Below are positions 1 to 64,000 of a stretch of DNA of 64,000 nucleotides, piece after piece (within the stretch, counting starts at the first letter, position 1; each line of letters opens with the position of its first letter). Under the pieces are notes generated by a model. That model ran no database searches and had not been told where the DNA came from. It saw only the letters and a program-made list of their open reading frames with translations. Source of the DNA: Flavobacterium sp. (GTDB lineage: Bacteria > Bacteroidota > Bacteroidia > Flavobacteriales > Flavobacteriaceae); assembly GCA_014377455.1 (NCBI GenBank), contig JACMPO010000077.1, forward strand, positions 81,443-145,442, in the 5' to 3' direction. The position numbers and the translations under genes were made by a program.

Positions 1-176
1 CTGTCCATCATCAATCTTGAAAAAACATCAAGTTGAGAAACATTTAATTGACGTTCCTCTATAATGTAAGGTGTCATGTTTGTTGGAGTCATTGCGCCAA
101 CTAATTTGTCGTAATACATTGCATTTACACCTTGGTGTTTTGTGGCAAATTTTTTAAACTCTTTTCCGTAGTTCAT
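1..176 (-). CDS. clpP: ATP-dependent Clp protease proteolytic subunit, N-terminal part (truncated by window start)
   Basis: Reverse strand translates as MNYGKEFKKFATKHQGVNAMYYDKLVGAMTPTNMTPYIIEERQLNVSQLDVFSRLMMD, typical of Bacteroidetes ClpP; lies downstream of tig as expected. Not in ORF track. Confidence 0.88.
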   Translation of the reverse strand, partial: MNYGKEFKKFATKHQGVNAMYYDKLVGAMTPTNMTPYIIEERQLNVSQLDVFSRLMMD

Positions 177-334
177 TTTTTTGTTTTTTTAAATTTTAAT
201 TTTGATATGGAATCGAAACAATATTTATTCCATTTTTTGATGAATGACAATTTGTCTAACAACACTACTTTTTAAATAAATGAGCGTCAAAAAATGAAAT
301 TAATGACGCTCAAATATACTGTTTATTTTATTAT

Positions 335-1660
335 TTATTCGTTGTACATTGCTTTAACAAACTCTTCGTAAGTAACTTCTTTTGTTGTAGGGTTTGCTTT
401 TTCAACAAATAATTTCAACATTTTATAAGCGACAACTTGATCTGACATTCGTTTAACTTCTTCTTGATTTGATAATACTCTGGCAACAATTCCTTCCACT
501 TCCTCATCTGTTGGATTCATATTTCCAAACTGTGCCATCTGTTGCCGAATTGAATTTGATGTAAATTCTTTTAAATCTTGAAAATTTACTTTGATATCAC
601 TTTCTGCAAGTGCTTTCCCCTCGATAAGTTGAAAACGCAAGCCTTTTTCTGACCGATTGTATTCAATTTCTGCTTCTGCTGGTGAAAGTTTTTTGTCGCC
701 AACTGTTTGTAACCATTTTTTCAGGAATACATCAGGCAATTGAAAATCATGACTTTCTATCAGAAAACTTTGAACATCTGCCATTAACTTTTGCTCTGCT
801 TGTTGCTCAAATTGCTTTTCGGCATCTTGTTTTATCTTAACTTTTAACTCTTCAAGTGAACTTACATTTCCTGCTCCAAAAAGTTTATCAAATAATTCTT
901 GATTTAATGTTGCAGGTTCATGAGCTACAACTTCATCAATTGTGAAGGCAACCTCAACATCTAAATCATGAACTTCATCGTGAGAAACAGCGAGATAATC
1001 CATTAATTTATGAGGGTCTTGAAACAATCCTTTTGTGTTTAAAACAATTACATCACCAACTTTTTTACCAATAAATAAAGAGGCTACATTTGCATCGGCT
1101 AGCTCTTCTAAATCCAACGTAGTTCTGTTATTAATTCCCGCACTTTCATTTAAAAATGTTCCAGAAACATCATTTCCTAACGCCACTACATCTTGTGAAA
1201 TTACACTACCATACTGTTTTTGAATTCGAGCTACTTGGCCGTTTAGCATGGTTTCGTCAGCAATAATTTTATATTTTACGATTTCATTTTTTGTATCTAA
1301 ATTGATATCAAATTGTGGCGCTAATCCAATTTCGTATTCAAAAACTAATTCTTCATTATCCCACGAAAAATTTGTATTTTCTTTTAAAAGAGGTGTTCCA
1401 AGCAAGTTTAATCTTTCAGTTTGAATGTAACGTTGCAAAGCCAAATCAACCACTTTATTAACCTCTTCAATTTTTATTGCTGTGCCATATTGTTTTTCTA
1501 CTAGTGCTTTTGGCACCGCACCTTTTCGGAATCCTTTTACCGTTGCAAGTGGCATTTTTTCATTAATTCTTTTAGCTACTTGACCTTTATAATCCATGTG
1601 AGGAACTGTAAGTACAATAACCTCATTCACTGCATCAATTGCGATTCTTTTAATATCCAT
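335..1660 (-). CDS. tig: Trigger factor (start likely MDIKRIAID, internal to tracked ORF)
   Basis: Trigger factor-like N-terminus with VKGFRKGAVPKALVEKQYG; tig-clpP order. Confidence 0.93.
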   Translation of the reverse strand: MDIKRIAIDAVNEVIVLTVPHMDYKGQVAKRINEKMPLATVKGFRKGAVPKALVEKQYGTAIKIEEVNKVVDLALQRYIQTERLNLLGTPLLKENTNFSWDNEELVFEYEIGLAPQFDINLDTKNEIVKYKIIADETMLNGQVARIQKQYGSVISQDVVALGNDVSGTFLNESAGINNRTTLDLEELADANVASLFIGKKVGDVIVLNTKGLFQDPHKLMDYLAVSHDEVHDLDVEVAFTIDEVVAHEPATLNQELFDKLFGAGNVSSLEELKVKIKQDAEKQFEQQAEQKLMADVQSFLIESHDFQLPDVFLKKWLQTVGDKKLSPAEAEIEYNRSEKGLRFQLIEGKALAESDIKVNFQDLKEFTSNSIRQQMAQFGNMNPTDEEVEGIVARVLSNQEEVKRMSDQVVAYKMLKLFVEKANPTTKEVTYEEFVKAMYNE

Positions 1661-1743
1661 TTTGATAATTTTACATAATAATTTTGGGTTGCAAAAGTAC
1701 AAAATTTTTACAACTCAAACAATTTTTTAATCGTAATGAAAAT

Positions 1744-2091
1744 TTAATTTCTGTCGGCAATTAACTTAAAAAATAAGGACTGTGATAATGACAATACGAT
1801 ACTAAAAATTAGTGATCCTATAAAACCATCTACTTTAAAACCGTGTACAACTTTTGTACATAAAATTATGATAACGGCATTGATAACTAACAAAAATAAT
1901 CCGAGTGTTAAAATGGTTACTGGTAGCGTTAATAGTACTAAAAGTGGTTTTACAAAAAGATTAAGCAACCCAAGGACAATAGCAACAATCACCGAAGTTT
2001 TAAAACTATCGACGTAAGCAATGGATGGGAAAAAGTGTGTTATTAGCATTACTAATGCTGCCGTTATAATTATTCTAAGTAATAAATTCAT
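1744..2091 (-). CDS. Phage holin family / small 4-TM membrane protein
   Basis: Hydrophobic 115 aa, NLFVKPLLVLLTLPVTILTLGLFLLVINA motif typical of the family. Confidence 0.8.
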   Translation of the reverse strand: MNLLLRIIITAALVMLITHFFPSIAYVDSFKTSVIVAIVLGLLNLFVKPLLVLLTLPVTILTLGLFLLVINAVIIILCTKVVHGFKVDGFIGSLIFSIVLSLSQSLFFKLIADRN

Positions 2092-2108
2092 TTGTTTTTA
2101 GTTTAAGG

Positions 2109-2876
2109 TCATTCAAATTTAAGAAAATTTAGAGTCATCTCAAAAAATAATTTTGGATTTTCGGCATGAAGCCAATGACCAACATTTGGTATAGTCTCAA
2201 AAATTGCTTTTGGAAATTGCTTTTTTATAGATTCAAAATCTGAATTTAAAATGTAATTTGAATTTCCTCCTCGAATAAACAATGTATTTTTCTCGAAAAA
2301 AGAATTATCTGGCAACGCAGTTCCTATTTCATCTATATTATCATTAAAAACTTTAAGATTAAACCGAAATCCAAGTTGATGTGGTGTTACCCAATACAAA
2401 TTTTTTAGTAAAAACTGACGCGTACCAAAATCGGGTATAAAAGGAATTAAGGTATTTTCAACTTCAGCTCTGGTTGGTTTATTTGTAAAATCTACTGCAT
2501 TTAATCCAGCTAAAATATCTTGATGATGTGGAGCATAATATTTAGGACCTATATCTGCAATTATTAACTTTTCAACACTCTCTGGAAAACGAGTTGCAAA
2601 AAGCATAGCAACCTTTCCTCCCATTGAATGACCGATTATAGAAATTTGATTTAAATTATTTTTGTCGCAATATTCATAAACATCCATGGACATTACATCA
2701 TAATTAAAAATCTCAGAATGTAAACTTTTGCCATGATTTCTTAAATCGAGCATGTGAACTTCAAAACCTTCTTGAGCATATTGTGAACCTAATGTTTTCC
2801 AATTATCGGACATGCCTAAAAACCCATGAATAATTATAAGTGGTTTTCCTGTTCCTTCAATTCGTGAGTGTAGCAT
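2109..2876 (-). CDS. Alpha/beta hydrolase (YbfF-like)
   Basis: GHSMGG nucleophile elbow, HGFLGMSDNW, C-terminal GHWLHAENP. Confidence 0.9.
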   Translation of the reverse strand: MLHSRIEGTGKPLIIIHGFLGMSDNWKTLGSQYAQEGFEVHMLDLRNHGKSLHSEIFNYDVMSMDVYEYCDKNNLNQISIIGHSMGGKVAMLFATRFPESVEKLIIADIGPKYYAPHHQDILAGLNAVDFTNKPTRAEVENTLIPFIPDFGTRQFLLKNLYWVTPHQLGFRFNLKVFNDNIDEIGTALPDNSFFEKNTLFIRGGNSNYILNSDFESIKKQFPKAIFETIPNVGHWLHAENPKLFFEMTLNFLKFE

Positions 2877-2918
2877 ATATTAATTTGAAAATTAATTTCT
2901 AATTACCTAAAACTTATA

Positions 2919-3632
2919 TTATTTCAATTTTTGCAGATACATATTAACCACATTGTCTAAACCCAAATATAGTGCTTCTGAAATTAAAGCATGTCCTATT
3001 GAAACTTCTAACAATTCTGGAATATTATCTTTAAAAAATTTAATATTATCAAGGCTCAAATCGTGACCTGCATTAATTCCTAAATTTAAACTATTAGCCA
3101 ACTGTGATACTTTTATATATGGGTCTATTCCTTTTTTATTTCCTAAACCATATTGATGTGCAAATTCTTCCGTGTATAATTCTATTCGGTCAGTTCCTGT
3201 TGCTTTTGCTCCTTCAACCATTTCTAAAATGGGATCTACAAATATTGAAGTTCTGATTCCGTTTCGTTTAAATTCGGTTATCACCTCGGTCAAATACGAT
3301 TTATTTGCAACTGTATCCCAACCTGCTGATGAAGTAATGGCACCAATTGCATCGGGAACTAAAGTAACTTGAGTAGGTTTACACTCTAAAACTAAATCTA
3401 TAAAATTATGTTGTGGGTTTCCTTCAATATTATATTCGGTGTAAACTACTGCTTTTAAATCGCGTGCATCTTGGTACCGAATGTGCCGTTCATCTGGTCG
3501 CGGATGAATTGTAATTCCTTGTCCGCCAAATTGTTGAATATCTTTAGCAACTTGAACCAAGTTAGGTGTGTTTCCTCCTCGAGCATTTCGAAGTGTTGCA
3601 ATTTTATTAATATTTACGCTTAATTTAGTCAT
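2919..3632 (-). CDS. pdxJ: Pyridoxine 5'-phosphate synthase (start likely MTKLSVNINK)
   Basis: KLSVNINKIATLRNARGGNTPNLV, GITIHPRPDERHI, INAGHDL; upstream part of tracked ORF overlaps a REP-like repeat. Confidence 0.93.
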   Translation of the reverse strand: MTKLSVNINKIATLRNARGGNTPNLVQVAKDIQQFGGQGITIHPRPDERHIRYQDARDLKAVVYTEYNIEGNPQHNFIDLVLECKPTQVTLVPDAIGAITSSAGWDTVANKSYLTEVITEFKRNGIRTSIFVDPILEMVEGAKATGTDRIELYTEEFAHQYGLGNKKGIDPYIKVSQLANSLNLGINAGHDLSLDNIKFFKDNIPELLEVSIGHALISEALYLGLDNVVNMYLQKLK

Positions 3633-3638
3633 GGTTTT

Positions 3639-3663
3639 GTCATTGCGAGGCACGAAGCAATCT
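3639..3663. repeat. REP-like element GTCATTGCGAGGCACGAAGCAATCT
   Basis: Imperfect palindrome (ATTGC...GCAAT); matches remembered interspersed repeat GTCATTGCGAGGNACGAAGCAATC; single copy in window. Confidence 0.65.
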
Positions 3664-3767
3664 AATAATCTTCGACTTCATTTTAATATTCTACAAAAAT
3701 ACAAAGTTAAAATAAGGTTTTATGTCCTAAAATTTGATTATTTTGCAACAAAATTGCGAGTTACTTT

Positions 3768-4427
3768 ATGACAGAATTGACAAATTATATCACAAACGAT
3801 TTTAAAGCCATTGACAGCCAAGAATCTGTTGCAACCGTTCAGGATTTTTTTAGTGAAACCTCTTTTTCTCACTTTCCTGTTGTAGAAAATGGCATTTATA
3901 TTGGGTGTGTTGCTTCAAATGATGTAGAAACTTTTGATTATCAAAAAAATATAGACCATTTCAAATATTCTTTCGAAGGCTTTTTTGCCAGAAAAAGTAT
4001 GATTTGGCTTGATGTATTGGAAGTTTTTGCAAAAAATCATACTAATGTAGTGCCTATTCTTAACGAAGAGAATATATATGTTGGCTATTATGAATTAGAA
4101 GATATTGTGAAGTTTTTTCACGAAACACCATTCTTAATGGAACAAGGTGGAATTATAATTGTGAAAAAAAATGTTTTAGATTATTCCATGAGTCAGATAA
4201 CTCAAATTGTGGAAAGTAATAATGGGAAGTTACTTGGTCTTTTTATTTCAGATTCAGATGTGAACTCGGTTCAAATTACATTAAAAATTTCCCTTGGAGG
4301 TATGAATGAAATTATACAAACGTTTCGACGATTTGACTACGAAATTCTTTCAGAACATAACGAAGATAATTATTTGAATATTTTAAAAGAACGATCTGAA
4401 TATTTGGATAAATATTTAAATATTTAA
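3768..4427 (+). CDS. CBS domain-containing protein
   Basis: Two CBS-like repeats, upstream of nadK as common in Flavobacteria. Confidence 0.85.
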   Translation: MTELTNYITNDFKAIDSQESVATVQDFFSETSFSHFPVVENGIYIGCVASNDVETFDYQKNIDHFKYSFEGFFARKSMIWLDVLEVFAKNHTNVVPILNEENIYVGYYELEDIVKFFHETPFLMEQGGIIIVKKNVLDYSMSQITQIVESNNGKLLGLFISDSDVNSVQITLKISLGGMNEIIQTFRRFDYEILSEHNEDNYLNILKERSEYLDKYLNI

Positions 4428-4450
4428 AGAGCATTAAATAAATTTCAACC

Positions 4451-5335
4451 ATGAAAGTCGCCATTTTTGGACAATATTATCAAAATGACACACGACCTAT
4501 AATTCGTGATATTTTTGTGTTTTTCAACGCCAATAATGTTGAATTGGTAATTGAAGAAAAATTTCTTAAAATATTATACGCTGAGGAAATTGTAAAAAAA
4601 GAATACAAAACCTTCTCAAGCTACAAAGATTTAAACCACACTTTTGACGTTTTAGTAAGCATTGGTGGCGACGGTACCATTTTGCGAGCAGCAACGTTTG
4701 TACGAGATTCTGGAATTCCAATAATAGGAGTTAATGCTGGACGTTTAGGATTTTTGGCAAAGGTTCAAAAGGAAAATATTGATACCTTTTTGCAACTGGT
4801 TTTAGAAAAAAAATATTCCATTTCCAAACGTACGCTTTTAAGTTTAAAGTCAAATCCTAAAAATCTAGAAATTGAAGATTTGAATTTTGCCATGAACGAA
4901 ATCACGGTGAGCAGAAAAGATACAACTTCAATGATTACAATTGAAACCTATCTTAATGGAGAATATTTAAATTCATATTGGGCAGATGGTTTAATAATTT
5001 CAACTCCAACTGGCTCAACGGGATATTCTTTGAGCTGTGGCGGACCAGTTTTAACACCAGACGTAAAAAGTTTAGTAATTACGCCTATAGCTCCACATAA
5101 TTTAAACGCCAGACCACTAGTAATTACTGATACAACAATTGTTGAACTTAGAGTTTCTGGTAGAGAAGAAAATTATTTAGTGTCGCTAGATTCTCGAATA
5201 ACATCGGTTAGTAATAACGCTGTTTTAACTATAAAAAAAACTCCTTTTAAAATTAATATGATTGAAATCGAAGAAGAAACGTTCCTGAAAACCCTTCGAA
5301 AAAAACTACTTTGGGGTGAAGATAAAAGAAATTAA
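4451..5335 (+). CDS. nadK: NAD kinase
   Basis: SIGGDGTILRAA, NAGRLGFLA, STPTGSTGYSLSCGGP. Confidence 0.95.
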   Translation: MKVAIFGQYYQNDTRPIIRDIFVFFNANNVELVIEEKFLKILYAEEIVKKEYKTFSSYKDLNHTFDVLVSIGGDGTILRAATFVRDSGIPIIGVNAGRLGFLAKVQKENIDTFLQLVLEKKYSISKRTLLSLKSNPKNLEIEDLNFAMNEITVSRKDTTSMITIETYLNGEYLNSYWADGLIISTPTGSTGYSLSCGGPVLTPDVKSLVITPIAPHNLNARPLVITDTTIVELRVSGREENYLVSLDSRITSVSNNAVLTIKKTPFKINMIEIEEETFLKTLRKKLLWGEDKRN

Positions 5336-5502
5336 TTACACCTTAATTATACTATAACCATCACTTTTTCGTTTTCATATCACTTTAAATAAAATTTAAA
5401 GACTACTGTATTTTAACAAAAGTGATTATAATTTAGCAAAATACCATTTTCCTGTTTCATTGGTACGTATAATTGTTATCTTTGCACGCTATTTTTCAAT
5501 TA

Positions 5503-6186
5503 ATGAAAAGATATTTTTTATTTATTTTTATTTTAAGTATTCTAAAATTAAATGCTCAAATTCACGAGGTTGGTGTCTTTCTTGGTGGAAGTAATTACAT
5601 AGGAGATGTGGGGAAAACAAATTATGTAGACCCTAATGAAATGGCTTATGGTATATTATATAAATGGAATAAAAGTCCACGACATGCTTGGAGATTTTCA
5701 TACATACAATCCAAAATAAAAGGAATTGATGCTAATTCATCTGAAATTGCCCGTAAAAAAAGAGGTTATAGTTTTGAAAATAATATAAAAGAATTTTCAG
5801 CCGGTTTGGAATTTAATTTTTTTGAATTCAATTTGCACAATTTTGGACAACGCGTTACTCCTTATATATACACTGGAGTTTGTTATACAAATTACAACGA
5901 ATTATACGTTTTAAATGGAGAAACTAAAATAGAAAGTAATAAAGGTACATTTGCTATTCCAATGACCGTTGGAGTAAAAACTAATTTTAAACCAAATTTT
6001 ATAATTGGACTGGAAGTGGGTTTTAGATATACTGGTACAAATAATCTTGACGGTAGCAATCCCAAGAATAAGGATTTAGAAGCTTTGAAATTTGGAAGTT
6101 CTAATAGTAAAGATATTTACGTATTCTCTGGATTTACATTAACCTACACTTTTGGAAATAAACCTTGCTATTGCGGTGGGAAATAA
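5503..6186 (+). CDS. DUF6089-like outer membrane beta-barrel protein
   Basis: Signal peptide MKRYFLFIFILSILKLNAQIHEVGVFLGGSNYIGDVG; gene order before uppS/bamA. Tracked start lies in the promoter (TATCTTTG). Confidence 0.82.
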   Translation: MKRYFLFIFILSILKLNAQIHEVGVFLGGSNYIGDVGKTNYVDPNEMAYGILYKWNKSPRHAWRFSYIQSKIKGIDANSSEIARKKRGYSFENNIKEFSAGLEFNFFEFNLHNFGQRVTPYIYTGVCYTNYNELYVLNGETKIESNKGTFAIPMTVGVKTNFKPNFIIGLEVGFRYTGTNNLDGSNPKNKDLEALKFGSSNSKDIYVFSGFTLTYTFGNKPCYCGGK

Positions 6187-6938
6187 ATTTTATGACACTA
6201 AAAAATTCCATACATATCGAAAATTTGCCTAAACATGTTGCCATCATAATGGATGGTAACGGTAGATGGGCAAAACAGCAAGGTATGTTGCGCGCTTTAG
6301 GTCACGAAAACGGAACTAAATCTGTACGGAAAACTGTAGAATGTAGTGCCAAACTTGGAATTGAGAATCTAACTTTATACGCATTTTCTACTGAAAACTG
6401 GAACCGTCCAAAACTAGAAGTAGATACCTTAATGAGGCTTCTGGTTCACTCTTTAAAAAACGAATTAAAAACACTTCAGGACAATAATATCCGATTAAAT
6501 ACTATTGGAATCACAACATTATTACCTAAAAGTATTCAAAAAGAATTGAACGAAGTTATTGAAAAAACCAAGTCTAATTCCCGGATGACATTAACGCTCG
6601 CACTTAGCTATGGCTCACGCGAAGAACTTTTAAGCGTTGTTAAAAATATCTGTAATAAAGTTAAAAATAATATAATTTCAATAGACGCTATTGATGAATC
6701 AATTATAAATCAGCATCTTTACACGCACAATCTGCCTGACGTGGATTTGCTAATTAGAACCAGTGGCGAACACAGAATTAGTAATTTTTTGTTATGGCAA
6801 ATAGCCTACGCAGAATTATTTTTTACAGATGTTTTATGGCCGGATTTTACAGAAGAGCATTTATATGAAGCCATTATTAGCTATCAAAAACGCGAACGTA
6901 GGTTCGGAAAAACAAGTGAACAAATTAAACTACCATAG
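6165..6938 (+). CDS. uppS: Isoprenyl transferase (undecaprenyl diphosphate synthase)
   Basis: HVAIIMDGNGRWAKQQG, TLYAFSTENWNRP, DLLIRTSGEHRISNFLLWQIAYAE. Confidence 0.95.
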   Translation: MLLRWEINFMTLKNSIHIENLPKHVAIIMDGNGRWAKQQGMLRALGHENGTKSVRKTVECSAKLGIENLTLYAFSTENWNRPKLEVDTLMRLLVHSLKNELKTLQDNNIRLNTIGITTLLPKSIQKELNEVIEKTKSNSRMTLTLALSYGSREELLSVVKNICNKVKNNIISIDAIDESIINQHLYTHNLPDVDLLIRTSGEHRISNFLLWQIAYAELFFTDVLWPDFTEEHLYEAIISYQKRERRFGKTSEQIKLP

Positions 6939-6939
6939 A

Positions 6940-9627
6940 GTGCAACATCAGTATTACAAACTATTCTTATTGCTATTAATTTTAGGAAATATTTTTCATA
7001 TAAATGCCCAAGATAGACTTCCATTTGACCAAGGAAAAAAATACATTTTATCTGATGTAAATGTACTTGGCAAAATTAGTTACAATCAGCAAACAGTTGT
7101 AACGTTTGCTGGACTCGAAAAAGGACAATCCATTACAGTACCTGGAGAAGAAATAAGCAATGCTATAAAAAAGTTAGGAAAACTAGGCTTATTTAGTGAA
7201 ATCGATTTTTACGTTAATAAAATTAAAGGAGATAGTATTTCATTAGATTTGAATATTGTTGAACTTCCTAAACTTAATGAAGTAAAATTTACAGGTGTAA
7301 AAAAAGCAAAAGTCGAAGAGCTAATTAAAGAAAATGCTTTGACAAAAGGTAAAATAGTAAACGAAAATTTACTGACTACTACCAAAAATTATCTGGAAAA
7401 TAAATACAAAAAGGATGGTTATTTTAATACAAAAGTAACCATTAGAACTATTGCAGATACTACTTCTGGAAATAATGTTAACATGCTCGTTGGTATTGAT
7501 AAAGGAGACAAAATTAAAATAGAAAAAATTGCTTTTGAAGGAAACACAAAGTTTTCTGACGCTAGACTTCGGAAGGCAATGAAAAACACAAAGCAAATAA
7601 ATCCTATTAGACTTCTAAAAGCATCAAAATTTGTAAAAAGTAAATACAATGATGATTTAAATAAAGTAGTTGATGCCTACAAAGAGAAAGGATATCGTGA
7701 TGCTCGTGTTATATCTGATTCTGTTTGGTTAAACAAAAAAAGTGAGAAATTAGACATTAACATTAAGCTAGAAGAAGGACATAAATATTACTTTGGAAAC
7801 ATTAAATTTATAGGTAATTCGGTTTATTCTGATAAAATGCTGAATGAAATACTTGGAATCAACAAAGGTGATGTTTACAATGGTGTTTTGTTAGAAAAAC
7901 GAATTGCAGATAAAACGAAACCTGATGGTGAAGATATTACCAATTTATATCAAAATAACGGGTATTTATTTTCTAACATAAATCCAGTAGAAGTAAGAAC
8001 TGCAAATGATTCCATTGATTTTGAAATTCGAATAACAGAAGGTCCTATTGCTTATTTCAATAAAATTTCGGTTGTAGGAAATGATAAAACCAACGATAAA
8101 GTTATTTATAGAGAATTACGCACTAAACCAGGAGAAAAATATAGCAAAGAAGATTTAGTACGTACCATAAGAGAAATTGGACAACTAGGATTTTTTGATC
8201 CCGAAGCTATAGAGCCAAAATTTAAAAATGTTGATCCTACAGCTGGTACGGTAGATATTGAATATCATTTAGTTGAAAAAGGTTCGAGCCAGGTAGAACT
8301 TCAAGGTGGTTACGGTGGTGGTGGATTTATTGGAACTCTAGGGTTATCATTCAATAATTTTTCCATAAAAAATATCTTCAAAAAAGAAGCTTACAAACCT
8401 TTACCAATGGGTGATGGACAAAAAGTGTCGTTACGAGCACAAGCAAGTTCTTATTTTCAAACGTATAGCCTTTCGTTTTCTGAACCTTGGTTTGGTGGAA
8501 AAAAACCTGTGAGTTTTTCAACATCATTATCTCACAGTAAGCAATTTTTATATACCGGAAGTTCCAGTAGCGTTGATAAAAGCAGAAGTTTCAATATAAC
8601 ATCATTATCTGTAGGTATTGCTAAAAGACTTACAGTTCCCGATGATTATTTTGTACTATCTAACTCAGTAAGTTTTCAATATTATGACTTACACAATTAT
8701 AACTCAGGACTTTTTACCTTTGGTAACGGAGCTTCACGTAATTTAGCTTTTACTACTGGATTATCGCGAAATAATAAAGGTGTAAATCCTGTATTCCCAA
8801 CGCGTGGATCAGAATTCAGTTTATCTGCAAAATTCACACTTCCCTATTCCTTATTTAACGGTGTTGATTATGCCGATTTAAAAAACCAAGAAGCTTATAA
8901 ATTAAAATACAGTGCTGGATCGGGATTGCAAACAACAGCTAATTCTAATGGTGAAATTGTACAAGAAGGCGATTTTATAAACGAAACTGCTACCAACTCG
9001 GGCTTATATCAAAAAGTATATAGCTATACTGATGCTAAAACTGATCAAGGGAAAGTAGATCAAGAAAAATTTAAATGGTTAGAGTACTATAAAATAAAAT
9101 TTAAAGCAGATTGGTACACTAAAATTTATGGAAATTTAATTTTAAGAAGTTTAGGAGAATTTGGTTACCTTGGTGCATATAATCCAGCAAGAGGCGTTAG
9201 TGTTAGCGATCCAAATCGTGGTGTTGTGCCTTTTGAGCGATTTTTTGTAGGAGGAGATGGTTTAGCAAATTATTCATTAGATGGTCGAGAAGTAGTTCAA
9301 CTTCGAGGATATCCAAATCAATCATTATCATCTCAAAGCGGTGATGCTATTTATAATAAGTTTTCTTTAGAATTAAGATACCCAATAACTTTAAAAGCCG
9401 CAGCATCTATTTATGCATTAACTTTTTTAGAAGCTGGCGCATCTTATGACAATTTTAGAGTTTATAATCCGTTCTTGTTACAACGATCTGCAGGATTTGG
9501 AATTAGGATATTTATGCCAGCATTTGGTTTATTGGGAATAGATTTTGCTCACGGTTTTGATGCAATTCCTGGTCAAATAGAAAAAAGTGGATGGCAAACA
9601 CATTTTATTATTGGACAACAATTTTAG
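6940..9627 (+). CDS. bamA: Outer membrane protein assembly factor BamA (GTG start proposed)
   Basis: POTRA-like repeats and C-terminal Omp85 barrel; upstream part of tracked ORF overlaps uppS; in-frame GTG at 6940 precedes signal peptide QHQYYKLFLLLLILGNIFHINAQ. Confidence 0.92.
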   Translation: MQHQYYKLFLLLLILGNIFHINAQDRLPFDQGKKYILSDVNVLGKISYNQQTVVTFAGLEKGQSITVPGEEISNAIKKLGKLGLFSEIDFYVNKIKGDSISLDLNIVELPKLNEVKFTGVKKAKVEELIKENALTKGKIVNENLLTTTKNYLENKYKKDGYFNTKVTIRTIADTTSGNNVNMLVGIDKGDKIKIEKIAFEGNTKFSDARLRKAMKNTKQINPIRLLKASKFVKSKYNDDLNKVVDAYKEKGYRDARVISDSVWLNKKSEKLDINIKLEEGHKYYFGNIKFIGNSVYSDKMLNEILGINKGDVYNGVLLEKRIADKTKPDGEDITNLYQNNGYLFSNINPVEVRTANDSIDFEIRITEGPIAYFNKISVVGNDKTNDKVIYRELRTKPGEKYSKEDLVRTIREIGQLGFFDPEAIEPKFKNVDPTAGTVDIEYHLVEKGSSQVELQGGYGGGGFIGTLGLSFNNFSIKNIFKKEAYKPLPMGDGQKVSLRAQASSYFQTYSLSFSEPWFGGKKPVSFSTSLSHSKQFLYTGSSSSVDKSRSFNITSLSVGIAKRLTVPDDYFVLSNSVSFQYYDLHNYNSGLFTFGNGASRNLAFTTGLSRNNKGVNPVFPTRGSEFSLSAKFTLPYSLFNGVDYADLKNQEAYKLKYSAGSGLQTTANSNGEIVQEGDFINETATNSGLYQKVYSYTDAKTDQGKVDQEKFKWLEYYKIKFKADWYTKIYGNLILRSLGEFGYLGAYNPARGVSVSDPNRGVVPFERFFVGGDGLANYSLDGREVVQLRGYPNQSLSSQSGDAIYNKFSLELRYPITLKAAASIYALTFLEAGASYDNFRVYNPFLLQRSAGFGIRIFMPAFGLLGIDFAHGFDAIPGQIEKSGWQTHFIIGQQF

Positions 9628-9662
9628 TATATTTGTTTAACATTTCTAAAATCAAGTACGTT

Positions 9663-10664
9663 ATGAAGAAATACATTGTATTATTAATTATTATGATATC
9701 ACTTCCTTTTTCTGCTAATGCACAAACAAGAGGTGTGAAAATTGGTTACATTGATATGGAATATATTCTTGAAAAAGTTCCTGATTATGCAGAAGCAAAA
9801 GTGCAACTTGAAGCAAAAGCGCAAAAGTGGAAACAAGAAATGGAAGTTAAAAAGACCGAAATTAGTAAACTAAGAGAAGGATTAAAGACCGAAAAGGTAT
9901 TGCTCACTAAAGAGCTAATTGCTGAACGAGAAGAGGAAATCGCTTTTTTGGAAACGGAATTATTAGATTACCAACAAAAAAAATTTGGACCTAGTGGCGA
10001 TTTAATTATTCAAAAAGCAGTATTGGTAAAACCCGTTCAAGATCAAGTTTTTAATGCTGTTCAGGATTTAGCAGAAGCCAAAAAATATGATTATATATTT
10101 GATAAGTCTTCTGACTTAACAATGCTGTTTGCTGCAAAAAGATTTGATGTTTCCGATCAAGTGGTTCGCGTTTTAGAACGGGGTGAAAAACGCCAACAAC
10201 GTAGCAAAAAACAATTAAAAGACGAGGCAGAGAAAGAGCGTAAACAAGATATGGTGGATGACAATCCAGCACTTGCCGACCGCAAAAAAGTATTGGATGA
10301 TAAAAAAGCAGAACGTCAGCGATTGCTAGATGAACGAAAACTGGCAGCAGAAGAAAAGAAAAAAGCACAAGACGATGCACGAAAAGAATTGCTTGCAAGT
10401 AAAGGATCTAAAAAAACTGGCACAGTTTCTGATAATAATGTTACAAATCCAGACGCAACTGCTGACGATAAGGCAATAGAATTAAAATTATTAAAAGAAC
10501 AAAAACTTGCGGATGCGGATGCTCTAAAAAAGAAAACCCTTGAAGACAGACAAAAAGTTTTAGAGGATAGAAAAAAAGCATTAGAGGAAAAGAAAGCAAA
10601 AATTTTAGCTGATCGCGAAGCTGCAAAAAAAGAAAAAGAAGATAATAAAAATAAACCAAAATAA
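9663..10664 (+). CDS. OmpH/Skp family periplasmic chaperone with long charged C-terminal tail
   Basis: MKKYIVLLIIMISLPFSANAQTRGVKIGYIDMEYILEKVPDYAEAKVQLE; K/E/D/R-rich tail. Confidence 0.85.
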   Translation: MKKYIVLLIIMISLPFSANAQTRGVKIGYIDMEYILEKVPDYAEAKVQLEAKAQKWKQEMEVKKTEISKLREGLKTEKVLLTKELIAEREEEIAFLETELLDYQQKKFGPSGDLIIQKAVLVKPVQDQVFNAVQDLAEAKKYDYIFDKSSDLTMLFAAKRFDVSDQVVRVLERGEKRQQRSKKQLKDEAEKERKQDMVDDNPALADRKKVLDDKKAERQRLLDERKLAAEEKKKAQDDARKELLASKGSKKTGTVSDNNVTNPDATADDKAIELKLLKEQKLADADALKKKTLEDRQKVLEDRKKALEEKKAKILADREAAKKEKEDNKNKPK

Positions 10665-10689
10665 TTTTAAACAATAATTAATACTAAGA

Positions 10690-11190
10690 ATGATGAAAAG
10701 ATTAAGAAATTTACTAATAGCAACTATTGCTTTACTTGGTTTTCAAACTATTAATGCTCAGGCAAAAATTGCTCATGTTGATGTGAACGAATTAACTGCA
10801 AAAATGCCAGCAGTACTTGATGCACAAACACAATTAAAAAAATTGAGTGAAACTTACAGTGCTGAATACAAAACTATGGTAGACGAATATCAAACCAAAA
10901 TCAAAAAATATGATGCTGAAGCATCAACTACCACAGATGCTGTAAATCAGTCTCGTCAAGTTGAAGTTCAAGACATGGGAAAAAGAATTGGTGAATATCA
11001 AGATACAGCACAAAAAGATTTACAGAAAAAAGAAAGTGATTTGATGAAACCATTAATGGACAAAATAAGACTTTCTATTTCAAAAGTTGGTAAAGCTAAA
11101 GGTTACCAATATGTTTTAAATGCATCAGATTTATTACTTACTGATGGACCAGATTTAACAGCTGATGTAAAAAAAGATTTAGGTTTTTAA
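10690..11190 (+). CDS. OmpH/Skp family outer membrane chaperone
   Basis: Signal peptide, AKIAHVDVNELTAKMPAVLDAQTQLKKL; second tandem copy. Confidence 0.9.
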   Translation: MMKRLRNLLIATIALLGFQTINAQAKIAHVDVNELTAKMPAVLDAQTQLKKLSETYSAEYKTMVDEYQTKIKKYDAEASTTTDAVNQSRQVEVQDMGKRIGEYQDTAQKDLQKKESDLMKPLMDKIRLSISKVGKAKGYQYVLNASDLLLTDGPDLTADVKKDLGF

Positions 11191-11207
11191 TAAACTAAAA
11201 TAATTCT

Positions 11208-11246
11208 AAAAAAAAGTTGCAAGATTTAAATCTTGCAACTTTTTTT
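11208..11246. terminator. Intrinsic terminator AAAAAAAAGTTGCAAGATTT/AAATCTTGCAACTTTTTTT
   Basis: Near-perfect inverted repeat plus T tract, convergent gene ends. Confidence 0.9.
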
Positions 11247-11279
11247 ATTTCTATTTAAACAGAAAATTAAAACGTAAGA

Positions 11280-11660
11280 TTAGCTTTTGCTAACCGTTTT
11301 TAAGTTGGAAACTTTATATGTTTTTCCATCTCCCGTTTCTTCAACAGCATTAACCAAATCTTCTGATTTCAATTTATCTAAATCAAAGTTAATGGTAGCT
11401 TGCTTTTTTTCAAAGTCTACTTTAGCATTTTGGACTCCTTTCATTTCAGAGAGTTTTTTTTCTATTGTTTTTGCGCAACCATCGGGACAAATCATACCAT
11501 CTATAGTAAATGAAGCCGTTTGTGGTTTTACAGCAACAACAATTTCTTTTTTGTTGTCAGAGGATTGTATTTCATTAGTTGCTTTGCTTCCCTTATCTTT
11601 ACAACCAACTATTAGTACTATTGAAAATGCACTTGTAAATATTATTTTATGTAAATTCAT
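11280..11660 (-). CDS. Heavy-metal-associated (HMA) domain lipoprotein
   Basis: Lipobox IVGC; FTIDGMICPDGCAKTIEKKLSEMKGVQNAKVDFEKKQATINFD. Confidence 0.88.
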   Translation of the reverse strand: MNLHKIIFTSAFSIVLIVGCKDKGSKATNEIQSSDNKKEIVVAVKPQTASFTIDGMICPDGCAKTIEKKLSEMKGVQNAKVDFEKKQATINFDLDKLKSEDLVNAVEETGDGKTYKVSNLKTVSKS

Positions 11661-11757
11661 GGTTTCGCTAAATTTTAATTGTTAGATATTACTAACAAAA
11701 GTAATGAAATAAATAGGTGCCGATTGATAAAATTATCACAATTTTAGAACTCAAAAG

Positions 11758-12624
11758 ATGATTTCAAAACAGTTAAAATGGATTTTATTAATCACATTAG
11801 CCCTAATTTGGGGAAGCTCATTTATTTTAATGAAAAAAGGTTTGTTAGGATTAAACCCTTTTCAAATAGGCGCTTTGCGAATTATATTTACATCCTTTTT
11901 TGTTATCGTTATTGGATTTAAATCAATTGCTACAATTAAACATTTTCAATGGAAATACATCGCTTTGACCTCGCTATTTGGGACATTTGTTCCCGCGTTT
12001 CTTTTTCCTCTTGCCGAAACAAAAGTTAGTAGTTCTATTTGTTCTATTTTAAACTCTTTAACGCCACTTAACACACTACTAATTGGTGTTTTAACTTTTG
12101 GTTTAACTTATAATAGACGTCAATTTTTAGGAATAATTATCGGTTTGTTTGGAACTGCTATTCTAATATTTACTGGAGATGATGCAGCAAATAGTTCCAA
12201 TTACTACTTTTCTGTTTTCGTGATTATTGCCTCCATCTGCTATGCTATCAATGTAAATTTGATAAAAAAATATTTATCTGATGTGAAACCTCTTGCTATT
12301 ACAACAGGGAATTTTTTGATTTTATTAGTTCCTGCGTTATTAGTTTTGTTTTTTACTGATTTTAAAGATAGAATTCACACGTCAGACACTCAAATTGCAC
12401 TTATTTACATTTTAATTTTAGGTGTAATCGGCACCGGAATTGCCAATATAATTTTCTTTAAACTCATCCAAATGTCATCAGCTTTATTTGCGACGTCAGT
12501 TACTTATCTTATTCCAATTGTAGCATTTTTTTGGGGTATTCTAGATCATGAAAGCCTAACATTTATGCAACTTCTGGGAGCTTTTGTAGTTTTAATTGGA
12601 GTTTACCTTGCTAATAAAAAGTAG
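11758..12624 (+). CDS. EamA/DMT family transporter
   Basis: 10-TM pattern, ALIWGSSFILMKKGL. Confidence 0.9.
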   Translation: MISKQLKWILLITLALIWGSSFILMKKGLLGLNPFQIGALRIIFTSFFVIVIGFKSIATIKHFQWKYIALTSLFGTFVPAFLFPLAETKVSSSICSILNSLTPLNTLLIGVLTFGLTYNRRQFLGIIIGLFGTAILIFTGDDAANSSNYYFSVFVIIASICYAINVNLIKKYLSDVKPLAITTGNFLILLVPALLVLFFTDFKDRIHTSDTQIALIYILILGVIGTGIANIIFFKLIQMSSALFATSVTYLIPIVAFFWGILDHESLTFMQLLGAFVVLIGVYLANKK

Positions 12625-12721
12625 CTTATTGATTTCAAATTTTGATTACAAGATAATTTAAACGTTAAACCCGAAGCGCAGTTTAAAATCTTTGTACATT
12701 TGTTACTATTAAATTTATACA

Positions 12722-13768
12722 ATGATAGAAGACAAAAACCCAAACCGAACTTCGCTATCTCAGTTGGGAGAATTTGGTTTGATTGAACATTTAACTAAAG
12801 GTTTTGATGTAAAAAATTCTTCAACTGTAAAAAGTATTGGAGACGATGGCGCAGTTTTAGATTTTAAGAATAAAAAAGTTGTTATTTCAACCGATTTATT
12901 GATTGAAGGAGTACATTTTGACTTAGCCTACATGCCTTTACGCCATTTAGGATACAAAGCTGTTGTGGTAAATGTTTCTGATATTTGTGCTATGAATGCT
13001 AGAGCAACTCAAATTACAGTTTCGGTTGCAGTGTCAAACAGATTTCCATTAGAAGCAATGGAAGAATTATTTGAAGGAATAAACTTGGCCTCAAAATTTT
13101 ATAATGTAGATGTTATTGGTGGTGACACAACTTCATCTCAAAAAGGATTAATTATTTCGATTACAGCAATAGGCGAAGCTAATGAAGAAGAAATAATTTA
13201 CAGAAGTGGTGCAAAAGAAACCGACTTACTGGTGGTTTCTGGCGACTTAGGATCAGCATATATGGGACTTCAAGTTTTGGAAAGAGAAAAACAAGTGTTT
13301 CAAGTTAATCCAAATAATCAGCCCGATTTAGATGCCTATACGTATTTAATAGAACGCCAATTAAAACCAGAAGCGCGACATGATATAAAAGATATGCTCG
13401 CAAAACTAGAAATAAAGCCTACGGCAATGATTGATATTTCTGACGGATTGTCGTCTGAAATAATTCACATTTGTAAGCAAAGCAAAGTTGGATGCAATCT
13501 TTATGAAGATAAAATTCCCGTTGACCCTCAATTTATAAATGTTTGTGAAGAATTTAATATTGACAGCACAACAGTAGCTATAAATGGTGGCGAAGATTAT
13601 GAACTCCTGTTTACAATTCCTATGGCTGATTTTGATAAAATAAAAGGAAATCCAAATTTCACAGTAATTGGTCATATCACTCAAGAATCTGAAGGAATTC
13701 ATTTAATAACGAGAGCCAACACCAAAATTCCGTTAAAAGCTCGAGGCTGGAATGCACTAGAAGATTAG
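12722..13768 (+). CDS. thiL: Thiamine-phosphate kinase
   Basis: GDDGAVLDFKNKKVVISTDLLIEGVHFDL, DISDGLSSEI, NGGEDYELLF. Confidence 0.94.
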   Translation: MIEDKNPNRTSLSQLGEFGLIEHLTKGFDVKNSSTVKSIGDDGAVLDFKNKKVVISTDLLIEGVHFDLAYMPLRHLGYKAVVVNVSDICAMNARATQITVSVAVSNRFPLEAMEELFEGINLASKFYNVDVIGGDTTSSQKGLIISITAIGEANEEEIIYRSGAKETDLLVVSGDLGSAYMGLQVLEREKQVFQVNPNNQPDLDAYTYLIERQLKPEARHDIKDMLAKLEIKPTAMIDISDGLSSEIIHICKQSKVGCNLYEDKIPVDPQFINVCEEFNIDSTTVAINGGEDYELLFTIPMADFDKIKGNPNFTVIGHITQESEGIHLITRANTKIPLKARGWNALED

Positions 13769-13787
13769 AATTTTATAGAAAAATCTA

Positions 13788-15155
13788 ATGACTTTAAAAA
13801 GAAAAATATCGGTTAATATTGCCATTGCTTTCTCAATAATCTTTGGGCTTGCATCAGTTTTTATTTACATACGTTTTTCAACTTTTAGACTAGAGGAATT
13901 TAATGAACGCCTAGAAGAAAAAGCTCTTAATACAACCAAACTTATTTTAGATGTAAAAAAAATTGATAAAAAATTAATAAAATTAATCGACGAAAATTCT
14001 ATCAATACGTATTATAATGAAAAAACTTTAATATTTAACGACGATTTTAAACTTATATACAGCAGTGTTGGTGACGCTCAAATCAATTGGACACTTGATG
14101 ATTTAAAAAAATTGAGCGTAGTAAAATCTTTTTTTAGGATTGATAAAGAGCGCGATTTGGTTGGTATTCATTTCTCGTTCGAACAAGGCAATTATTATGT
14201 ACTTATAACTGCCGAAGATCGATATGGTAAATCTAAACTAGAATATTTATTAGTTTCTCTTATTTTTACTTTTATTATAAGTTTGCTGGTTGTTTGGTTT
14301 TTTACTTATATTTTCATTAAAAAACAACTTAATCCATTGGATGTTTTTCAACAAAAAATTACATCCATTTCAGCTCACGAACTCAATGAACATTTAGATG
14401 AAAATAATAGTAATGACGAAATAAATTTGCTTACAAAAGCTTTCAATCAGATGCTTACTCGATTAGAAAAATCGTTTGCAACTCAAAAAGAATTTACTTC
14501 AAATGCATCACACGAATTGTTTACACCTCTTACAAGAATTTCGATGCAATTAGAAAACAGTATCAAGTCTGAACAACATTCTGAAACTACTTTAAATTAC
14601 TTAAAAAGTATCAATAATGATGTGCATCAAATGGCAGATTTGATTAACTCTTTACTACTTTTAGCTAAAGTTAATAAAGAAACATCGGGTAAAAAATTTA
14701 AAAAAGTACGAATAGATGAAATCATTTTTGATGCCAACGAACAAGTAAAAAAATTATATCCTAATTTTCAATTGAATTTTGAAATTATTATTGATGATGA
14801 TGTTGAACATTCAATGGAAGTATCTGGAAGTAAATCATTATTAAAAATAGCTTTTACAAACCTTCTTAAAAACGCAAGTTTATATTCGACTGATAGTAAG
14901 GCAAATGTAACAATAACTCAAAGTAAATCTTCTGCTGTTTCAGTTTCAATTTCAAATAGTGGGAAAATAATTTCGGAAGAGGAACAAGCTAAGATATTTG
15001 AACCTTTTATGAGAGGAGAAAATTCTGTAAAAGTTCAAGGTTCAGGACTCGGACTTAGCATAGTTAAAAGAATTTTGGATTATCACAATGCAACCATTTC
15101 TTATCATTCAAAAATTGATAACACCAATATTTTTGAAGTAATCTTATCGAATTAA
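13788..15155 (+). CDS. Sensor histidine kinase (no adjacent response regulator)
   Basis: Two TM, HAMP-like linker, SHELFTPLTRI H-box, GSGLGLSIVKRI G-box. Confidence 0.9.
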   Translation: MTLKRKISVNIAIAFSIIFGLASVFIYIRFSTFRLEEFNERLEEKALNTTKLILDVKKIDKKLIKLIDENSINTYYNEKTLIFNDDFKLIYSSVGDAQINWTLDDLKKLSVVKSFFRIDKERDLVGIHFSFEQGNYYVLITAEDRYGKSKLEYLLVSLIFTFIISLLVVWFFTYIFIKKQLNPLDVFQQKITSISAHELNEHLDENNSNDEINLLTKAFNQMLTRLEKSFATQKEFTSNASHELFTPLTRISMQLENSIKSEQHSETTLNYLKSINNDVHQMADLINSLLLLAKVNKETSGKKFKKVRIDEIIFDANEQVKKLYPNFQLNFEIIIDDDVEHSMEVSGSKSLLKIAFTNLLKNASLYSTDSKANVTITQSKSSAVSVSISNSGKIISEEEQAKIFEPFMRGENSVKVQGSGLGLSIVKRILDYHNATISYHSKIDNTNIFEVILSN

Positions 15156-15229
15156 GTTTTTTTTAAGTGATATCCACATCGAATTTTCATCATTCAGTTG
15201 CACCTTTGTACCCAATTATTTACATAAAA

Positions 15230-16312
15230 ATGAAAAAACTAATCATACTTTTCCCAGTACTATCTTTCGCATTATTTACAAGTTGTAATCAAAAAAAAGA
15301 AGAAAAAGTTGAAATGTCAAAATATACTGTGACAAATCCAGTGATTAAAGACACCGTATTTACAAAAGAATATATTGCACAAATTCAGTCTGTGCAAAAT
15401 GTAGAAATTAGAGCTCAAGAAAAAGGCTATCTTGAAACTTTGCATGTTGATGAAGGTCAATCGGTTAAGTCGGGACAACTTCTTTTTAGTATTATGCCAA
15501 AACTATACGAAGCTGACTATTTAAAAGCAAAAGCCGATGCTAGAATGACAGAAATAGAATATCAAAATGTAAAAACTTTATCTGATAAAAATATCGTTTC
15601 AAAATCAGAACTTGCTATGGCGAGAGCTAAAGTTGACGAAGCTAATGCTGAATTATCATTGGCTCAAACACATCTTTCATTTACCAAAATTAAAGCACCA
15701 TTTGACGGAACTATTGATAGAATTCAATTTAAAAAAGGAAGTTTAATCGATGATGGAACCGTATTAACCAAAATATCAAATAACAAAGAAATTTATGCTT
15801 ATTTCAACATGTCGGAAGTTGAATATTTAGATTATAAAACTCGTAACAAGAGCGATATCAATAATCAGGCAGGTTTATTATTATCAAACGGAACTAAACA
15901 TAATCATCAAGGTTATATAGAAACTATCGAAAGTGAATTTGACAATAACACAGGAAATATAGCTTTTAGAGCAAAATTCCCAAATCCGGAATTACTATTA
16001 AAAAATGGTGAAACTGGAAAAGTGCAACTAGTAGTTCCCATAAAAAATGCCTTGCTTATTCCGCAAAAATCTACTTTTGAAATTCAAGATAAAATTTTTG
16101 TCTATGTAGTTGATAAAGATAATGTGGTAAAATCTAGAAACATTGTAGTAAAACAACGCTTGCCGAATGTTTATATAATTCAGTCTGGATTAGTTTCTAC
16201 GGATAAAATATTAGTCGATGGAATTCAAGCCGTTAAAGAAGACGAAAAAATAATTCCTAAATTCATCACTTCAGATAAAATTCTTAATTCCTTAGAATTA
16301 ATCAAACAATAG
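15230..16312 (+). CDS. RND efflux periplasmic adaptor lipoprotein
   Basis: Lipoprotein signal LFTSCNQKK; biotinyl-lipoyl-like and adaptor domains; start at MKKLIILF. Confidence 0.92.
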   Translation: MKKLIILFPVLSFALFTSCNQKKEEKVEMSKYTVTNPVIKDTVFTKEYIAQIQSVQNVEIRAQEKGYLETLHVDEGQSVKSGQLLFSIMPKLYEADYLKAKADARMTEIEYQNVKTLSDKNIVSKSELAMARAKVDEANAELSLAQTHLSFTKIKAPFDGTIDRIQFKKGSLIDDGTVLTKISNNKEIYAYFNMSEVEYLDYKTRNKSDINNQAGLLLSNGTKHNHQGYIETIESEFDNNTGNIAFRAKFPNPELLLKNGETGKVQLVVPIKNALLIPQKSTFEIQDKIFVYVVDKDNVVKSRNIVVKQRLPNVYIIQSGLVSTDKILVDGIQAVKEDEKIIPKFITSDKILNSLELIKQ

Positions 16313-16339
16313 AAAATTTAATAATTCAAACAAATAAGT

Positions 16340-19300
16340 ATGTTTAATAAATTTATACAAAGACCCGTACTGTCTATTGTTATATCACTCATAATTGTGT
16401 TTTTAGGGGGATTGGCATTATTACAATTACCAGTAACACAATTCCCATCTATTTCGCCACCCAAAGTTAATGTAACTGCAGATTATCCTGGAGCAAACAA
16501 TGAGCTGATGATTAAATCAGTAGTGATTCCACTCGAGAGAGCCATAAACGGAATTCCTGGAATGAAGTATATCGCATCCAACGCTGGAAACGATGGTGAA
16601 GCGCAAATTCAAGTAGTATTTGAACTCGGAACCGATCCAAATATTGCAGCAGTAAATGTTCAAAATCGTGTAGCCGCAGTTGTAAATAAATTGCCTCCTA
16701 TTGTAGTTCGCGAGGGAGTAAAAATTACCAGAGAAGAGTCTAATATGCTATTATACATTAACTTATATAGTAAAGACCCGACTTTAGATGTAAATTTTCT
16801 TTTTAATTTCGCTGATATAAATTTGTTGTCAGAACTAAAGCGAGTTGATGGCGTTGGATTTGCAGATATTCTAGGAAATAGAGAATATTCTATGAGAATT
16901 TGGTTAAAACCCGATAGAATGTTTGCTTATAAAATTTCGTCTACAGAAGTTATGGATGCCCTTAGCAATCAAAGTTTTGAAGCATCACCAGGTAGATTAG
17001 GCGAAAGCTCTGGGAAAAAATCTCAGGCGTTTGAATATGTTTTAAAATACCCCGGTCGTTATACTACAAAGGAACAATATGACAATATTATAATTCGATC
17101 AAATCCTAACGGCGAATTGCTTCGTTTAAAAGATGTTGCGCAAGTCGAATTTGGAAATGCTTACTATGATTTATATTCAAAATTAAACGGAAAACCGTCT
17201 GCTGCAATTGTTATCAAGCAATCTTACGGAAGTAATGCCAGCAAAGTAATTGAAAATGTAAAAAAGAAATTAGAAGAAATTAAATCTTCTTCATTCCCAA
17301 AAGGAATGGATTATGAAATTGGGTATGATGTATCAAAATTTCTAGATGCCTCAATTGAAAAAGTAATTCACACACTTGTAGAAGCCTTTTTACTTGTTTC
17401 GTTAGTTGTATTTGTCTTTTTGGGTGATTGGCGTTCAACTTTAATACCTGCAATTGCAGTTCCTGTTTCATTGGTTGGAACTTTCTTCTTTATGCAAATT
17501 TTTGGAATCACGATCAACTTGATCACCCTTTTTGCCTTGGTTCTTGCAATTGGTATTGTAGTTGATGATGCTATAGTCGTCGTCGAGGCTGTGCATACTA
17601 AAATGGAAGAATTTCATGTAACTCCACTTGAGGCTACAAAACTGGCAATGAAAGATATAGGAGGCGCAATCATCGCCATTACACTTGTTATGGCAGCCGT
17701 ATTTATTCCCGTTTCGTTTATGCCTGGTCCTGTGGGTATTTTTTACAGACAGTTCTCTGTAACAATGGCTACTGCAATTATTTTATCGGGTATTGTTGCA
17801 TTAACATTTACACCAGCCCTATGTGCAATGATACTCAAAAATACTCACGGAATAGAGAAAAAAAATAATATATTAAACCGATTTTTGGCTGGATTTAACA
17901 ACCAGTTTAGTCGTCTACAAAGTAAATACCAAAAAATTATAACTTTAATAGTAAATAGAAGAGTAGTAACGGTTATTGTGATTTTACTTTTTTGCCTTGG
18001 CACTTGGGGATTGAGCTCTACGGTTCCCTCTGGATTTATTCCAAATGAAGATCAGGGTATTTTTTATGGAATCATACAAACACCACCGGGATCTACCTTA
18101 GAACGAACAGATGAGGTTGCGGGTGAACTCCAAAAAATTGCTTCTACAATTGATGAGGTAAAATCTGTTTCTTCTACTGCAGGATATGAAATATTATCAG
18201 AAGGTACTGGTTCTAACTCAGGTAGTTGCTTAATCAATCTTAAAAATTGGGACGAAAGAAAACGTACCACTCAAGAGGTTATGAAAGAGTTGGAAGAAAA
18301 AGCTAAAAATATTAAAGGAGCAACCATAGAGTTTTTTCCACCTCCTGCTGTTCCTGGTTACGGAGCTGCTGGTGGTTTTGAATTACGTCTTGTAGATAAA
18401 GCAGGTAGTGGCGACTTTAAAAAAATGGAAACTGTTAGTAACAGTTTTGTAAAAGAGCTTAACAAACGCCCTGAACTATCCTCGGTGTTTACATTTTATA
18501 GTGCTAGTTTTCCACAATACATGCTGAGGGTTGATAATGATAAAGCAGAACAAAAAGGAGTTGATATTGGTGATGCTATGGATAATCTCTCTAGATTTAT
18601 TGGTAGTGATTATCAAACTAATTTCATTAAATATGACAGGCAATATAAAGTAATGGTTCAAGCATTGCCTCAATATAGAGCAATGCCAGAGGATGTGTTA
18701 AAATATTACACTAAGAATGATAAAGGTGAAATGGTTCCTTATGGCGCTTTTATGAGAGTAGAAAAAGTATTTGGACTTTCTGAAATTAACAGACATAATT
18801 TATACAACGCCTCTCAAATTAGTGGCGGTCCAGCATCTGGTTACAGTAGTGGAACTGCTCTTAAAACGGTAGAGGAAGTTGCAACTAAAACATTACCAAA
18901 GGGTTTTGGAATCGAATGGGCAGGAATTTCAATTGACGAATCTAGACAGGGTAATCAAGCCATATATATATTCTTAATATCTTTAATATTTGTTTATTTA
19001 GTATTATCGGCACAATATGAAAGTTTTATGTTGCCACTACCAATTATTTTCTCGTTGCCGGTAGGTATTTTTGGAGCATTCTTTTTCTTGAAAATCTTAG
19101 GACTTGAAAACAACATTTATGCCCAAATTGCAATGGTAATGTTAATAGGGATTCTAGGGAAAAATGCAGTATTGATTGTTGAATTTGCCGTTCAAAGACA
19201 TGCGGCAGGTAAATCTCCTAAAAAAGCTGCAATAGAGGGAGCTTTAGCACGACTCCGACCTATTTTAATGACTTCATTCGCATTTATCGCAGGACTGATT

Positions 19301-19501
19301 CCATTAGTAATTGCATCTGGACCAGGTGCAATAGGAAATAGAACTATTGGTGCTGCTGCAGCAGGAGGAATGCTCTTCGGAACCATATTTGGAGTAATAA
19401 TTATTCCTGGATTATATTTTATGTTTGCGAAAATATCTGAAAAACATATTTTGATTGACGATGAAGAAGAAAAAACATTAACTAATGAAATTGATGAATA
19501 A
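16340..19501 (+). CDS. RND efflux permease (HAE1/AcrB-like)
   Basis: 1053 aa, MFNKFIQRPVLSIVISLIIVFLGGLALLQLPVTQFPSISPPKVNVTADYPGAN; GIVVDDAIVVVEAV. Confidence 0.96.
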   Translation: MFNKFIQRPVLSIVISLIIVFLGGLALLQLPVTQFPSISPPKVNVTADYPGANNELMIKSVVIPLERAINGIPGMKYIASNAGNDGEAQIQVVFELGTDPNIAAVNVQNRVAAVVNKLPPIVVREGVKITREESNMLLYINLYSKDPTLDVNFLFNFADINLLSELKRVDGVGFADILGNREYSMRIWLKPDRMFAYKISSTEVMDALSNQSFEASPGRLGESSGKKSQAFEYVLKYPGRYTTKEQYDNIIIRSNPNGELLRLKDVAQVEFGNAYYDLYSKLNGKPSAAIVIKQSYGSNASKVIENVKKKLEEIKSSSFPKGMDYEIGYDVSKFLDASIEKVIHTLVEAFLLVSLVVFVFLGDWRSTLIPAIAVPVSLVGTFFFMQIFGITINLITLFALVLAIGIVVDDAIVVVEAVHTKMEEFHVTPLEATKLAMKDIGGAIIAITLVMAAVFIPVSFMPGPVGIFYRQFSVTMATAIILSGIVALTFTPALCAMILKNTHGIEKKNNILNRFLAGFNNQFSRLQSKYQKIITLIVNRRVVTVIVILLFCLGTWGLSSTVPSGFIPNEDQGIFYGIIQTPPGSTLERTDEVAGELQKIASTIDEVKSVSSTAGYEILSEGTGSNSGSCLINLKNWDERKRTTQEVMKELEEKAKNIKGATIEFFPPPAVPGYGAAGGFELRLVDKAGSGDFKKMETVSNSFVKELNKRPELSSVFTFYSASFPQYMLRVDNDKAEQKGVDIGDAMDNLSRFIGSDYQTNFIKYDRQYKVMVQALPQYRAMPEDVLKYYTKNDKGEMVPYGAFMRVEKVFGLSEINRHNLYNASQISGGPASGYSSGTALKTVEEVATKTLPKGFGIEWAGISIDESRQGNQAIYIFLISLIFVYLVLSAQYESFMLPLPIIFSLPVGIFGAFFFLKILGLENNIYAQIAMVMLIGILGKNAVLIVEFAVQRHAAGKSPKKAAIEGALARLRPILMTSFAFIAGLIPLVIASGPGAIGNRTIGAAAAGGMLFGTIFGVIIIPGLYFMFAKISEKHILIDDEEEKTLTNEIDE

Positions 19502-20939
19502 TAAAATGAATTTATTTAAAAAACATATTAAGATAAGTGTATCTCTACTTCTAGTTTTTTTTGCTAGTTGTAAATCGCTAACTCCTGTTCAAGATATAAA
19601 TAAACAACAAATGCCTGCGGTTTATGTTGAAACTAATGATACCATAAATTCAGCTTCAATAAAATGGAAAAATTTCTTTAGCGATAAAAACCTTGGAGAT
19701 TTGATCGATGTAGCGCTTAAAAATAATATCGATTTGCAAATGACTTTGCAAGACATTGAAATTGCGAGAAATAATGTAAAACTTCGCGCCGGAATGTTAT
19801 TGCCTAGTGTATCTGGAGGAATATCTGCTGGAAATGAAAAAGTTGGTTTATATACCAGTCAAGGTGCGGGTGACTCTTCTGCAGAAATCACGCCTGGTCA
19901 AGTAGTACCAGAATCCTTAAACGATTTTAGACTCGGGTTGCACGCAAGTTGGGAAGTTGATATTTGGAAAAAGTTACGAAATTCTAAAAAAGCAGCGGCA
20001 ACACGATATTTAGCAACTATTCAAGGGAAAAATTTTGTAATTACAAACCTGATTGCTGAAATTGCCAATTCGTATTATGAGTTACTTTCTTTAGATAATC
20101 AACTTGACGTAATTGAAGAAACAATTGCTTTGCAAAAAAATGCTCTCGAAATTGTAAAAGTTCAAAAAGAAGCCGCTCGAGTATCGGAATTGGCAGTAAA
20201 AAAATATGAAGCCGAAGTTTTAAACTCACGATCTTTAGCATTTGATATTCAACAACAAATCAAAGAAAACGAAAATAAAATTAATTTCCTTTTAGGCAGA
20301 TATCCACAACCTATTGTACGAGACAAAGTTGCATTTATAAACGAAATGCCACAACAAATAAAATCGGGTATTCCATCGCAACTTCTAGCTAATCGACCTG
20401 ATATTAAACAAGCCGAACTGGAATTATTTGCAACAAAATGTGATGTTAAGGCAGCTCAAGCAGAATTTTATCCATCTTTTAATATATCTGGAGGTTTAGG
20501 ATTTCAAGCTTTTAAACCATCATTACTTTTTACTGCACCAGAATCATTAGCATATTCTATATTGGGCGAACTTACTGCGCCATTGATAAATAGAAGTGCA
20601 ATAAAAGCAGAGTTTAATAAGGCAAAAGCGATTCAAGTACAAGCGATGTACAATTATCAAAAAACAATTTTAACCGGTTATGTTGAAGTTTCTAATTTAT
20701 TGTCTAACATTAAAAATTTAGAACAATTATACGATTTGAAAAATAAGCAAGTACAAGCCTTGAAAACTTCAATTGATATTTCAAACGACTTATTTAAGTC
20801 AAACAAAGTGGATTATTTTGAAGTATTAATGACTCAAAGAGATGCTTTATCGTCAAAATTGGAATTGCTTGAAGCAAAGAAAAGACAGTTTAATGCTGTA
20901 ATAAATATTTATAGATCTCTTGGTGGGGGATGGAATTAA
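19485..20939 (+). CDS. TolC/NodT-type outer membrane efflux lipoprotein
   Basis: Lipobox FASCKSL; OMF repeats; overlaps end of permease gene. Confidence 0.93.
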   Translation: MKLMNNKMNLFKKHIKISVSLLLVFFASCKSLTPVQDINKQQMPAVYVETNDTINSASIKWKNFFSDKNLGDLIDVALKNNIDLQMTLQDIEIARNNVKLRAGMLLPSVSGGISAGNEKVGLYTSQGAGDSSAEITPGQVVPESLNDFRLGLHASWEVDIWKKLRNSKKAAATRYLATIQGKNFVITNLIAEIANSYYELLSLDNQLDVIEETIALQKNALEIVKVQKEAARVSELAVKKYEAEVLNSRSLAFDIQQQIKENENKINFLLGRYPQPIVRDKVAFINEMPQQIKSGIPSQLLANRPDIKQAELELFATKCDVKAAQAEFYPSFNISGGLGFQAFKPSLLFTAPESLAYSILGELTAPLINRSAIKAEFNKAKAIQVQAMYNYQKTILTGYVEVSNLLSNIKNLEQLYDLKNKQVQALKTSIDISNDLFKSNKVDYFEVLMTQRDALSSKLELLEAKKRQFNAVINIYRSLGGGWN

Positions 20940-20960
20940 GAATTTATTTTGGTATCAAAG

Positions 20961-21530
20961 CTATTTCCATTGCACAGTTTCCACCAGTCGTTTTATATCA
21001 TTTCTAATATATTCAGCTGCGGGCATGATGGAATCAAAATTAGGTTTTGCATAAAAATAAACAGAGCCAGTTAAAAAATGTTTAGTGCTGTCGGTTACAT
21101 AAAATTGAGCATTTGTCGCCGCATTTCCAGATACTTTATAAAACATTCCATATACTTTTTTCTTTGGATTCAAAAAAGGTTGTTCTAAGATATCATCTGC
21201 TTTAATAACATGTTCGTAAGTAAGTTTTTGAGCATCCCGAAGTAAGTTTACAATATTTCCAGATACTGGTTTATAAGTTAAATATATGGTAGCTTTCATT
21301 TTTGGGTACGAAATTGTAAAACCACACTCTTTTTCCTCTTTTATAATAGCTTCAGAATTCATTTCGAATATAAAAGGACAGTGATTGCTAAACTGATCAT
21401 ATTTAGCAACAGGATATTCTAATCGCAACTGGCTGGCTGGCTTTGGCAAAACAACATCTTTACAACTTAAAAAAAACAAGGCACTAAAAAAGACAGTTAA
21501 TCCAACTATATATTTTTTCTTACTAAACAT
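20961..21530 (-). CDS. gldD: Gliding motility lipoprotein GldD
   Basis: Lipobox FLSCKDVVLPKPASQLRLEYP; downstream of gldE. Confidence 0.9.
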   Translation of the reverse strand: MFSKKKYIVGLTVFFSALFFLSCKDVVLPKPASQLRLEYPVAKYDQFSNHCPFIFEMNSEAIIKEEKECGFTISYPKMKATIYLTYKPVSGNIVNLLRDAQKLTYEHVIKADDILEQPFLNPKKKVYGMFYKVSGNAATNAQFYVTDSTKHFLTGSVYFYAKPNFDSIMPAAEYIRNDIKRLVETVQWK

Positions 21531-22821
21531 CTACAGTAACTTTTATTTGTTTTACTCTTTTTTTATCGACCACAACAATAGTAAAAAGGCAATTTTCAAA
21601 CTGAATTTTCTGTCCTTTTTTGGGGAAATTTCCTAGAATTTCTAATATAAAACCTGCTAATGTTTCAGCTTCTCCTTTTTGAATTTCAAAAATATTTTCG
21701 TCTACGTTTATAATACGGTAAAAATCTTTTAAATTTATTTTCCCTTCAAACAAATAATTTTGATCGTCTATTTTAGAATAATTGATATTATCATCATCAA
21801 ACTCATCACTGATATCGCCTACAATCTCCTCAATAACATCTTCTAACGATACTAAACCTGATGTGCCACCATATTCATCTACCACAATGGCTAAATGGCT
21901 TTTCATTCTTTGAAAATCTTTAAGTAAATTATCTAATTTTTTATTTTCAGGAACAAAAAAAGGTTCACGCAACAGTGGTTTCCAGTTAAAATCCTTTTCA
22001 TTTATGTAGGGAATTAAATCTTTTATAAACAAAACTCCTTTTATGTTATCTATTGAGTCTTCATAAACTGGAATTCGGGAATATCCCTTTTCAACAATTT
22101 TAGGATAAATGGTAGCAAAAGATTCTTCTATTTCAATAGCAAAAATATCTATTCTAGGACTCATAACTTGCTTGGTATCAGTATTTCCAAAGGATACAAT
22201 TCCTTCTAAAATTTTCTGTTCTTCGGTAGATGTATCTTCGGTAGATGTTAATTCTAAGGCTTGCGACAACTGATCGACCGAAAAATTACTTTTTTGTTTA
22301 CCCAGTTTTTCTTGTAAAAAAATAGTGAGTGATCGCATTGGCAAACTTATTGGCGAAAGTAATTTGTCTAATATTGATAATGGATATACTATAAAAGATG
22401 CAAATTTTACGTTATTTCGACTGGCGTACACTTTGGGTAAAACTTCCCCAAATAATAAAATTAAAAATGTAACTAGTATTACTTCAACTGCAAACTTAAC
22501 AATTGGGGATGCAATTTGAGAGAATACTTCATCTAAAGAAAATGAAAAAAGTATGACAATTGCGATGTGCAAAAAATTATTAGCAACCAAAATTGTCGCT
22601 AAAAGTTTTTTAGGTTTTGATAATAATCTGTTAATTACTTGTGCTTTTGGTGTGTTTTTTATTGCTAAATCGGCAAGATTTTGAGGAGATAAAGAAAAAA
22701 GTGCAACTTCGGTAGCTGCGACCATTGCGCAACAAAAAAGTAAAATTAAAACACCACAAATCCCAATAACTAAATTAGTATTTAGAATTAAAAAGAATAA
22801 TAAACTGGGTTCTGGATCCAA
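21523..22821 (-). CDS. gldE: Gliding motility-associated CNNM/CorC-type protein GldE
   Basis: DUF21 TM domain, CBS pair, CorC_HlyC domain; ssb-gldE-gldD order. Confidence 0.9.
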   Translation of the reverse strand: MDPEPSLLFFLILNTNLVIGICGVLILLFCCAMVAATEVALFSLSPQNLADLAIKNTPKAQVINRLLSKPKKLLATILVANNFLHIAIVILFSFSLDEVFSQIASPIVKFAVEVILVTFLILLFGEVLPKVYASRNNVKFASFIVYPLSILDKLLSPISLPMRSLTIFLQEKLGKQKSNFSVDQLSQALELTSTEDTSTEEQKILEGIVSFGNTDTKQVMSPRIDIFAIEIEESFATIYPKIVEKGYSRIPVYEDSIDNIKGVLFIKDLIPYINEKDFNWKPLLREPFFVPENKKLDNLLKDFQRMKSHLAIVVDEYGGTSGLVSLEDVIEEIVGDISDEFDDDNINYSKIDDQNYLFEGKINLKDFYRIINVDENIFEIQKGEAETLAGFILEILGNFPKKGQKIQFENCLFTIVVVDKKRVKQIKVTVDV

Positions 22822-22845
22822 GTTGGGATAATTAGTTTAACAATA

Positions 22846-23283
22846 TTAAAAGGGCAAATCATTTATAGGACGTTGCTCATTTGAAGCGTCAAAATTAATG
22901 CTTTTTGAGTCTGGATTTGGAATATTCTTGTTACCCTCAGTATCTTTTTTAACGTTTAGAAAAGTAAATTCGGTTACCTGAATTTCGGTAGTATATTTTG
23001 TTGTACCATCATCAGCAGTCCATTGTCGCGATTTTATTCTTCCTTCAACATAAATTTTATCTCCTTTTGATAAATATTTCTCACAAATTTCGGCAGCTTT
23101 ATTTCTTACTACAAGATTGTGCCATTCTGTTGAAGTTATTTTTTCGTTAGTTTGTTTGTTGATATAAATTTCATTCGTAGCCAAGGGAAAACGACCAATG
23201 CAGTTGCCACCTTCAAAATAGTGCATTTTTATATCGTCACCAAGATGACCTATAAGCATAACTTTATTTAATGTTCCTGCCAT
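22846..23283 (-). CDS. ssb: Single-stranded DNA-binding protein
   Basis: MAGTLNKVMLIGHLGDDIKMHYFEGGNCIGRFPLAT; C-terminal NDLPF tip. Confidence 0.95.
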   Translation of the reverse strand: MAGTLNKVMLIGHLGDDIKMHYFEGGNCIGRFPLATNEIYINKQTNEKITSTEWHNLVVRNKAAEICEKYLSKGDKIYVEGRIKSRQWTADDGTTKYTTEIQVTEFTFLNVKKDTEGNKNIPNPDSKSINFDASNEQRPINDLPF

Positions 23284-23322
23284 AATGCTAGAAGTTTGTG
23301 TATCAAAATTACAAATAAATAA

Positions 23323-24360
23323 TTAATTCAAATACTTTTCGATGAAATTATGAATAACTATGGGAAAAGGATATTTTTTTAATGTTTCTAATGATGTTCC
23401 TGTGGAATTTAAAGTGCTAACTTTTACTTCATAAAATCGGATATACAGCTTTTGATGTGATAATTTATGGATGATTATTTTCTCGTTAAACAGTATAATA
23501 TTTTCAACATTGTTTGATTTTAAAACAGTTTTAATTTCAGAAACAATTGTATCAAAATTTTCATCTTTTAATAATTCAATAACAGGAAATTCATAAAGAT
23601 TTTGCCAAATCCCTTTGTCAATTCTTTTTTGGATTACTGTTTTATTTTCCGAATCTAACATGATTAGATAGTTTAAATACCTATTAAGTACTTTAGTTTT
23701 CTTGATTTTAATGGGCAATTCACTTACTTTTTTAAATTTTAAAGCAAGACAAGAATTATTAAAAATACAGTTGTTGCAATCGGGATTTTTAGGGACACAT
23801 TGCAAAGCTCCAAACTCCATAATTGCTTGATTAAACAGTGCTGGATTATTTGCTGGAATTAATTCTTGAGCTAAACTTGTAAATTCTTTTTTTGCTCCAG
23901 AAGATGCAATATCGGTTTCAATATCAAAATATCTTGCCAAAACTCTAAAAACATTTCCATCTACTACTGGAACAACTTCATTAAAAGCGAAAGACGCAAT
24001 TGCAGCTGCAGTATATTCGCCAATTCCTTTAAGCTTTAATAAATTTTGATAGTTATTGGGGAAAATTCCGTTGTATTCAAATGCAATAATTTGTGCGGTT
24101 TTATGCATGTTTCTGGCTCGAGAATAATAACCAAGTCCTTGCCAAAGTTTTAAAACTTGCTCCTCGGTGGCGTGAGCTAAATCAAAAACAGTTGGAAAAT
24201 TTTCTACAAATTTTAAAAAATAAGGCATTCCTTGTGAAACTCTAGTTTGTTGCAACATTATTTCCGATAACCAAATTGGATAGGGATTTGTAGTATTACG
24301 CCAAGGCAAATCACGTTTATTTTGTAAATACCATTGCAATAATGAGTTAGAAAAATTCAT
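23323..24360 (-). CDS. mutY: A/G-specific adenine glycosylase
   Basis: WLSEIMLQQTRV, LKGIGEYTAAAIASFAF, CVPKNPDCNNCIFNNSC FeS cluster ligands (CX6CX2CX5C). Confidence 0.95.
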   Translation of the reverse strand: MNFSNSLLQWYLQNKRDLPWRNTTNPYPIWLSEIMLQQTRVSQGMPYFLKFVENFPTVFDLAHATEEQVLKLWQGLGYYSRARNMHKTAQIIAFEYNGIFPNNYQNLLKLKGIGEYTAAAIASFAFNEVVPVVDGNVFRVLARYFDIETDIASSGAKKEFTSLAQELIPANNPALFNQAIMEFGALQCVPKNPDCNNCIFNNSCLALKFKKVSELPIKIKKTKVLNRYLNYLIMLDSENKTVIQKRIDKGIWQNLYEFPVIELLKDENFDTIVSEIKTVLKSNNVENIILFNEKIIIHKLSHQKLYIRFYEVKVSTLNSTGTSLETLKKYPFPIVIHNFIEKYLN

Positions 24361-24418
24361 ATTATGAAGTAAGTTGCAAAAGTAAAAGTTTATATCATTA
24401 AATTTTAATCAATTATCC

Positions 24419-24450
24419 TTGAAATATTGTTTTTTTAATTCCTATATTTG
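24419..24450 (+). promoter_or_regulatory. Bacteroidetes-type promoter of HU gene
   Basis: TTG at 24419 and TATATTTG (TAnnTTTG) at 24443-24450. Confidence 0.75.
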
Positions 24451-24507
24451 CACACTCAAAAAAATACACATAATTAAATTACATATTATTAATAAATACG
24501 AAAGAAA

Positions 24508-24801
24508 ATGACGAAAGCAGATATCGTAGCTAAAATTTCTGAAAAGAAAGGTCTTGAAAAAATTGACGTTCAAGCAGTAGTTGAAGCATTTATGGAAGAA
24601 GTAAAAGATTCTTTAGAAGGTGGAGACAATGTTTACTTAAGAGGGTTTGGAAGTTTCATAATCAAAACTAGAGCTGAAAAAACAGGTAGAAATATTTCAA
24701 AAAATACTACTATAAAAATTCCTGCACACAATATTCCTGCATTTAAACCAGCAAAAGTATTTGTTGAAGGAGTAAAAACTAAAACTGAAGTTCCAGTTTA
24801 A
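24508..24801 (+). CDS. HU family DNA-binding protein
   Basis: MTKADIVAKISEKKGLEKIDVQAVVEAFMEEVKDSL; GRNISKNTTIKIPAHNIPAFKPAK. Confidence 0.95.
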   Translation: MTKADIVAKISEKKGLEKIDVQAVVEAFMEEVKDSLEGGDNVYLRGFGSFIIKTRAEKTGRNISKNTTIKIPAHNIPAFKPAKVFVEGVKTKTEVPV

Positions 24802-24834
24802 AAAATATTTATTAATCACACTAAACAGTACATT

Positions 24835-24927
24835 ATGCCAAGTGGTAAGAAAAGAAAAAGACATAAGGTTGCAACGCACAAACGTAAAAAACGTGCAAGA
24901 GCAAACCGACACAAAAAGAAAAAGTAG
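24835..24927 (+). CDS. 30-aa highly basic protein, COX24/AURKAIP1-like (small ribosomal protein candidate)
   Basis: ATG CCA AGT GGT AAG ... translates MPSGKKRKRHKVATHKRKKRARANRHKKKK; ORF too short for the track. Confidence 0.8.
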   Translation: MPSGKKRKRHKVATHKRKKRARANRHKKKK

Positions 24928-24950
24928 TTTTAAACTACTTTTTTCTTTTT
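24913..24950 (+). terminator. Terminator hairpin overlapping the stop of the 30-aa ORF
   Basis: AAAAAGAAAAAGTAGTTT / AAACTACTTTTTTCTTTTT inverted repeat ending in T-rich run. Confidence 0.8.
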
Positions 24951-25175
24951 AAACGTTCATTGAAAATGAAATTTAATAAACAGTATTCATAACATTTTGT
25001 ATCTAACAAATGCTATGTTGCTTTAAATATAAATTTCATCGGGTAATACCTGTAAAAAAATATTATTTAATCCATCCTTACCATGTGTTCGTGGTTTACA
25101 GTTGACTACTAATTGTTAATCAACTACATAGCAAACAACAACCATAAACTAATTGTTTGGATAAAAATTTACAAC

Positions 25176-26726
25176 GTGAATAAAGAACTGATTATCAGAT
25201 CTAACGAAAATACTGTAGATTTTGCTTTATTAAAAGATGGAAAACTAGTTGAATTACACAAAGAAGAAGATAAAATAAGCAGTTTTTTAGTAGGTGATAT
25301 CTTTATTGCCAAAATCAGAAAACCTGTTTCTGGATTAAATGCAGCTTTTGTAAATGTTGGCTCTGAAAAAGATGCTTTTTTACATTATCACGATTTAGGT
25401 CCAAATTTAGCTTCCTATTTAAAATTCATAAAACTTGTAAGCACAGGTAAAATAAAAGATTTCTCCCTAAAAAACTTTCAGTTTGAAAAAGAAATAGATA
25501 AAGATGGTTCCATTTCAGACATTCTGAGTGCCAACCAATCTATTTTAGTGCAAGTGGTTAAAGAGCCTATATCTACCAAAGGACCAAGAATAAGTGCTGA
25601 ACTTTCTTTTGCCGGTAGATTTTTAGTTCTTGTCCCATTTTCTGACCGCGTTTCTGTTTCTCAAAAAATAGAAGAAAAATCAGAAAAAGACCGATTAAAA
25701 AAATTGGTACAAGCAATCAAGCCTAAAGGTTTTGGCGTAATTGTGAGAACAGTAGCCGAAGGCAAAAATGTAGCAGAACTAGAAAGAGACTTGCAAAACC
25801 TCAACAACAGATGGCTTGCAATGTGTAAAAAATTAGTAACAGCCCATCATCCGTCCAAAGTTTTGGGCGAATTAAGTAAAGTTTCTTCAATTTTGAGAGA
25901 CGTATTTAATGATTCATTCACTGGAATTCAAGTGGATGAAGAAGTGTTATTTCAAGAAACAAAAGATTATTTGACCGAAATAGCTCCATCTAAACAAAAT
26001 ATAGTAAAGTTTTATCAGTCGCGAGACACACCAATTTTTGAAAAATACAACATCGAAAGACAAATAAAAACATCGTTTGGAAAAACAGTATCAATGAGCA
26101 AAGGTGCTTATTTGATTATTGAGCATACCGAAGCACTTCACGTTATTGACGTAAACAGTGGTAACAGGTCTAACAAAGCTAATAATCAAGAAGATACTGC
26201 CATGGAAGTAAATATGATTGCCGCAGCAGAAATTGCAAGGCAATTGCGTTTACGCGATATGGGTGGTATTATTGTGGTCGATTTTATCGATATGCAAAAT
26301 ACTGACAATAGGCAATCACTTTTTAATTTTTTGAAAGAAGAAATGAGTGACGATAAGGCAAAACACAAAATATTACCTCCAAGTAAGTTTGGTTTGGTTC
26401 AAATTACTAGACAGCGAGTAAGACCAGAAGTAAATATAGAAACACGGGAAGAAAACCCAAATAATTTGGCAAGTGATATTGATGCACCAATCCAGATTAT
26501 AGATAAGATTGCTTTTTCACTCGAAAAAACGGTAAAAGTTCACAAAAAAGTAACCCTTAATGTGCATCCTTTTGTGGCAGCGTATCTTAAAAATGGATTT
26601 CCGTCGTTGCGTGCGAAATGGTTTTTTGAGCATAAAAAATGGATCAAAATTATTCCTCGTGATGCTTACACCTATTTGGAATATCATCTTTTTGATGAAA
26701 AAGGAAAAGAGATTTCTGAAAATTAA
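25176..26726 (+). CDS. rng: Ribonuclease E/G (RNase G), GTG start proposed
   Basis: VNKELIIRSNENTVDFALLKDGKLVELH; AFVNVGSEKDAFLH; LHVIDVNSGNR; GGIIVVDFIDM. Confidence 0.93.
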   Translation: MNKELIIRSNENTVDFALLKDGKLVELHKEEDKISSFLVGDIFIAKIRKPVSGLNAAFVNVGSEKDAFLHYHDLGPNLASYLKFIKLVSTGKIKDFSLKNFQFEKEIDKDGSISDILSANQSILVQVVKEPISTKGPRISAELSFAGRFLVLVPFSDRVSVSQKIEEKSEKDRLKKLVQAIKPKGFGVIVRTVAEGKNVAELERDLQNLNNRWLAMCKKLVTAHHPSKVLGELSKVSSILRDVFNDSFTGIQVDEEVLFQETKDYLTEIAPSKQNIVKFYQSRDTPIFEKYNIERQIKTSFGKTVSMSKGAYLIIEHTEALHVIDVNSGNRSNKANNQEDTAMEVNMIAAAEIARQLRLRDMGGIIVVDFIDMQNTDNRQSLFNFLKEEMSDDKAKHKILPPSKFGLVQITRQRVRPEVNIETREENPNNLASDIDAPIQIIDKIAFSLEKTVKVHKKVTLNVHPFVAAYLKNGFPSLRAKWFFEHKKWIKIIPRDAYTYLEYHLFDEKGKEISEN

Positions 26727-26745
26727 GAACTACATTATTTAAAAT

Positions 26746-26780
26746 AAAAAACCGTCTTGTTATAGTAACATGACGGTTTT
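26746..26780. terminator. Bidirectional terminator between rng and SIMPL gene
   Basis: AAAAACCGTCTTGTTA TAG TAACATGACGGTTTTT, one mismatch. Confidence 0.88.
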
Positions 26781-26795
26781 TCTGATAAAAACACT

Positions 26796-27548
26796 TTACT
26801 CTAATTCATATTCTAAACGAACTGTTATTCGAGCAGTTTTATTTTTGCTATACGTGTCATTAATTCCTCCGTAACTATCCTCTTCTGTTGATCCTTGTCC
26901 AGTAATTTGAAAAACACCCATGCTTGCTCTTTTTAGTTTTCCTAAATCGCCATCGGCTGTTTTTACAATTTTTGTGGCACGTTCGTTAGCATCTTTTGTT
27001 GCTTTTTCAATTAAACTCTGTTTCAGGCTTGGTAAATCAGAAAATGTGTACTGAATAGTATTAGATGATAATTCAATACTTGAGTTAACCAATTCTGAAG
27101 TTTTACTTGAAACACTTTCTATTCTAGTCATTAAATCTGAATTCTTTTTTGCAGAAAAAGAAATGGTTTGTGTGGCTTGATATCCATCAAAAACTTGCTC
27201 AAAGCGAGTTTGATTATCTGCACCTTGACTTCTAACTTCTCTGAATTTCTTTTCAAAATTAACAGCGCCAAAGGTAAATTCATTAGTTTTAAAACCTTTG
27301 CCCAGAAAGAAATCGGAAACAATTTTTTGATCATAAACAATTTTATTGTACGCCGTTTTGATATCTAAACTTCTGGTAGTAAAGCTTCCTGACCATAAAA
27401 TTTCATCTGAAACAAAATCTTTAGTCCCCAAACCGATAACTGCAATTGAGTCTAAGTTTCTGTTTCTGTTTTGAAACGATTTACCTAAAATCCACCCTGT
27501 GAAAATTATTGCTAGCGCTAAAATAAGTGTTGATTTTAATTTTTCCAT
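26796..27548 (-). CDS. SIMPL domain (DUF541) protein
   Basis: Single TM, ATKDANERATKIVKTADGDLGKLKRASMG. Confidence 0.88.
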   Translation of the reverse strand: MEKLKSTLILALAIIFTGWILGKSFQNRNRNLDSIAVIGLGTKDFVSDEILWSGSFTTRSLDIKTAYNKIVYDQKIVSDFFLGKGFKTNEFTFGAVNFEKKFREVRSQGADNQTRFEQVFDGYQATQTISFSAKKNSDLMTRIESVSSKTSELVNSSIELSSNTIQYTFSDLPSLKQSLIEKATKDANERATKIVKTADGDLGKLKRASMGVFQITGQGSTEEDSYGGINDTYSKNKTARITVRLEYELE

Positions 27549-27595
27549 GTTTTGAAATTTAAAGAGTAATTGGTAAAAATAAATAAAAATATAAA

Positions 27596-28039
27596 CTATA
27601 ATCGTTTGTCTGCAAAAAATCGTTTCATTAGTTCACCACACTCATTTGCCAAAATGCCTTGAATAACACTTGTTCTAGGATGTAAGCTAGTTCCAAGCGA
27701 CAAATATCCTCTGTTTACATCTCTAGCACCAAAAACAATTTGAGAAATTTGACTCCAGTATAATGCTCCAGCACACATTTGACAAGGTTCAACAGTTACA
27801 TAAAGCGTGCAACCTTTTAAGTATTTGCCACCAATATAATTTGCGGCAGCAGTTATTGACTGCATTTCCGCATGAGCAGTTACATCATTTAATAACTCGG
27901 TTAAATTGTGACTTCTGGCAATTATTTTATTGTCAATTACAATTACAGCACCAACTGGAATTTCGCCACTTTCAAAAGCTAGTTGCGCTTCTTGTAGGGC
28001 TTTTTTCATAAAAAACTCGTGGGTAAAAATGTTTTCCAT
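27596..28039 (-). CDS. tadA: Nucleoside deaminase, tRNA(adenine34) deaminase-like
   Basis: HAEMQSI and PCQMCAGA zinc motifs; start MENIFTHEFF. Confidence 0.88.
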   Translation of the reverse strand: MENIFTHEFFMKKALQEAQLAFESGEIPVGAVIVIDNKIIARSHNLTELLNDVTAHAEMQSITAAANYIGGKYLKGCTLYVTVEPCQMCAGALYWSQISQIVFGARDVNRGYLSLGTSLHPRTSVIQGILANECGELMKRFFADKRL

Positions 28040-28043
28040 AAAG

Positions 28044-28072
28044 CAAAAATAACGATTCAATTTGTACCTTTG
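28044..28072. promoter_or_regulatory. Divergent -7 boxes for tadA (-) and dxs (+)
   Basis: TACCTTTG at 28065-28072 (+) and TATTTTTG on minus strand (28051-28044), each about 4 nt from the start codon. Confidence 0.5.
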
Positions 28073-28076
28073 TATT

Positions 28077-29849
28077 ATGTCTCAAAATTTACTCCAAACA
28101 ATTAATAATCCATCTGATTTACGAAAATTAAAACCTTCGCAACTGCCTCAATTAGCGAAAGAATTACGTGATTTTATTATCGATATTGTATCTGTAAAAG
28201 AAGGACATTTAGGTGCAAGTTTAGGGGTTGTTGAACTTACTATTGCACTTCACTATATTTTTGATACTCCTAATGATTTATTAGTTTGGGATGTAGGACA
28301 TCAAGCTTATGGTCATAAAATTATAACCGAACGTAAAGCCATTTTTAATACTAATCGTCAACTGGGCGGAATTTCTGGATTTCCAAAACGTACTGAAAGT
28401 ATATACGATACCTTTGGCGTGGGACATTCGTCAACTTCAATTTCGGCAGCTTTGGGAATGGCCATTTCATCACAATTGCAGGGAAATCAAAAACATCACA
28501 TTGCAGTTATCGGAGATGCTTCAATTGCAAGCGGTATGGCATTTGAAGGACTAAATCATGCTGGAGTTACCGATGCTAATTTACTAGTAATATTAAATGA
28601 TAATGCCATAGGAATTGATCCAAGTGTTGGTGCTCTTAAAAATTATTTAACCGCAGTTAAAGAAGGAGAAAATCCAATTGAAAATAACATCATAAAATCT
28701 CTAAATTTTGACTATTCTGGACCTATTGATGGTCATGATATTAATGCTTTATTATCAGAATTAGAGCGACTGAAATCAGTTCAAGGACCAAAATTTCTAC
28801 ACGTTATAACTACAAAAGGTAAAGGCTTGCTTCAAGCAGAAGAAAATCAAATTACATATCATGCTCCAGGAAAATTTGATAAAATCACAGGAATTATTCA
28901 CCCTAAAAAAGAAGAAAATTTACCTCCAAAATATCAAGATGTTTTTGGTTTAACTTTGGTAGAATTAGCCACTGAAAACCAAAAAATTATAGGAATTACA
29001 CCCGCTATGCCAAGTGGAAGTTCATTAAAATTTATGATGGAAATGTTTCCAAAACGAGCTTTTGATGTTGGCATTGCTGAACAGCATGCTGTAACTTTAG
29101 CTGCAGGAATGGCAACGCAAGGCATGATTGTATTTTGTGCCATCTATTCTACTTTTATTCAGCGCGCTTACGATCAAATTATACATGACGTGGCATTGCA
29201 AAATTTACCAGTTATTTTTTGCATTGATCGAGCTGGATTGGTTGGCGAAGATGGCGCAACACATCACGGTGTTTTTGATATTGCCTTTTTGAGATGTATT
29301 CCTAATATGATTATTTATGCTCCCAAAGATGCGACAGATTTGCGAAACATACTTTACACCGCATCATTAGGGTTGAAACATCCAATTGCGATTCGATATC
29401 CACGCGGAAGATCTTCAATTTTTGATTGGCAAAAATCTTTTCAAAAAATTATAATTGGAAAAGCAAAAAATCTAAAGAAAGGAAATAAAATTGCATTTCT
29501 ATCAACAGGAACAATAGTAGATAATGTGACACAAGCAATTGATAAATTAAGTGTACAAAACGCTGTGGCACAATACTATTTTGGGTTTATTAAACCTCTT
29601 GATGAAGAAACATTACATAAGATTTTTGAAAAATATGAGAAGATAATTACCATTGAAGACGGAACAATAGTTGGCGGTTTTGGAAGTTCTGTAGTGGAAT
29701 TTGCATCTAAAAATAACTACAAAAATGAAATTCATATTCTAGGTATTCCAGATAACTTTATCGAACATGGAACCATTGAGGAATTGCAAAAAATTTGTGG
29801 AATTGATGTAGAAACTTTAACCTCAAACTTAACGCAATGGTTGTATTAA
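28077..29849 (+). CDS. dxs: 1-deoxy-D-xylulose-5-phosphate synthase
   Basis: EGHLGASLGVVELTIALHYIFDTPNDLLVWDVGHQAYGHKIITER; DVGIAEQHAVTLAAGMA. Confidence 0.96.
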   Translation: MSQNLLQTINNPSDLRKLKPSQLPQLAKELRDFIIDIVSVKEGHLGASLGVVELTIALHYIFDTPNDLLVWDVGHQAYGHKIITERKAIFNTNRQLGGISGFPKRTESIYDTFGVGHSSTSISAALGMAISSQLQGNQKHHIAVIGDASIASGMAFEGLNHAGVTDANLLVILNDNAIGIDPSVGALKNYLTAVKEGENPIENNIIKSLNFDYSGPIDGHDINALLSELERLKSVQGPKFLHVITTKGKGLLQAEENQITYHAPGKFDKITGIIHPKKEENLPPKYQDVFGLTLVELATENQKIIGITPAMPSGSSLKFMMEMFPKRAFDVGIAEQHAVTLAAGMATQGMIVFCAIYSTFIQRAYDQIIHDVALQNLPVIFCIDRAGLVGEDGATHHGVFDIAFLRCIPNMIIYAPKDATDLRNILYTASLGLKHPIAIRYPRGRSSIFDWQKSFQKIIIGKAKNLKKGNKIAFLSTGTIVDNVTQAIDKLSVQNAVAQYYFGFIKPLDEETLHKIFEKYEKIITIEDGTIVGGFGSSVVEFASKNNYKNEIHILGIPDNFIEHGTIEELQKICGIDVETLTSNLTQWLY

Positions 29850-29863
29850 GATTGTGGGTATAA

Positions 29864-30322
29864 TTATTTATTTGAAATATCTCTTATAATTTTTAGGTGA
29901 TGAGTTGTGTGTAAAACCAAAAATTTTTGTGTTTGTTTTATATTCAAATCACCAAAATATGGATGTGGAAAAAAACAATTTTTGTTCAACAACTGGATTT
30001 CTGCGACATTTGTTTTAGAAGTATTAATTTTTTGTTTTAAACTCTCGACTGTTATTTCTCCTTCTGGTAATGCAACTTTTGGCGCTTGAACTTTTCCTCG
30101 TTTGATGGTGTTTAAAGTGAAAATCAATGTTCTAATAAGGTTGAATTTCCATTTATAATCATCGTGATTTGAATCTTTCAGGTGATTTGAAACTCTGTTA
30201 ATGACTATCAAACAATGATCTATTTGCCAACCAATGGACGCTGTGGATACTTCCAGATTGGTTTTCTCTAAACTCGGAATATATCGTTCTAACTCGTCTA
30301 AAAGTAATTCTAACTTTTTCAT
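29864..30322 (-). CDS. DUF1569/DinB-like protein
   Basis: IGWQIDHCLIVINRV, HTTHHLKIIRDI metal-binding His pattern. Confidence 0.7.
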   Translation of the reverse strand: MKKLELLLDELERYIPSLEKTNLEVSTASIGWQIDHCLIVINRVSNHLKDSNHDDYKWKFNLIRTLIFTLNTIKRGKVQAPKVALPEGEITVESLKQKINTSKTNVAEIQLLNKNCFFPHPYFGDLNIKQTQKFLVLHTTHHLKIIRDISNK

Positions 30323-30332
30323 CTACATTACT

Positions 30333-31298
30333 TTATAGATCATTTAACATCTTAGAAATTTCATCAAGTTTTGGTGTCAGAATAATTTCAATTCTTCTGT
30401 TTTTAGCTTTTCCTTCAGGAGTATTATTTTCTGTTATTGGAGCAAATTCGCCGCGTCCTGCTGCAGTTAAATTTTGCTTGTTAACAGCTTTATTTTCAGA
30501 TAAAATATTCACTATCGCAGTAGCTCGTTTTGTAGATAAATCCCAGTTGTTTTCAATACCGCCACCAATATTTCCTAGAATTTTATCATCATCTGTATGT
30601 CCTTCAATCAAAACGGAAATTTCTGGATTCTGAGCTAAAACTTTTCCTACCTCAACTACTGCAGTTTTTCCTTCTGTCCCAACTGCCCAACTTCCTGTTT
30701 GAAACAGCAATTTATTTTCTACAGAAACATACACTTTACCATCTTTTTGATGCACCGTTAAACCTTTTCCTTCAAATGCTTTTAAAGATTTTGACAAAGT
30801 TTCCTTTAGTTTTTTCATGCTAGCATCTTTAGAGGCAATATATCCTTCAAGTTCGCTTAATCGTTTAGAACTTGATTCCAATTCTGATTTTAATTTATTC
30901 AAACGCTCTTGCTCTGTCGCAAGCGCTTTTTCTTTAGTTTCTAGTTTTGCTAATAACTCCCGATTTTTATCTAAATTCGCTTTTAAGGATTCATCACTGT
31001 TTTTCTCCAAAGCATTATAGGATGCTTGTAATGTTTTCAAATTTTTATCAGATGCTGTGTAATCTGCTAAAAGTTTATCTCGCTCCGCTTTAAGTTTGTC
31101 TCTTTCTGTGGTAAGCGCATTTTTATCTAAATCCAATTGATTTTTAGATTTTAACAAATCTTCATTTCCATCAGTTAGGGTTCTGTTTTCTTTTTTCAAA
31201 TCGGCATATTTATTCTCTAAATCATTGTATATTTTCTTTGAAACACACGACGTTGCTATTGCAAAAACTAGTAATCCGATGGTTATTTTTTTTATCAT
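30333..31298 (-). CDS. OmpA family lipoprotein with coiled coil
   Basis: Lipobox ATSCVSKK; VLIEGHTDDDK...NWDLSTKRATAIVNIL; C-terminal NRRIEIILTPK. Confidence 0.93.
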   Translation of the reverse strand: MIKKITIGLLVFAIATSCVSKKIYNDLENKYADLKKENRTLTDGNEDLLKSKNQLDLDKNALTTERDKLKAERDKLLADYTASDKNLKTLQASYNALEKNSDESLKANLDKNRELLAKLETKEKALATEQERLNKLKSELESSSKRLSELEGYIASKDASMKKLKETLSKSLKAFEGKGLTVHQKDGKVYVSVENKLLFQTGSWAVGTEGKTAVVEVGKVLAQNPEISVLIEGHTDDDKILGNIGGGIENNWDLSTKRATAIVNILSENKAVNKQNLTAAGRGEFAPITENNTPEGKAKNRRIEIILTPKLDEISKMLNDL

Positions 31299-31342
31299 TT
31301 TATGTAAATTAAAATAAATATTTATAAATTTTTTTAAAATTA

Positions 31343-32104
31343 TTAATCAATTTCAACTAATATGGGGCAATGGTCTGAGTGTTTTGCTTCAGGAAGTATT
31401 ACCGCTCGAGTCATTCTGTGTTTTAAATTTTCGCTAACTAAATTGTAATCTATTCGCCAACCTTTATTGGTAGCTCTTGCGCCTGCACGATAACTCCACC
31501 ACGAGTAGTGATGTGGCTCTTTATTAAAATGTCTAAAACTATCCACAAATCCAGATTTCATAAATCCATTTAGCCAAAATCGTTCTTCTGGTAAAAATCC
31601 AGATACCGTTTTATTGCGAATTGGATCGTGAATATCAATCGCTTCATGGCAAATATTGTAATCGCCACATATTACAAGATTTGGAATTTCCATTTTTAAC
31701 TTATTTATATAATCTTGAAATTCGGCCATATAATTAAATTTGTGCCCAAGACGATCTAAATTTGTACCCGAAGGCAGGTACAAACTCATAATTGAAACGC
31801 CATCAAAATCTGCACGGATGTTGCGTCCTTCGAAGTCCATACTTTCAATTCCGGTTCCGTAAAGAATTTTTTTGGGTTCTATCTTACTTAAAATAGCCAC
31901 ACCACTATATCCTTTTTTAGTTGCAGAAAAATAATATTGATAAGCATATCCAGCTGCGGTAATTTCGTTTGTAGGGATTTGATCCTGAGTTGCTTTTATT
32001 TCTTGAAGGCAAATTACGTCGGGATTTGCTTGTTGTAACCAGTCTAAAAATCCTTTTGTAATTGCAGCGCGAATTCCGTTTACATTATAGGAAATAATTC
32101 TCAT
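31343..32104 (-). CDS. xth: Exodeoxyribonuclease III
   Basis: MRIISYNVNGIRAAITKGF, VICLQEIKA, CGDYNICHEAIDIHDP, HSDHCPILVEID. Confidence 0.94.
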   Translation of the reverse strand: MRIISYNVNGIRAAITKGFLDWLQQANPDVICLQEIKATQDQIPTNEITAAGYAYQYYFSATKKGYSGVAILSKIEPKKILYGTGIESMDFEGRNIRADFDGVSIMSLYLPSGTNLDRLGHKFNYMAEFQDYINKLKMEIPNLVICGDYNICHEAIDIHDPIRNKTVSGFLPEERFWLNGFMKSGFVDSFRHFNKEPHHYSWWSYRAGARATNKGWRIDYNLVSENLKHRMTRAVILPEAKHSDHCPILVEID

Positions 32105-32276
32105 TTTGTTCCTTATTTATTGAAATTCAAATGTAAATAAAAACACGGTGTTTAACTACAAATACAGAGATATTTATAAATGTTTTAATCAAATTTTAAA
32201 TAGTAGCTTTTTTTCAAAATATCGATAATAAGATTTACTATATTTGTTTTTTTGAACAAAACCGAACAATAAATCA

Positions 32277-34073
32277 ATGGGATTAGTTACCGCCAAAGAA
32301 TTTGCAAAAGCTATAAATGCCGAAAAATACGGGGTTTTGGGAACTTTTGCTGGCTGGTTATTAATGAAAACTCTTAAAATTTCGACCTTAAATAAAATTT
32401 ACGATCGAAACAAACATTTATCAGATACCGTATTTTTAAAAGCTATTTTAGACGAGTTTCAAATTAAATTTGAAATACCAGAGGAAGATTTTAAAAGGTT
32501 ACCAAAAGATGGTGCTTATATTACAATTTCAAATCATCCGTTAGGTGGAATCGATGGGATTTTGCTGCTTAAATTAATGCTTGAAAAGGTTCCAGATTTT
32601 AAAATAATTGCCAATTTTTTGTTGCATCGAATCCAACCGATGAAACCTTACATTATGCCTGTAAACCCTTTTGAAGATCGAAAAGATACTAAATCGAGCG
32701 TCATTGGGATTAAAGAAACCTTGCGTCATTTAAGCGATGGCAAGCCACTTGGAATGTTTCCTGCAGGAGAAGTTTCTACCTATAAAGATGGTAAACTAGT
32801 TGTAGATAAAGCTTGGGAAGAAGGCGCAATGAAAGTAATTAGAAAAGCTCAGGTACCAGTTGTACCTATTTATTTTCATGCAAAAAACAGTAGGCTATTT
32901 TATTTTTTATCTAAAATTAACCCAACACTTCGTACTGCCAAACTTCCGTCAGAACTTTTAACTCAAAAAGACAGAGTTATAAAAGTACGAATAGGAAAAG
33001 CAATTTCGGTAACCGAACAAAATGAATACAAAACTCTAGAAGAATATTCTGAATTTTTAAGGAAAAAAACTTACATGTTAGCCAATTCATTTAATGAAGA
33101 TGCTAAATTACTGTCGGTTCCAAATTTAAAACTTCCAAAAAATCCTAAGGAAATTGTAACTCCTGCTAATCATGAAAAAATGTTAGCTGAAGTAAATACA
33201 CTTAGAAAAACCGATTGCAGATTGTTGCAAAGTAAAAATTATGAAGTTTTTTTTACTACAGCATCTGAAATACCAAATATTTTACATGAAATAGGTCGTT
33301 TGCGTGAAGTTACTTTTAGAGAAATTGGAGAAGGAACTAACAAGTCCATCGATATAGATAAGTATGACCGATACTATTATCACATGTTTTTGTGGGATGA
33401 CGAAACAAAACAAATTGCTGGTGCTTACAGAATGGGTTTAGGGTCAGAAATTTTTCCGAAATATGGAGTTGAAGGGTTTTATTTAAACGATTTATTCAGA
33501 ATCGAAACTGAATTAAACGAAATGATGAATAACTCGATCGAAATGGGTCGAGCATTTGTTATTAAAGAATACCAACAAAAACCAATGCCACTATTTCTGC
33601 TTTGGCGCGGCATTATTCATATTACACTTCGCTATCCTGAACATAAGTTTTTAATAGGTGGCGTAAGTATAAGCAACCAGTTTACTGATTTCTCAAAATC
33701 GTTGATGATCGAATTTATGAAATCTAATTATTACGATCCATATGTTGCCCAATATGTTCATCCAAAAAAGGAATTTAAAATCAAGTTGAAAGATGCTGAT
33801 AAAGATTTTATTTTTGATGAAGCCGAAGCAGATTTAAATAAATTTGATAAAATAATAGACGAATTAGAACCAGGAAATCTGAGGTTACCTGTTTTAATTA
33901 AAAAATACATCAAACAAAACGCGCGATTAGTTGCTTTTAATGTTGATCCATTATTTAACAATGCTATTGACGGATTAATGTATATTCGAATTGCAGATAT
34001 TCCCGAAAGCACTATGAAGCCTGTAATGGAGGAATTTCAGGCGGAGTTAGAACGAAAGTTAGGTGAAAAATAA
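32277..34073 (+). CDS. Bifunctional acyltransferase: PlsC-like N-terminus plus hemolysin/GNAT-like C-terminus (OlsF-like)
   Basis: ISNHPLGGIDGILLLK and FPAGEVST motifs; C-terminal LREVTFREIGEGTNKSIDIDKYDRYYYHMFLWDDETKQIAGAYRMG. Confidence 0.85.
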   Translation: MGLVTAKEFAKAINAEKYGVLGTFAGWLLMKTLKISTLNKIYDRNKHLSDTVFLKAILDEFQIKFEIPEEDFKRLPKDGAYITISNHPLGGIDGILLLKLMLEKVPDFKIIANFLLHRIQPMKPYIMPVNPFEDRKDTKSSVIGIKETLRHLSDGKPLGMFPAGEVSTYKDGKLVVDKAWEEGAMKVIRKAQVPVVPIYFHAKNSRLFYFLSKINPTLRTAKLPSELLTQKDRVIKVRIGKAISVTEQNEYKTLEEYSEFLRKKTYMLANSFNEDAKLLSVPNLKLPKNPKEIVTPANHEKMLAEVNTLRKTDCRLLQSKNYEVFFTTASEIPNILHEIGRLREVTFREIGEGTNKSIDIDKYDRYYYHMFLWDDETKQIAGAYRMGLGSEIFPKYGVEGFYLNDLFRIETELNEMMNNSIEMGRAFVIKEYQQKPMPLFLLWRGIIHITLRYPEHKFLIGGVSISNQFTDFSKSLMIEFMKSNYYDPYVAQYVHPKKEFKIKLKDADKDFIFDEAEADLNKFDKIIDELEPGNLRLPVLIKKYIKQNARLVAFNVDPLFNNAIDGLMYIRIADIPESTMKPVMEEFQAELERKLGEK

Positions 34074-34084
34074 ATTTTTTTTAA

Positions 34085-34759
34085 CTATACATTGAGATAG
34101 TATCCAAAACCAGATCTTGTAAGAATTAGTTTTTCAGGATGTTCCTTATCAATTTTTTTTCTTAAAAAATTAATATATACTTCTATTGTATTCATATTAC
34201 TTTCAAATTGAATATCCCAAATTTGCTCAGCAATAGCTTGTTTTGACAAAATTTTTCCTTTAGCATTTGCTAAAATGAGTAAAAGCTGGTATTCTTTTGG
34301 AGTTAAATCAATAGAAATTCCGTTACGCTTCACTTTAGCTTCTTTAATGTCAATTTCTAAATCTTTGATAACTAAAAATTCCTTTTTGTCTTGAGGCAAA
34401 CCGCTTCTTCTTAAAAGTGCCATTATTCGCATGTAAAGTTCATCAAAATGAAAGGGTTTTACTAAATAATCATCTGCTCCAACTGTAAATGCATCCATTT
34501 TATCTTGAATATCTCGGTAAGCTGTAAGCATTAAAATGGGTACATCAGAGTTGGACTCGCGTACTTTTTTACAAACATCAAGTCCATTTAACTTTGGTAC
34601 ATTTATATCTAAAAGAAAGATATCATAGTTTGTAATTTTAATTTGTTTCAAAAATAAATCTCCATCAAAAACGGCGTCACAATCGATACTCATAGTTTTC
34701 AAAAAACTAATTACTTCTTTTGATAAAATTGGATCGTCTTCTAGTAGTAAAGCCTTCAT
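34085..34759 (-). CDS. OmpR-family response regulator (no adjacent kinase)
   Basis: REC domain DIFLLDINVPKLNGLDV, winged helix NTIEVYINFLRKKID. Confidence 0.93.
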   Translation of the reverse strand: MKALLLEDDPILSKEVISFLKTMSIDCDAVFDGDLFLKQIKITNYDIFLLDINVPKLNGLDVCKKVRESNSDVPILMLTAYRDIQDKMDAFTVGADDYLVKPFHFDELYMRIMALLRRSGLPQDKKEFLVIKDLEIDIKEAKVKRNGISIDLTPKEYQLLLILANAKGKILSKQAIAEQIWDIQFESNMNTIEVYINFLRKKIDKEHPEKLILTRSGFGYYLNV

Positions 34760-34895
34760 TTAAATAAAATTATATGTAAAAGTAAAAGTTTATTTTTTTT
34801 GAGTAACCAGAAATCAAAAAATTTTATTTTGTTTAACATGTTTACACCACAATTTTTGTTTTTGAAAATGTACTTTTGCACAAATTTATATTTTT

Positions 34896-35930
34896 ATGAA
34901 ATACACGTTACTGCCTAATACCGATTTGAAAATTAGCACCATTTGTTTAGGAACAATGACTTTTGGGGAACAAAATTCCGAAACTGATGCTCATAAACAA
35001 TTAGATTTTGCTATTAACGAAGGGATAAATTTTATTGATACCGCAGAAATGTATCCAGTTGCAGCACGAGAAGCAACTTTAGGACTAACTGAAAAATACA
35101 TTGGATCTTGGTTAAAAAAGTCAGGGAAAAGAAACGAAATAGTATTGGCAACTAAAATTGCTGGGCCAAATCGTGGCATGGATTACATTAGAAATCCACT
35201 GAATTTTTCTGAAAAAAGTATCCATGAAGCTATTGATAATAGTTTGAAAAATTTACAAACTGATTACATTGATTTATATCAAATGCATTGGCCAGAACGC
35301 GTTATGAACATGTTTGGACAACGAGGCGTTTCTAATATTGATGCAAACTGGCAAGAAAATTTTAGTGAACTCCTTTCTGTTTATAATGGATTAATTAAAG
35401 AAGGAAAAATCAAACATATTGGCGTTTCCAACGAAGCACCATGGGGAGTAATGAAGTTTTTATCAGAAGCAGAGAAAAATAATTTACCCAAAATTGTCAC
35501 TATTCAAAACCCTTTTTCTTTATTAAATAGACTTTTTGAAGTTGGATTATCTGAAGTTTGTCTTCGAGAAAATGTGGGATTGCTTGCCTATTCTCCACTC
35601 GCTTTTGGCATTTTATCGGGCAAACACCTCAACGGAAAAGTTCCAACTTCGCGAATTGGATTGTTTCCTCAGTTTTCAAGATATACCAATGATAATTGTA
35701 CCAAAGCAACCAAGTTATACAAGGAATTAGCCGAAAGCAATGGACTTACATTAACAGAAATGTCGCTTGCATTTGTTCAAAAACAAAGTTTTGTAAAAGC
35801 AACTATTGTAGGAGCAACTACATTAGAACAACTTAAAGAAAATATCAATACTCACAAAATCACATTGTCTGATAAAATTTGTGCTGAAATAAATGCAATT
35901 CAAGAATTGATACCAAATCCAGCTCCATAA
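34896..35930 (+). CDS. Aldo/keto reductase (Tas-like)
   Basis: FIDTAEMYP, DLYQMHWPER, IGVSNEAPWGVM, AYSPLAFGILSGK. Confidence 0.92.
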   Translation: MKYTLLPNTDLKISTICLGTMTFGEQNSETDAHKQLDFAINEGINFIDTAEMYPVAAREATLGLTEKYIGSWLKKSGKRNEIVLATKIAGPNRGMDYIRNPLNFSEKSIHEAIDNSLKNLQTDYIDLYQMHWPERVMNMFGQRGVSNIDANWQENFSELLSVYNGLIKEGKIKHIGVSNEAPWGVMKFLSEAEKNNLPKIVTIQNPFSLLNRLFEVGLSEVCLRENVGLLAYSPLAFGILSGKHLNGKVPTSRIGLFPQFSRYTNDNCTKATKLYKELAESNGLTLTEMSLAFVQKQSFVKATIVGATTLEQLKENINTHKITLSDKICAEINAIQELIPNPAP

Positions 35931-35931
35931 A

Positions 35932-37299
35932 TTATTCTACAATCAATTTCGTTTTAAAGCTATTTCCTAAATTATCCTCGATTGAAGCGATATAAGTACC
36001 CATTGCAAGCGTAGTTGTTGGAATTGACATGTTAAGATTATCAATAATTTGAGTATAAACTTGTTTTCCCGACACATCAAAAATTGTAATTTTAACCGGT
36101 ATTGTACCCAAACTATTTTTTATAAAAAATTCTCGTTTGGCAGGATTTGGATAAATTGAAAATGGTGAAGCATCAAACTTATTGTTTGATAACGAGGAAT
36201 CTGTAACCTTATATATGGTTCCATTTGCCTGTCCTGTAACAAACAACTCACCATTTGTATCTTCGCCAAAAGTGGTAAAATAATTATCGCCCGTAAAAGT
36301 TTGCGAATAAGTAATTGTACCAGTTGCGTCAACATATCCTATTCTATTTATACAATAATCAGCAAAAAAATATTTATTTTGAAAATTAGGATACTGCGTT
36401 CCAGTATATAAGTAACCTCCAGTTATTGAACAACCTCCAGTAGAATGAGAATATTGTGCAAATGGCATAACCATAGTTCCGGCTGGTGCGCAACTAGCGG
36501 TATTGTATGCGGCATTTCCTTCATAACAACGCCATCCAAAATTTAAACCCGTTGGCAAAGGACTTACCACTTTATCAATTTCTTCAATTGTATTTTGACC
36601 TACATCAGCAATCCATAAATCGCCATTGAGTCTATTAAATGAAAATTTCCACGGATTTCGTACCCCAATTGCCCATATTTCATCGTTTCCTGCAATTCCA
36701 ACAAAAGGATTTGTGGGCGGAATTCCGTAAGGTGTCCCAGAATTTACATCGATCCGTAAAATTTTTCCTAAATTTTCATTAATATTTTGAGCTCTATTCC
36801 CAGGATCTCCACCACTTCCTCCATCACCCATTCCTATATACAAATATCCATCAGGACCAAATTTTAAATTTCCTCCATTATGATTAGAATACGGTTGAGT
36901 AATAGTTAAAAGTATAGTTCCCGTAGTTTGTGCAACGTTTGGGTTTGCAGAAACTGAATATTTTGCAATTACAGTATTTCCAGCAGTATTAGTATAATTT
37001 ACAAAGAAAAAACCGTTTGTTGCATAGTCTGGATGAAATGCTAATCCCAATAAACCTCTTTCGCCTCCTGTACTTATAACAGATGATAGATTTAAAAATG
37101 GAGTAGCATTTGTAGTTCCATTACTATTTAAAATTTTTATCAATCCTTCCTGTTGCACCACAAAAAATCGAGAATCATTTGCAGGATGAGTCATTTCTAC
37201 AGGATTTGTAAAACCTGTAGCAAATGTTTGAAGCTGAATTACCTGGCAAAAACTGAAAAAGTAAATAAAGCAAGAACAAAAAATTAATTTAGTTTTCAT
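35932..37299 (-). CDS. PQQ-dependent sugar dehydrogenase-like secreted protein with T9SS sorting domain
   Basis: NHNGGNLKFGPDGYLYIGMGDGGSGGDP; C-terminal FSIYPNPAKREFFIKN...LIVE type-A CTD. Confidence 0.92.
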   Translation of the reverse strand: MKTKLIFCSCFIYFFSFCQVIQLQTFATGFTNPVEMTHPANDSRFFVVQQEGLIKILNSNGTTNATPFLNLSSVISTGGERGLLGLAFHPDYATNGFFFVNYTNTAGNTVIAKYSVSANPNVAQTTGTILLTITQPYSNHNGGNLKFGPDGYLYIGMGDGGSGGDPGNRAQNINENLGKILRIDVNSGTPYGIPPTNPFVGIAGNDEIWAIGVRNPWKFSFNRLNGDLWIADVGQNTIEEIDKVVSPLPTGLNFGWRCYEGNAAYNTASCAPAGTMVMPFAQYSHSTGGCSITGGYLYTGTQYPNFQNKYFFADYCINRIGYVDATGTITYSQTFTGDNYFTTFGEDTNGELFVTGQANGTIYKVTDSSLSNNKFDASPFSIYPNPAKREFFIKNSLGTIPVKITIFDVSGKQVYTQIIDNLNMSIPTTTLAMGTYIASIEDNLGNSFKTKLIVE

Positions 37300-37502
37300 G
37301 ATAATAAATTTATTGATTATCAAATATATGAATTTTTCTAATAAGTTGTTTTTTAATAAGTTAGTTTTTGAATGAATTTAAAGCTAACCATATTTTAAAA
37401 AATATTAATTAGACCCCTTATAAAAATAGTGTTGATTTCTAAAATTTAATATTTTTTTATAAATTTACTCTAAATAAATAGGGGTAATTTAAAAATAGTT
37501 TT

Positions 37503-38830
37503 ATGAAAATAGAAAAGAGATGGATAATTTCATTTGTACTAATAAGTATTGTAGCCATTTCAGGCTTATTTTGGAAAACAAAAAATGCTGTTGTTTCTGC
37601 TACTTTTGATACCAGTACATCTATAAATTTTGCTGATGTTGCTTGGTTATTAACCGCTTCCTGTCTTGTTTTATTGATGACTCCAGGGCTTTCCTTTTTT
37701 TATGGAGGTATTGTTGGCAAAAAAAATGTGCTTTCTACTATGTTCAAAAGCTTCATTTGCTTGGGAGTAATCAGTTTACTTTGGGTTGTTATTGGTTTTA
37801 GTTTGTCATTTGGAAGTCCTGTTGGGATAACAATAAACGGAATTTATTACGGAATTTTTGGAAATCCGTTTGACTTTGCTTTTTTTAATCAAGTTGTTGT
37901 TTTACCACACAAAAAACTGGGTTCGACTATTCCTTTTATTCTTTTTGCTCTTTTTCAAATGAAATTTGCTGTAATAACTCCTGCATTAATCACAGGAGCT
38001 TTAGCCGAACGCATTCGATTTATTTCTTTTCTTTTATTTATTTGTTTATTCTCGATTTTCATTTACGCTCCATTGTGTCACATGATATGGCATCCAAATG
38101 GTTTGTTAGGAAGTTATTTTGGAGTGAAGGATTTTGCTGGATGCACTGTTGTTCACATGAGTGCAGGTTTAGCTGCACTTGCAGGAGTTTTAGTTCTAGG
38201 TAAACGAAAAAATAGCGAACATATCCCAACTAATATACCTTTTGTCCTTTTAGGAACTGGAATGTTGTGGTTTGGATGGTTTGGCTTTAATGCTGGATCG
38301 GCATTAGCTGCAAATGCAATGGCAGCAATGGCATTTGCAACAACAATAATAGCATCAGCGGCAGCAATGTTAACTTGGGTATTTTATGATAGAATAAATG
38401 GTAGGAAAATTTCCACACTTGGTGCGTGCATTGGAGCTGCTGTAGGATTAGTTGTTATTACTCCTGCTGCAGTTTATGTTTCCATTCCTGAGAGTATATT
38501 CTTCGGATTTATTGGTGCAATTGTTTCAAATACTATGGTTTATTGAAAAAAATTGATGACACTTTAGACGTTTTTGCCTGTCATGGTGTAGGCGGAATTA
38601 TGGGAATGATTTTAACAGCTATTTTTGCTAAAGGCGAAAACGCTAGTTTACTTCATGGAGGATGGAATATATTTGGCCATCATATGATCGTCTTAATTCT
38701 AGTAAGTAGTTTTACTTTTTGTGGTGCGTATTTATTATTTAAAATAACAAATACTATAATTCCCCTTCGAGTTTCGGAAATTTCAGAAGAACTTGGATTA
38801 GATTTGCCGCAACATGATGAGAAATTTTAA
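37503..38830 (+). pseudogene. amt: Ammonium transporter, frameshifted (37503..38546 and 38543..38830)
   Basis: First ORF: LLTASCLVLLMTPGLSFFYGGIVGKKNVLSTM ... GFIGAIVSNTMVY*; second ORF continues KKIDDTLDVFACHGVGGIMGMILTAIFA in frame -1/+2. Confidence 0.85.
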
Positions 38831-38865
38831 TAAAAATTACTAATTTCACTTAAAATAAAATTATC

Positions 38866-39366
38866 ATGAAAAAGCTAAAAATTATCTGCTTATTAATTTC
38901 AACATTTAGTTTTTCTCAAAATGTGGAGATAAGTAAAACACAAATAAATGATATTTTAAATAACTGGCACAAAGCAGCATCCAATGCAAAATTTGATGAT
39001 TATTTTTCGGTTTTAACCGATGATGCTGTATTTATTGGAACAGATGCAACCGAAAACTGGAACAGAAACGAGTTTAAAGTTTTTGCAAAACCCTATTTTG
39101 ATAAAGGCAAAGCATGGAGTTTTTTACCCCTAGAAAGACACATTTATTTTAGTAGTGATAAAAAAATCGCTTGGTTTGATGAATTGCTTCGTACACAAAT
39201 GAAAATATGCCGTGGAAGTGGCGTGTTGGTTAAGTATAAAAATACTTGGAAAATAAAACAATATGTACTGTCAATGACAATTCCAAATGAAAATACAAAC
39301 GAGGTTGTAAAAATTAAAACTGAAAATGAGGATAAAATAATTTTAAAATTAAAAAAATTAAATTAA
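38866..39366 (+). CDS. Secreted nuclear transport factor 2/DUF4440-like protein
   Basis: Signal peptide then NNWHKAASNAKFDDYFSVLTDDAVFIGTDATENW. Confidence 0.8.
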   Translation: MKKLKIICLLISTFSFSQNVEISKTQINDILNNWHKAASNAKFDDYFSVLTDDAVFIGTDATENWNRNEFKVFAKPYFDKGKAWSFLPLERHIYFSSDKKIAWFDELLRTQMKICRGSGVLVKYKNTWKIKQYVLSMTIPNENTNEVVKIKTENEDKIILKLKKLN

Positions 39367-39509
39367 ATTTATAAATTAAATTCAAATTGCTGTTATTTAA
39401 GCAAATAATATCTTTTTATTTATAATCATTTTAAATTAATAAATATTTTACAAATCTAAAACCATATTGGTATTACTTCCGTAACTATTAATAGCAAAAC
39501 AAAAAAATA

Positions 39510-39947
39510 ATGAAAATTAATAAAAAAGCGAAATTAATTATAGGTAGTATTTTAGGAATATTTCTATTGTTTTTTTTGATTTTGGTTTACCATATTGCTA
39601 CTGCTAAACCAGTAGTTGTTGATGAACCACATTTACAAATTAGTAGAATTGATTTTTCTGAACCTTTAGATTCTGCACAAGCTAAACAAGTTTGTAAAGA
39701 TTTAAGGACTATTCAAGGGATCACAAAAGATAGTATACTTGTTAAAAGAAATGTTGTTGTATATTTTCATGATAACTCATTAACAAATTCTCAAAAAGTA
39801 TTTGATCAATTAATGACAAAAAGAAAATATAATGCAAAACCATTTTTTGTTTCAAAAGAATTAGCATCAAAATCGGTATGTCCAGCTATGAAAAACAATA
39901 GTTTTAGCTTTCGATTTTCAAGAGAAATACAACGAATTTTTAATTAA
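39510..39947 (+). CDS. Membrane-anchored protein with ferredoxin-like (HMA-like, no CxxC) domain
   Basis: N-terminal TM IIGSILGIFLLFFLILVYHIA; predicted beta-alpha-beta-beta-alpha-beta ISRIDF...QAKQVCKDLRTIQGI...NVVVYFHDN...VFDQLMTKRKYNAKPFFVS. Confidence 0.6.
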   Translation: MKINKKAKLIIGSILGIFLLFFLILVYHIATAKPVVVDEPHLQISRIDFSEPLDSAQAKQVCKDLRTIQGITKDSILVKRNVVVYFHDNSLTNSQKVFDQLMTKRKYNAKPFFVSKELASKSVCPAMKNNSFSFRFSREIQRIFN

Positions 39948-39965
39948 TCTATAAATATTTAAATC

Positions 39966-40565
39966 ATGAAAAAGTTTTCAAAATTTGCATTATGTGCATT
40001 AGTAATTACAAGTGCTTTTTTTACATCTTGTAGTTCAAGTTCAAACGATCAAACCCCAGCACCTTCTTCTCCAACCATCTATGCTAGATTGGGAGGAACT
40101 GCACCTGTTCCAGATCCTTATAATCCAGGAAATACAACTGAAGCAGGACGTTTGGCTTACACTAAAGTTGTTAAATCAACAATCCAAAATATTATTGCGG
40201 ATATAACTAGTAACCCACCAGCACAAGGAAATCTGGGTGCTCATTTTGCGCCTTTGCTTTCTGAAACAGGAGCAACTCAGGCAACAAATTTGGCTGAATT
40301 AACAAATAATTTAGTTAATTTCTTTTCTTATAATACCGGTGGAACAAATCCAATAAATACTTACACTGGTATGGATATGGCGACTGCACACAATCCTGCA
40401 ATGAATCCTAGAATGGGAGTTAAATCAACTAGTGCAAATTATACAAAATTTGAAGGTTATGTAGGTGCGGCTGCTGTTACTAATGGTGTAGCTGCTAACA
40501 CGCAACTTTATTCAGATATAGTTGCTGTATTGGAATCATTGAGACCAACAATAGTTCAACAATAA
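39966..40565 (+). CDS. Lipoprotein with truncated (group 1-like) hemoglobin domain
   Basis: Lipobox FFTSCSSSSND; IYARLGG, LTNNLVNFFSYNTGG, YTGMDMATAHNPAM match trHb1 signatures including putative proximal HisF8. Confidence 0.75.
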   Translation: MKKFSKFALCALVITSAFFTSCSSSSNDQTPAPSSPTIYARLGGTAPVPDPYNPGNTTEAGRLAYTKVVKSTIQNIIADITSNPPAQGNLGAHFAPLLSETGATQATNLAELTNNLVNFFSYNTGGTNPINTYTGMDMATAHNPAMNPRMGVKSTSANYTKFEGYVGAAAVTNGVAANTQLYSDIVAVLESLRPTIVQQ

Positions 40566-40587
40566 AAAAGTTTGTTTTGTTTAGAGG

Positions 40588-40626
40588 GAAAACGCTGCCT
40601 AATTCTTTTTTAGGTGGCGTTTTTTA
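40588..40626. terminator. Terminator between hemoglobin lipoprotein and DUF255 gene
   Basis: AAAACGCTGCCTAATTCTTTTTTAGGTGGCGTTTTTT with GU pairs. Confidence 0.82.
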
Positions 40627-42642
40627 TTTTAAAATATAATCGATTACCTCTTCTATCTTTTTAAATGGAAGTTGACATATTCTGTTTTGACATAAATAAT
40701 ATAAATTTTCATTTTTACTAAATCTATTTTTTAAAAATGGGAGTTGAGACACTTTACTAGTACCAGCAATAACAGTGTTTGGCAAAAACAAGCTATTCCA
40801 CTTTTTCAAATCCTGTGACACATTATTTCCACAAATTGCTATTTCATTATTTAGATTCAAAAAATAAAGTGATGCATTGAGCCAGTTAGAATAAGCCGAA
40901 GCATAATCAATATTTGGAATGATATTCAGAATCATTTTTTGAGCAATTTCTTCATAATAAGTAAAATCAAAATAAGTACTTAAGGCAAGTAAATTAGAAG
41001 CCATAACAGAATTTGACGCAGGAATCACATTATCTTCTAGCTCAAAATGAGTTGTTATTAATTCATCATCTTTTATAGATGTAAATCTAAAAAAGTGAGT
41101 TTTCGCATCATAAAAATTATCCAAACAATAATCTACAAGTTGCTTCGCCGTTTGGAGCCAATTTTCATCTAATGTAATTTGATATAAACCAATAAAAGCT
41201 TCGATTGTAAAACAATAATCTTCTAAATATCCGTTTATAGTAGCTTTATTGTGTTTATAATTATGATATAAATTCCCCGATTCTAATAGAAATTTTTGCA
41301 AAATAAAATTCCCATTCTGTAGTGCAATTTCTAAATACTTTTCAGTTCCAAAAGCTTTGTAAGCATCTATAAAACCTTTTAACATAATGGCATTCCAAGA
41401 ACACAAACACTTATCGTCAAGTCTTGGTTTAGCTCTTTTTTCACGTTCAAAATGTAAAATTTCTTCCCACTCGGTTTTCTTATTTTGCAAGTCGAGTTCT
41501 GAAATTGAATTTTGCGATGCAATTTCACGCAACGATTTATTTTGAATTAAAACATAATTCCCGTTTTCCCAAAATCCGAAATCGTTTACATTAAATACCT
41601 CCGAGAACAAATTGAAATCTTGTTTTATAATTTCTTTTAGTTCTGTTATTTTCCAAACATAAAATGCGCCTTCTTCAAGATGATTTTCATGATTGATACT
41701 ATCAGCATCAAGCGAAGCATAAAATCCAAATTCTGGTGAGAATAATTCTTTTTCGACAAACAAAAGTGTTTTTTCAACAACCTGTTTGTATAGAATATTT
41801 TTAGTTAATTTATAAGCATTACTATATAAACTCACAAGTTGTCCGTTATCATATAGCATTTTTTCAAAATGAGGAATATGCCATTTAAAATCTACTGAAT
41901 AGCGTGAAAATCCTCCATCAACTGTGTCAAAAATTCCTCCGTAAGCCATTTTGGTAAGTGTAAGATTTACAAAATCTAATAGAGTATTATTTTGAGTTAC
42001 ATAACCATAATTAAGTAGAAAATTATAATTGGTAGGCATCATAAACTTTGGAGCTCTAGCCATGCCACCAAACTCTAAATCAAAACTTTTTTGCCACTTC
42101 TGAATTAATAATTCTATAGCTTCAAAATTAAATTCTGTATTTGGATTATCATTTGATATTACTGATAATTGTTGTAACCCTTCGTGCAGTTTATCGGCGT
42201 ATTCTATTAATTTTTCTGGATTTTTGGAATACAAATCCTGCAATTGAATTAAATAGTCAATCCATTCTTCTTTTCTAAAATAAGTTCCGCCCCAAACTGG
42301 TTTTCCATTTGGAAGACAAACCACATTTAAAGGCCAACCGCCACGTGACGTCATTATTTGCACTGCTTTCATGTAAACCGCATCTACATCTGGTCGTTCC
42401 TCTCGATCTACTTTTATTGCAATAAAATCTTTATTCATTACGGTTGCAACTTCTGTATCTTCAAAACTTTCGTGCTCCATAACATGACACCAATGGCACG
42501 CTGCATAACCTACACTAACAATTATAAGTTTGTTTGTTAAAACTGCGGTATCCAACGATTTTTGGTTCCATCCTTTCCAAAACACGGGATTAGTAGCGTG
42601 TTGTAATAAATAAGGACTGGATTCTAAATGGAGTTCATTCAT
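40624..42642 (-). CDS. Thioredoxin domain-containing DUF255 (YyaL-like) protein
   Basis: NPVFWKGW, GYAACHWCHVMEHESFEDTEVA, KVDREERPDVDAVYM, GGWPLNVVCLPNGKPVWGGTYF. Confidence 0.95.
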   Translation of the reverse strand: MNELHLESSPYLLQHATNPVFWKGWNQKSLDTAVLTNKLIIVSVGYAACHWCHVMEHESFEDTEVATVMNKDFIAIKVDREERPDVDAVYMKAVQIMTSRGGWPLNVVCLPNGKPVWGGTYFRKEEWIDYLIQLQDLYSKNPEKLIEYADKLHEGLQQLSVISNDNPNTEFNFEAIELLIQKWQKSFDLEFGGMARAPKFMMPTNYNFLLNYGYVTQNNTLLDFVNLTLTKMAYGGIFDTVDGGFSRYSVDFKWHIPHFEKMLYDNGQLVSLYSNAYKLTKNILYKQVVEKTLLFVEKELFSPEFGFYASLDADSINHENHLEEGAFYVWKITELKEIIKQDFNLFSEVFNVNDFGFWENGNYVLIQNKSLREIASQNSISELDLQNKKTEWEEILHFEREKRAKPRLDDKCLCSWNAIMLKGFIDAYKAFGTEKYLEIALQNGNFILQKFLLESGNLYHNYKHNKATINGYLEDYCFTIEAFIGLYQITLDENWLQTAKQLVDYCLDNFYDAKTHFFRFTSIKDDELITTHFELEDNVIPASNSVMASNLLALSTYFDFTYYEEIAQKMILNIIPNIDYASAYSNWLNASLYFLNLNNEIAICGNNVSQDLKKWNSLFLPNTVIAGTSKVSQLPFLKNRFSKNENLYYLCQNRICQLPFKKIEEVIDYILK

Positions 42643-42706
42643 GAAGATTTTGAATTACAAAAAAATGACATTTAATTTAATTTAATTTAATAGTAAACTA
42701 TTTTTC

Positions 42707-43216
42707 CTAAAAGGTTATTGAAATTCCCATTCCATTTGAATTTACTAAAAAACTGGAAGACTCGATATTGAAACCGGTTGACTTCTTCTTTTCTTCTGTG
42801 GCAGTCATCAATTCCACTGCTTGTTTAATTTTTTTGGTATAACCAATTTTTATCGGAATTGAAACCAATATCATTCCTGCACCTACATAATACATAATGT
42901 TGTTGGATTCAATTGTATTTGGGTTAAAATTAGAATTCCCGTTATTAGAATATTTTTGAATCATTGAATAATGTTTTATAATTACTGTTGCAATTCCTCC
43001 ATAAAACAATAAATTTCCAACAGTTTTTTTGAACCTACCAGCATTATATAATTTAAGAATTTCAGTATTATTTTCAAATAAACTTCTTATTTCTCTAGGT
43101 TTAAATTTCACGTTGTCTTCATTATAAATAGTTCCACCACTATGATAATGAAATTCTTGCTGTGCAAATGAAAAAATAGGAACAATAATCAAACAAATAA
43201 ATAGTAACTTTTTCAT
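42707..43216 (-). CDS. Hypothetical secreted/membrane protein
   Basis: Signal peptide MKKLLFICLIIVPIFSFAQQ; no family recognised. Confidence 0.7.
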   Translation of the reverse strand: MKKLLFICLIIVPIFSFAQQEFHYHSGGTIYNEDNVKFKPREIRSLFENNTEILKLYNAGRFKKTVGNLLFYGGIATVIIKHYSMIQKYSNNGNSNFNPNTIESNNIMYYVGAGMILVSIPIKIGYTKKIKQAVELMTATEEKKKSTGFNIESSSFLVNSNGMGISITF

Positions 43217-43376
43217 GATAAAGAATATATACATTCAAATGTAATTTTTAAATTTTAATAATCAAAATTCAATTAATAATTAAGCTTTACTAAAACAATC
43301 TCGTTAAATTTTAATTAATTAGAATAAAAATCAATTTCAATATTCGTTACTTTGATATGAAAATAACAAATTTAAA

Positions 43377-44051
43377 ATGAACATCCTGATAGTTGAAGAT
43401 TTTAAAGAATTGGCGGTGGAATTATCAGACTATCTTACCAAAAATGGATATTTGTGTAAAACGGTTTCCTCATGCAAATTAGCATTAGAAGAAGTAGCTG
43501 TTAATGATTTTGATGCTATGCTTCTGGATTTAGGATTGCCCGACGGAAGCGGATTTGAAGTTTTAAAATCAGTTCGACTTTCTAAATCAAAGATGGCAGT
43601 TATTGTAATCACTGCTCGTGGTGAACTCGATGATAAAATTAATGGACTTGAGCTTGGCGCAGATGATTACCTTACAAAACCATTTGCTGTAACTGAACTT
43701 GGCGCACGATTATTTGCAGTAATTAGAAGAATTCACGGATTTACAATAAACGAATTATATATTCATGGATTCAAAATTCAACTGCAAGATTATAAAGTTT
43801 CATTTAATGAAAACGCTATTTTACTAACAAAAAAAGAGTTTGATGTTTTTCAATATTTAGTACTTAATAAAAATCGAGTAATTACTAGATTACAACTTAC
43901 TGAACACGTTTGGGGCGACATTTTGGAATTAAATTCAGACTCTAATTTTATAGACGTACATGTTAGAAATTTACGAAAAAAGTTAGACAAATTTTCAAAA
44001 CTAGATTGGTTTGAAACCGTTAGAAATGTTGGCTACCGTATAACTGATTAA
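43377..44051 (+). CDS. OmpR-family response regulator
   Basis: REC DFDAMLLDLGLPDGSGFEV and winged-helix C-terminus; adjacent to HK. Confidence 0.95.
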   Translation: MNILIVEDFKELAVELSDYLTKNGYLCKTVSSCKLALEEVAVNDFDAMLLDLGLPDGSGFEVLKSVRLSKSKMAVIVITARGELDDKINGLELGADDYLTKPFAVTELGARLFAVIRRIHGFTINELYIHGFKIQLQDYKVSFNENAILLTKKEFDVFQYLVLNKNRVITRLQLTEHVWGDILELNSDSNFIDVHVRNLRKKLDKFSKLDWFETVRNVGYRITD

Positions 44052-44053
44052 TC

Positions 44054-45373
44054 ATGAAAATTAAACACCAACTAGCAATTTTTAACGCCATCACTCGACT
44101 GGTGATTGTAGTAGTTTTATGGTTTTCATTACCAATATTAATTGAAAATGTAGTATACAACCACATTAATGATAGCTTACTGGAAAAAAAACAAAAATTT
44201 ATTAGTAAATTAAATAACGAAGAAATTAAAGATTTTAGAAATCGGAATGATCCAACCGAAACGTTCGCAAGTTTTTCGACAATGCACAATGAGTTTTTGC
44301 AATTGTACAGAGCTAAATCTACATTTTCAAACTTCAAAACGTTTTTTACAAATGAATCTCGAACCATTGAAAATGAAGAAAATAAATACCGAATTCTATA
44401 TTATAATTTCAAATATGGAAAAACGAATTATATTCTAGAAATTGGAAATAATATTTCGGAAATTGAGGATTTAACTTTTAGTATTCGATTATTTATAGTG
44501 GTTTTAATAGGACTAACAGTGTTTTTTACATTTTTGCTAGACACATTTTTTGTTGAATATCTTCTTAAACCATTTTATCAAATTATTAATAAAAAAATAA
44601 AATTTGTAAACACTCCCGAATCGTTTGACTTTACTCCTATAGCATCACATTCAAAGGATTTTCAGGAGTTAGACGAAGTTATCAATGAAATGATGCTAAG
44701 AGTTCAAGAACATTTTAAAAATGAAAAACAATTTATTGCCAATGTTTCTCACGAACTTTTAACCCCAATTGCAGTATTGAAAAATCGATTTGAAAACCTA
44801 ATTCAAAATGATTCTCTAAACGAAATAGCCATTGATAAAATTTCGAGTTCACTGAAAACTTTAGATTTATTGAAAAAAATTATTAATAATTTGTTACTCA
44901 TATCTAAAATTGAAAAAAATCAATATGATGCAAATGAATCTATTAATTTCAGCAATCTTTTTAATATCCTTTTGGGAGAACTAGAAGATAGAATAGACGA
45001 AAAAAATATCAATGTTGAAAAAAATATTATTCATAATTATTACTTTAAAGGAAATAGTACATTACTCCACATTTTATTTTTTAATATTGTTGTAAACGCT
45101 ATTAAATTTAATCCGATAAACGGTAAATTAATTATTAAAGATGGATACAGCAATCAAAATTATTTTATTTCAATAAGCGACTCTGGACCTGGAATATCAA
45201 CAGCACAGGTTTCCGAAATTTTTAATCGATTCACAAAAATTAATATTTCCAATGAGGGACAAGGATTAGGACTAGCTATTGCTAAAACTATTGCTAAATT
45301 CCATCAGTTAAAAATTGATGTTTCTTCTTCAAAAAGAGGAAGCATTTTTAAAATAGAATTCCCTTTGAGCTAA
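44054..45373 (+). CDS. Sensor histidine kinase
   Basis: SHELLTPIAVLKNRFE H-box; GPGIS and GQGLGLAIAKTIAKFH. Confidence 0.94.
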   Translation: MKIKHQLAIFNAITRLVIVVVLWFSLPILIENVVYNHINDSLLEKKQKFISKLNNEEIKDFRNRNDPTETFASFSTMHNEFLQLYRAKSTFSNFKTFFTNESRTIENEENKYRILYYNFKYGKTNYILEIGNNISEIEDLTFSIRLFIVVLIGLTVFFTFLLDTFFVEYLLKPFYQIINKKIKFVNTPESFDFTPIASHSKDFQELDEVINEMMLRVQEHFKNEKQFIANVSHELLTPIAVLKNRFENLIQNDSLNEIAIDKISSSLKTLDLLKKIINNLLLISKIEKNQYDANESINFSNLFNILLGELEDRIDEKNINVEKNIIHNYYFKGNSTLLHILFFNIVVNAIKFNPINGKLIIKDGYSNQNYFISISDSGPGISTAQVSEIFNRFTKINISNEGQGLGLAIAKTIAKFHQLKIDVSSSKRGSIFKIEFPLS

Positions 45374-45490
45374 TTAAAAGTTAAAATTCAATACAATTAT
45401 TTTTCTTCATTTTATCTTCATTTTCGTGTTATAAATTTGTCTTATAAAAATAACAAGGATGTTATTTAATAATCAAAAAACTTTAACAAA

Positions 45491-45703
45491 ATGAAAAAAT
45501 TAGTAATGTTAGTAGCCTTGTTTTTAGCAACAACTACTTTAGTAAACGCGCAACAAACTCCAGCAAAAGCAGAAGTAAAAAAAGAAGTTAGAAATGTAAA
45601 ACATGCTAAACACAAAGTTGCAAGAGAAGAAAAAGCTGAAACAAAAAAAATGGAGAAAGCTGAAGTAAAAGCTGAAGCAAAAAAAGTTGAAGTAAAAAAA
45701 TAA
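45491..45703 (+). CDS. Small secreted Lys/Glu/Ala-rich protein
   Basis: Signal peptide MKKLVMLVALFLATTTLVNAQQ, then highly charged ~50 aa; promoter-like TAAATTTG upstream and terminator downstream. Confidence 0.75.
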   Translation: MKKLVMLVALFLATTTLVNAQQTPAKAEVKKEVRNVKHAKHKVAREEKAETKKMEKAEVKAEAKKVEVKK

Positions 45704-45727
45704 TTAAAGTAAAAGGTTAGTTATTAA

Positions 45728-45758
45728 ATGGTTGTTAAGAAATTAGCAACCATTTTTA
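45728..45758 (+). terminator. Terminator ATGGTTGTTAAGAAATTAGCAACCATTTTT
   Basis: Inverted repeat ATGGTTG/CAACCAT plus T5. Confidence 0.85.
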
Positions 45759-45823
45759 TTTCAACAAACATTAACTAAAAATTAAGTATCTTAAATATTA
45801 AACTTTTTTATTTTTGTAAAAAA

Positions 45824-47071
45824 ATGATCCCTCGTTTGACTTTTACAATTGTTTTTTTAATTCTTTGTTCACTTCTAGAAGTTTATACTTACCAATCCTT
45901 AAAAACTTTAATCAGAAGTAATTGGGTGTTAAATTTATATAAAATCATATCATTTATTTTAATGGTTTACATTTTATATCGATTTACAAAATTTGATCGG
46001 ACGCAAGGTCAAACGCGCTATGATATGTACACTGCAGGATTGTTTTTACTTATTTATGTTCCAAAATTTATTCTCACTCTCACAATGTTTGGCGAAGACA
46101 TTTTTAGGTTTTTTGCGGGAGCATTTTATCACTTTTCGAGTTCAGATAAGGCAGTCAGCTTTCTACCTAGTAGAAGAAAATTTGTAAGCCAAATTGGACT
46201 TGGTATTGCTGCAATTCCTTTTTTGAGTTTAATTTATGGAATAACAGTTGGAAGATACAATTACAAAGTTATTAAACAAACACTTTTTTATCCAGATTTA
46301 CCTGATGCTTTTGATGGATTTAAAATCACTCAAATATCTGATGTGCACTCGGGAAGTTTTGACAATCCTGATAAAATAAATTATGCTATCGACCTAGTAA
46401 ATGAGCAAGAAGCTGACATTATTCTATTTACAGGAGATATTGTAAATACTTTTGCTAGAGAAATGCATCCATGGATTGATACTTTTAAAAAGATAAAAAA
46501 GTATGAATTTGGTAAATATTCTGTTTTAGGAAATCACGATTATGGAGAATATGTAGAGTGGAACAATGACTTTGAATCAAAAGAAAAAAATTTTAACGAA
46601 ATAAAAAATCTATACAAAGAAATAGGTTTCAACTTATTATTAAATGAAAATGTAAAAATTAAAAAAGGTAACGACGAAATTGCGCTTGTTGGAGTTGAAA
46701 ACTGGGGATACAAGTTTAAACAAGCTGGCGATTTAAATAAAGCATCTGAAAATTTAAAAAAAGAAGATTTTAAAATTTTGATGAGCCACGACCCAAGTCA
46801 TTGGGAAATGGAAGTAAAAAATCATCCTAAAAATTTCCATTTAACCTTATCCGGTCACACTCACGGAATGCAGTTTGGAATAGAAATTCCCGGTTTTATA
46901 AAATGGAGTTTGGCACAATATATGTACAAGCAATGGGCAGGTTTATATCAAAATATGGGCAGGTACATATATGTAAATCGAGGTTTTGGATTTCATGCAT
47001 TTCCAGGAAGAGTTGGAATTATGCCAGAAATTACGGTGATAGAACTAAAAAAAGGTAATTTCGTAGTATAA
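45824..47071 (+). CDS. Membrane metallophosphoesterase
   Basis: ITQISDVHSGSF, LFTGDIVN, VLGNHDYGE, LSGHTHGMQFG. Confidence 0.93.
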   Translation: MIPRLTFTIVFLILCSLLEVYTYQSLKTLIRSNWVLNLYKIISFILMVYILYRFTKFDRTQGQTRYDMYTAGLFLLIYVPKFILTLTMFGEDIFRFFAGAFYHFSSSDKAVSFLPSRRKFVSQIGLGIAAIPFLSLIYGITVGRYNYKVIKQTLFYPDLPDAFDGFKITQISDVHSGSFDNPDKINYAIDLVNEQEADIILFTGDIVNTFAREMHPWIDTFKKIKKYEFGKYSVLGNHDYGEYVEWNNDFESKEKNFNEIKNLYKEIGFNLLLNENVKIKKGNDEIALVGVENWGYKFKQAGDLNKASENLKKEDFKILMSHDPSHWEMEVKNHPKNFHLTLSGHTHGMQFGIEIPGFIKWSLAQYMYKQWAGLYQNMGRYIYVNRGFGFHAFPGRVGIMPEITVIELKKGNFVV

Positions 47072-47145
47072 TTAGTTAAAAATAGTACATTTGTAATATA
47101 ATTTTCTTTTTACTTAACAAAAAAAGATATTAATTTTTTGGTTTT

Positions 47146-47442
47146 ATGTCAAAATTTGGAGAACTAATTAATGCTCAAGTTCCAGTGCTAATTGATTTTT
47201 ACACCGAGTGGAATGAATCTTCCATGTCCATGCATCCCGTTATTAGAGATGTTGCTGCAGCACTTGGAGATAAGGCAAAAGTAATAAAAATTGATGTTGA
47301 TAAAAATCAAGAGTTGGCCGATGCACTTCGCATTAAAGGTTTGCCAACACTGATGATTTATAAAGAAGGTCAGATGGTTTGGAGACAATCTGGTGAACTT
47401 GATGCCAATACAATTATTAGTTTAGTTCAAGAGCAAGTATAA
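47146..47442 (+). CDS. Thioredoxin-fold protein lacking active-site cysteines
   Basis: VLIDFYTEWNESSMSMHPV in place of WCGPC; KVIKIDVDKNQELADALRIKGLPTLMIYKEG thioredoxin core. Confidence 0.88.
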   Translation: MSKFGELINAQVPVLIDFYTEWNESSMSMHPVIRDVAAALGDKAKVIKIDVDKNQELADALRIKGLPTLMIYKEGQMVWRQSGELDANTIISLVQEQV

Positions 47443-47459
47443 CTTTTACACTTAATTTG

Positions 47460-48110
47460 CTATTTTATCTTATCAAAAACAAATCCTTTTTCAGATAAAA
47501 CCCTTAGCGTTTCAGGCAAAGCAATTTTTAAGTTTTTAAAAGCCTTAACACTATCGTGAAACACTATGATACTTCCCGATTTTACATTTTTTAAAACATG
47601 TTCTAAACACTGTTCGCCAGAAATATTAGAATCAAAATCGTATGAAATTATGTCCCACATTATAATTTTAAAGCCTAATTTTTTTAATTTCCACGACTGA
47701 TGAATTGAGATTTTTCCATAAGGTGGTCTGAAAAGCATGGATTGCTGGGTATATATTTCTGGTGTATATTTTATTATTTCATCTTCACATTTTTTAGTGT
47801 TTTCCGCATATTGGCTAGAATTTGTTTTCCACCCTTTTAAATGATTAAAAGTATGATTCCCAATAGCATGATTATCTAGGTATATTTTTTCAAAAACTTG
47901 CGGGAATTTTTTTATGTTGTCTCCTATGCAGAAAAAAGTGGCTTTGGCATTATATTTTTTCAACAATGATAAAGTCCATTCGGTAATTTCGGGCGTTGGA
48001 CCATCATCAAATGTTAGGAATACAGTATTTTTTTTGTTGGGAATATCCCAAACGTAAGTTGGAAATAATAATTTTATAAATTTATGAGTTTTTATCCAAC
48101 GCAATTTCAT
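47460..48110 (-). CDS. Polysaccharide deacetylase
   Basis: VFLTFDDGPTPEITEW, AIGNHTFNH, FRPPYGK. Confidence 0.93.
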   Translation of the reverse strand: MKLRWIKTHKFIKLLFPTYVWDIPNKKNTVFLTFDDGPTPEITEWTLSLLKKYNAKATFFCIGDNIKKFPQVFEKIYLDNHAIGNHTFNHLKGWKTNSSQYAENTKKCEDEIIKYTPEIYTQQSMLFRPPYGKISIHQSWKLKKLGFKIIMWDIISYDFDSNISGEQCLEHVLKNVKSGSIIVFHDSVKAFKNLKIALPETLRVLSEKGFVFDKIK

Positions 48111-48179
48111 AGTTCAAAAATATACAAAAAGTGCCAATGATAGTTTTCAATAGCACTTTTTTATAGTCTAAATTTTCGA

Positions 48180-51100
48180 TTATTCCATCTTTCTGCCGAA
48201 ATGTGCAAACCTGTTGTTATAGGAGTTGAAAATAACTTTGTTTTTATTGTAAAACGCTTCGTCTTTTTGTTCCTGCATTACAGTAAGTAAACTTCTGTAG
48301 CGTTCAATATCTGTTATAATGTCTGTTGCAATATAAGATTGATCTGATAATTTAATGCCACTGTAAAATGTCAAATTTTGCTGATATTTTTTCATTAATT
48401 TATCAAGAAGTTGTTGGGCTTTTTGCTTCTCACCTATCTCATAATAACCAGTGGCAAATGGTTCTACCATAGAGTAATATCCGTAATAATCCAATGGCAT
48501 TTTGGACAAAGCCAGCTCAATAATATTTTTCGCTTTCGCAGTTTTACCTTCTTCTATAAGCACTTGCATTAAACGCGACATATTAGTACGTAACGAGATA
48601 CTATTTCTTCTGGTTTCTGGATCATGATATATTTTTGTGCTTTCGCCATTTCCCCAAGGAATTTTCATAATGATATCGTACATTTTATCAGAATCTATTT
48701 GACCCATATCCATTAAACTTCCATCTTCTGGCAGTTTTGTTCTTATTGGAACTAATTTAAATAACATTCCGTCAAGTTGCAGATATTCTTTCATCCACAA
48801 ATAATCATCGTCACCAAAACTTCCTGGACTGAAATAAATGGGACGTTTCCAATTATTATTAGCAACAGCATCGAGCATCATTAAACGATTTTTATATAAT
48901 GCGCCACCTTTAATATCAATATCAATGTAAGGCACTATGGAGTCATTAAATTTTGGGCTTACAACCTTATTTGCAATAACTGTATTTTTATCAACTGGAA
49001 TTCGAACCTTATTAGTTGGGAAAAAATGAAGGCGTTGTCCGCTTTGCATTTCAACCTCGGTGATGGTATCTTCACTTTTTGCAAAATTTAAAAAATCCTT
49101 AATTTCCCAACGATTTTCAGTACGTTTGTTAAATATGATTCCATCTCTTTTATCGCCTACATATTGTAAATGATTAAAAGAAATGGGCATTCCATCTGCC
49201 TTATAGGTTTTCATTTTGGATTGATCAATGTACCAATCGGTCATTAATAAACTGGTGTTTACAATTTTAACATCGGTTCGATAACCTTCAATTTCTTGAG
49301 CATACCAAAGCGGAAATGTATCATTATCACCTATAGTAAACAATATCGCATTTGGATCGCAGGAATCTAAATAAGATTTTGCTAACGAAAGTGCCGTATA
49401 TTTACCAGATCTGTCATGATCGTCCCAATTTTGGGATGCCATTAATACTGGAGCACCAAGCAAACTTATCCCAATAATTATAGGTCCAGCTAATTTAGAA
49501 GTGACTTTTTCTTTTAGAATTTCATAAATTGCATAAACACCAAAACCTATCCAAATTGCAAAAACATAAAACGATCCTACGAGTGCATAATCGCGTTCTC
49601 GAGGTTCAAACGGACGTTCGTTTAGGTAAATTTTAAGAGCAAAACCTGTAAACAAAAATAAGGCTAGAAGTACATAAAAACTTTTCAAATCACGTTGAGC
49701 GTGGTACATTAATCCAATTAATCCGAGAATAAAAGGGACAAAATAGTAGACATTTCTACCTTTGTTATGAAGCATGTCATCAGATAAATTATCTTGTGAA
49801 CCTAAGTGAATTTGATCAATAAATTTAATACCACTAAGCCAATTTCCATCAAGATTATCATATCGCCCTTGATTGTCGTTTTGACGACCAACAAAATTCC
49901 ATAGTAAATATCGAATGTACATATAACCAAATTGAAACTCAGCCATGAAACTTAAATTGTCTGCCGTAGAAGGCTTTTCGATATCTAAATATTCGCCATA
50001 TGCTTTTAAAAATGCGATGTATCCGTCGTTATCTATTTTATGAGAAGCATAAGCCTGACGAAATTCTGCTACAACATCGGTAAGTTCTTTCTCTTCGGAA
50101 TAATCTGCTTTTATTTTAAATTTAGGAACGTCTGTAAAGTTTATATATCCTTCTATATTGTCTGTGCTCCACATTCTTGGTAGAATAGTTTTTTGTGAAT
50201 CATCGGTATTTTGCTCGGCATTTTTAAAATTATTTACAATTTCATATCGTCCTGTTTTGTAATTTCTTTCGTAGTTAGGCGCTTTGTCTAAATAAGGATT
50301 ATTTGGATCTAAACCTACAAACTCGTCAGTATACTGCGGTCCATAAAAAAGCGGATTTACACCATATTGTTCTCGGTTATAATAAGCCAAAACTTCTGTA
50401 GCATCTGATGGTTTATTTTCGTTAATCGGCGTATTTGCATTTGCTCTAATAGGTAACATCATCCAAGTAGAAAAACCTATTAATACAAATAAAATGCAAA
50501 GTAAAACTGTATTTAAAAGTGGGTGTTGCTTATCTTTAGTATATTTCAATCCGAAATAAAACAAAGCGACAATAATTATTAAGGCAATTACACTTCCTGA
50601 ATCAAATGGCAAACCAATGTCATTTACCATAAAAAGCTCCATTTTCCCAAAAAATGCCATAGTATAAGGCAACAACAGTTTGAAAATAAATAATAAAATT
50701 GCTACTATTATAAGATTTGCAAAAACAAAATTCTTAACAGTAACTTTTTTATAGTTTTTAAAAAAATACAAAAATCCAATCGCAGGGATTGTTAGTAATG
50801 CCATGAAATGCACCCCAAACGAAAGTCCAATTACCAAACTTATCAATAGCAACCACTTGTTTCCTTTAGGCAAATGCATTTCTTGTTCCCATCGCAATCC
50901 TAACCAAAAAAGCAATGCAATAAATAAAGTTGCCATTGCATAAACTTCTGCTTCAACGGCATTGAACCAAAAACTATCAGAAAAAGTATAAGCTAAAGCA
51001 CCTACAAATGAACTTCCTAATATTACAATGCTATTATCCTTATTAATTTCAGAATAGGAAGAAATTATTTTTCTTAAAATTAAAGTTGATGACCAAAATA

Positions 51101-51383
51101 AAAATAATATTGTAAAAGCACTGGAAAAAACCGACATCATATTTACCATTAGTGCTATATGTTCTTTGCTAGTAGCAAAAAGTGCAAAAAAAGCACCGAG
51201 CATTTGGAATAATGGCGCGCCAGGTGGATGTCCAACTTCAAGTTTTGCCGCAGTAGCAATATATTCCCCACAATCCCAAAAACTTAATGTAGGTTCAACA
51301 GTAAGTGAATAAGTAAGTAAAGCTATACCAAAAGCAAGCCAACCAATAATTGTATTCCACTTGTTAAAGTTAAATGATTTCAT
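48180..51383 (-). CDS. DUF2723 family membrane glycosyltransferase (protein O-mannosyltransferase-like)
   Basis: SFWDCGEYIATAAKLEVGHPPGAPLFQMLGAFFALFA; multi-TM, 1067 aa. Confidence 0.93.
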   Translation of the reverse strand: MKSFNFNKWNTIIGWLAFGIALLTYSLTVEPTLSFWDCGEYIATAAKLEVGHPPGAPLFQMLGAFFALFATSKEHIALMVNMMSVFSSAFTILFLFWSSTLILRKIISSYSEINKDNSIVILGSSFVGALAYTFSDSFWFNAVEAEVYAMATLFIALLFWLGLRWEQEMHLPKGNKWLLLISLVIGLSFGVHFMALLTIPAIGFLYFFKNYKKVTVKNFVFANLIIVAILLFIFKLLLPYTMAFFGKMELFMVNDIGLPFDSGSVIALIIIVALFYFGLKYTKDKQHPLLNTVLLCILFVLIGFSTWMMLPIRANANTPINENKPSDATEVLAYYNREQYGVNPLFYGPQYTDEFVGLDPNNPYLDKAPNYERNYKTGRYEIVNNFKNAEQNTDDSQKTILPRMWSTDNIEGYINFTDVPKFKIKADYSEEKELTDVVAEFRQAYASHKIDNDGYIAFLKAYGEYLDIEKPSTADNLSFMAEFQFGYMYIRYLLWNFVGRQNDNQGRYDNLDGNWLSGIKFIDQIHLGSQDNLSDDMLHNKGRNVYYFVPFILGLIGLMYHAQRDLKSFYVLLALFLFTGFALKIYLNERPFEPRERDYALVGSFYVFAIWIGFGVYAIYEILKEKVTSKLAGPIIIGISLLGAPVLMASQNWDDHDRSGKYTALSLAKSYLDSCDPNAILFTIGDNDTFPLWYAQEIEGYRTDVKIVNTSLLMTDWYIDQSKMKTYKADGMPISFNHLQYVGDKRDGIIFNKRTENRWEIKDFLNFAKSEDTITEVEMQSGQRLHFFPTNKVRIPVDKNTVIANKVVSPKFNDSIVPYIDIDIKGGALYKNRLMMLDAVANNNWKRPIYFSPGSFGDDDYLWMKEYLQLDGMLFKLVPIRTKLPEDGSLMDMGQIDSDKMYDIIMKIPWGNGESTKIYHDPETRRNSISLRTNMSRLMQVLIEEGKTAKAKNIIELALSKMPLDYYGYYSMVEPFATGYYEIGEKQKAQQLLDKLMKKYQQNLTFYSGIKLSDQSYIATDIITDIERYRSLLTVMQEQKDEAFYNKNKVIFNSYNNRFAHFGRKME

Positions 51384-51536
51384 AAAGTAAATAGAGATTT
51401 ATTTAATTGCAAAGAAACTATTTTTTTGTTTAATCGCATATTGCTTAACATAATTTTCTATAAAACAATTATGAACAAATATGACTTTGCACTTGTTAGA
51501 TTTTGAAAATCTTTTTTAAATAAAATCGCACAAATG

Positions 51537-51567
51537 TTTGCTTAAATTAAAATATGTAGTAAATTTG
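51537..51567 (+). promoter_or_regulatory. Promoter of tRNA-Gln
   Basis: TTTG at 51537 and TAAATTTG (TAnnTTTG) at 51560-51567. Confidence 0.65.
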
Positions 51568-51587
51568 CACGCTCAATAAGATAATAT

Positions 51588-51658
51588 TGGTCTATGGTGT
51601 AATGGTAACACAACTGTTTTTGGTGCAGTCTTTCTAGGTTCGAGTCCTAGTAGACCAA
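51588..51658 (+). tRNA. tRNA-Gln (anticodon TTG)
   Basis: Acceptor TGGTCTA/TAGACCA, anticodon loop TTTTGGT, T-arm CTAGGTTCGAGTCCTAG; CCA not encoded. Confidence 0.95.
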
Positions 51659-51659
51659 C

Positions 51660-51701
51660 AAAAAACCTACAAATTGTACTAAACTTTTTGTAGGTTTTTT
51701 T
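51660..51701 (+). terminator. Terminator after tRNA-Gln
   Basis: AAAAAACCTACAAA...TTTTTGTAGGTTTTTTT hairpin. Confidence 0.88.
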
Positions 51702-51723
51702 ATTTATAAAACTTTTATTAATC

Positions 51724-52548
51724 CTAAATTTTAAAAGTCACGACAGGTCTTTTAGCATGGTTTACTAAATCCTCGCTAATACTTCCGTTAAAAAAATGTG
51801 AAAGTCCTTTGCGTCCGTGAGTGCAAACCCCTATTAAATCGGCATGAATACTTTTTGCAAAATTTAAAATTCCTTTTTCAACATTGGATTCATTATAAAT
51901 ATGCATTTTTACTTTTGGAACACTGTACGATGACATAAAGTTTTTCATAATTTCTTCTGATCTTGAGGTTGATCTAAAATTATTTGGAGTATTTATCATC
52001 ACCAAATGTAAATTTGCATCAAATTTTGTAGCAAACTCGACTACTTTTTCAAAAGGTTTTTTTATCTCGTCACTAAAATCAGAAGCAAAAACAAAATCAT
52101 TAACTTTAAAATCGTCATCTTCTTTTTTTATAATTAAAACTGGAATATCTGAATTTCTAACAACTTTCTCCGCATTAGATCCAATAAACATTTCTTTAAA
52201 ACCACTTGCTCCGTGAGAACCCATGACAATTAAATCTACATTATTTTTTTTGCTAATATTTAAAATTCCATCAAATGCTAATTCAAATTGTACTATTTCA
52301 GAAACTTTAATCCCTTCAAGATAATCCTCATCCATCAAATCCTCCAAACGTTTGATGGCAGCATTTTTAAAAAACATAATTTCAGGTATGTCACTACCGC
52401 TTCCTAAAGCATCGCTTCCTTCGTGTGGTAATTCCAGCATGTGCAACAGTACAATTTCACCATTATTTTTTCGTGCTATTTGAGCAGCTACCTTAAGAGC
52501 ATATTCTGCATGATCAGAAAAATCGGTTGGTATTAAAATTTTTTTCAT
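51724..52548 (-). CDS. Universal stress protein with two Usp domains
   Basis: MKKILIPTDFSDHAEYALKVAAQIA; IVMGSHGASGFKEMFIGSNAEKVVR. Confidence 0.93.
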   Translation of the reverse strand: MKKILIPTDFSDHAEYALKVAAQIARKNNGEIVLLHMLELPHEGSDALGSGSDIPEIMFFKNAAIKRLEDLMDEDYLEGIKVSEIVQFELAFDGILNISKKNNVDLIVMGSHGASGFKEMFIGSNAEKVVRNSDIPVLIIKKEDDDFKVNDFVFASDFSDEIKKPFEKVVEFATKFDANLHLVMINTPNNFRSTSRSEEIMKNFMSSYSVPKVKMHIYNESNVEKGILNFAKSIHADLIGVCTHGRKGLSHFFNGSISEDLVNHAKRPVVTFKI

Positions 52549-52643
52549 AAGAGTGTATATTATTTACTAATCAATTTGTTACTCAATATAAAGGTAATGA
52601 AAAATATGAAAGACAATGATTTTTTTAATTTAAAAAATATATC

Positions 52644-52651
52644 TATATTTG
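52644..52651 (+). promoter_or_regulatory. -7 box of rimP-nusA-infB promoter
   Basis: TATATTTG matching TAnnTTTG. Confidence 0.6.
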
Positions 52652-52678
52652 CATCATTATTTGATTTATATGGATAAT

Positions 52679-52704
52679 GAGGCACGCACTGCGTGCCTCT
52701 TTTT
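52679..52704 (+). promoter_or_regulatory. Leader terminator-like hairpin upstream of rimP
   Basis: GAGGCACGC-ACT-GCGTGCCTC followed by TTTTT; 9 bp perfect GC-rich stem, ends about 9 nt before rimP ATG. Confidence 0.8.
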
Positions 52705-52713
52705 ATAGAAAAC

Positions 52714-53181
52714 ATGACATTTAAAGAACAAGTTGCCCAACTTTTGAACGATAGTTTAGCAGAAAAACCAGGTGTTTTTTTGATAGATTTATCATTTTCA
52801 GATAGTTACAAAATTATTGTAACTTTGGACGGCGATAAGGGAGTGGCTTTGCAAGATTGTATCGATATAAGCAGAGCTATTGAGCCAAATTTAGACAGAG
52901 AAGAACACGATTTTGCGCTCGAAGTAGCCTCTGTTGGTGTGGGTTCACCGTTAAAAATGGTTCGTCAATATAAAAAAAATATAGGTAGAACATTGATAGT
53001 TAAAACAAAAAATGAAACTATCGAAGCCAATTTAGATAATGCAAATGATGATTTTATAACATTATCATGGTCGGCAAGAGAACCAAAAAAAATAGGTAAA
53101 GGAAAGGAAACTGTTCAAAAACAATTACAAATTCCTTACACAGAAATAAAAGAAGCAGTAGTTACAGTAAATTTTAATTAA
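52714..53181 (+). CDS. rimP: Ribosome maturation factor RimP (start at MTFKEQVAQ)
   Basis: Followed by nusA and inf[33 protein letters not shown]. Confidence 0.93.
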
Positions 53182-53191
53182 TTATAGAATA

Positions 53192-54433
53192 ATGGAGAAT
53201 ATTGCATTAATCGACTCATTCTCAGAGTTTAAAGATGATAAACTTATTGATAGAGTAACGCTTATGGCGATTTTGGAAGATGTTTTTAGAAATGCTTTAA
53301 AAAAGAAGTATGGTTCAGACGACAACTTTGATATAATCATTAATCCAGATAAAGGAGATATGGAAATTTGGCAACGCAGAGTTATTGTTGCCGATGATGA
53401 TTTAGATTTAGATCACCTTGAAATTACTTTAACTGATGCTCGAAAAATAGAAGCCGATTTTGAAATAGGCGAAGAAGTTTCGGAAGAGGTAAAACTTATT
53501 GATTTAGGACGACGAGCTATTTTAGCTTTACGCCAAAATTTAATATCTAAAATTCACGAACACGATAATACTACTTTGTACAAACAGTTCAAAGATATTA
53601 TTGGTGAAATTTATACTGCAGAAGTTCACCATGTTAGACCACGAGTTGTAATCTTAGTGGATGATGATGGAAACGAAATAATACTTCCTAAGGAAAAACA
53701 AATTCCATCAGATTTTTTTAGAAAAGGTGATAATGTAAAAGGGATTATAGAATCTGTAGAGTTAAAAGGAAATAAACCTCAAATTATAATGTCAAGAACT
53801 TCTGAAAAATTCTTGGAGAAATTATTTGAACAAGAAATTCCAGAAGTTTTCGACGGTTTAATCATGATTAAAAAAGTAGTTAGAATTCCCGGTGAAAAAG
53901 CAAAAGTAGCTGTGGACTCTTACGATGATCGAATTGACCCAGTTGGTGCTTGCGTTGGAATGAAAGGTTCAAGAATTCATGGTATTGTACGGGAATTAGG
54001 CAATGAAAATATTGATGTAATTAATTTTACTACAAACCCTTCTTTGCTAATTACTAGAGCTTTGAGTCCAGCAAAAGTTTCATCTGTAAAGATTGATGAA
54101 GAAAATAAACGAGCCGAAGTATTTTTAAAATTAGAAGAAGTTTCAAAAGCTATTGGTCGTGGAGGTCAAAACATAAAATTGGCAGGACAACTTTCTGGTT
54201 ATGAACTGGATGTAATACGCGAAGGAAGCCCAGTAGAAGAAGATGATGTAGAATTAACAGAGTTTTCTGATGTTATTGAAGATTGGGTTATTGCTGAATT
54301 TGCAAAAATTGGATTGGATACTGCTCGTAGTATTTTAAAACAAGACGTTGCAGACTTAGCCAGAAGAACCGATTTGGAAGAAGAAACAATACAAGAAGTA
54401 ATGAATATTTTGAAAGAAGAGTTCGAGGACTAA
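53192..54433 (+). CDS. nusA: Transcription termination/elongation factor NusA
   Basis: S1/KH domains; DPVGACVGMKGSRIHGIVRELGNENIDVI; AIGRGGQNIKLAGQLSG. Confidence 0.97.
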   Translation: MENIALIDSFSEFKDDKLIDRVTLMAILEDVFRNALKKKYGSDDNFDIIINPDKGDMEIWQRRVIVADDDLDLDHLEITLTDARKIEADFEIGEEVSEEVKLIDLGRRAILALRQNLISKIHEHDNTTLYKQFKDIIGEIYTAEVHHVRPRVVILVDDDGNEIILPKEKQIPSDFFRKGDNVKGIIESVELKGNKPQIIMSRTSEKFLEKLFEQEIPEVFDGLIMIKKVVRIPGEKAKVAVDSYDDRIDPVGACVGMKGSRIHGIVRELGNENIDVINFTTNPSLLITRALSPAKVSSVKIDEENKRAEVFLKLEEVSKAIGRGGQNIKLAGQLSGYELDVIREGSPVEEDDVELTEFSDVIEDWVIAEFAKIGLDTARSILKQDVADLARRTDLEEETIQEVMNILKEEFED

Positions 54434-54481
54434 CTTTTTTCTACACAACACAACAATAAAAAGGTTATTTAAAAAGATTTT

Positions 54482-57304
54482 ATGTCTGAAGAAAGAATTA
54501 TTAGAATAAACAGAGTTTTAAGAGAGCTTAACATCTCATTGGAAAGAGCTGTCGATTACCTCAAGGAGAAAGGAATTTCTGTTGAGTCAAACCCAAATGC
54601 GAAAATTTCTGATAAGGAATTTGATATTTTACAAAGCCAATTCGCTGGTGACAAGGGAAACAAAGAAGCATCAAAGGGTGTAAGCGAAGAAATTAAAAAA
54701 GAAAAAGAAGCACTTCGTTTAGAACGCGAAAAAGAAATTGAAGATAAAAGAAAGGCAGACGAAGAAAGACAGCGACAAGAAGTTATAAAAGCTAGAGTCG
54801 TGGTAAGCGGTCCGAAACAAGTAGGAACCATCGACTTAAATCCAAAACCTATTGCAACAATACCAGCAAACGTTGAAAAACCAATTGAAGCAAAGGCGTT
54901 AGAAACACCAGTAGTTGATCAAAAACAGATCAAAAAAGTAACTCTTGATGCACAAACTCAACAAGCAGAAAAAACTAAAATAACTAAAAAGGTTGCGAAT
55001 AATCCAACTGAAAAACTAGTAGAAAAACCCGTTGAAAAAATTGCTGAAATACCTGCTGAACCTGTTGCTGACGAAACATTTACGACACAATATCAAAAGT
55101 TATCTGGTGCAACATTAACTGGTCAAGTTATAGATTTAGCACAATTTAATAAACCTAAAAAAACTACTGCGCCAAAAATAAACAGCGCAAATAAGGTTGA
55201 CCCAAATAAAAATAAAAGAAAACGAATTCCGCCAAAACCAGGTGAAGTGCGTCCAAACACTACTGGCGGAAATGCAACTGGTACAAGACCACCAGGACAA
55301 GGCGGTCAAGGCGCAAACAAGTTTGGTCCTAATAAGCCAGGTTCAGGCGGTGGATATAATAAAGGAGCACGTCCAGCAATTGTACAAAAAGTTGAACCAA
55401 CAGAGGAAGACGTAAAAAATCAAATCAAGGAAACTTTAGAGCGTTTGCAAGGGAAAGGATCAAAATCCAAAGCGGCAAAGTATAGAAGAGACAAAAGAGA
55501 TACTCACCGTCAACGGTCTGATGAAGAGCAAAAAGCAATTGATGAAGGTAGTAAAACAATAAAAGTTACTGAGTTTGTAACTGTTGGCGAAGTAGCTACA
55601 ATGATGGATGTGCCAATAACTAAAGTAATTGGTACTTGTATGTCTCTTGGATTGATGGTAACTATGAACCAACGTCTTGATGCTGAAACATTATCAATTG
55701 TTGCTGACGAATTTGGTTATGAAGTAGAGTTTATAACATCTGATATTGAAGATTCTATTGAAATTATTGCAGATAAAGAAGAAGATTTAATAAATAGAGC
55801 ACCAATAGTAACCGTAATGGGTCACGTGGATCATGGTAAAACCTCATTACTTGACAACATTCGTAAAGAAAATGTAATCGCAGGTGAATCTGGTGGAATT
55901 ACACAGCACATTGGAGCTTACGGTGTAATGCTCGAAGGTGGTCAAAAAATTACTTTTTTAGACACACCTGGTCACGAAGCTTTTACTGCGATGAGAGCTC
56001 GTGGAGCACAAGTAACCGATATTGCAATTATTGTTATCGCTGCAGATGATGACATTATGCCACAAACAAAAGAAGCAATCAGTCACGCCCAAGCAGCAAA
56101 TGTTCCAATGATATTTGCAATAAATAAAATTGATAAACCAGGTGCAAATCCTGAAAAAATAAAAGAAAAATTAGCTTCAATGAATTTACTTGTTGAAGAT
56201 TGGGGTGGAAAATATCAATCGCATGACATCTCTGCAAAATCTGGTATTGGAGTTAAGGAGTTACTTGAAAAAGTATTATTAGAAGCTGAAATTTTAGACT
56301 TAAAAGCAAATCCAAACAAACCCGCAGTAGGAACTGTGGTTGAGGCACAACTTGATAAAGGTCGAGGTTATATTTCTACAATTTTAGTTCAATCGGGAAC
56401 TTTAAAAATTGGTGATTATGTATTAGCAGGGAAAAATCATGGTAAGGTGAAAGCAATGCACGATGAACGAGGAAATATTGTACTTGAAGCTGGTCCATCT
56501 ACACCTATTTCGATTTTAGGACTTGACGGAGCATCTACTGCTGGAGATAAGTTTAATGTGTTTGAAGATGAAAGAGAAGCAAAACAAATAGCTACCAAAA
56601 GAACTCAATTAATGCGCGAACAATCTGTTCGAACACAACGTCATATTACGCTAGCTGAAATTGGTCGTCGTATAGCTTTAGGACAATTTAAAGAATTAAA
56701 TATTATCCTTAAAGGTGATGTGGATGGTTCGGTAGAAGCTTTATCTAGCGAATTTACTAAACTATCAACTGAAGAAATTCAAATTAATATAATTCATAAA
56801 GGTGTTGGTGCTATTACTGAAACTGATGTAATGTTGGCTTCTGCATCTGACGCAATTATTATTGGATTTAATGTAAGACCTGCCGGAAATGCAAGACAAC
56901 TTGCCGTTAAAGAAGAAATTGATATTAGAAATTATTCTATAATTTATGACGCAATTAACGACTTGAAAGATGCAATGGAAGGAATGCTTTCGCCAGAAAT
57001 GAAAGAAGAAATTACAGGTACCGCAGAAATTAGAGAAATATTCAAAGTGTCTAAAGTTGGAACTATTGCAGGTTGTATGGTAACTGACGGAAAAATATTT
57101 AGAAACTCTAAAATTCGAATCATTAGAGAAGGCGTAGTTGTATTTACTGGAGAACTATCTACTTTAAAACGATTTAAAGATGATGTTAAAGACGTTTCTA
57201 AAGGATATGATTGTGGAATGCAAATTAAAAACTATAATGATATCGAGCAACTGGATTTAATTGAGGCTTTCCAAGAAGTTATGGTTAAGAAAAAGTTGAA
57301 ATAA
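54482..57304 (+). CDS. infB: Translation initiation factor IF-2
   Basis: [48 protein letters not shown]. Confidence 0.97.
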
Positions 57305-57329
57305 AAACATAAAAACAATATTTCTTAAT

Positions 57330-57363
57330 AAATCCCAATTGTTAATCAGTTGGGATTTGTTTT
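57330..57363 (+). terminator. Terminator after infB
   Basis: AAATCCCAATTG-TTAAT-CAGTTGGGATTT then T-rich. Confidence 0.85.
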
Positions 57364-57449
57364 TAATTGTAATATTGAAAAACATTAAACTAAGTCATGA
57401 GTGCTTTTTCATCTGATAATTTAAGTAAATTTGTGTTTTAAATTTAGAT

Positions 57450-58217
57450 ATGACAAACGTAAACGACAAGGGTTCCATTGTAACGGAAATTAATAGCAAA
57501 ATTGCCACAATAACCTTTTCACATCCTGCTAGCAATTCATTTCCCAGTGCATTACTACAAAAATTAGTGCTTGAATTTAATCAATTAAGTTCAAAAAAAG
57601 ATATAAATATTATTGTTTTACAAAGTTCAGGAACTGGTGCATTTTGTAGTGGAGCATCGTTTGATGAATTACTTTCCATCACTGATTTTGAAACTGGAAA
57701 AACATTTTTTCAGGGTTTTGCCAATGTAATTAACGCAATGCGAAAGTGTTCAAAAATTATAGTCGGAAAAGTTCAAGGTAAAGCTGTTGGAGGAGGTGTT
57801 GGATTAATTTCAGCTTGTGATTATGCTATTGCAAATAAGGAAAGTTCGGTTAAATTATCAGAAATCACAATTGGTATTGGCCCATTTGTTATAGAACCTG
57901 CAGTGTCAAGAAAAATTGGTGTCTCTGCTTTCTCAAACATGACTTTTACACCAACCCAATGGAAAACTGCATCTTGGGCTTTTGATAAAGGACTTTACGA
58001 TATGGTTTGCGACACACAGCAACATTTGGATTTAGAGGTTGACGTGTTCACAAAAAATTTATCGAATTATAATCCAGAAGCACTATTGGAATTGAAAAAA
58101 GTTCTTTGGAAAAATACCGAAAATTGGGATGAGCTTTTGATTGAACGTGCATCAATTTCTGGAAAATTAGTTCTGTCAAAATTTACTAAAAATGCATTAA
58201 ACCAATTTAAAAAGTAA
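57450..58217 (+). CDS. Enoyl-CoA hydratase/isomerase family protein
   Basis: SSGTGAFCSGASFDELL, GKVQGKAVGGGVGLISACDYAIA. Confidence 0.92.
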   Translation: MTNVNDKGSIVTEINSKIATITFSHPASNSFPSALLQKLVLEFNQLSSKKDINIIVLQSSGTGAFCSGASFDELLSITDFETGKTFFQGFANVINAMRKCSKIIVGKVQGKAVGGGVGLISACDYAIANKESSVKLSEITIGIGPFVIEPAVSRKIGVSAFSNMTFTPTQWKTASWAFDKGLYDMVCDTQQHLDLEVDVFTKNLSNYNPEALLELKKVLWKNTENWDELLIERASISGKLVLSKFTKNALNQFKK

Positions 58218-58313
58218 ATTTAAAATTACTATTTTTTAAATCATTGTAATAATTTTGGTCTAGAAAAGTAAAAGTATATTTATATTAAAATACCTTTGCA
58301 AAAATTAAAAATA

Positions 58314-58763
58314 ATGAGCAAAATTAGAATTACCAAGCAATTTAGTTTTGAAACTGGACACGCGCTTTATGGATATGACGGGAAATGTAAAAATGTTCAT
58401 GGCCATAGCTATAAATTATCAGTTACTGTTATAGGAACTCCAATTTTAGATAATTCCAATGTAAAGTTTGGGATGGTAATCGATTTTACTGATTTAAAAA
58501 AAATTGTTAAAGAAGAAATTGTAGACAACTTTGATCATGCTACAGTATTTAATAAAAACACCCCTCATGTAGAACTTGCAAACGAACTTTCATCTCGTGG
58601 ACATCACGTAATTTTAGTAAATTATCAACCTACAAGCGAAAACATGGTGATCGATTTTGCATTGAAAATTCAAAATCGTTTGCCTAGTAACATTCAACTT
58701 CATTCGCTAAAATTGCAAGAAACTGAAAGTTCGTTTGCCGAATGGTTTGCATCTGATAACTAA
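58314..58763 (+). CDS. queD: 6-carboxytetrahydropterin synthase-like (QueD/PTPS family)
   Basis: FSFETGHAL...CKNVHGHSYKLSVTV zinc/catalytic motif; start at MSKIRITKQF. Confidence 0.85.
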   Translation: MSKIRITKQFSFETGHALYGYDGKCKNVHGHSYKLSVTVIGTPILDNSNVKFGMVIDFTDLKKIVKEEIVDNFDHATVFNKNTPHVELANELSSRGHHVILVNYQPTSENMVIDFALKIQNRLPSNIQLHSLKLQETESSFAEWFASDN

Positions 58764-58803
58764 ATAAGAAATTTACCTTACAATCTTATTCACATCATTT
58801 GAA

Positions 58804-59463
58804 ATGAATTATATTCTCAATATTGAAACCGCTACAAAAAATTGTTCAGTCTCGCTAGCCAAAGAAGGTAAAACAATAATTTGTAAAGAAATTGCTGAAT
58901 TAGGATATTCACATGCCGAAAAGCTACATGTTTTTATCTCAGAAATAATCAGCGAAGCTGGAATATCCTATGCGGATTTAAAAGCAGTTGCGATAAGTTC
59001 TGGACCGGGATCTTATACTGGTCTACGCATAGGTGTTTCAGCCGCAAAAGGTCTTTGTTTTGCCTTAGGATTACCAATGATTTCAGTTGATACATTAACG
59101 TCTTTAGCTAATCAGGTGTTTCAAACTGATGGTTTAATTATTCCTATGATTGACGCCAGAAGAATGGAAGTTTACAGTGCTATTTTTGATTCAAAAAAAG
59201 AGATGATTCGAGCAGTTAAAGCAGAAATTTTATCTGAAAACAGTTTTAGTTCGATAACAGAAAAAATATACATTGTAGGTGATAGTTCCGAAAAAGCCAA
59301 AACTGTATTAACCACACCAAATTTTATTTTTCTTGACGAAATACAGCATCCATCGGCAAGAGAAATGAGTTTGCTTTCGTACTCAAAATTTCGAAAAAGT
59401 GATTTTGTAGATCTTGCTTATTTTGAGCCGTATTATTTAAAAGATTTTATGTTTGCCAAATAA
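58804..59463 (+). CDS. tsaB: tRNA threonylcarbamoyladenosine biosynthesis protein TsaB
   Basis: ILNIETATKNCSVSLAKEG, ISSGPGSYTGLRIGVSAAKGL. Confidence 0.94.
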   Translation: MNYILNIETATKNCSVSLAKEGKTIICKEIAELGYSHAEKLHVFISEIISEAGISYADLKAVAISSGPGSYTGLRIGVSAAKGLCFALGLPMISVDTLTSLANQVFQTDGLIIPMIDARRMEVYSAIFDSKKEMIRAVKAEILSENSFSSITEKIYIVGDSSEKAKTVLTTPNFIFLDEIQHPSAREMSLLSYSKFRKSDFVDLAYFEPYYLKDFMFAK

Positions 59464-59466
59464 TTA

Positions 59467-60288
59467 TTACTTTTGACTTTCTTTAGTAAACGGCTGAATA
59501 GCAATGCCTTTTTGATCAAAGGCTGTTTTACAATTTTCTAAAATATCCGAACAAACTACACTATGGTCTTCATTTTTAGACCATGGATTTATTGTTAAAT
59601 GAATCGCGTTATCAGTTAAGTTTTTTACCGAAACAGCTGGTGCAGGAGTTTGTAAAACTTTAGTATGTTGCTTCATAACCTCTAATATAATTGCTCTTGC
59701 TGTTTTTATATCAGCATCATAAGATAAAGAAAAAACTAAATCTGCCCGACGAATTCCAGCTACAGAAAAATTAGTGATGATTCCATTTGATAAAATTCCA
59801 TTTGGTATAAATATAGTTTGATTATTTGCTGATATAATTTTAGTTACAAATATTTGAATCTCCGAAACAGTTCCTACAACTCCTTGTGCTTCAATGATAT
59901 CATCTACTCGAAAGGGTTTAAATAAGATGATTAACATGCCACCTGCAAAATTTGATAACGATCCTTGTAAAGACAATCCAACTGCCAAACCTGCAGCGCC
60001 AAGAATTGCTACAAAAGATGAAGTTTCTATTCCTAATTTTGAAATAAAAGTTACAAATAATAATACTCGTAAAACCCAAAGTAAAATATCTGCTAAAAAT
60101 TTTGATAAAGTAGCGTCTAATTCTCTGACGTGCATTAATCTACGTACCAATCTGTTTATAAGTCGAATAACATATAAACCAATGAATAGAATGAGTAAAG
60201 CTGCTACTAATTTTGGTGCATAATCCAAAAGTACTTTTATAAAGTCCTTTGAATAACTTGTTACAGTTCCTATGGATTCAATTTTCAT
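59467..60288 (-). CDS. mscS: Small-conductance mechanosensitive channel (MscS family)
   Basis: FVAILGAAGLAVGLSLQGSLSNFAGGMLIILFKPFRVDDIIE. Confidence 0.93.
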   Translation of the reverse strand: MKIESIGTVTSYSKDFIKVLLDYAPKLVAALLILFIGLYVIRLINRLVRRLMHVRELDATLSKFLADILLWVLRVLLFVTFISKLGIETSSFVAILGAAGLAVGLSLQGSLSNFAGGMLIILFKPFRVDDIIEAQGVVGTVSEIQIFVTKIISANNQTIFIPNGILSNGIITNFSVAGIRRADLVFSLSYDADIKTARAIILEVMKQHTKVLQTPAPAVSVKNLTDNAIHLTINPWSKNEDHSVVCSDILENCKTAFDQKGIAIQPFTKESQK

Positions 60289-60301
60289 AATAGTTTAAAA
60301 A

Positions 60302-60327
60302 AAATCACACTTTTTAAAGGTGTGATT
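60302..60327 (-). terminator. Terminator downstream of LEA-like gene
   Basis: AATCACAC/GTGTGATT hairpin; minus strand followed by T run. Confidence 0.75.
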
Positions 60328-60354
60328 GTAATAGATGATAGAAAGTTATATTGT

Positions 60355-60753
60355 TTAATCTGCAGCTTCTTCAACACGATCAGTAGCGTCTTCAACTTTG
60401 GTTTCGACATCAGCTACTTTATCTTCTGATGAATCTGTAAACGAATTTACTTTATCTTTAACTGTATCTACCGCTTCTCCAGTAAATTCTTGTGCTTTAT
60501 CTGCATATTCATTTATTTTTTCTTTAACAGTATCCACAACATTGTCAATTTTGTCTGCTATTCCAGGAGCATACTCTCCTACTTTTTCTTTAGCCATATC
60601 AGCATACTCTTCAACTTTATCCATGAGTGGAGATGCAGCATCTTTTGCTTTATCAATAGTTTCACCTGCTAATTCATTTGCTTTATCTGCAAATGAGTCG
60701 ATATTTCCTTTGGCTGAGCCAAATAAATTTTTAAAAAAATCTCCTAATCCCAT
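60355..60753 (-). CDS. LEA-like/YtxH-like amphipathic repeat protein
   Basis: Repeating ADKAxELxGETxDKAKD / DTVKEKINEYADKAQEF segments; start at MGLGDFFKNLFGSAKG. Confidence 0.75.
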   Translation of the reverse strand: MGLGDFFKNLFGSAKGNIDSFADKANELAGETIDKAKDAASPLMDKVEEYADMAKEKVGEYAPGIADKIDNVVDTVKEKINEYADKAQEFTGEAVDTVKDKVNSFTDSSEDKVADVETKVEDATDRVEEAAD

Positions 60754-60849
60754 GATGTTTATTTTAAGTTTGTTATGATACAATATTACAATTTTTTTTA
60801 AAACTAAATGTAAAATGTATTTTAATTGTTAATTAAACTTGATAAAACA

Positions 60850-60881
60850 AAAAGAGCGGTACTCAAAAAGTCCGCTCTTTT
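60850..60881 (-). terminator. Terminator downstream of DUF5689 gene
   Basis: AAAAGAGCGG...CCGCTCTTTT inverted repeat. Confidence 0.82.
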
Positions 60882-60900
60882 AATTTATGAATGTATAAAT

Positions 60901-62253
60901 TTAGTTAATCACAATATTATCTAAATCTACAGTAGTTGTTACTGGAGGACCTGTTGATATATTTGTTCCTGTGTACTCAAAAACAAAATACCCATTGCCT
61001 GTTAAGGTTGATGGTATTGAATAGGTACCAGCAGTTGAATATGTTGTTGTACTTGATGTAGGTAATGAACCAAAACTTGTTGTAATATCATATAAATTAG
61101 CAGCAGAAATTTTCATTCCAGGAACATAATCAGTTGTGTGATAAATTTTTAATCCAAGTCCATTTGTATAAAACCCTGCTTTTATTTGAAAAGTAAAAGT
61201 GCTAGCTGCAGAGAAATCAACTGGTACAAGAAAGTAACTTCTGTTTCTCTCAACAGCTCCGCCAAATGCAGACATTTCAAGTGCTCCAGACTTTATTAAC
61301 CATTTTTTTGTACCAACAGTTGCAAAATTTAAATATTTAGGGAATGATACTTGGTTATTCACAGCAGTTGTAAACGTTTCATTTAATGTAGTATTAAAAA
61401 CATAAGCTCTTGGAGTATTGAGTTTAAAATCACTTATTGAACGAACTAAAAACTGAAAATCTGAATTATATTTAGTCATTACCCCACGAATATTTCCGCT
61501 TTCAGCAGGCACATTATAAATAGAAAATGGAGCATATTTACTGATTCTACAATATTTTTTAACACTTGGAGTAATATCTCCAATAGTCACATCTACTAGT
61601 TCATGATTTGTAGCGAAACCTCCGTTATCAACATCAAAAAATGTTCTTGCTATAGAATTATCTGCAAATTGTGTATTTGTAATTTCGATTAAAGTGTTCA
61701 AGTTATTATCTAAAAGTGCCTGAGACAAAGGCATTGTTCTAACAAAAGTATTTTCGTCAACAATTGTAGAAGATGGAAAGAGGTGATTTTGGATTTCAAA
61801 TTCTGAAATTCCTGTTAAACCTGATGATTGCGCAGTATCTGCTACTCCTATTTGCATTGAGCCATAAACTTTAGCATAGGCTAAACCATTTAAATTGATA
61901 TAAACTTTTCTGCCTGGGGTAAAACCTTTTACAAAAAGCATTGATTTGTCAACAGATACACTAAAACCTATTGGGGCTGACGCATCAGTTGGAATTGTCT
62001 GAAAAGAAATAGATTTATAAAAATTTCCTGCAGCATCGTTAGAAGTTACGTAAGCCTCAATAACGTCATCTGTTGTAATAGTTACGGGTGTAGCGGTTGC
62101 TGCAGTATTTAAAGATGCAACAGTTTTAGTAACTGGTAATTCGTAAGTAACAATTTCAACAGGAGTATTAACATACGTTTTGTCACTACTCGTACAGCTA
62201 TTGAAAAGAGCTAATACTGAACAAAAAAATACTGACTTTATTATATTTTTCAT
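60901..62253 (-). CDS. DUF5689 domain lipoprotein
   Basis: Lipobox LFNSCTSSD; VITTDDVIEAYVTSNDAAGNFYKSISFQ, C-terminal DLDNIVIN carbohydrate-binding-like module. Confidence 0.8.
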   Translation of the reverse strand: MKNIIKSVFFCSVLALFNSCTSSDKTYVNTPVEIVTYELPVTKTVASLNTAATATPVTITTDDVIEAYVTSNDAAGNFYKSISFQTIPTDASAPIGFSVSVDKSMLFVKGFTPGRKVYINLNGLAYAKVYGSMQIGVADTAQSSGLTGISEFEIQNHLFPSSTIVDENTFVRTMPLSQALLDNNLNTLIEITNTQFADNSIARTFFDVDNGGFATNHELVDVTIGDITPSVKKYCRISKYAPFSIYNVPAESGNIRGVMTKYNSDFQFLVRSISDFKLNTPRAYVFNTTLNETFTTAVNNQVSFPKYLNFATVGTKKWLIKSGALEMSAFGGAVERNRSYFLVPVDFSAASTFTFQIKAGFYTNGLGLKIYHTTDYVPGMKISAANLYDITTSFGSLPTSSTTTYSTAGTYSIPSTLTGNGYFVFEYTGTNISTGPPVTTTVDLDNIVIN

Positions 62254-62273
62254 TTTATGTTTATTTTATTTTA

Positions 62274-62867
62274 TTAATAAAAAATTCTGAAATTATCCAT
62301 TTGATAACCTCCACTTTGTGATGTCGTTCCTCTGTACTTAAAAGCAAAATGTACTGTTCCTGTATACGAAGAAACATCTAATGTCCCTGAATTTATATAA
62401 AGATATTTTTTAGTGTCTTGAGTAGCTCCAGTAAATCTAATTTTTTTCCAATTTGCATTTGCAAAGGTAGTTCCATCATAATCTGTTGACACAAATAGCT
62501 CTAAAGAATTATCTTGATTTTTTACAAATCCATCCTGACAAGATTGAAAAAATAATTTTTCACCATCTTGTTTATCAAAATCAAAAGCTGGTGATATTAA
62601 CCAAGAAACATTTACTGGTTGACCTGACTGATATGAACTCATTTGTGCGTATCCATTGCCACTATATGAACCTATTGACCAATTTTTTATTCCTTGCTCC
62701 GCATAAACGGTCCATCCTGTATCCGAAAAAGAGGCATTACTAAAATCTTCTGCAAATAAGGTGGTTTTAGCAATAGGATAATCTGCATCACTATCTTTAG
62801 TACAGCTTGAAAAAATTACTAATAGTAAAAATGAGCTTAACACGATTTTAAATTGAATTGTTTTCAT
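62274..62867 (-). CDS. Choice-of-anchor J-like lipoprotein
   Basis: Lipobox IFSSCTKDSD; FAEDFSNASFSDTGWTVYAEQGIKNWSIGSYSGNGYAQMSSYQSG. Confidence 0.8.
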   Translation of the reverse strand: MKTIQFKIVLSSFLLLVIFSSCTKDSDADYPIAKTTLFAEDFSNASFSDTGWTVYAEQGIKNWSIGSYSGNGYAQMSSYQSGQPVNVSWLISPAFDFDKQDGEKLFFQSCQDGFVKNQDNSLELFVSTDYDGTTFANANWKKIRFTGATQDTKKYLYINSGTLDVSSYTGTVHFAFKYRGTTSQSGGYQMDNFRIFY

Positions 62868-62877
62868 ATTTTCTGAA

Positions 62878-64000
62878 TTAAAAATTAATATATAAATTTA
62901 ATAAAAATGTTCTACCAAAACCATAAAAATATTTTGGGGCAAATGCTGGAGTTCCACTGGAAACATCTTGATTTAACTGAGTGTAATTTGAGTTTCTAGC
63001 TTGTTCAAAACCTCCAGTTTTATATTTTGTATCTAAAACGTTGCTTACACTAGCTAAAAAACCAACAGTATTTTTTTGAATTTTCCATGATTTTCCTCCT
63101 ATTACGTTTAACAAAGTAAAATCGTTAAATTTTTCTTGTTTCAATAATTGATTGCCTCTGGCTTGATTAGCATCCGCCACTGGGATTCCTAAAATTGGGT
63201 CATCATAAAAACGATCAGTTCTTGTTATTGGAGCTACGTCAATATAACTATTTCCTATATAATTAAAATTTGCACCTACCCACCAGAATTTTGGGTCTCT
63301 ATATTCCAATCCTAAAGATGCTGCTTGCTGAGGCATACCAGATTGTTTATAGTTTTTAAGCTTCGCCTCTCCATAATTAACAACCGGATAAGTATTTGTA
63401 GCTGTTGCTACTGCATCGATATTTAAACTAACATTTGGATTGTTATCATAAATATACTCTCCATATGCTGCAGATGCTGTAACTTTTAAAGTTGAAGTTA
63501 TTGGATATTCAAATCCAAACTCCAAACCTACATTTCTTTTGCTTATATTGGTTACCGTTTCAGCAACGAACGCATTACTTTCATTTGTAGTTGTAGTAGG
63601 ATCATCAACACCTGCTCCATCACCAAAAAAGAAAGTTGTTTCTGTTTGATTTTGAATTTTAGAAAAATAGGCTGTTAGTCTTGTTTTGAATTTTGGTGAA
63701 TTTACAATATAACTAACATCGCCACTTGCAACTGTTTCGTTCTGTAGTCCATTTACAACATTATTATTTACTCTTGAATTGTTGAATGTGTTTCGCAGTG
63801 TAGGAGCCAATGTCATGTAAGCTCCATTAAAAGTCAAAAATTGTCTACCAGTAATTTTATAAGTTATTCCTCCCTTAAATCCGAAGTTATCAAAATGAAG
63901 TTTTTCGCTTTTACCATATGAATTTGTTGGATAATATCCGTTTTTGAATAATCCATCTCTTTGATATTCTGTTCTTGAATAAGTTTGTGCTACATAAAAT
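62878..64000 (-). CDS. TonB-dependent receptor, C-terminal part (runs off window)
   Basis: Barrel C-terminus; reading frame stays open upstream of tracked Met at 63837 (GGITYKITGRQFLTFNGAYMTL); terminal aromatic YINF. Confidence 0.88.
   Translation of the reverse strand, partial: FYVAQTYSRTEYQRDGLFKNGYYPTNSYGKSEKLHFDNFGFKGGITYKITGRQFLTFNGAYMTLAPTLRNTFNNSRVNNNVVNGLQNETVASGDVSYIVNSPKFKTRLTAYFSKIQNQTETTFFFGDGAGVDDPTTTTNESNAFVAETVTNISKRNVGLEFGFEYPITSTLKVTASAAYGEYIYDNNPNVSLNIDAVATATNTYPVVNYGEAKLKNYKQSGMPQQAASLGLEYRDPKFWWVGANFNYIGNSYIDVAPITRTDRFYDDPILGIPVADANQARGNQLLKQEKFNDFTLLNVIGGKSWKIQKNTVGFLASVSNVLDTKYKTGGFEQARNSNYTQLNQDVSSGTPAFAPKYFYGFGRTFLLNLYINF

Follow-up and report, generated by a model that had tools for sequence, protein, structure and literature searches.

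The lipoprotein gene described here and the gene immediately upstream of it encode a divergent, exported subfamily of truncated hemoglobins (trHbs) and its obligate inner-membrane partner, for which we give about an even chance of a role in handling heme outside the cytoplasm. Both the homology of the lipoprotein to the group-1 trHbs and its obligate pairing with the partner, an HMA-like protein, are well supported. The parts are known, and their combination, a trHb variant with an obligate partner, is unusual. The pair adds an exported, lipid-anchored trHb subfamily that is missed by current family models, an inseparable partner and a recurrent tie to heme synthesis. If the proposed function is correct, the pair would give the Bacteroidota an extracytoplasmic heme route and put the globin fold to a use beyond gas binding.

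Organization of the gene pair

The pair lies in a window of 64,000 nucleotides, which is the whole stretch of DNA that was analyzed, from a draft Flavobacterium genome of 3.29 Mb in 269 contigs. Flavobacterium soli is the nearest named relative possessing the pair. In the list of open reading frames (ORFs) both genes are on the forward strand with an intergenic gap of 18 nt. The two co-directional ORFs reported in the first-pass annotation are real, and the strong terminator that it placed after them was also recovered 3' of the globin gene. It consists of a hairpin of 15 pairs followed by a U-rich tail, and none of 200 shuffled sequences equaled it in stability. A simple pattern scan for terminators did not pick up this hairpin. 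The features of the unit are as follows:

39510..39947, forward strand: partner coding sequence, ORF of 145 aa, with one N-terminal transmembrane (TM) segment and an HMA-like domain
39534..39590, forward strand: TM segment of the partner, aa 9-27 (hydropathy window 2.89; AF2 helix 5-31)
39591..39593, forward strand: His28, at the predicted periplasmic end of the TM segment (His in 72/72 partners)
39630..39854, forward strand: HMA-like domain, β-α-β-β-α-β, aa 41-115 (AF2 secondary structure; CopA profile match)
39879..39884, forward strand: Cys124-Pro125, the CP dipeptide (70/72 partners; one gapped, one aberrant)
39966..40565, forward strand: coding sequence of the globin-like lipoprotein, ORF of 199 aa, with profile matches to group-1 trHbs
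39966..40031, forward strand: lipoprotein signal peptide and lipobox with Cys22 (FFTSC; Cys in 71/71 relatives)
40101..40154, forward strand: clade-specific A-B insert, aa 46-63, consensus MVADPxNPGQMIExGRL, in none of the trHbs aligned
40245..40247, forward strand: CD1 Phe94 (71/71)
40290..40328, forward strand: E helix, aa 109-121, with E7 Leu112, E11 Leu116 and E14 Phe119 (alignment to trHbN and other group-1 trHbs)
40389..40391, forward strand: proximal His142, F8 (71/71)
40392..40430, forward strand: clade-specific F-G loop insert, aa 143-155, with Arg149 (Arg in 70/71)
40588..40630 (approximate), forward strand: intrinsic terminator (-22.4 kcal/mol, z = -6.1)

Homology to group-1 truncated hemoglobins

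When the globin and the partner were scanned singly against Pfam, NCBIfam and PHROGs, neither gave a match above cut-off. A single-sequence search of the PDB returned only matches to T-cell receptors, which were dismissed as chance. A profile of three globin relatives gave 14 matches in the PDB, 14/14 of them group-1 trHbs (E 0.1-1.1), and with a profile of 17 relatives the best match reached E 1.6e-7 and the top 22 ranks were all trHbs. The globin clade was also compared by hhalign with group-1 trHbs taken from other genomes of the phylum, yielding probabilities of 98.4-99.3%, against 0.1-0.7% for six column-shuffled profiles and 6% for group 2/3 trHbs. Given the profile match and the shuffled controls, the likeness to group-1 trHbs seen by eye in the first-pass annotation is beyond chance, and the stretches IYARLGG, LVNFFSYNTGG and YTGMDMATAHNPAM are present as noted there. 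Phylogenetically, the globin relatives form one clade with support of 100/97.

Neither window protein reaches the family suggested for it, PF01152 for the globin and PF00403 for the partner. Because the curated cut-off of PF01152 is reached neither by the window globin nor by 17 relatives, the family is described as a divergent sister clade and not as a member of PF01152. In structure prediction, trHbs were the top Foldseek matches of the globin, with E-values of 0.4 or more. The AF2 model, built from two sequences, had a pLDDT of 48 and is too weak to be taken as proof of the fold. Searches of viral contigs found no relatives. Weak matches to signal peptides at L005, L013, L014 and L036-L038, in other families, were set aside as likely signal-sequence similarity.

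With group-1 trHbs such as those of Mycobacterium tuberculosis (trHbN) and Shewanella benthica (PF01152), the globin shares the Y..LGG motif of the A helix, the E helix with its GG, the YxG motif, HisF8, Phe at CD1 and E14 and the order of the helices. Unlike them, it is an exported lipoprotein with an obligate partner gene, falls below PF01152 detection, carries inserts of about 17 aa (A-B) and about 10 aa (F-G) and has apolar residues at B10 and E11. The lipoprotein trHb of genome G482 (L071/L100) resembles the globin in its lipoprotein signal, its trHb domain, the E-helix extension 'PLLDDVGKGNT', the apolar B10 and E11 and the neighboring ECF sigma/anti-sigma genes. In contrast to the globin clade, it passes PF01152 (48 bits), lacks both inserts and has no adjacent partner, and in the tree it falls outside the clade. 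This protein bridges the globin clade to the classical trHbs.

The predicted heme pocket

Residues were counted over 71 sequences, one of which is the G482 lipoprotein trHb, and helix positions were assigned by alignment to trHbN, for which PDB mutants name B10 and E11, and to other trHb1s. The proximal HisF8, which the first-pass annotation had recorded as kept, proved invariant. The first-pass reading of B10 and E11 as nonpolar also stands for the whole set, with Ile, Val or Leu at B10 and Leu, Phe or Ile at E11 without exception, and E7 is Leu in all 71. Position G8 apparently corresponds to the invariant Phe162, as read from the alignment. Glycine motifs mark the A-B turn (G43/G44, 45/45) and the E-F turn (G125, 44/45; G126, 39/45; the remainder are gaps). 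Within the A-B insert, Asp50 and Arg62 are found in 70 of the 71 globins.

The trHbs analyzed previously each possess at least one hydrogen-bonding distal residue (PMC4720485). TyrB10 and GlnE11, which stabilize bound O2, are missing from the globin, so O2 storage and NO dioxygenation are disfavored. An apolar distal pocket that, from the alignment, would offer no hydrogen-bond donors argues against both tight O2 binding and NO dioxygenation. With B10, E7 and E11 apolar, the roles that are left would involve heme itself or weak ligands.

Export and lipid anchor

The lipoprotein form deduced from FFTSC was borne out, the lipobox Cys being present in all members. In Bacteroidota, the signal for surface export is acidic and directly follows the lipobox Cys (PMC5080379). 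Such an acidic run, of at least two acidic residues, was found in 41/45 relatives; in the window globin (CSSSSND), an acidic residue was looked for at +2 to +6 and none was found.

The view that trHbs are normally cytosolic holds only in part, since surface and periplasmic trHbs have been published and further exported group-1 trHbs were found here. YjbI of Bacillus subtilis is a surface-located protein-hydroperoxide peroxidase (PMC9536834), and cable bacteria possess periplasmic trHb domains, fused to cytochromes, that are proposed O2 reductases (PMC11976967). Both resemble the globin in placing a trHb outside the cytoplasm. They differ from it in that YjbI belongs to group II and has no signal sequence, the cable-bacteria trHbs are multiheme fusions, and no HMA-like partner has been described for either (PMC9536834, PMC11976967). 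A literature search, with most subscription journals outside its reach, found no lipoprotein trHb in Bacteroidota. Inspection by eye identified group-1 trHbs with Sec-type signals in other genomes of the phylum (L096, L098, L105 and L106 [match at 1501]). These signals indicate that export extends beyond this globin clade and suggest that exported trHbs may be commoner than described.

The partner protein

The partner had been described as a single-TM, HMA-like protein without CxxC, and the present analysis agrees. Lys residues precede the TM segment, and the C-terminal domain is therefore predicted to be periplasmic. A profile of the partner family matched the HMA domains of CopA (E 2.5e-4), and in an AF2 model of moderate quality the order of elements fits β-α-β-β-α-β. 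A PF00403 scan of 17 partner relatives matched two of them weakly, with a best E of 0.0059, and Foldseek was not specific, giving HMA domains and other ferredoxin-like folds similar scores. In the order of its elements and the CopA profile match, the partner is like the HMA domains of CopA, CopZ and MerP (PF00403). It differs from these in being TM-anchored, in carrying a Cys-Pro in its C-terminal tail and in lacking CxxC; the metal site (MxCxxC) is absent throughout the aligned partner family.

The C-terminal tail CPAMK...FSREIQRIF was thought to be conserved. This is true of the Cys-Pro across the phylum, but conservation of the FSREIQRIF portion is largely confined to Flavobacterium. CP dipeptides have been described as heme motifs (PMC3059290). 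Cys-Pro by itself is a weak sign that the partner binds heme.

Pairing and distribution

The pair is conserved outside this genome. The partner is present at 76/76 loci of the globin clade, a few of which represent the same genome twice, and in a sample of 259 genomes of the phylum the same 12 genomes hold both genes (12/12). The partner lies 12-68 nt upstream of the globin, usually 20-26, at the 72 loci measured. At L065, L076, L156 and L169 the partner is also present, but overlong ORF starts make the ORFs overlap and the distance is not usable. About one-third of Flavobacterium genomes possess the globin (69/200 with a match at E 0.001, including a few weak ones). At L168, two partner-like ORFs stand in tandem upstream of a single globin.

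Gene neighborhood

Over 77 loci, L071 included, the neighbors of the pair were hemA (34), SnoaL_3 (33), SDR (32), mfd (31) and ECF sigma/anti-sigma genes (11). The 34 hemA-adjacent loci often have hemCDEF and hemH alongside, and Pfam searches verified HemA, HemC, HemD, HemE, HemF, HemH and a UPF0093 protein near the pair. On the tree, the hem label changes at least four times, which fits separate placements beside hem genes in at least three lineages, namely a Flavobacterium clade, L177 and, in another family, L069. G738, G845 and G863 each contain two copies of the pair (L076/L077, L078/L079 and L133/L134) with a hemA of its own after each copy, as if the pair and hemA had been duplicated together.

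Nearly half of the loci have the SnoaL_3/SDR/mfd context instead of hem. In the genome of the window, the pair follows amt and a SnoaL_3 gene, and the hem cluster is without the pair. AraC and hemA genes are adjacent without the pair in this genome and in 10 pair-lacking genomes, indicating that the pair entered or left that site repeatedly. In many genomes the same gap also accommodates genes for YceI, cytochrome-like and DUF5777 proteins, so that it may in part be a hotspot for insertions. At the hem locus of L077, L079, L084, L126 and others, one or two YceI genes and genes for a CVVCH cytochrome-like lipoprotein, an OB-fold (tRNA_anti-like) protein and a DUF5777 barrel lie between AraC and the pair. 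Genes for an ECF sigma factor and an RskA-like anti-sigma factor adjoin the globin in distant families, the classical lipoprotein trHb included (L065, L068, L071, L074, L167, L175 and L177). By eye, a carotenoid gene cluster adjoins the pair at L068.

Possible functions

Taken together, the hem neighborhood, the obligate HMA-like partner and its Cys-Pro point to heme handling. From them we infer heme binding, transfer between partner and globin, and the physiological role. In the globin, heme b is expected to be held through HisF8, with only apolar residues in the distal pocket. The partner would sit in the inner membrane with its HMA-like domain in the periplasm; it has lost CxxC but retains a membrane-facing His and a C-terminal Cys-Pro. 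Most likely, it would bind heme (or a metal) transiently and load or serve the globin, which in turn would most likely buffer, carry or report heme outside the cytoplasm. A narrower version, which we regard as rather unlikely, is a heme relay in which the HMA fold of the partner has passed from carrying metal to carrying heme through its His and Cys-Pro. In this relay the lipoprotein globin would receive the heme and serve to store, carry or sense it, in a manner coupled to heme synthesis. Speaking against heme handling are the unpaired hem cluster of the window's genome, the SnoaL_3/SDR/mfd context of nearly half of the loci, the possible insertion hotspot between AraC and hemA and the weakness of a lone Cys-Pro as a sign of heme binding. 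In addition, with the partner in the inner membrane and the lipoprotein possibly on the cell surface, the two might not come into contact once exported.

A serious rival to heme handling, although we consider it somewhat unlikely, is envelope chemistry with gases or peroxides. The globin would bind NO, CO or O2, or degrade peroxides at the cell surface, and so protect or report to the envelope, the partner being a maturation aid only. YjbI and the trHb domains of cable bacteria provide precedents (PMC9536834, PMC11976967), and the ECF sigma/anti-sigma genes near 11 loci, other families included, and the carotenoid cluster of L068 are consistent with such a role. However, B10, CD1, E7 and E11 are all apolar and G8 is apparently Phe, leaving no group seen for O2 stabilization or peroxide cleavage, and no reductase gene lies alongside the pair. 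This chemistry would also leave the obligate HMA-like partner and the hemA neighborhood unexplained.

It is improbable that the pair is an electron-transfer module in which the heme iron of the lipoprotein cycles with a cytochrome-like lipoprotein and YceI proteins encoded adjacently. At about 20 Flavobacterium loci the pair does follow the DUF5777 barrel and OB-fold genes, near those for the CVVCH cytochrome-like lipoprotein and YceI, but these genes are absent from the window, the SnoaL-type loci and other families, where the pair persists. It is very doubtful that the partner handles copper or another metal via His28 and Cys124, with the globin fold as a non-heme scaffold, for while the partner has HMA ancestry and conserved Cys and His residues, its CxxC is gone, the invariant HisF8 and heme-pocket aromatics would be needless in a heme-free globin, and the recurrent neighbors are heme-synthesis genes, not metal-resistance genes.

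The neighboring ammonium transporter gene

The ammonium transporter gene at positions 37503-38830 of the window is divided between frames of 347 aa and 95 aa, compared with a single ORF of 471 aa in F. soli. The split reflects either a frameshift or an assembly error.
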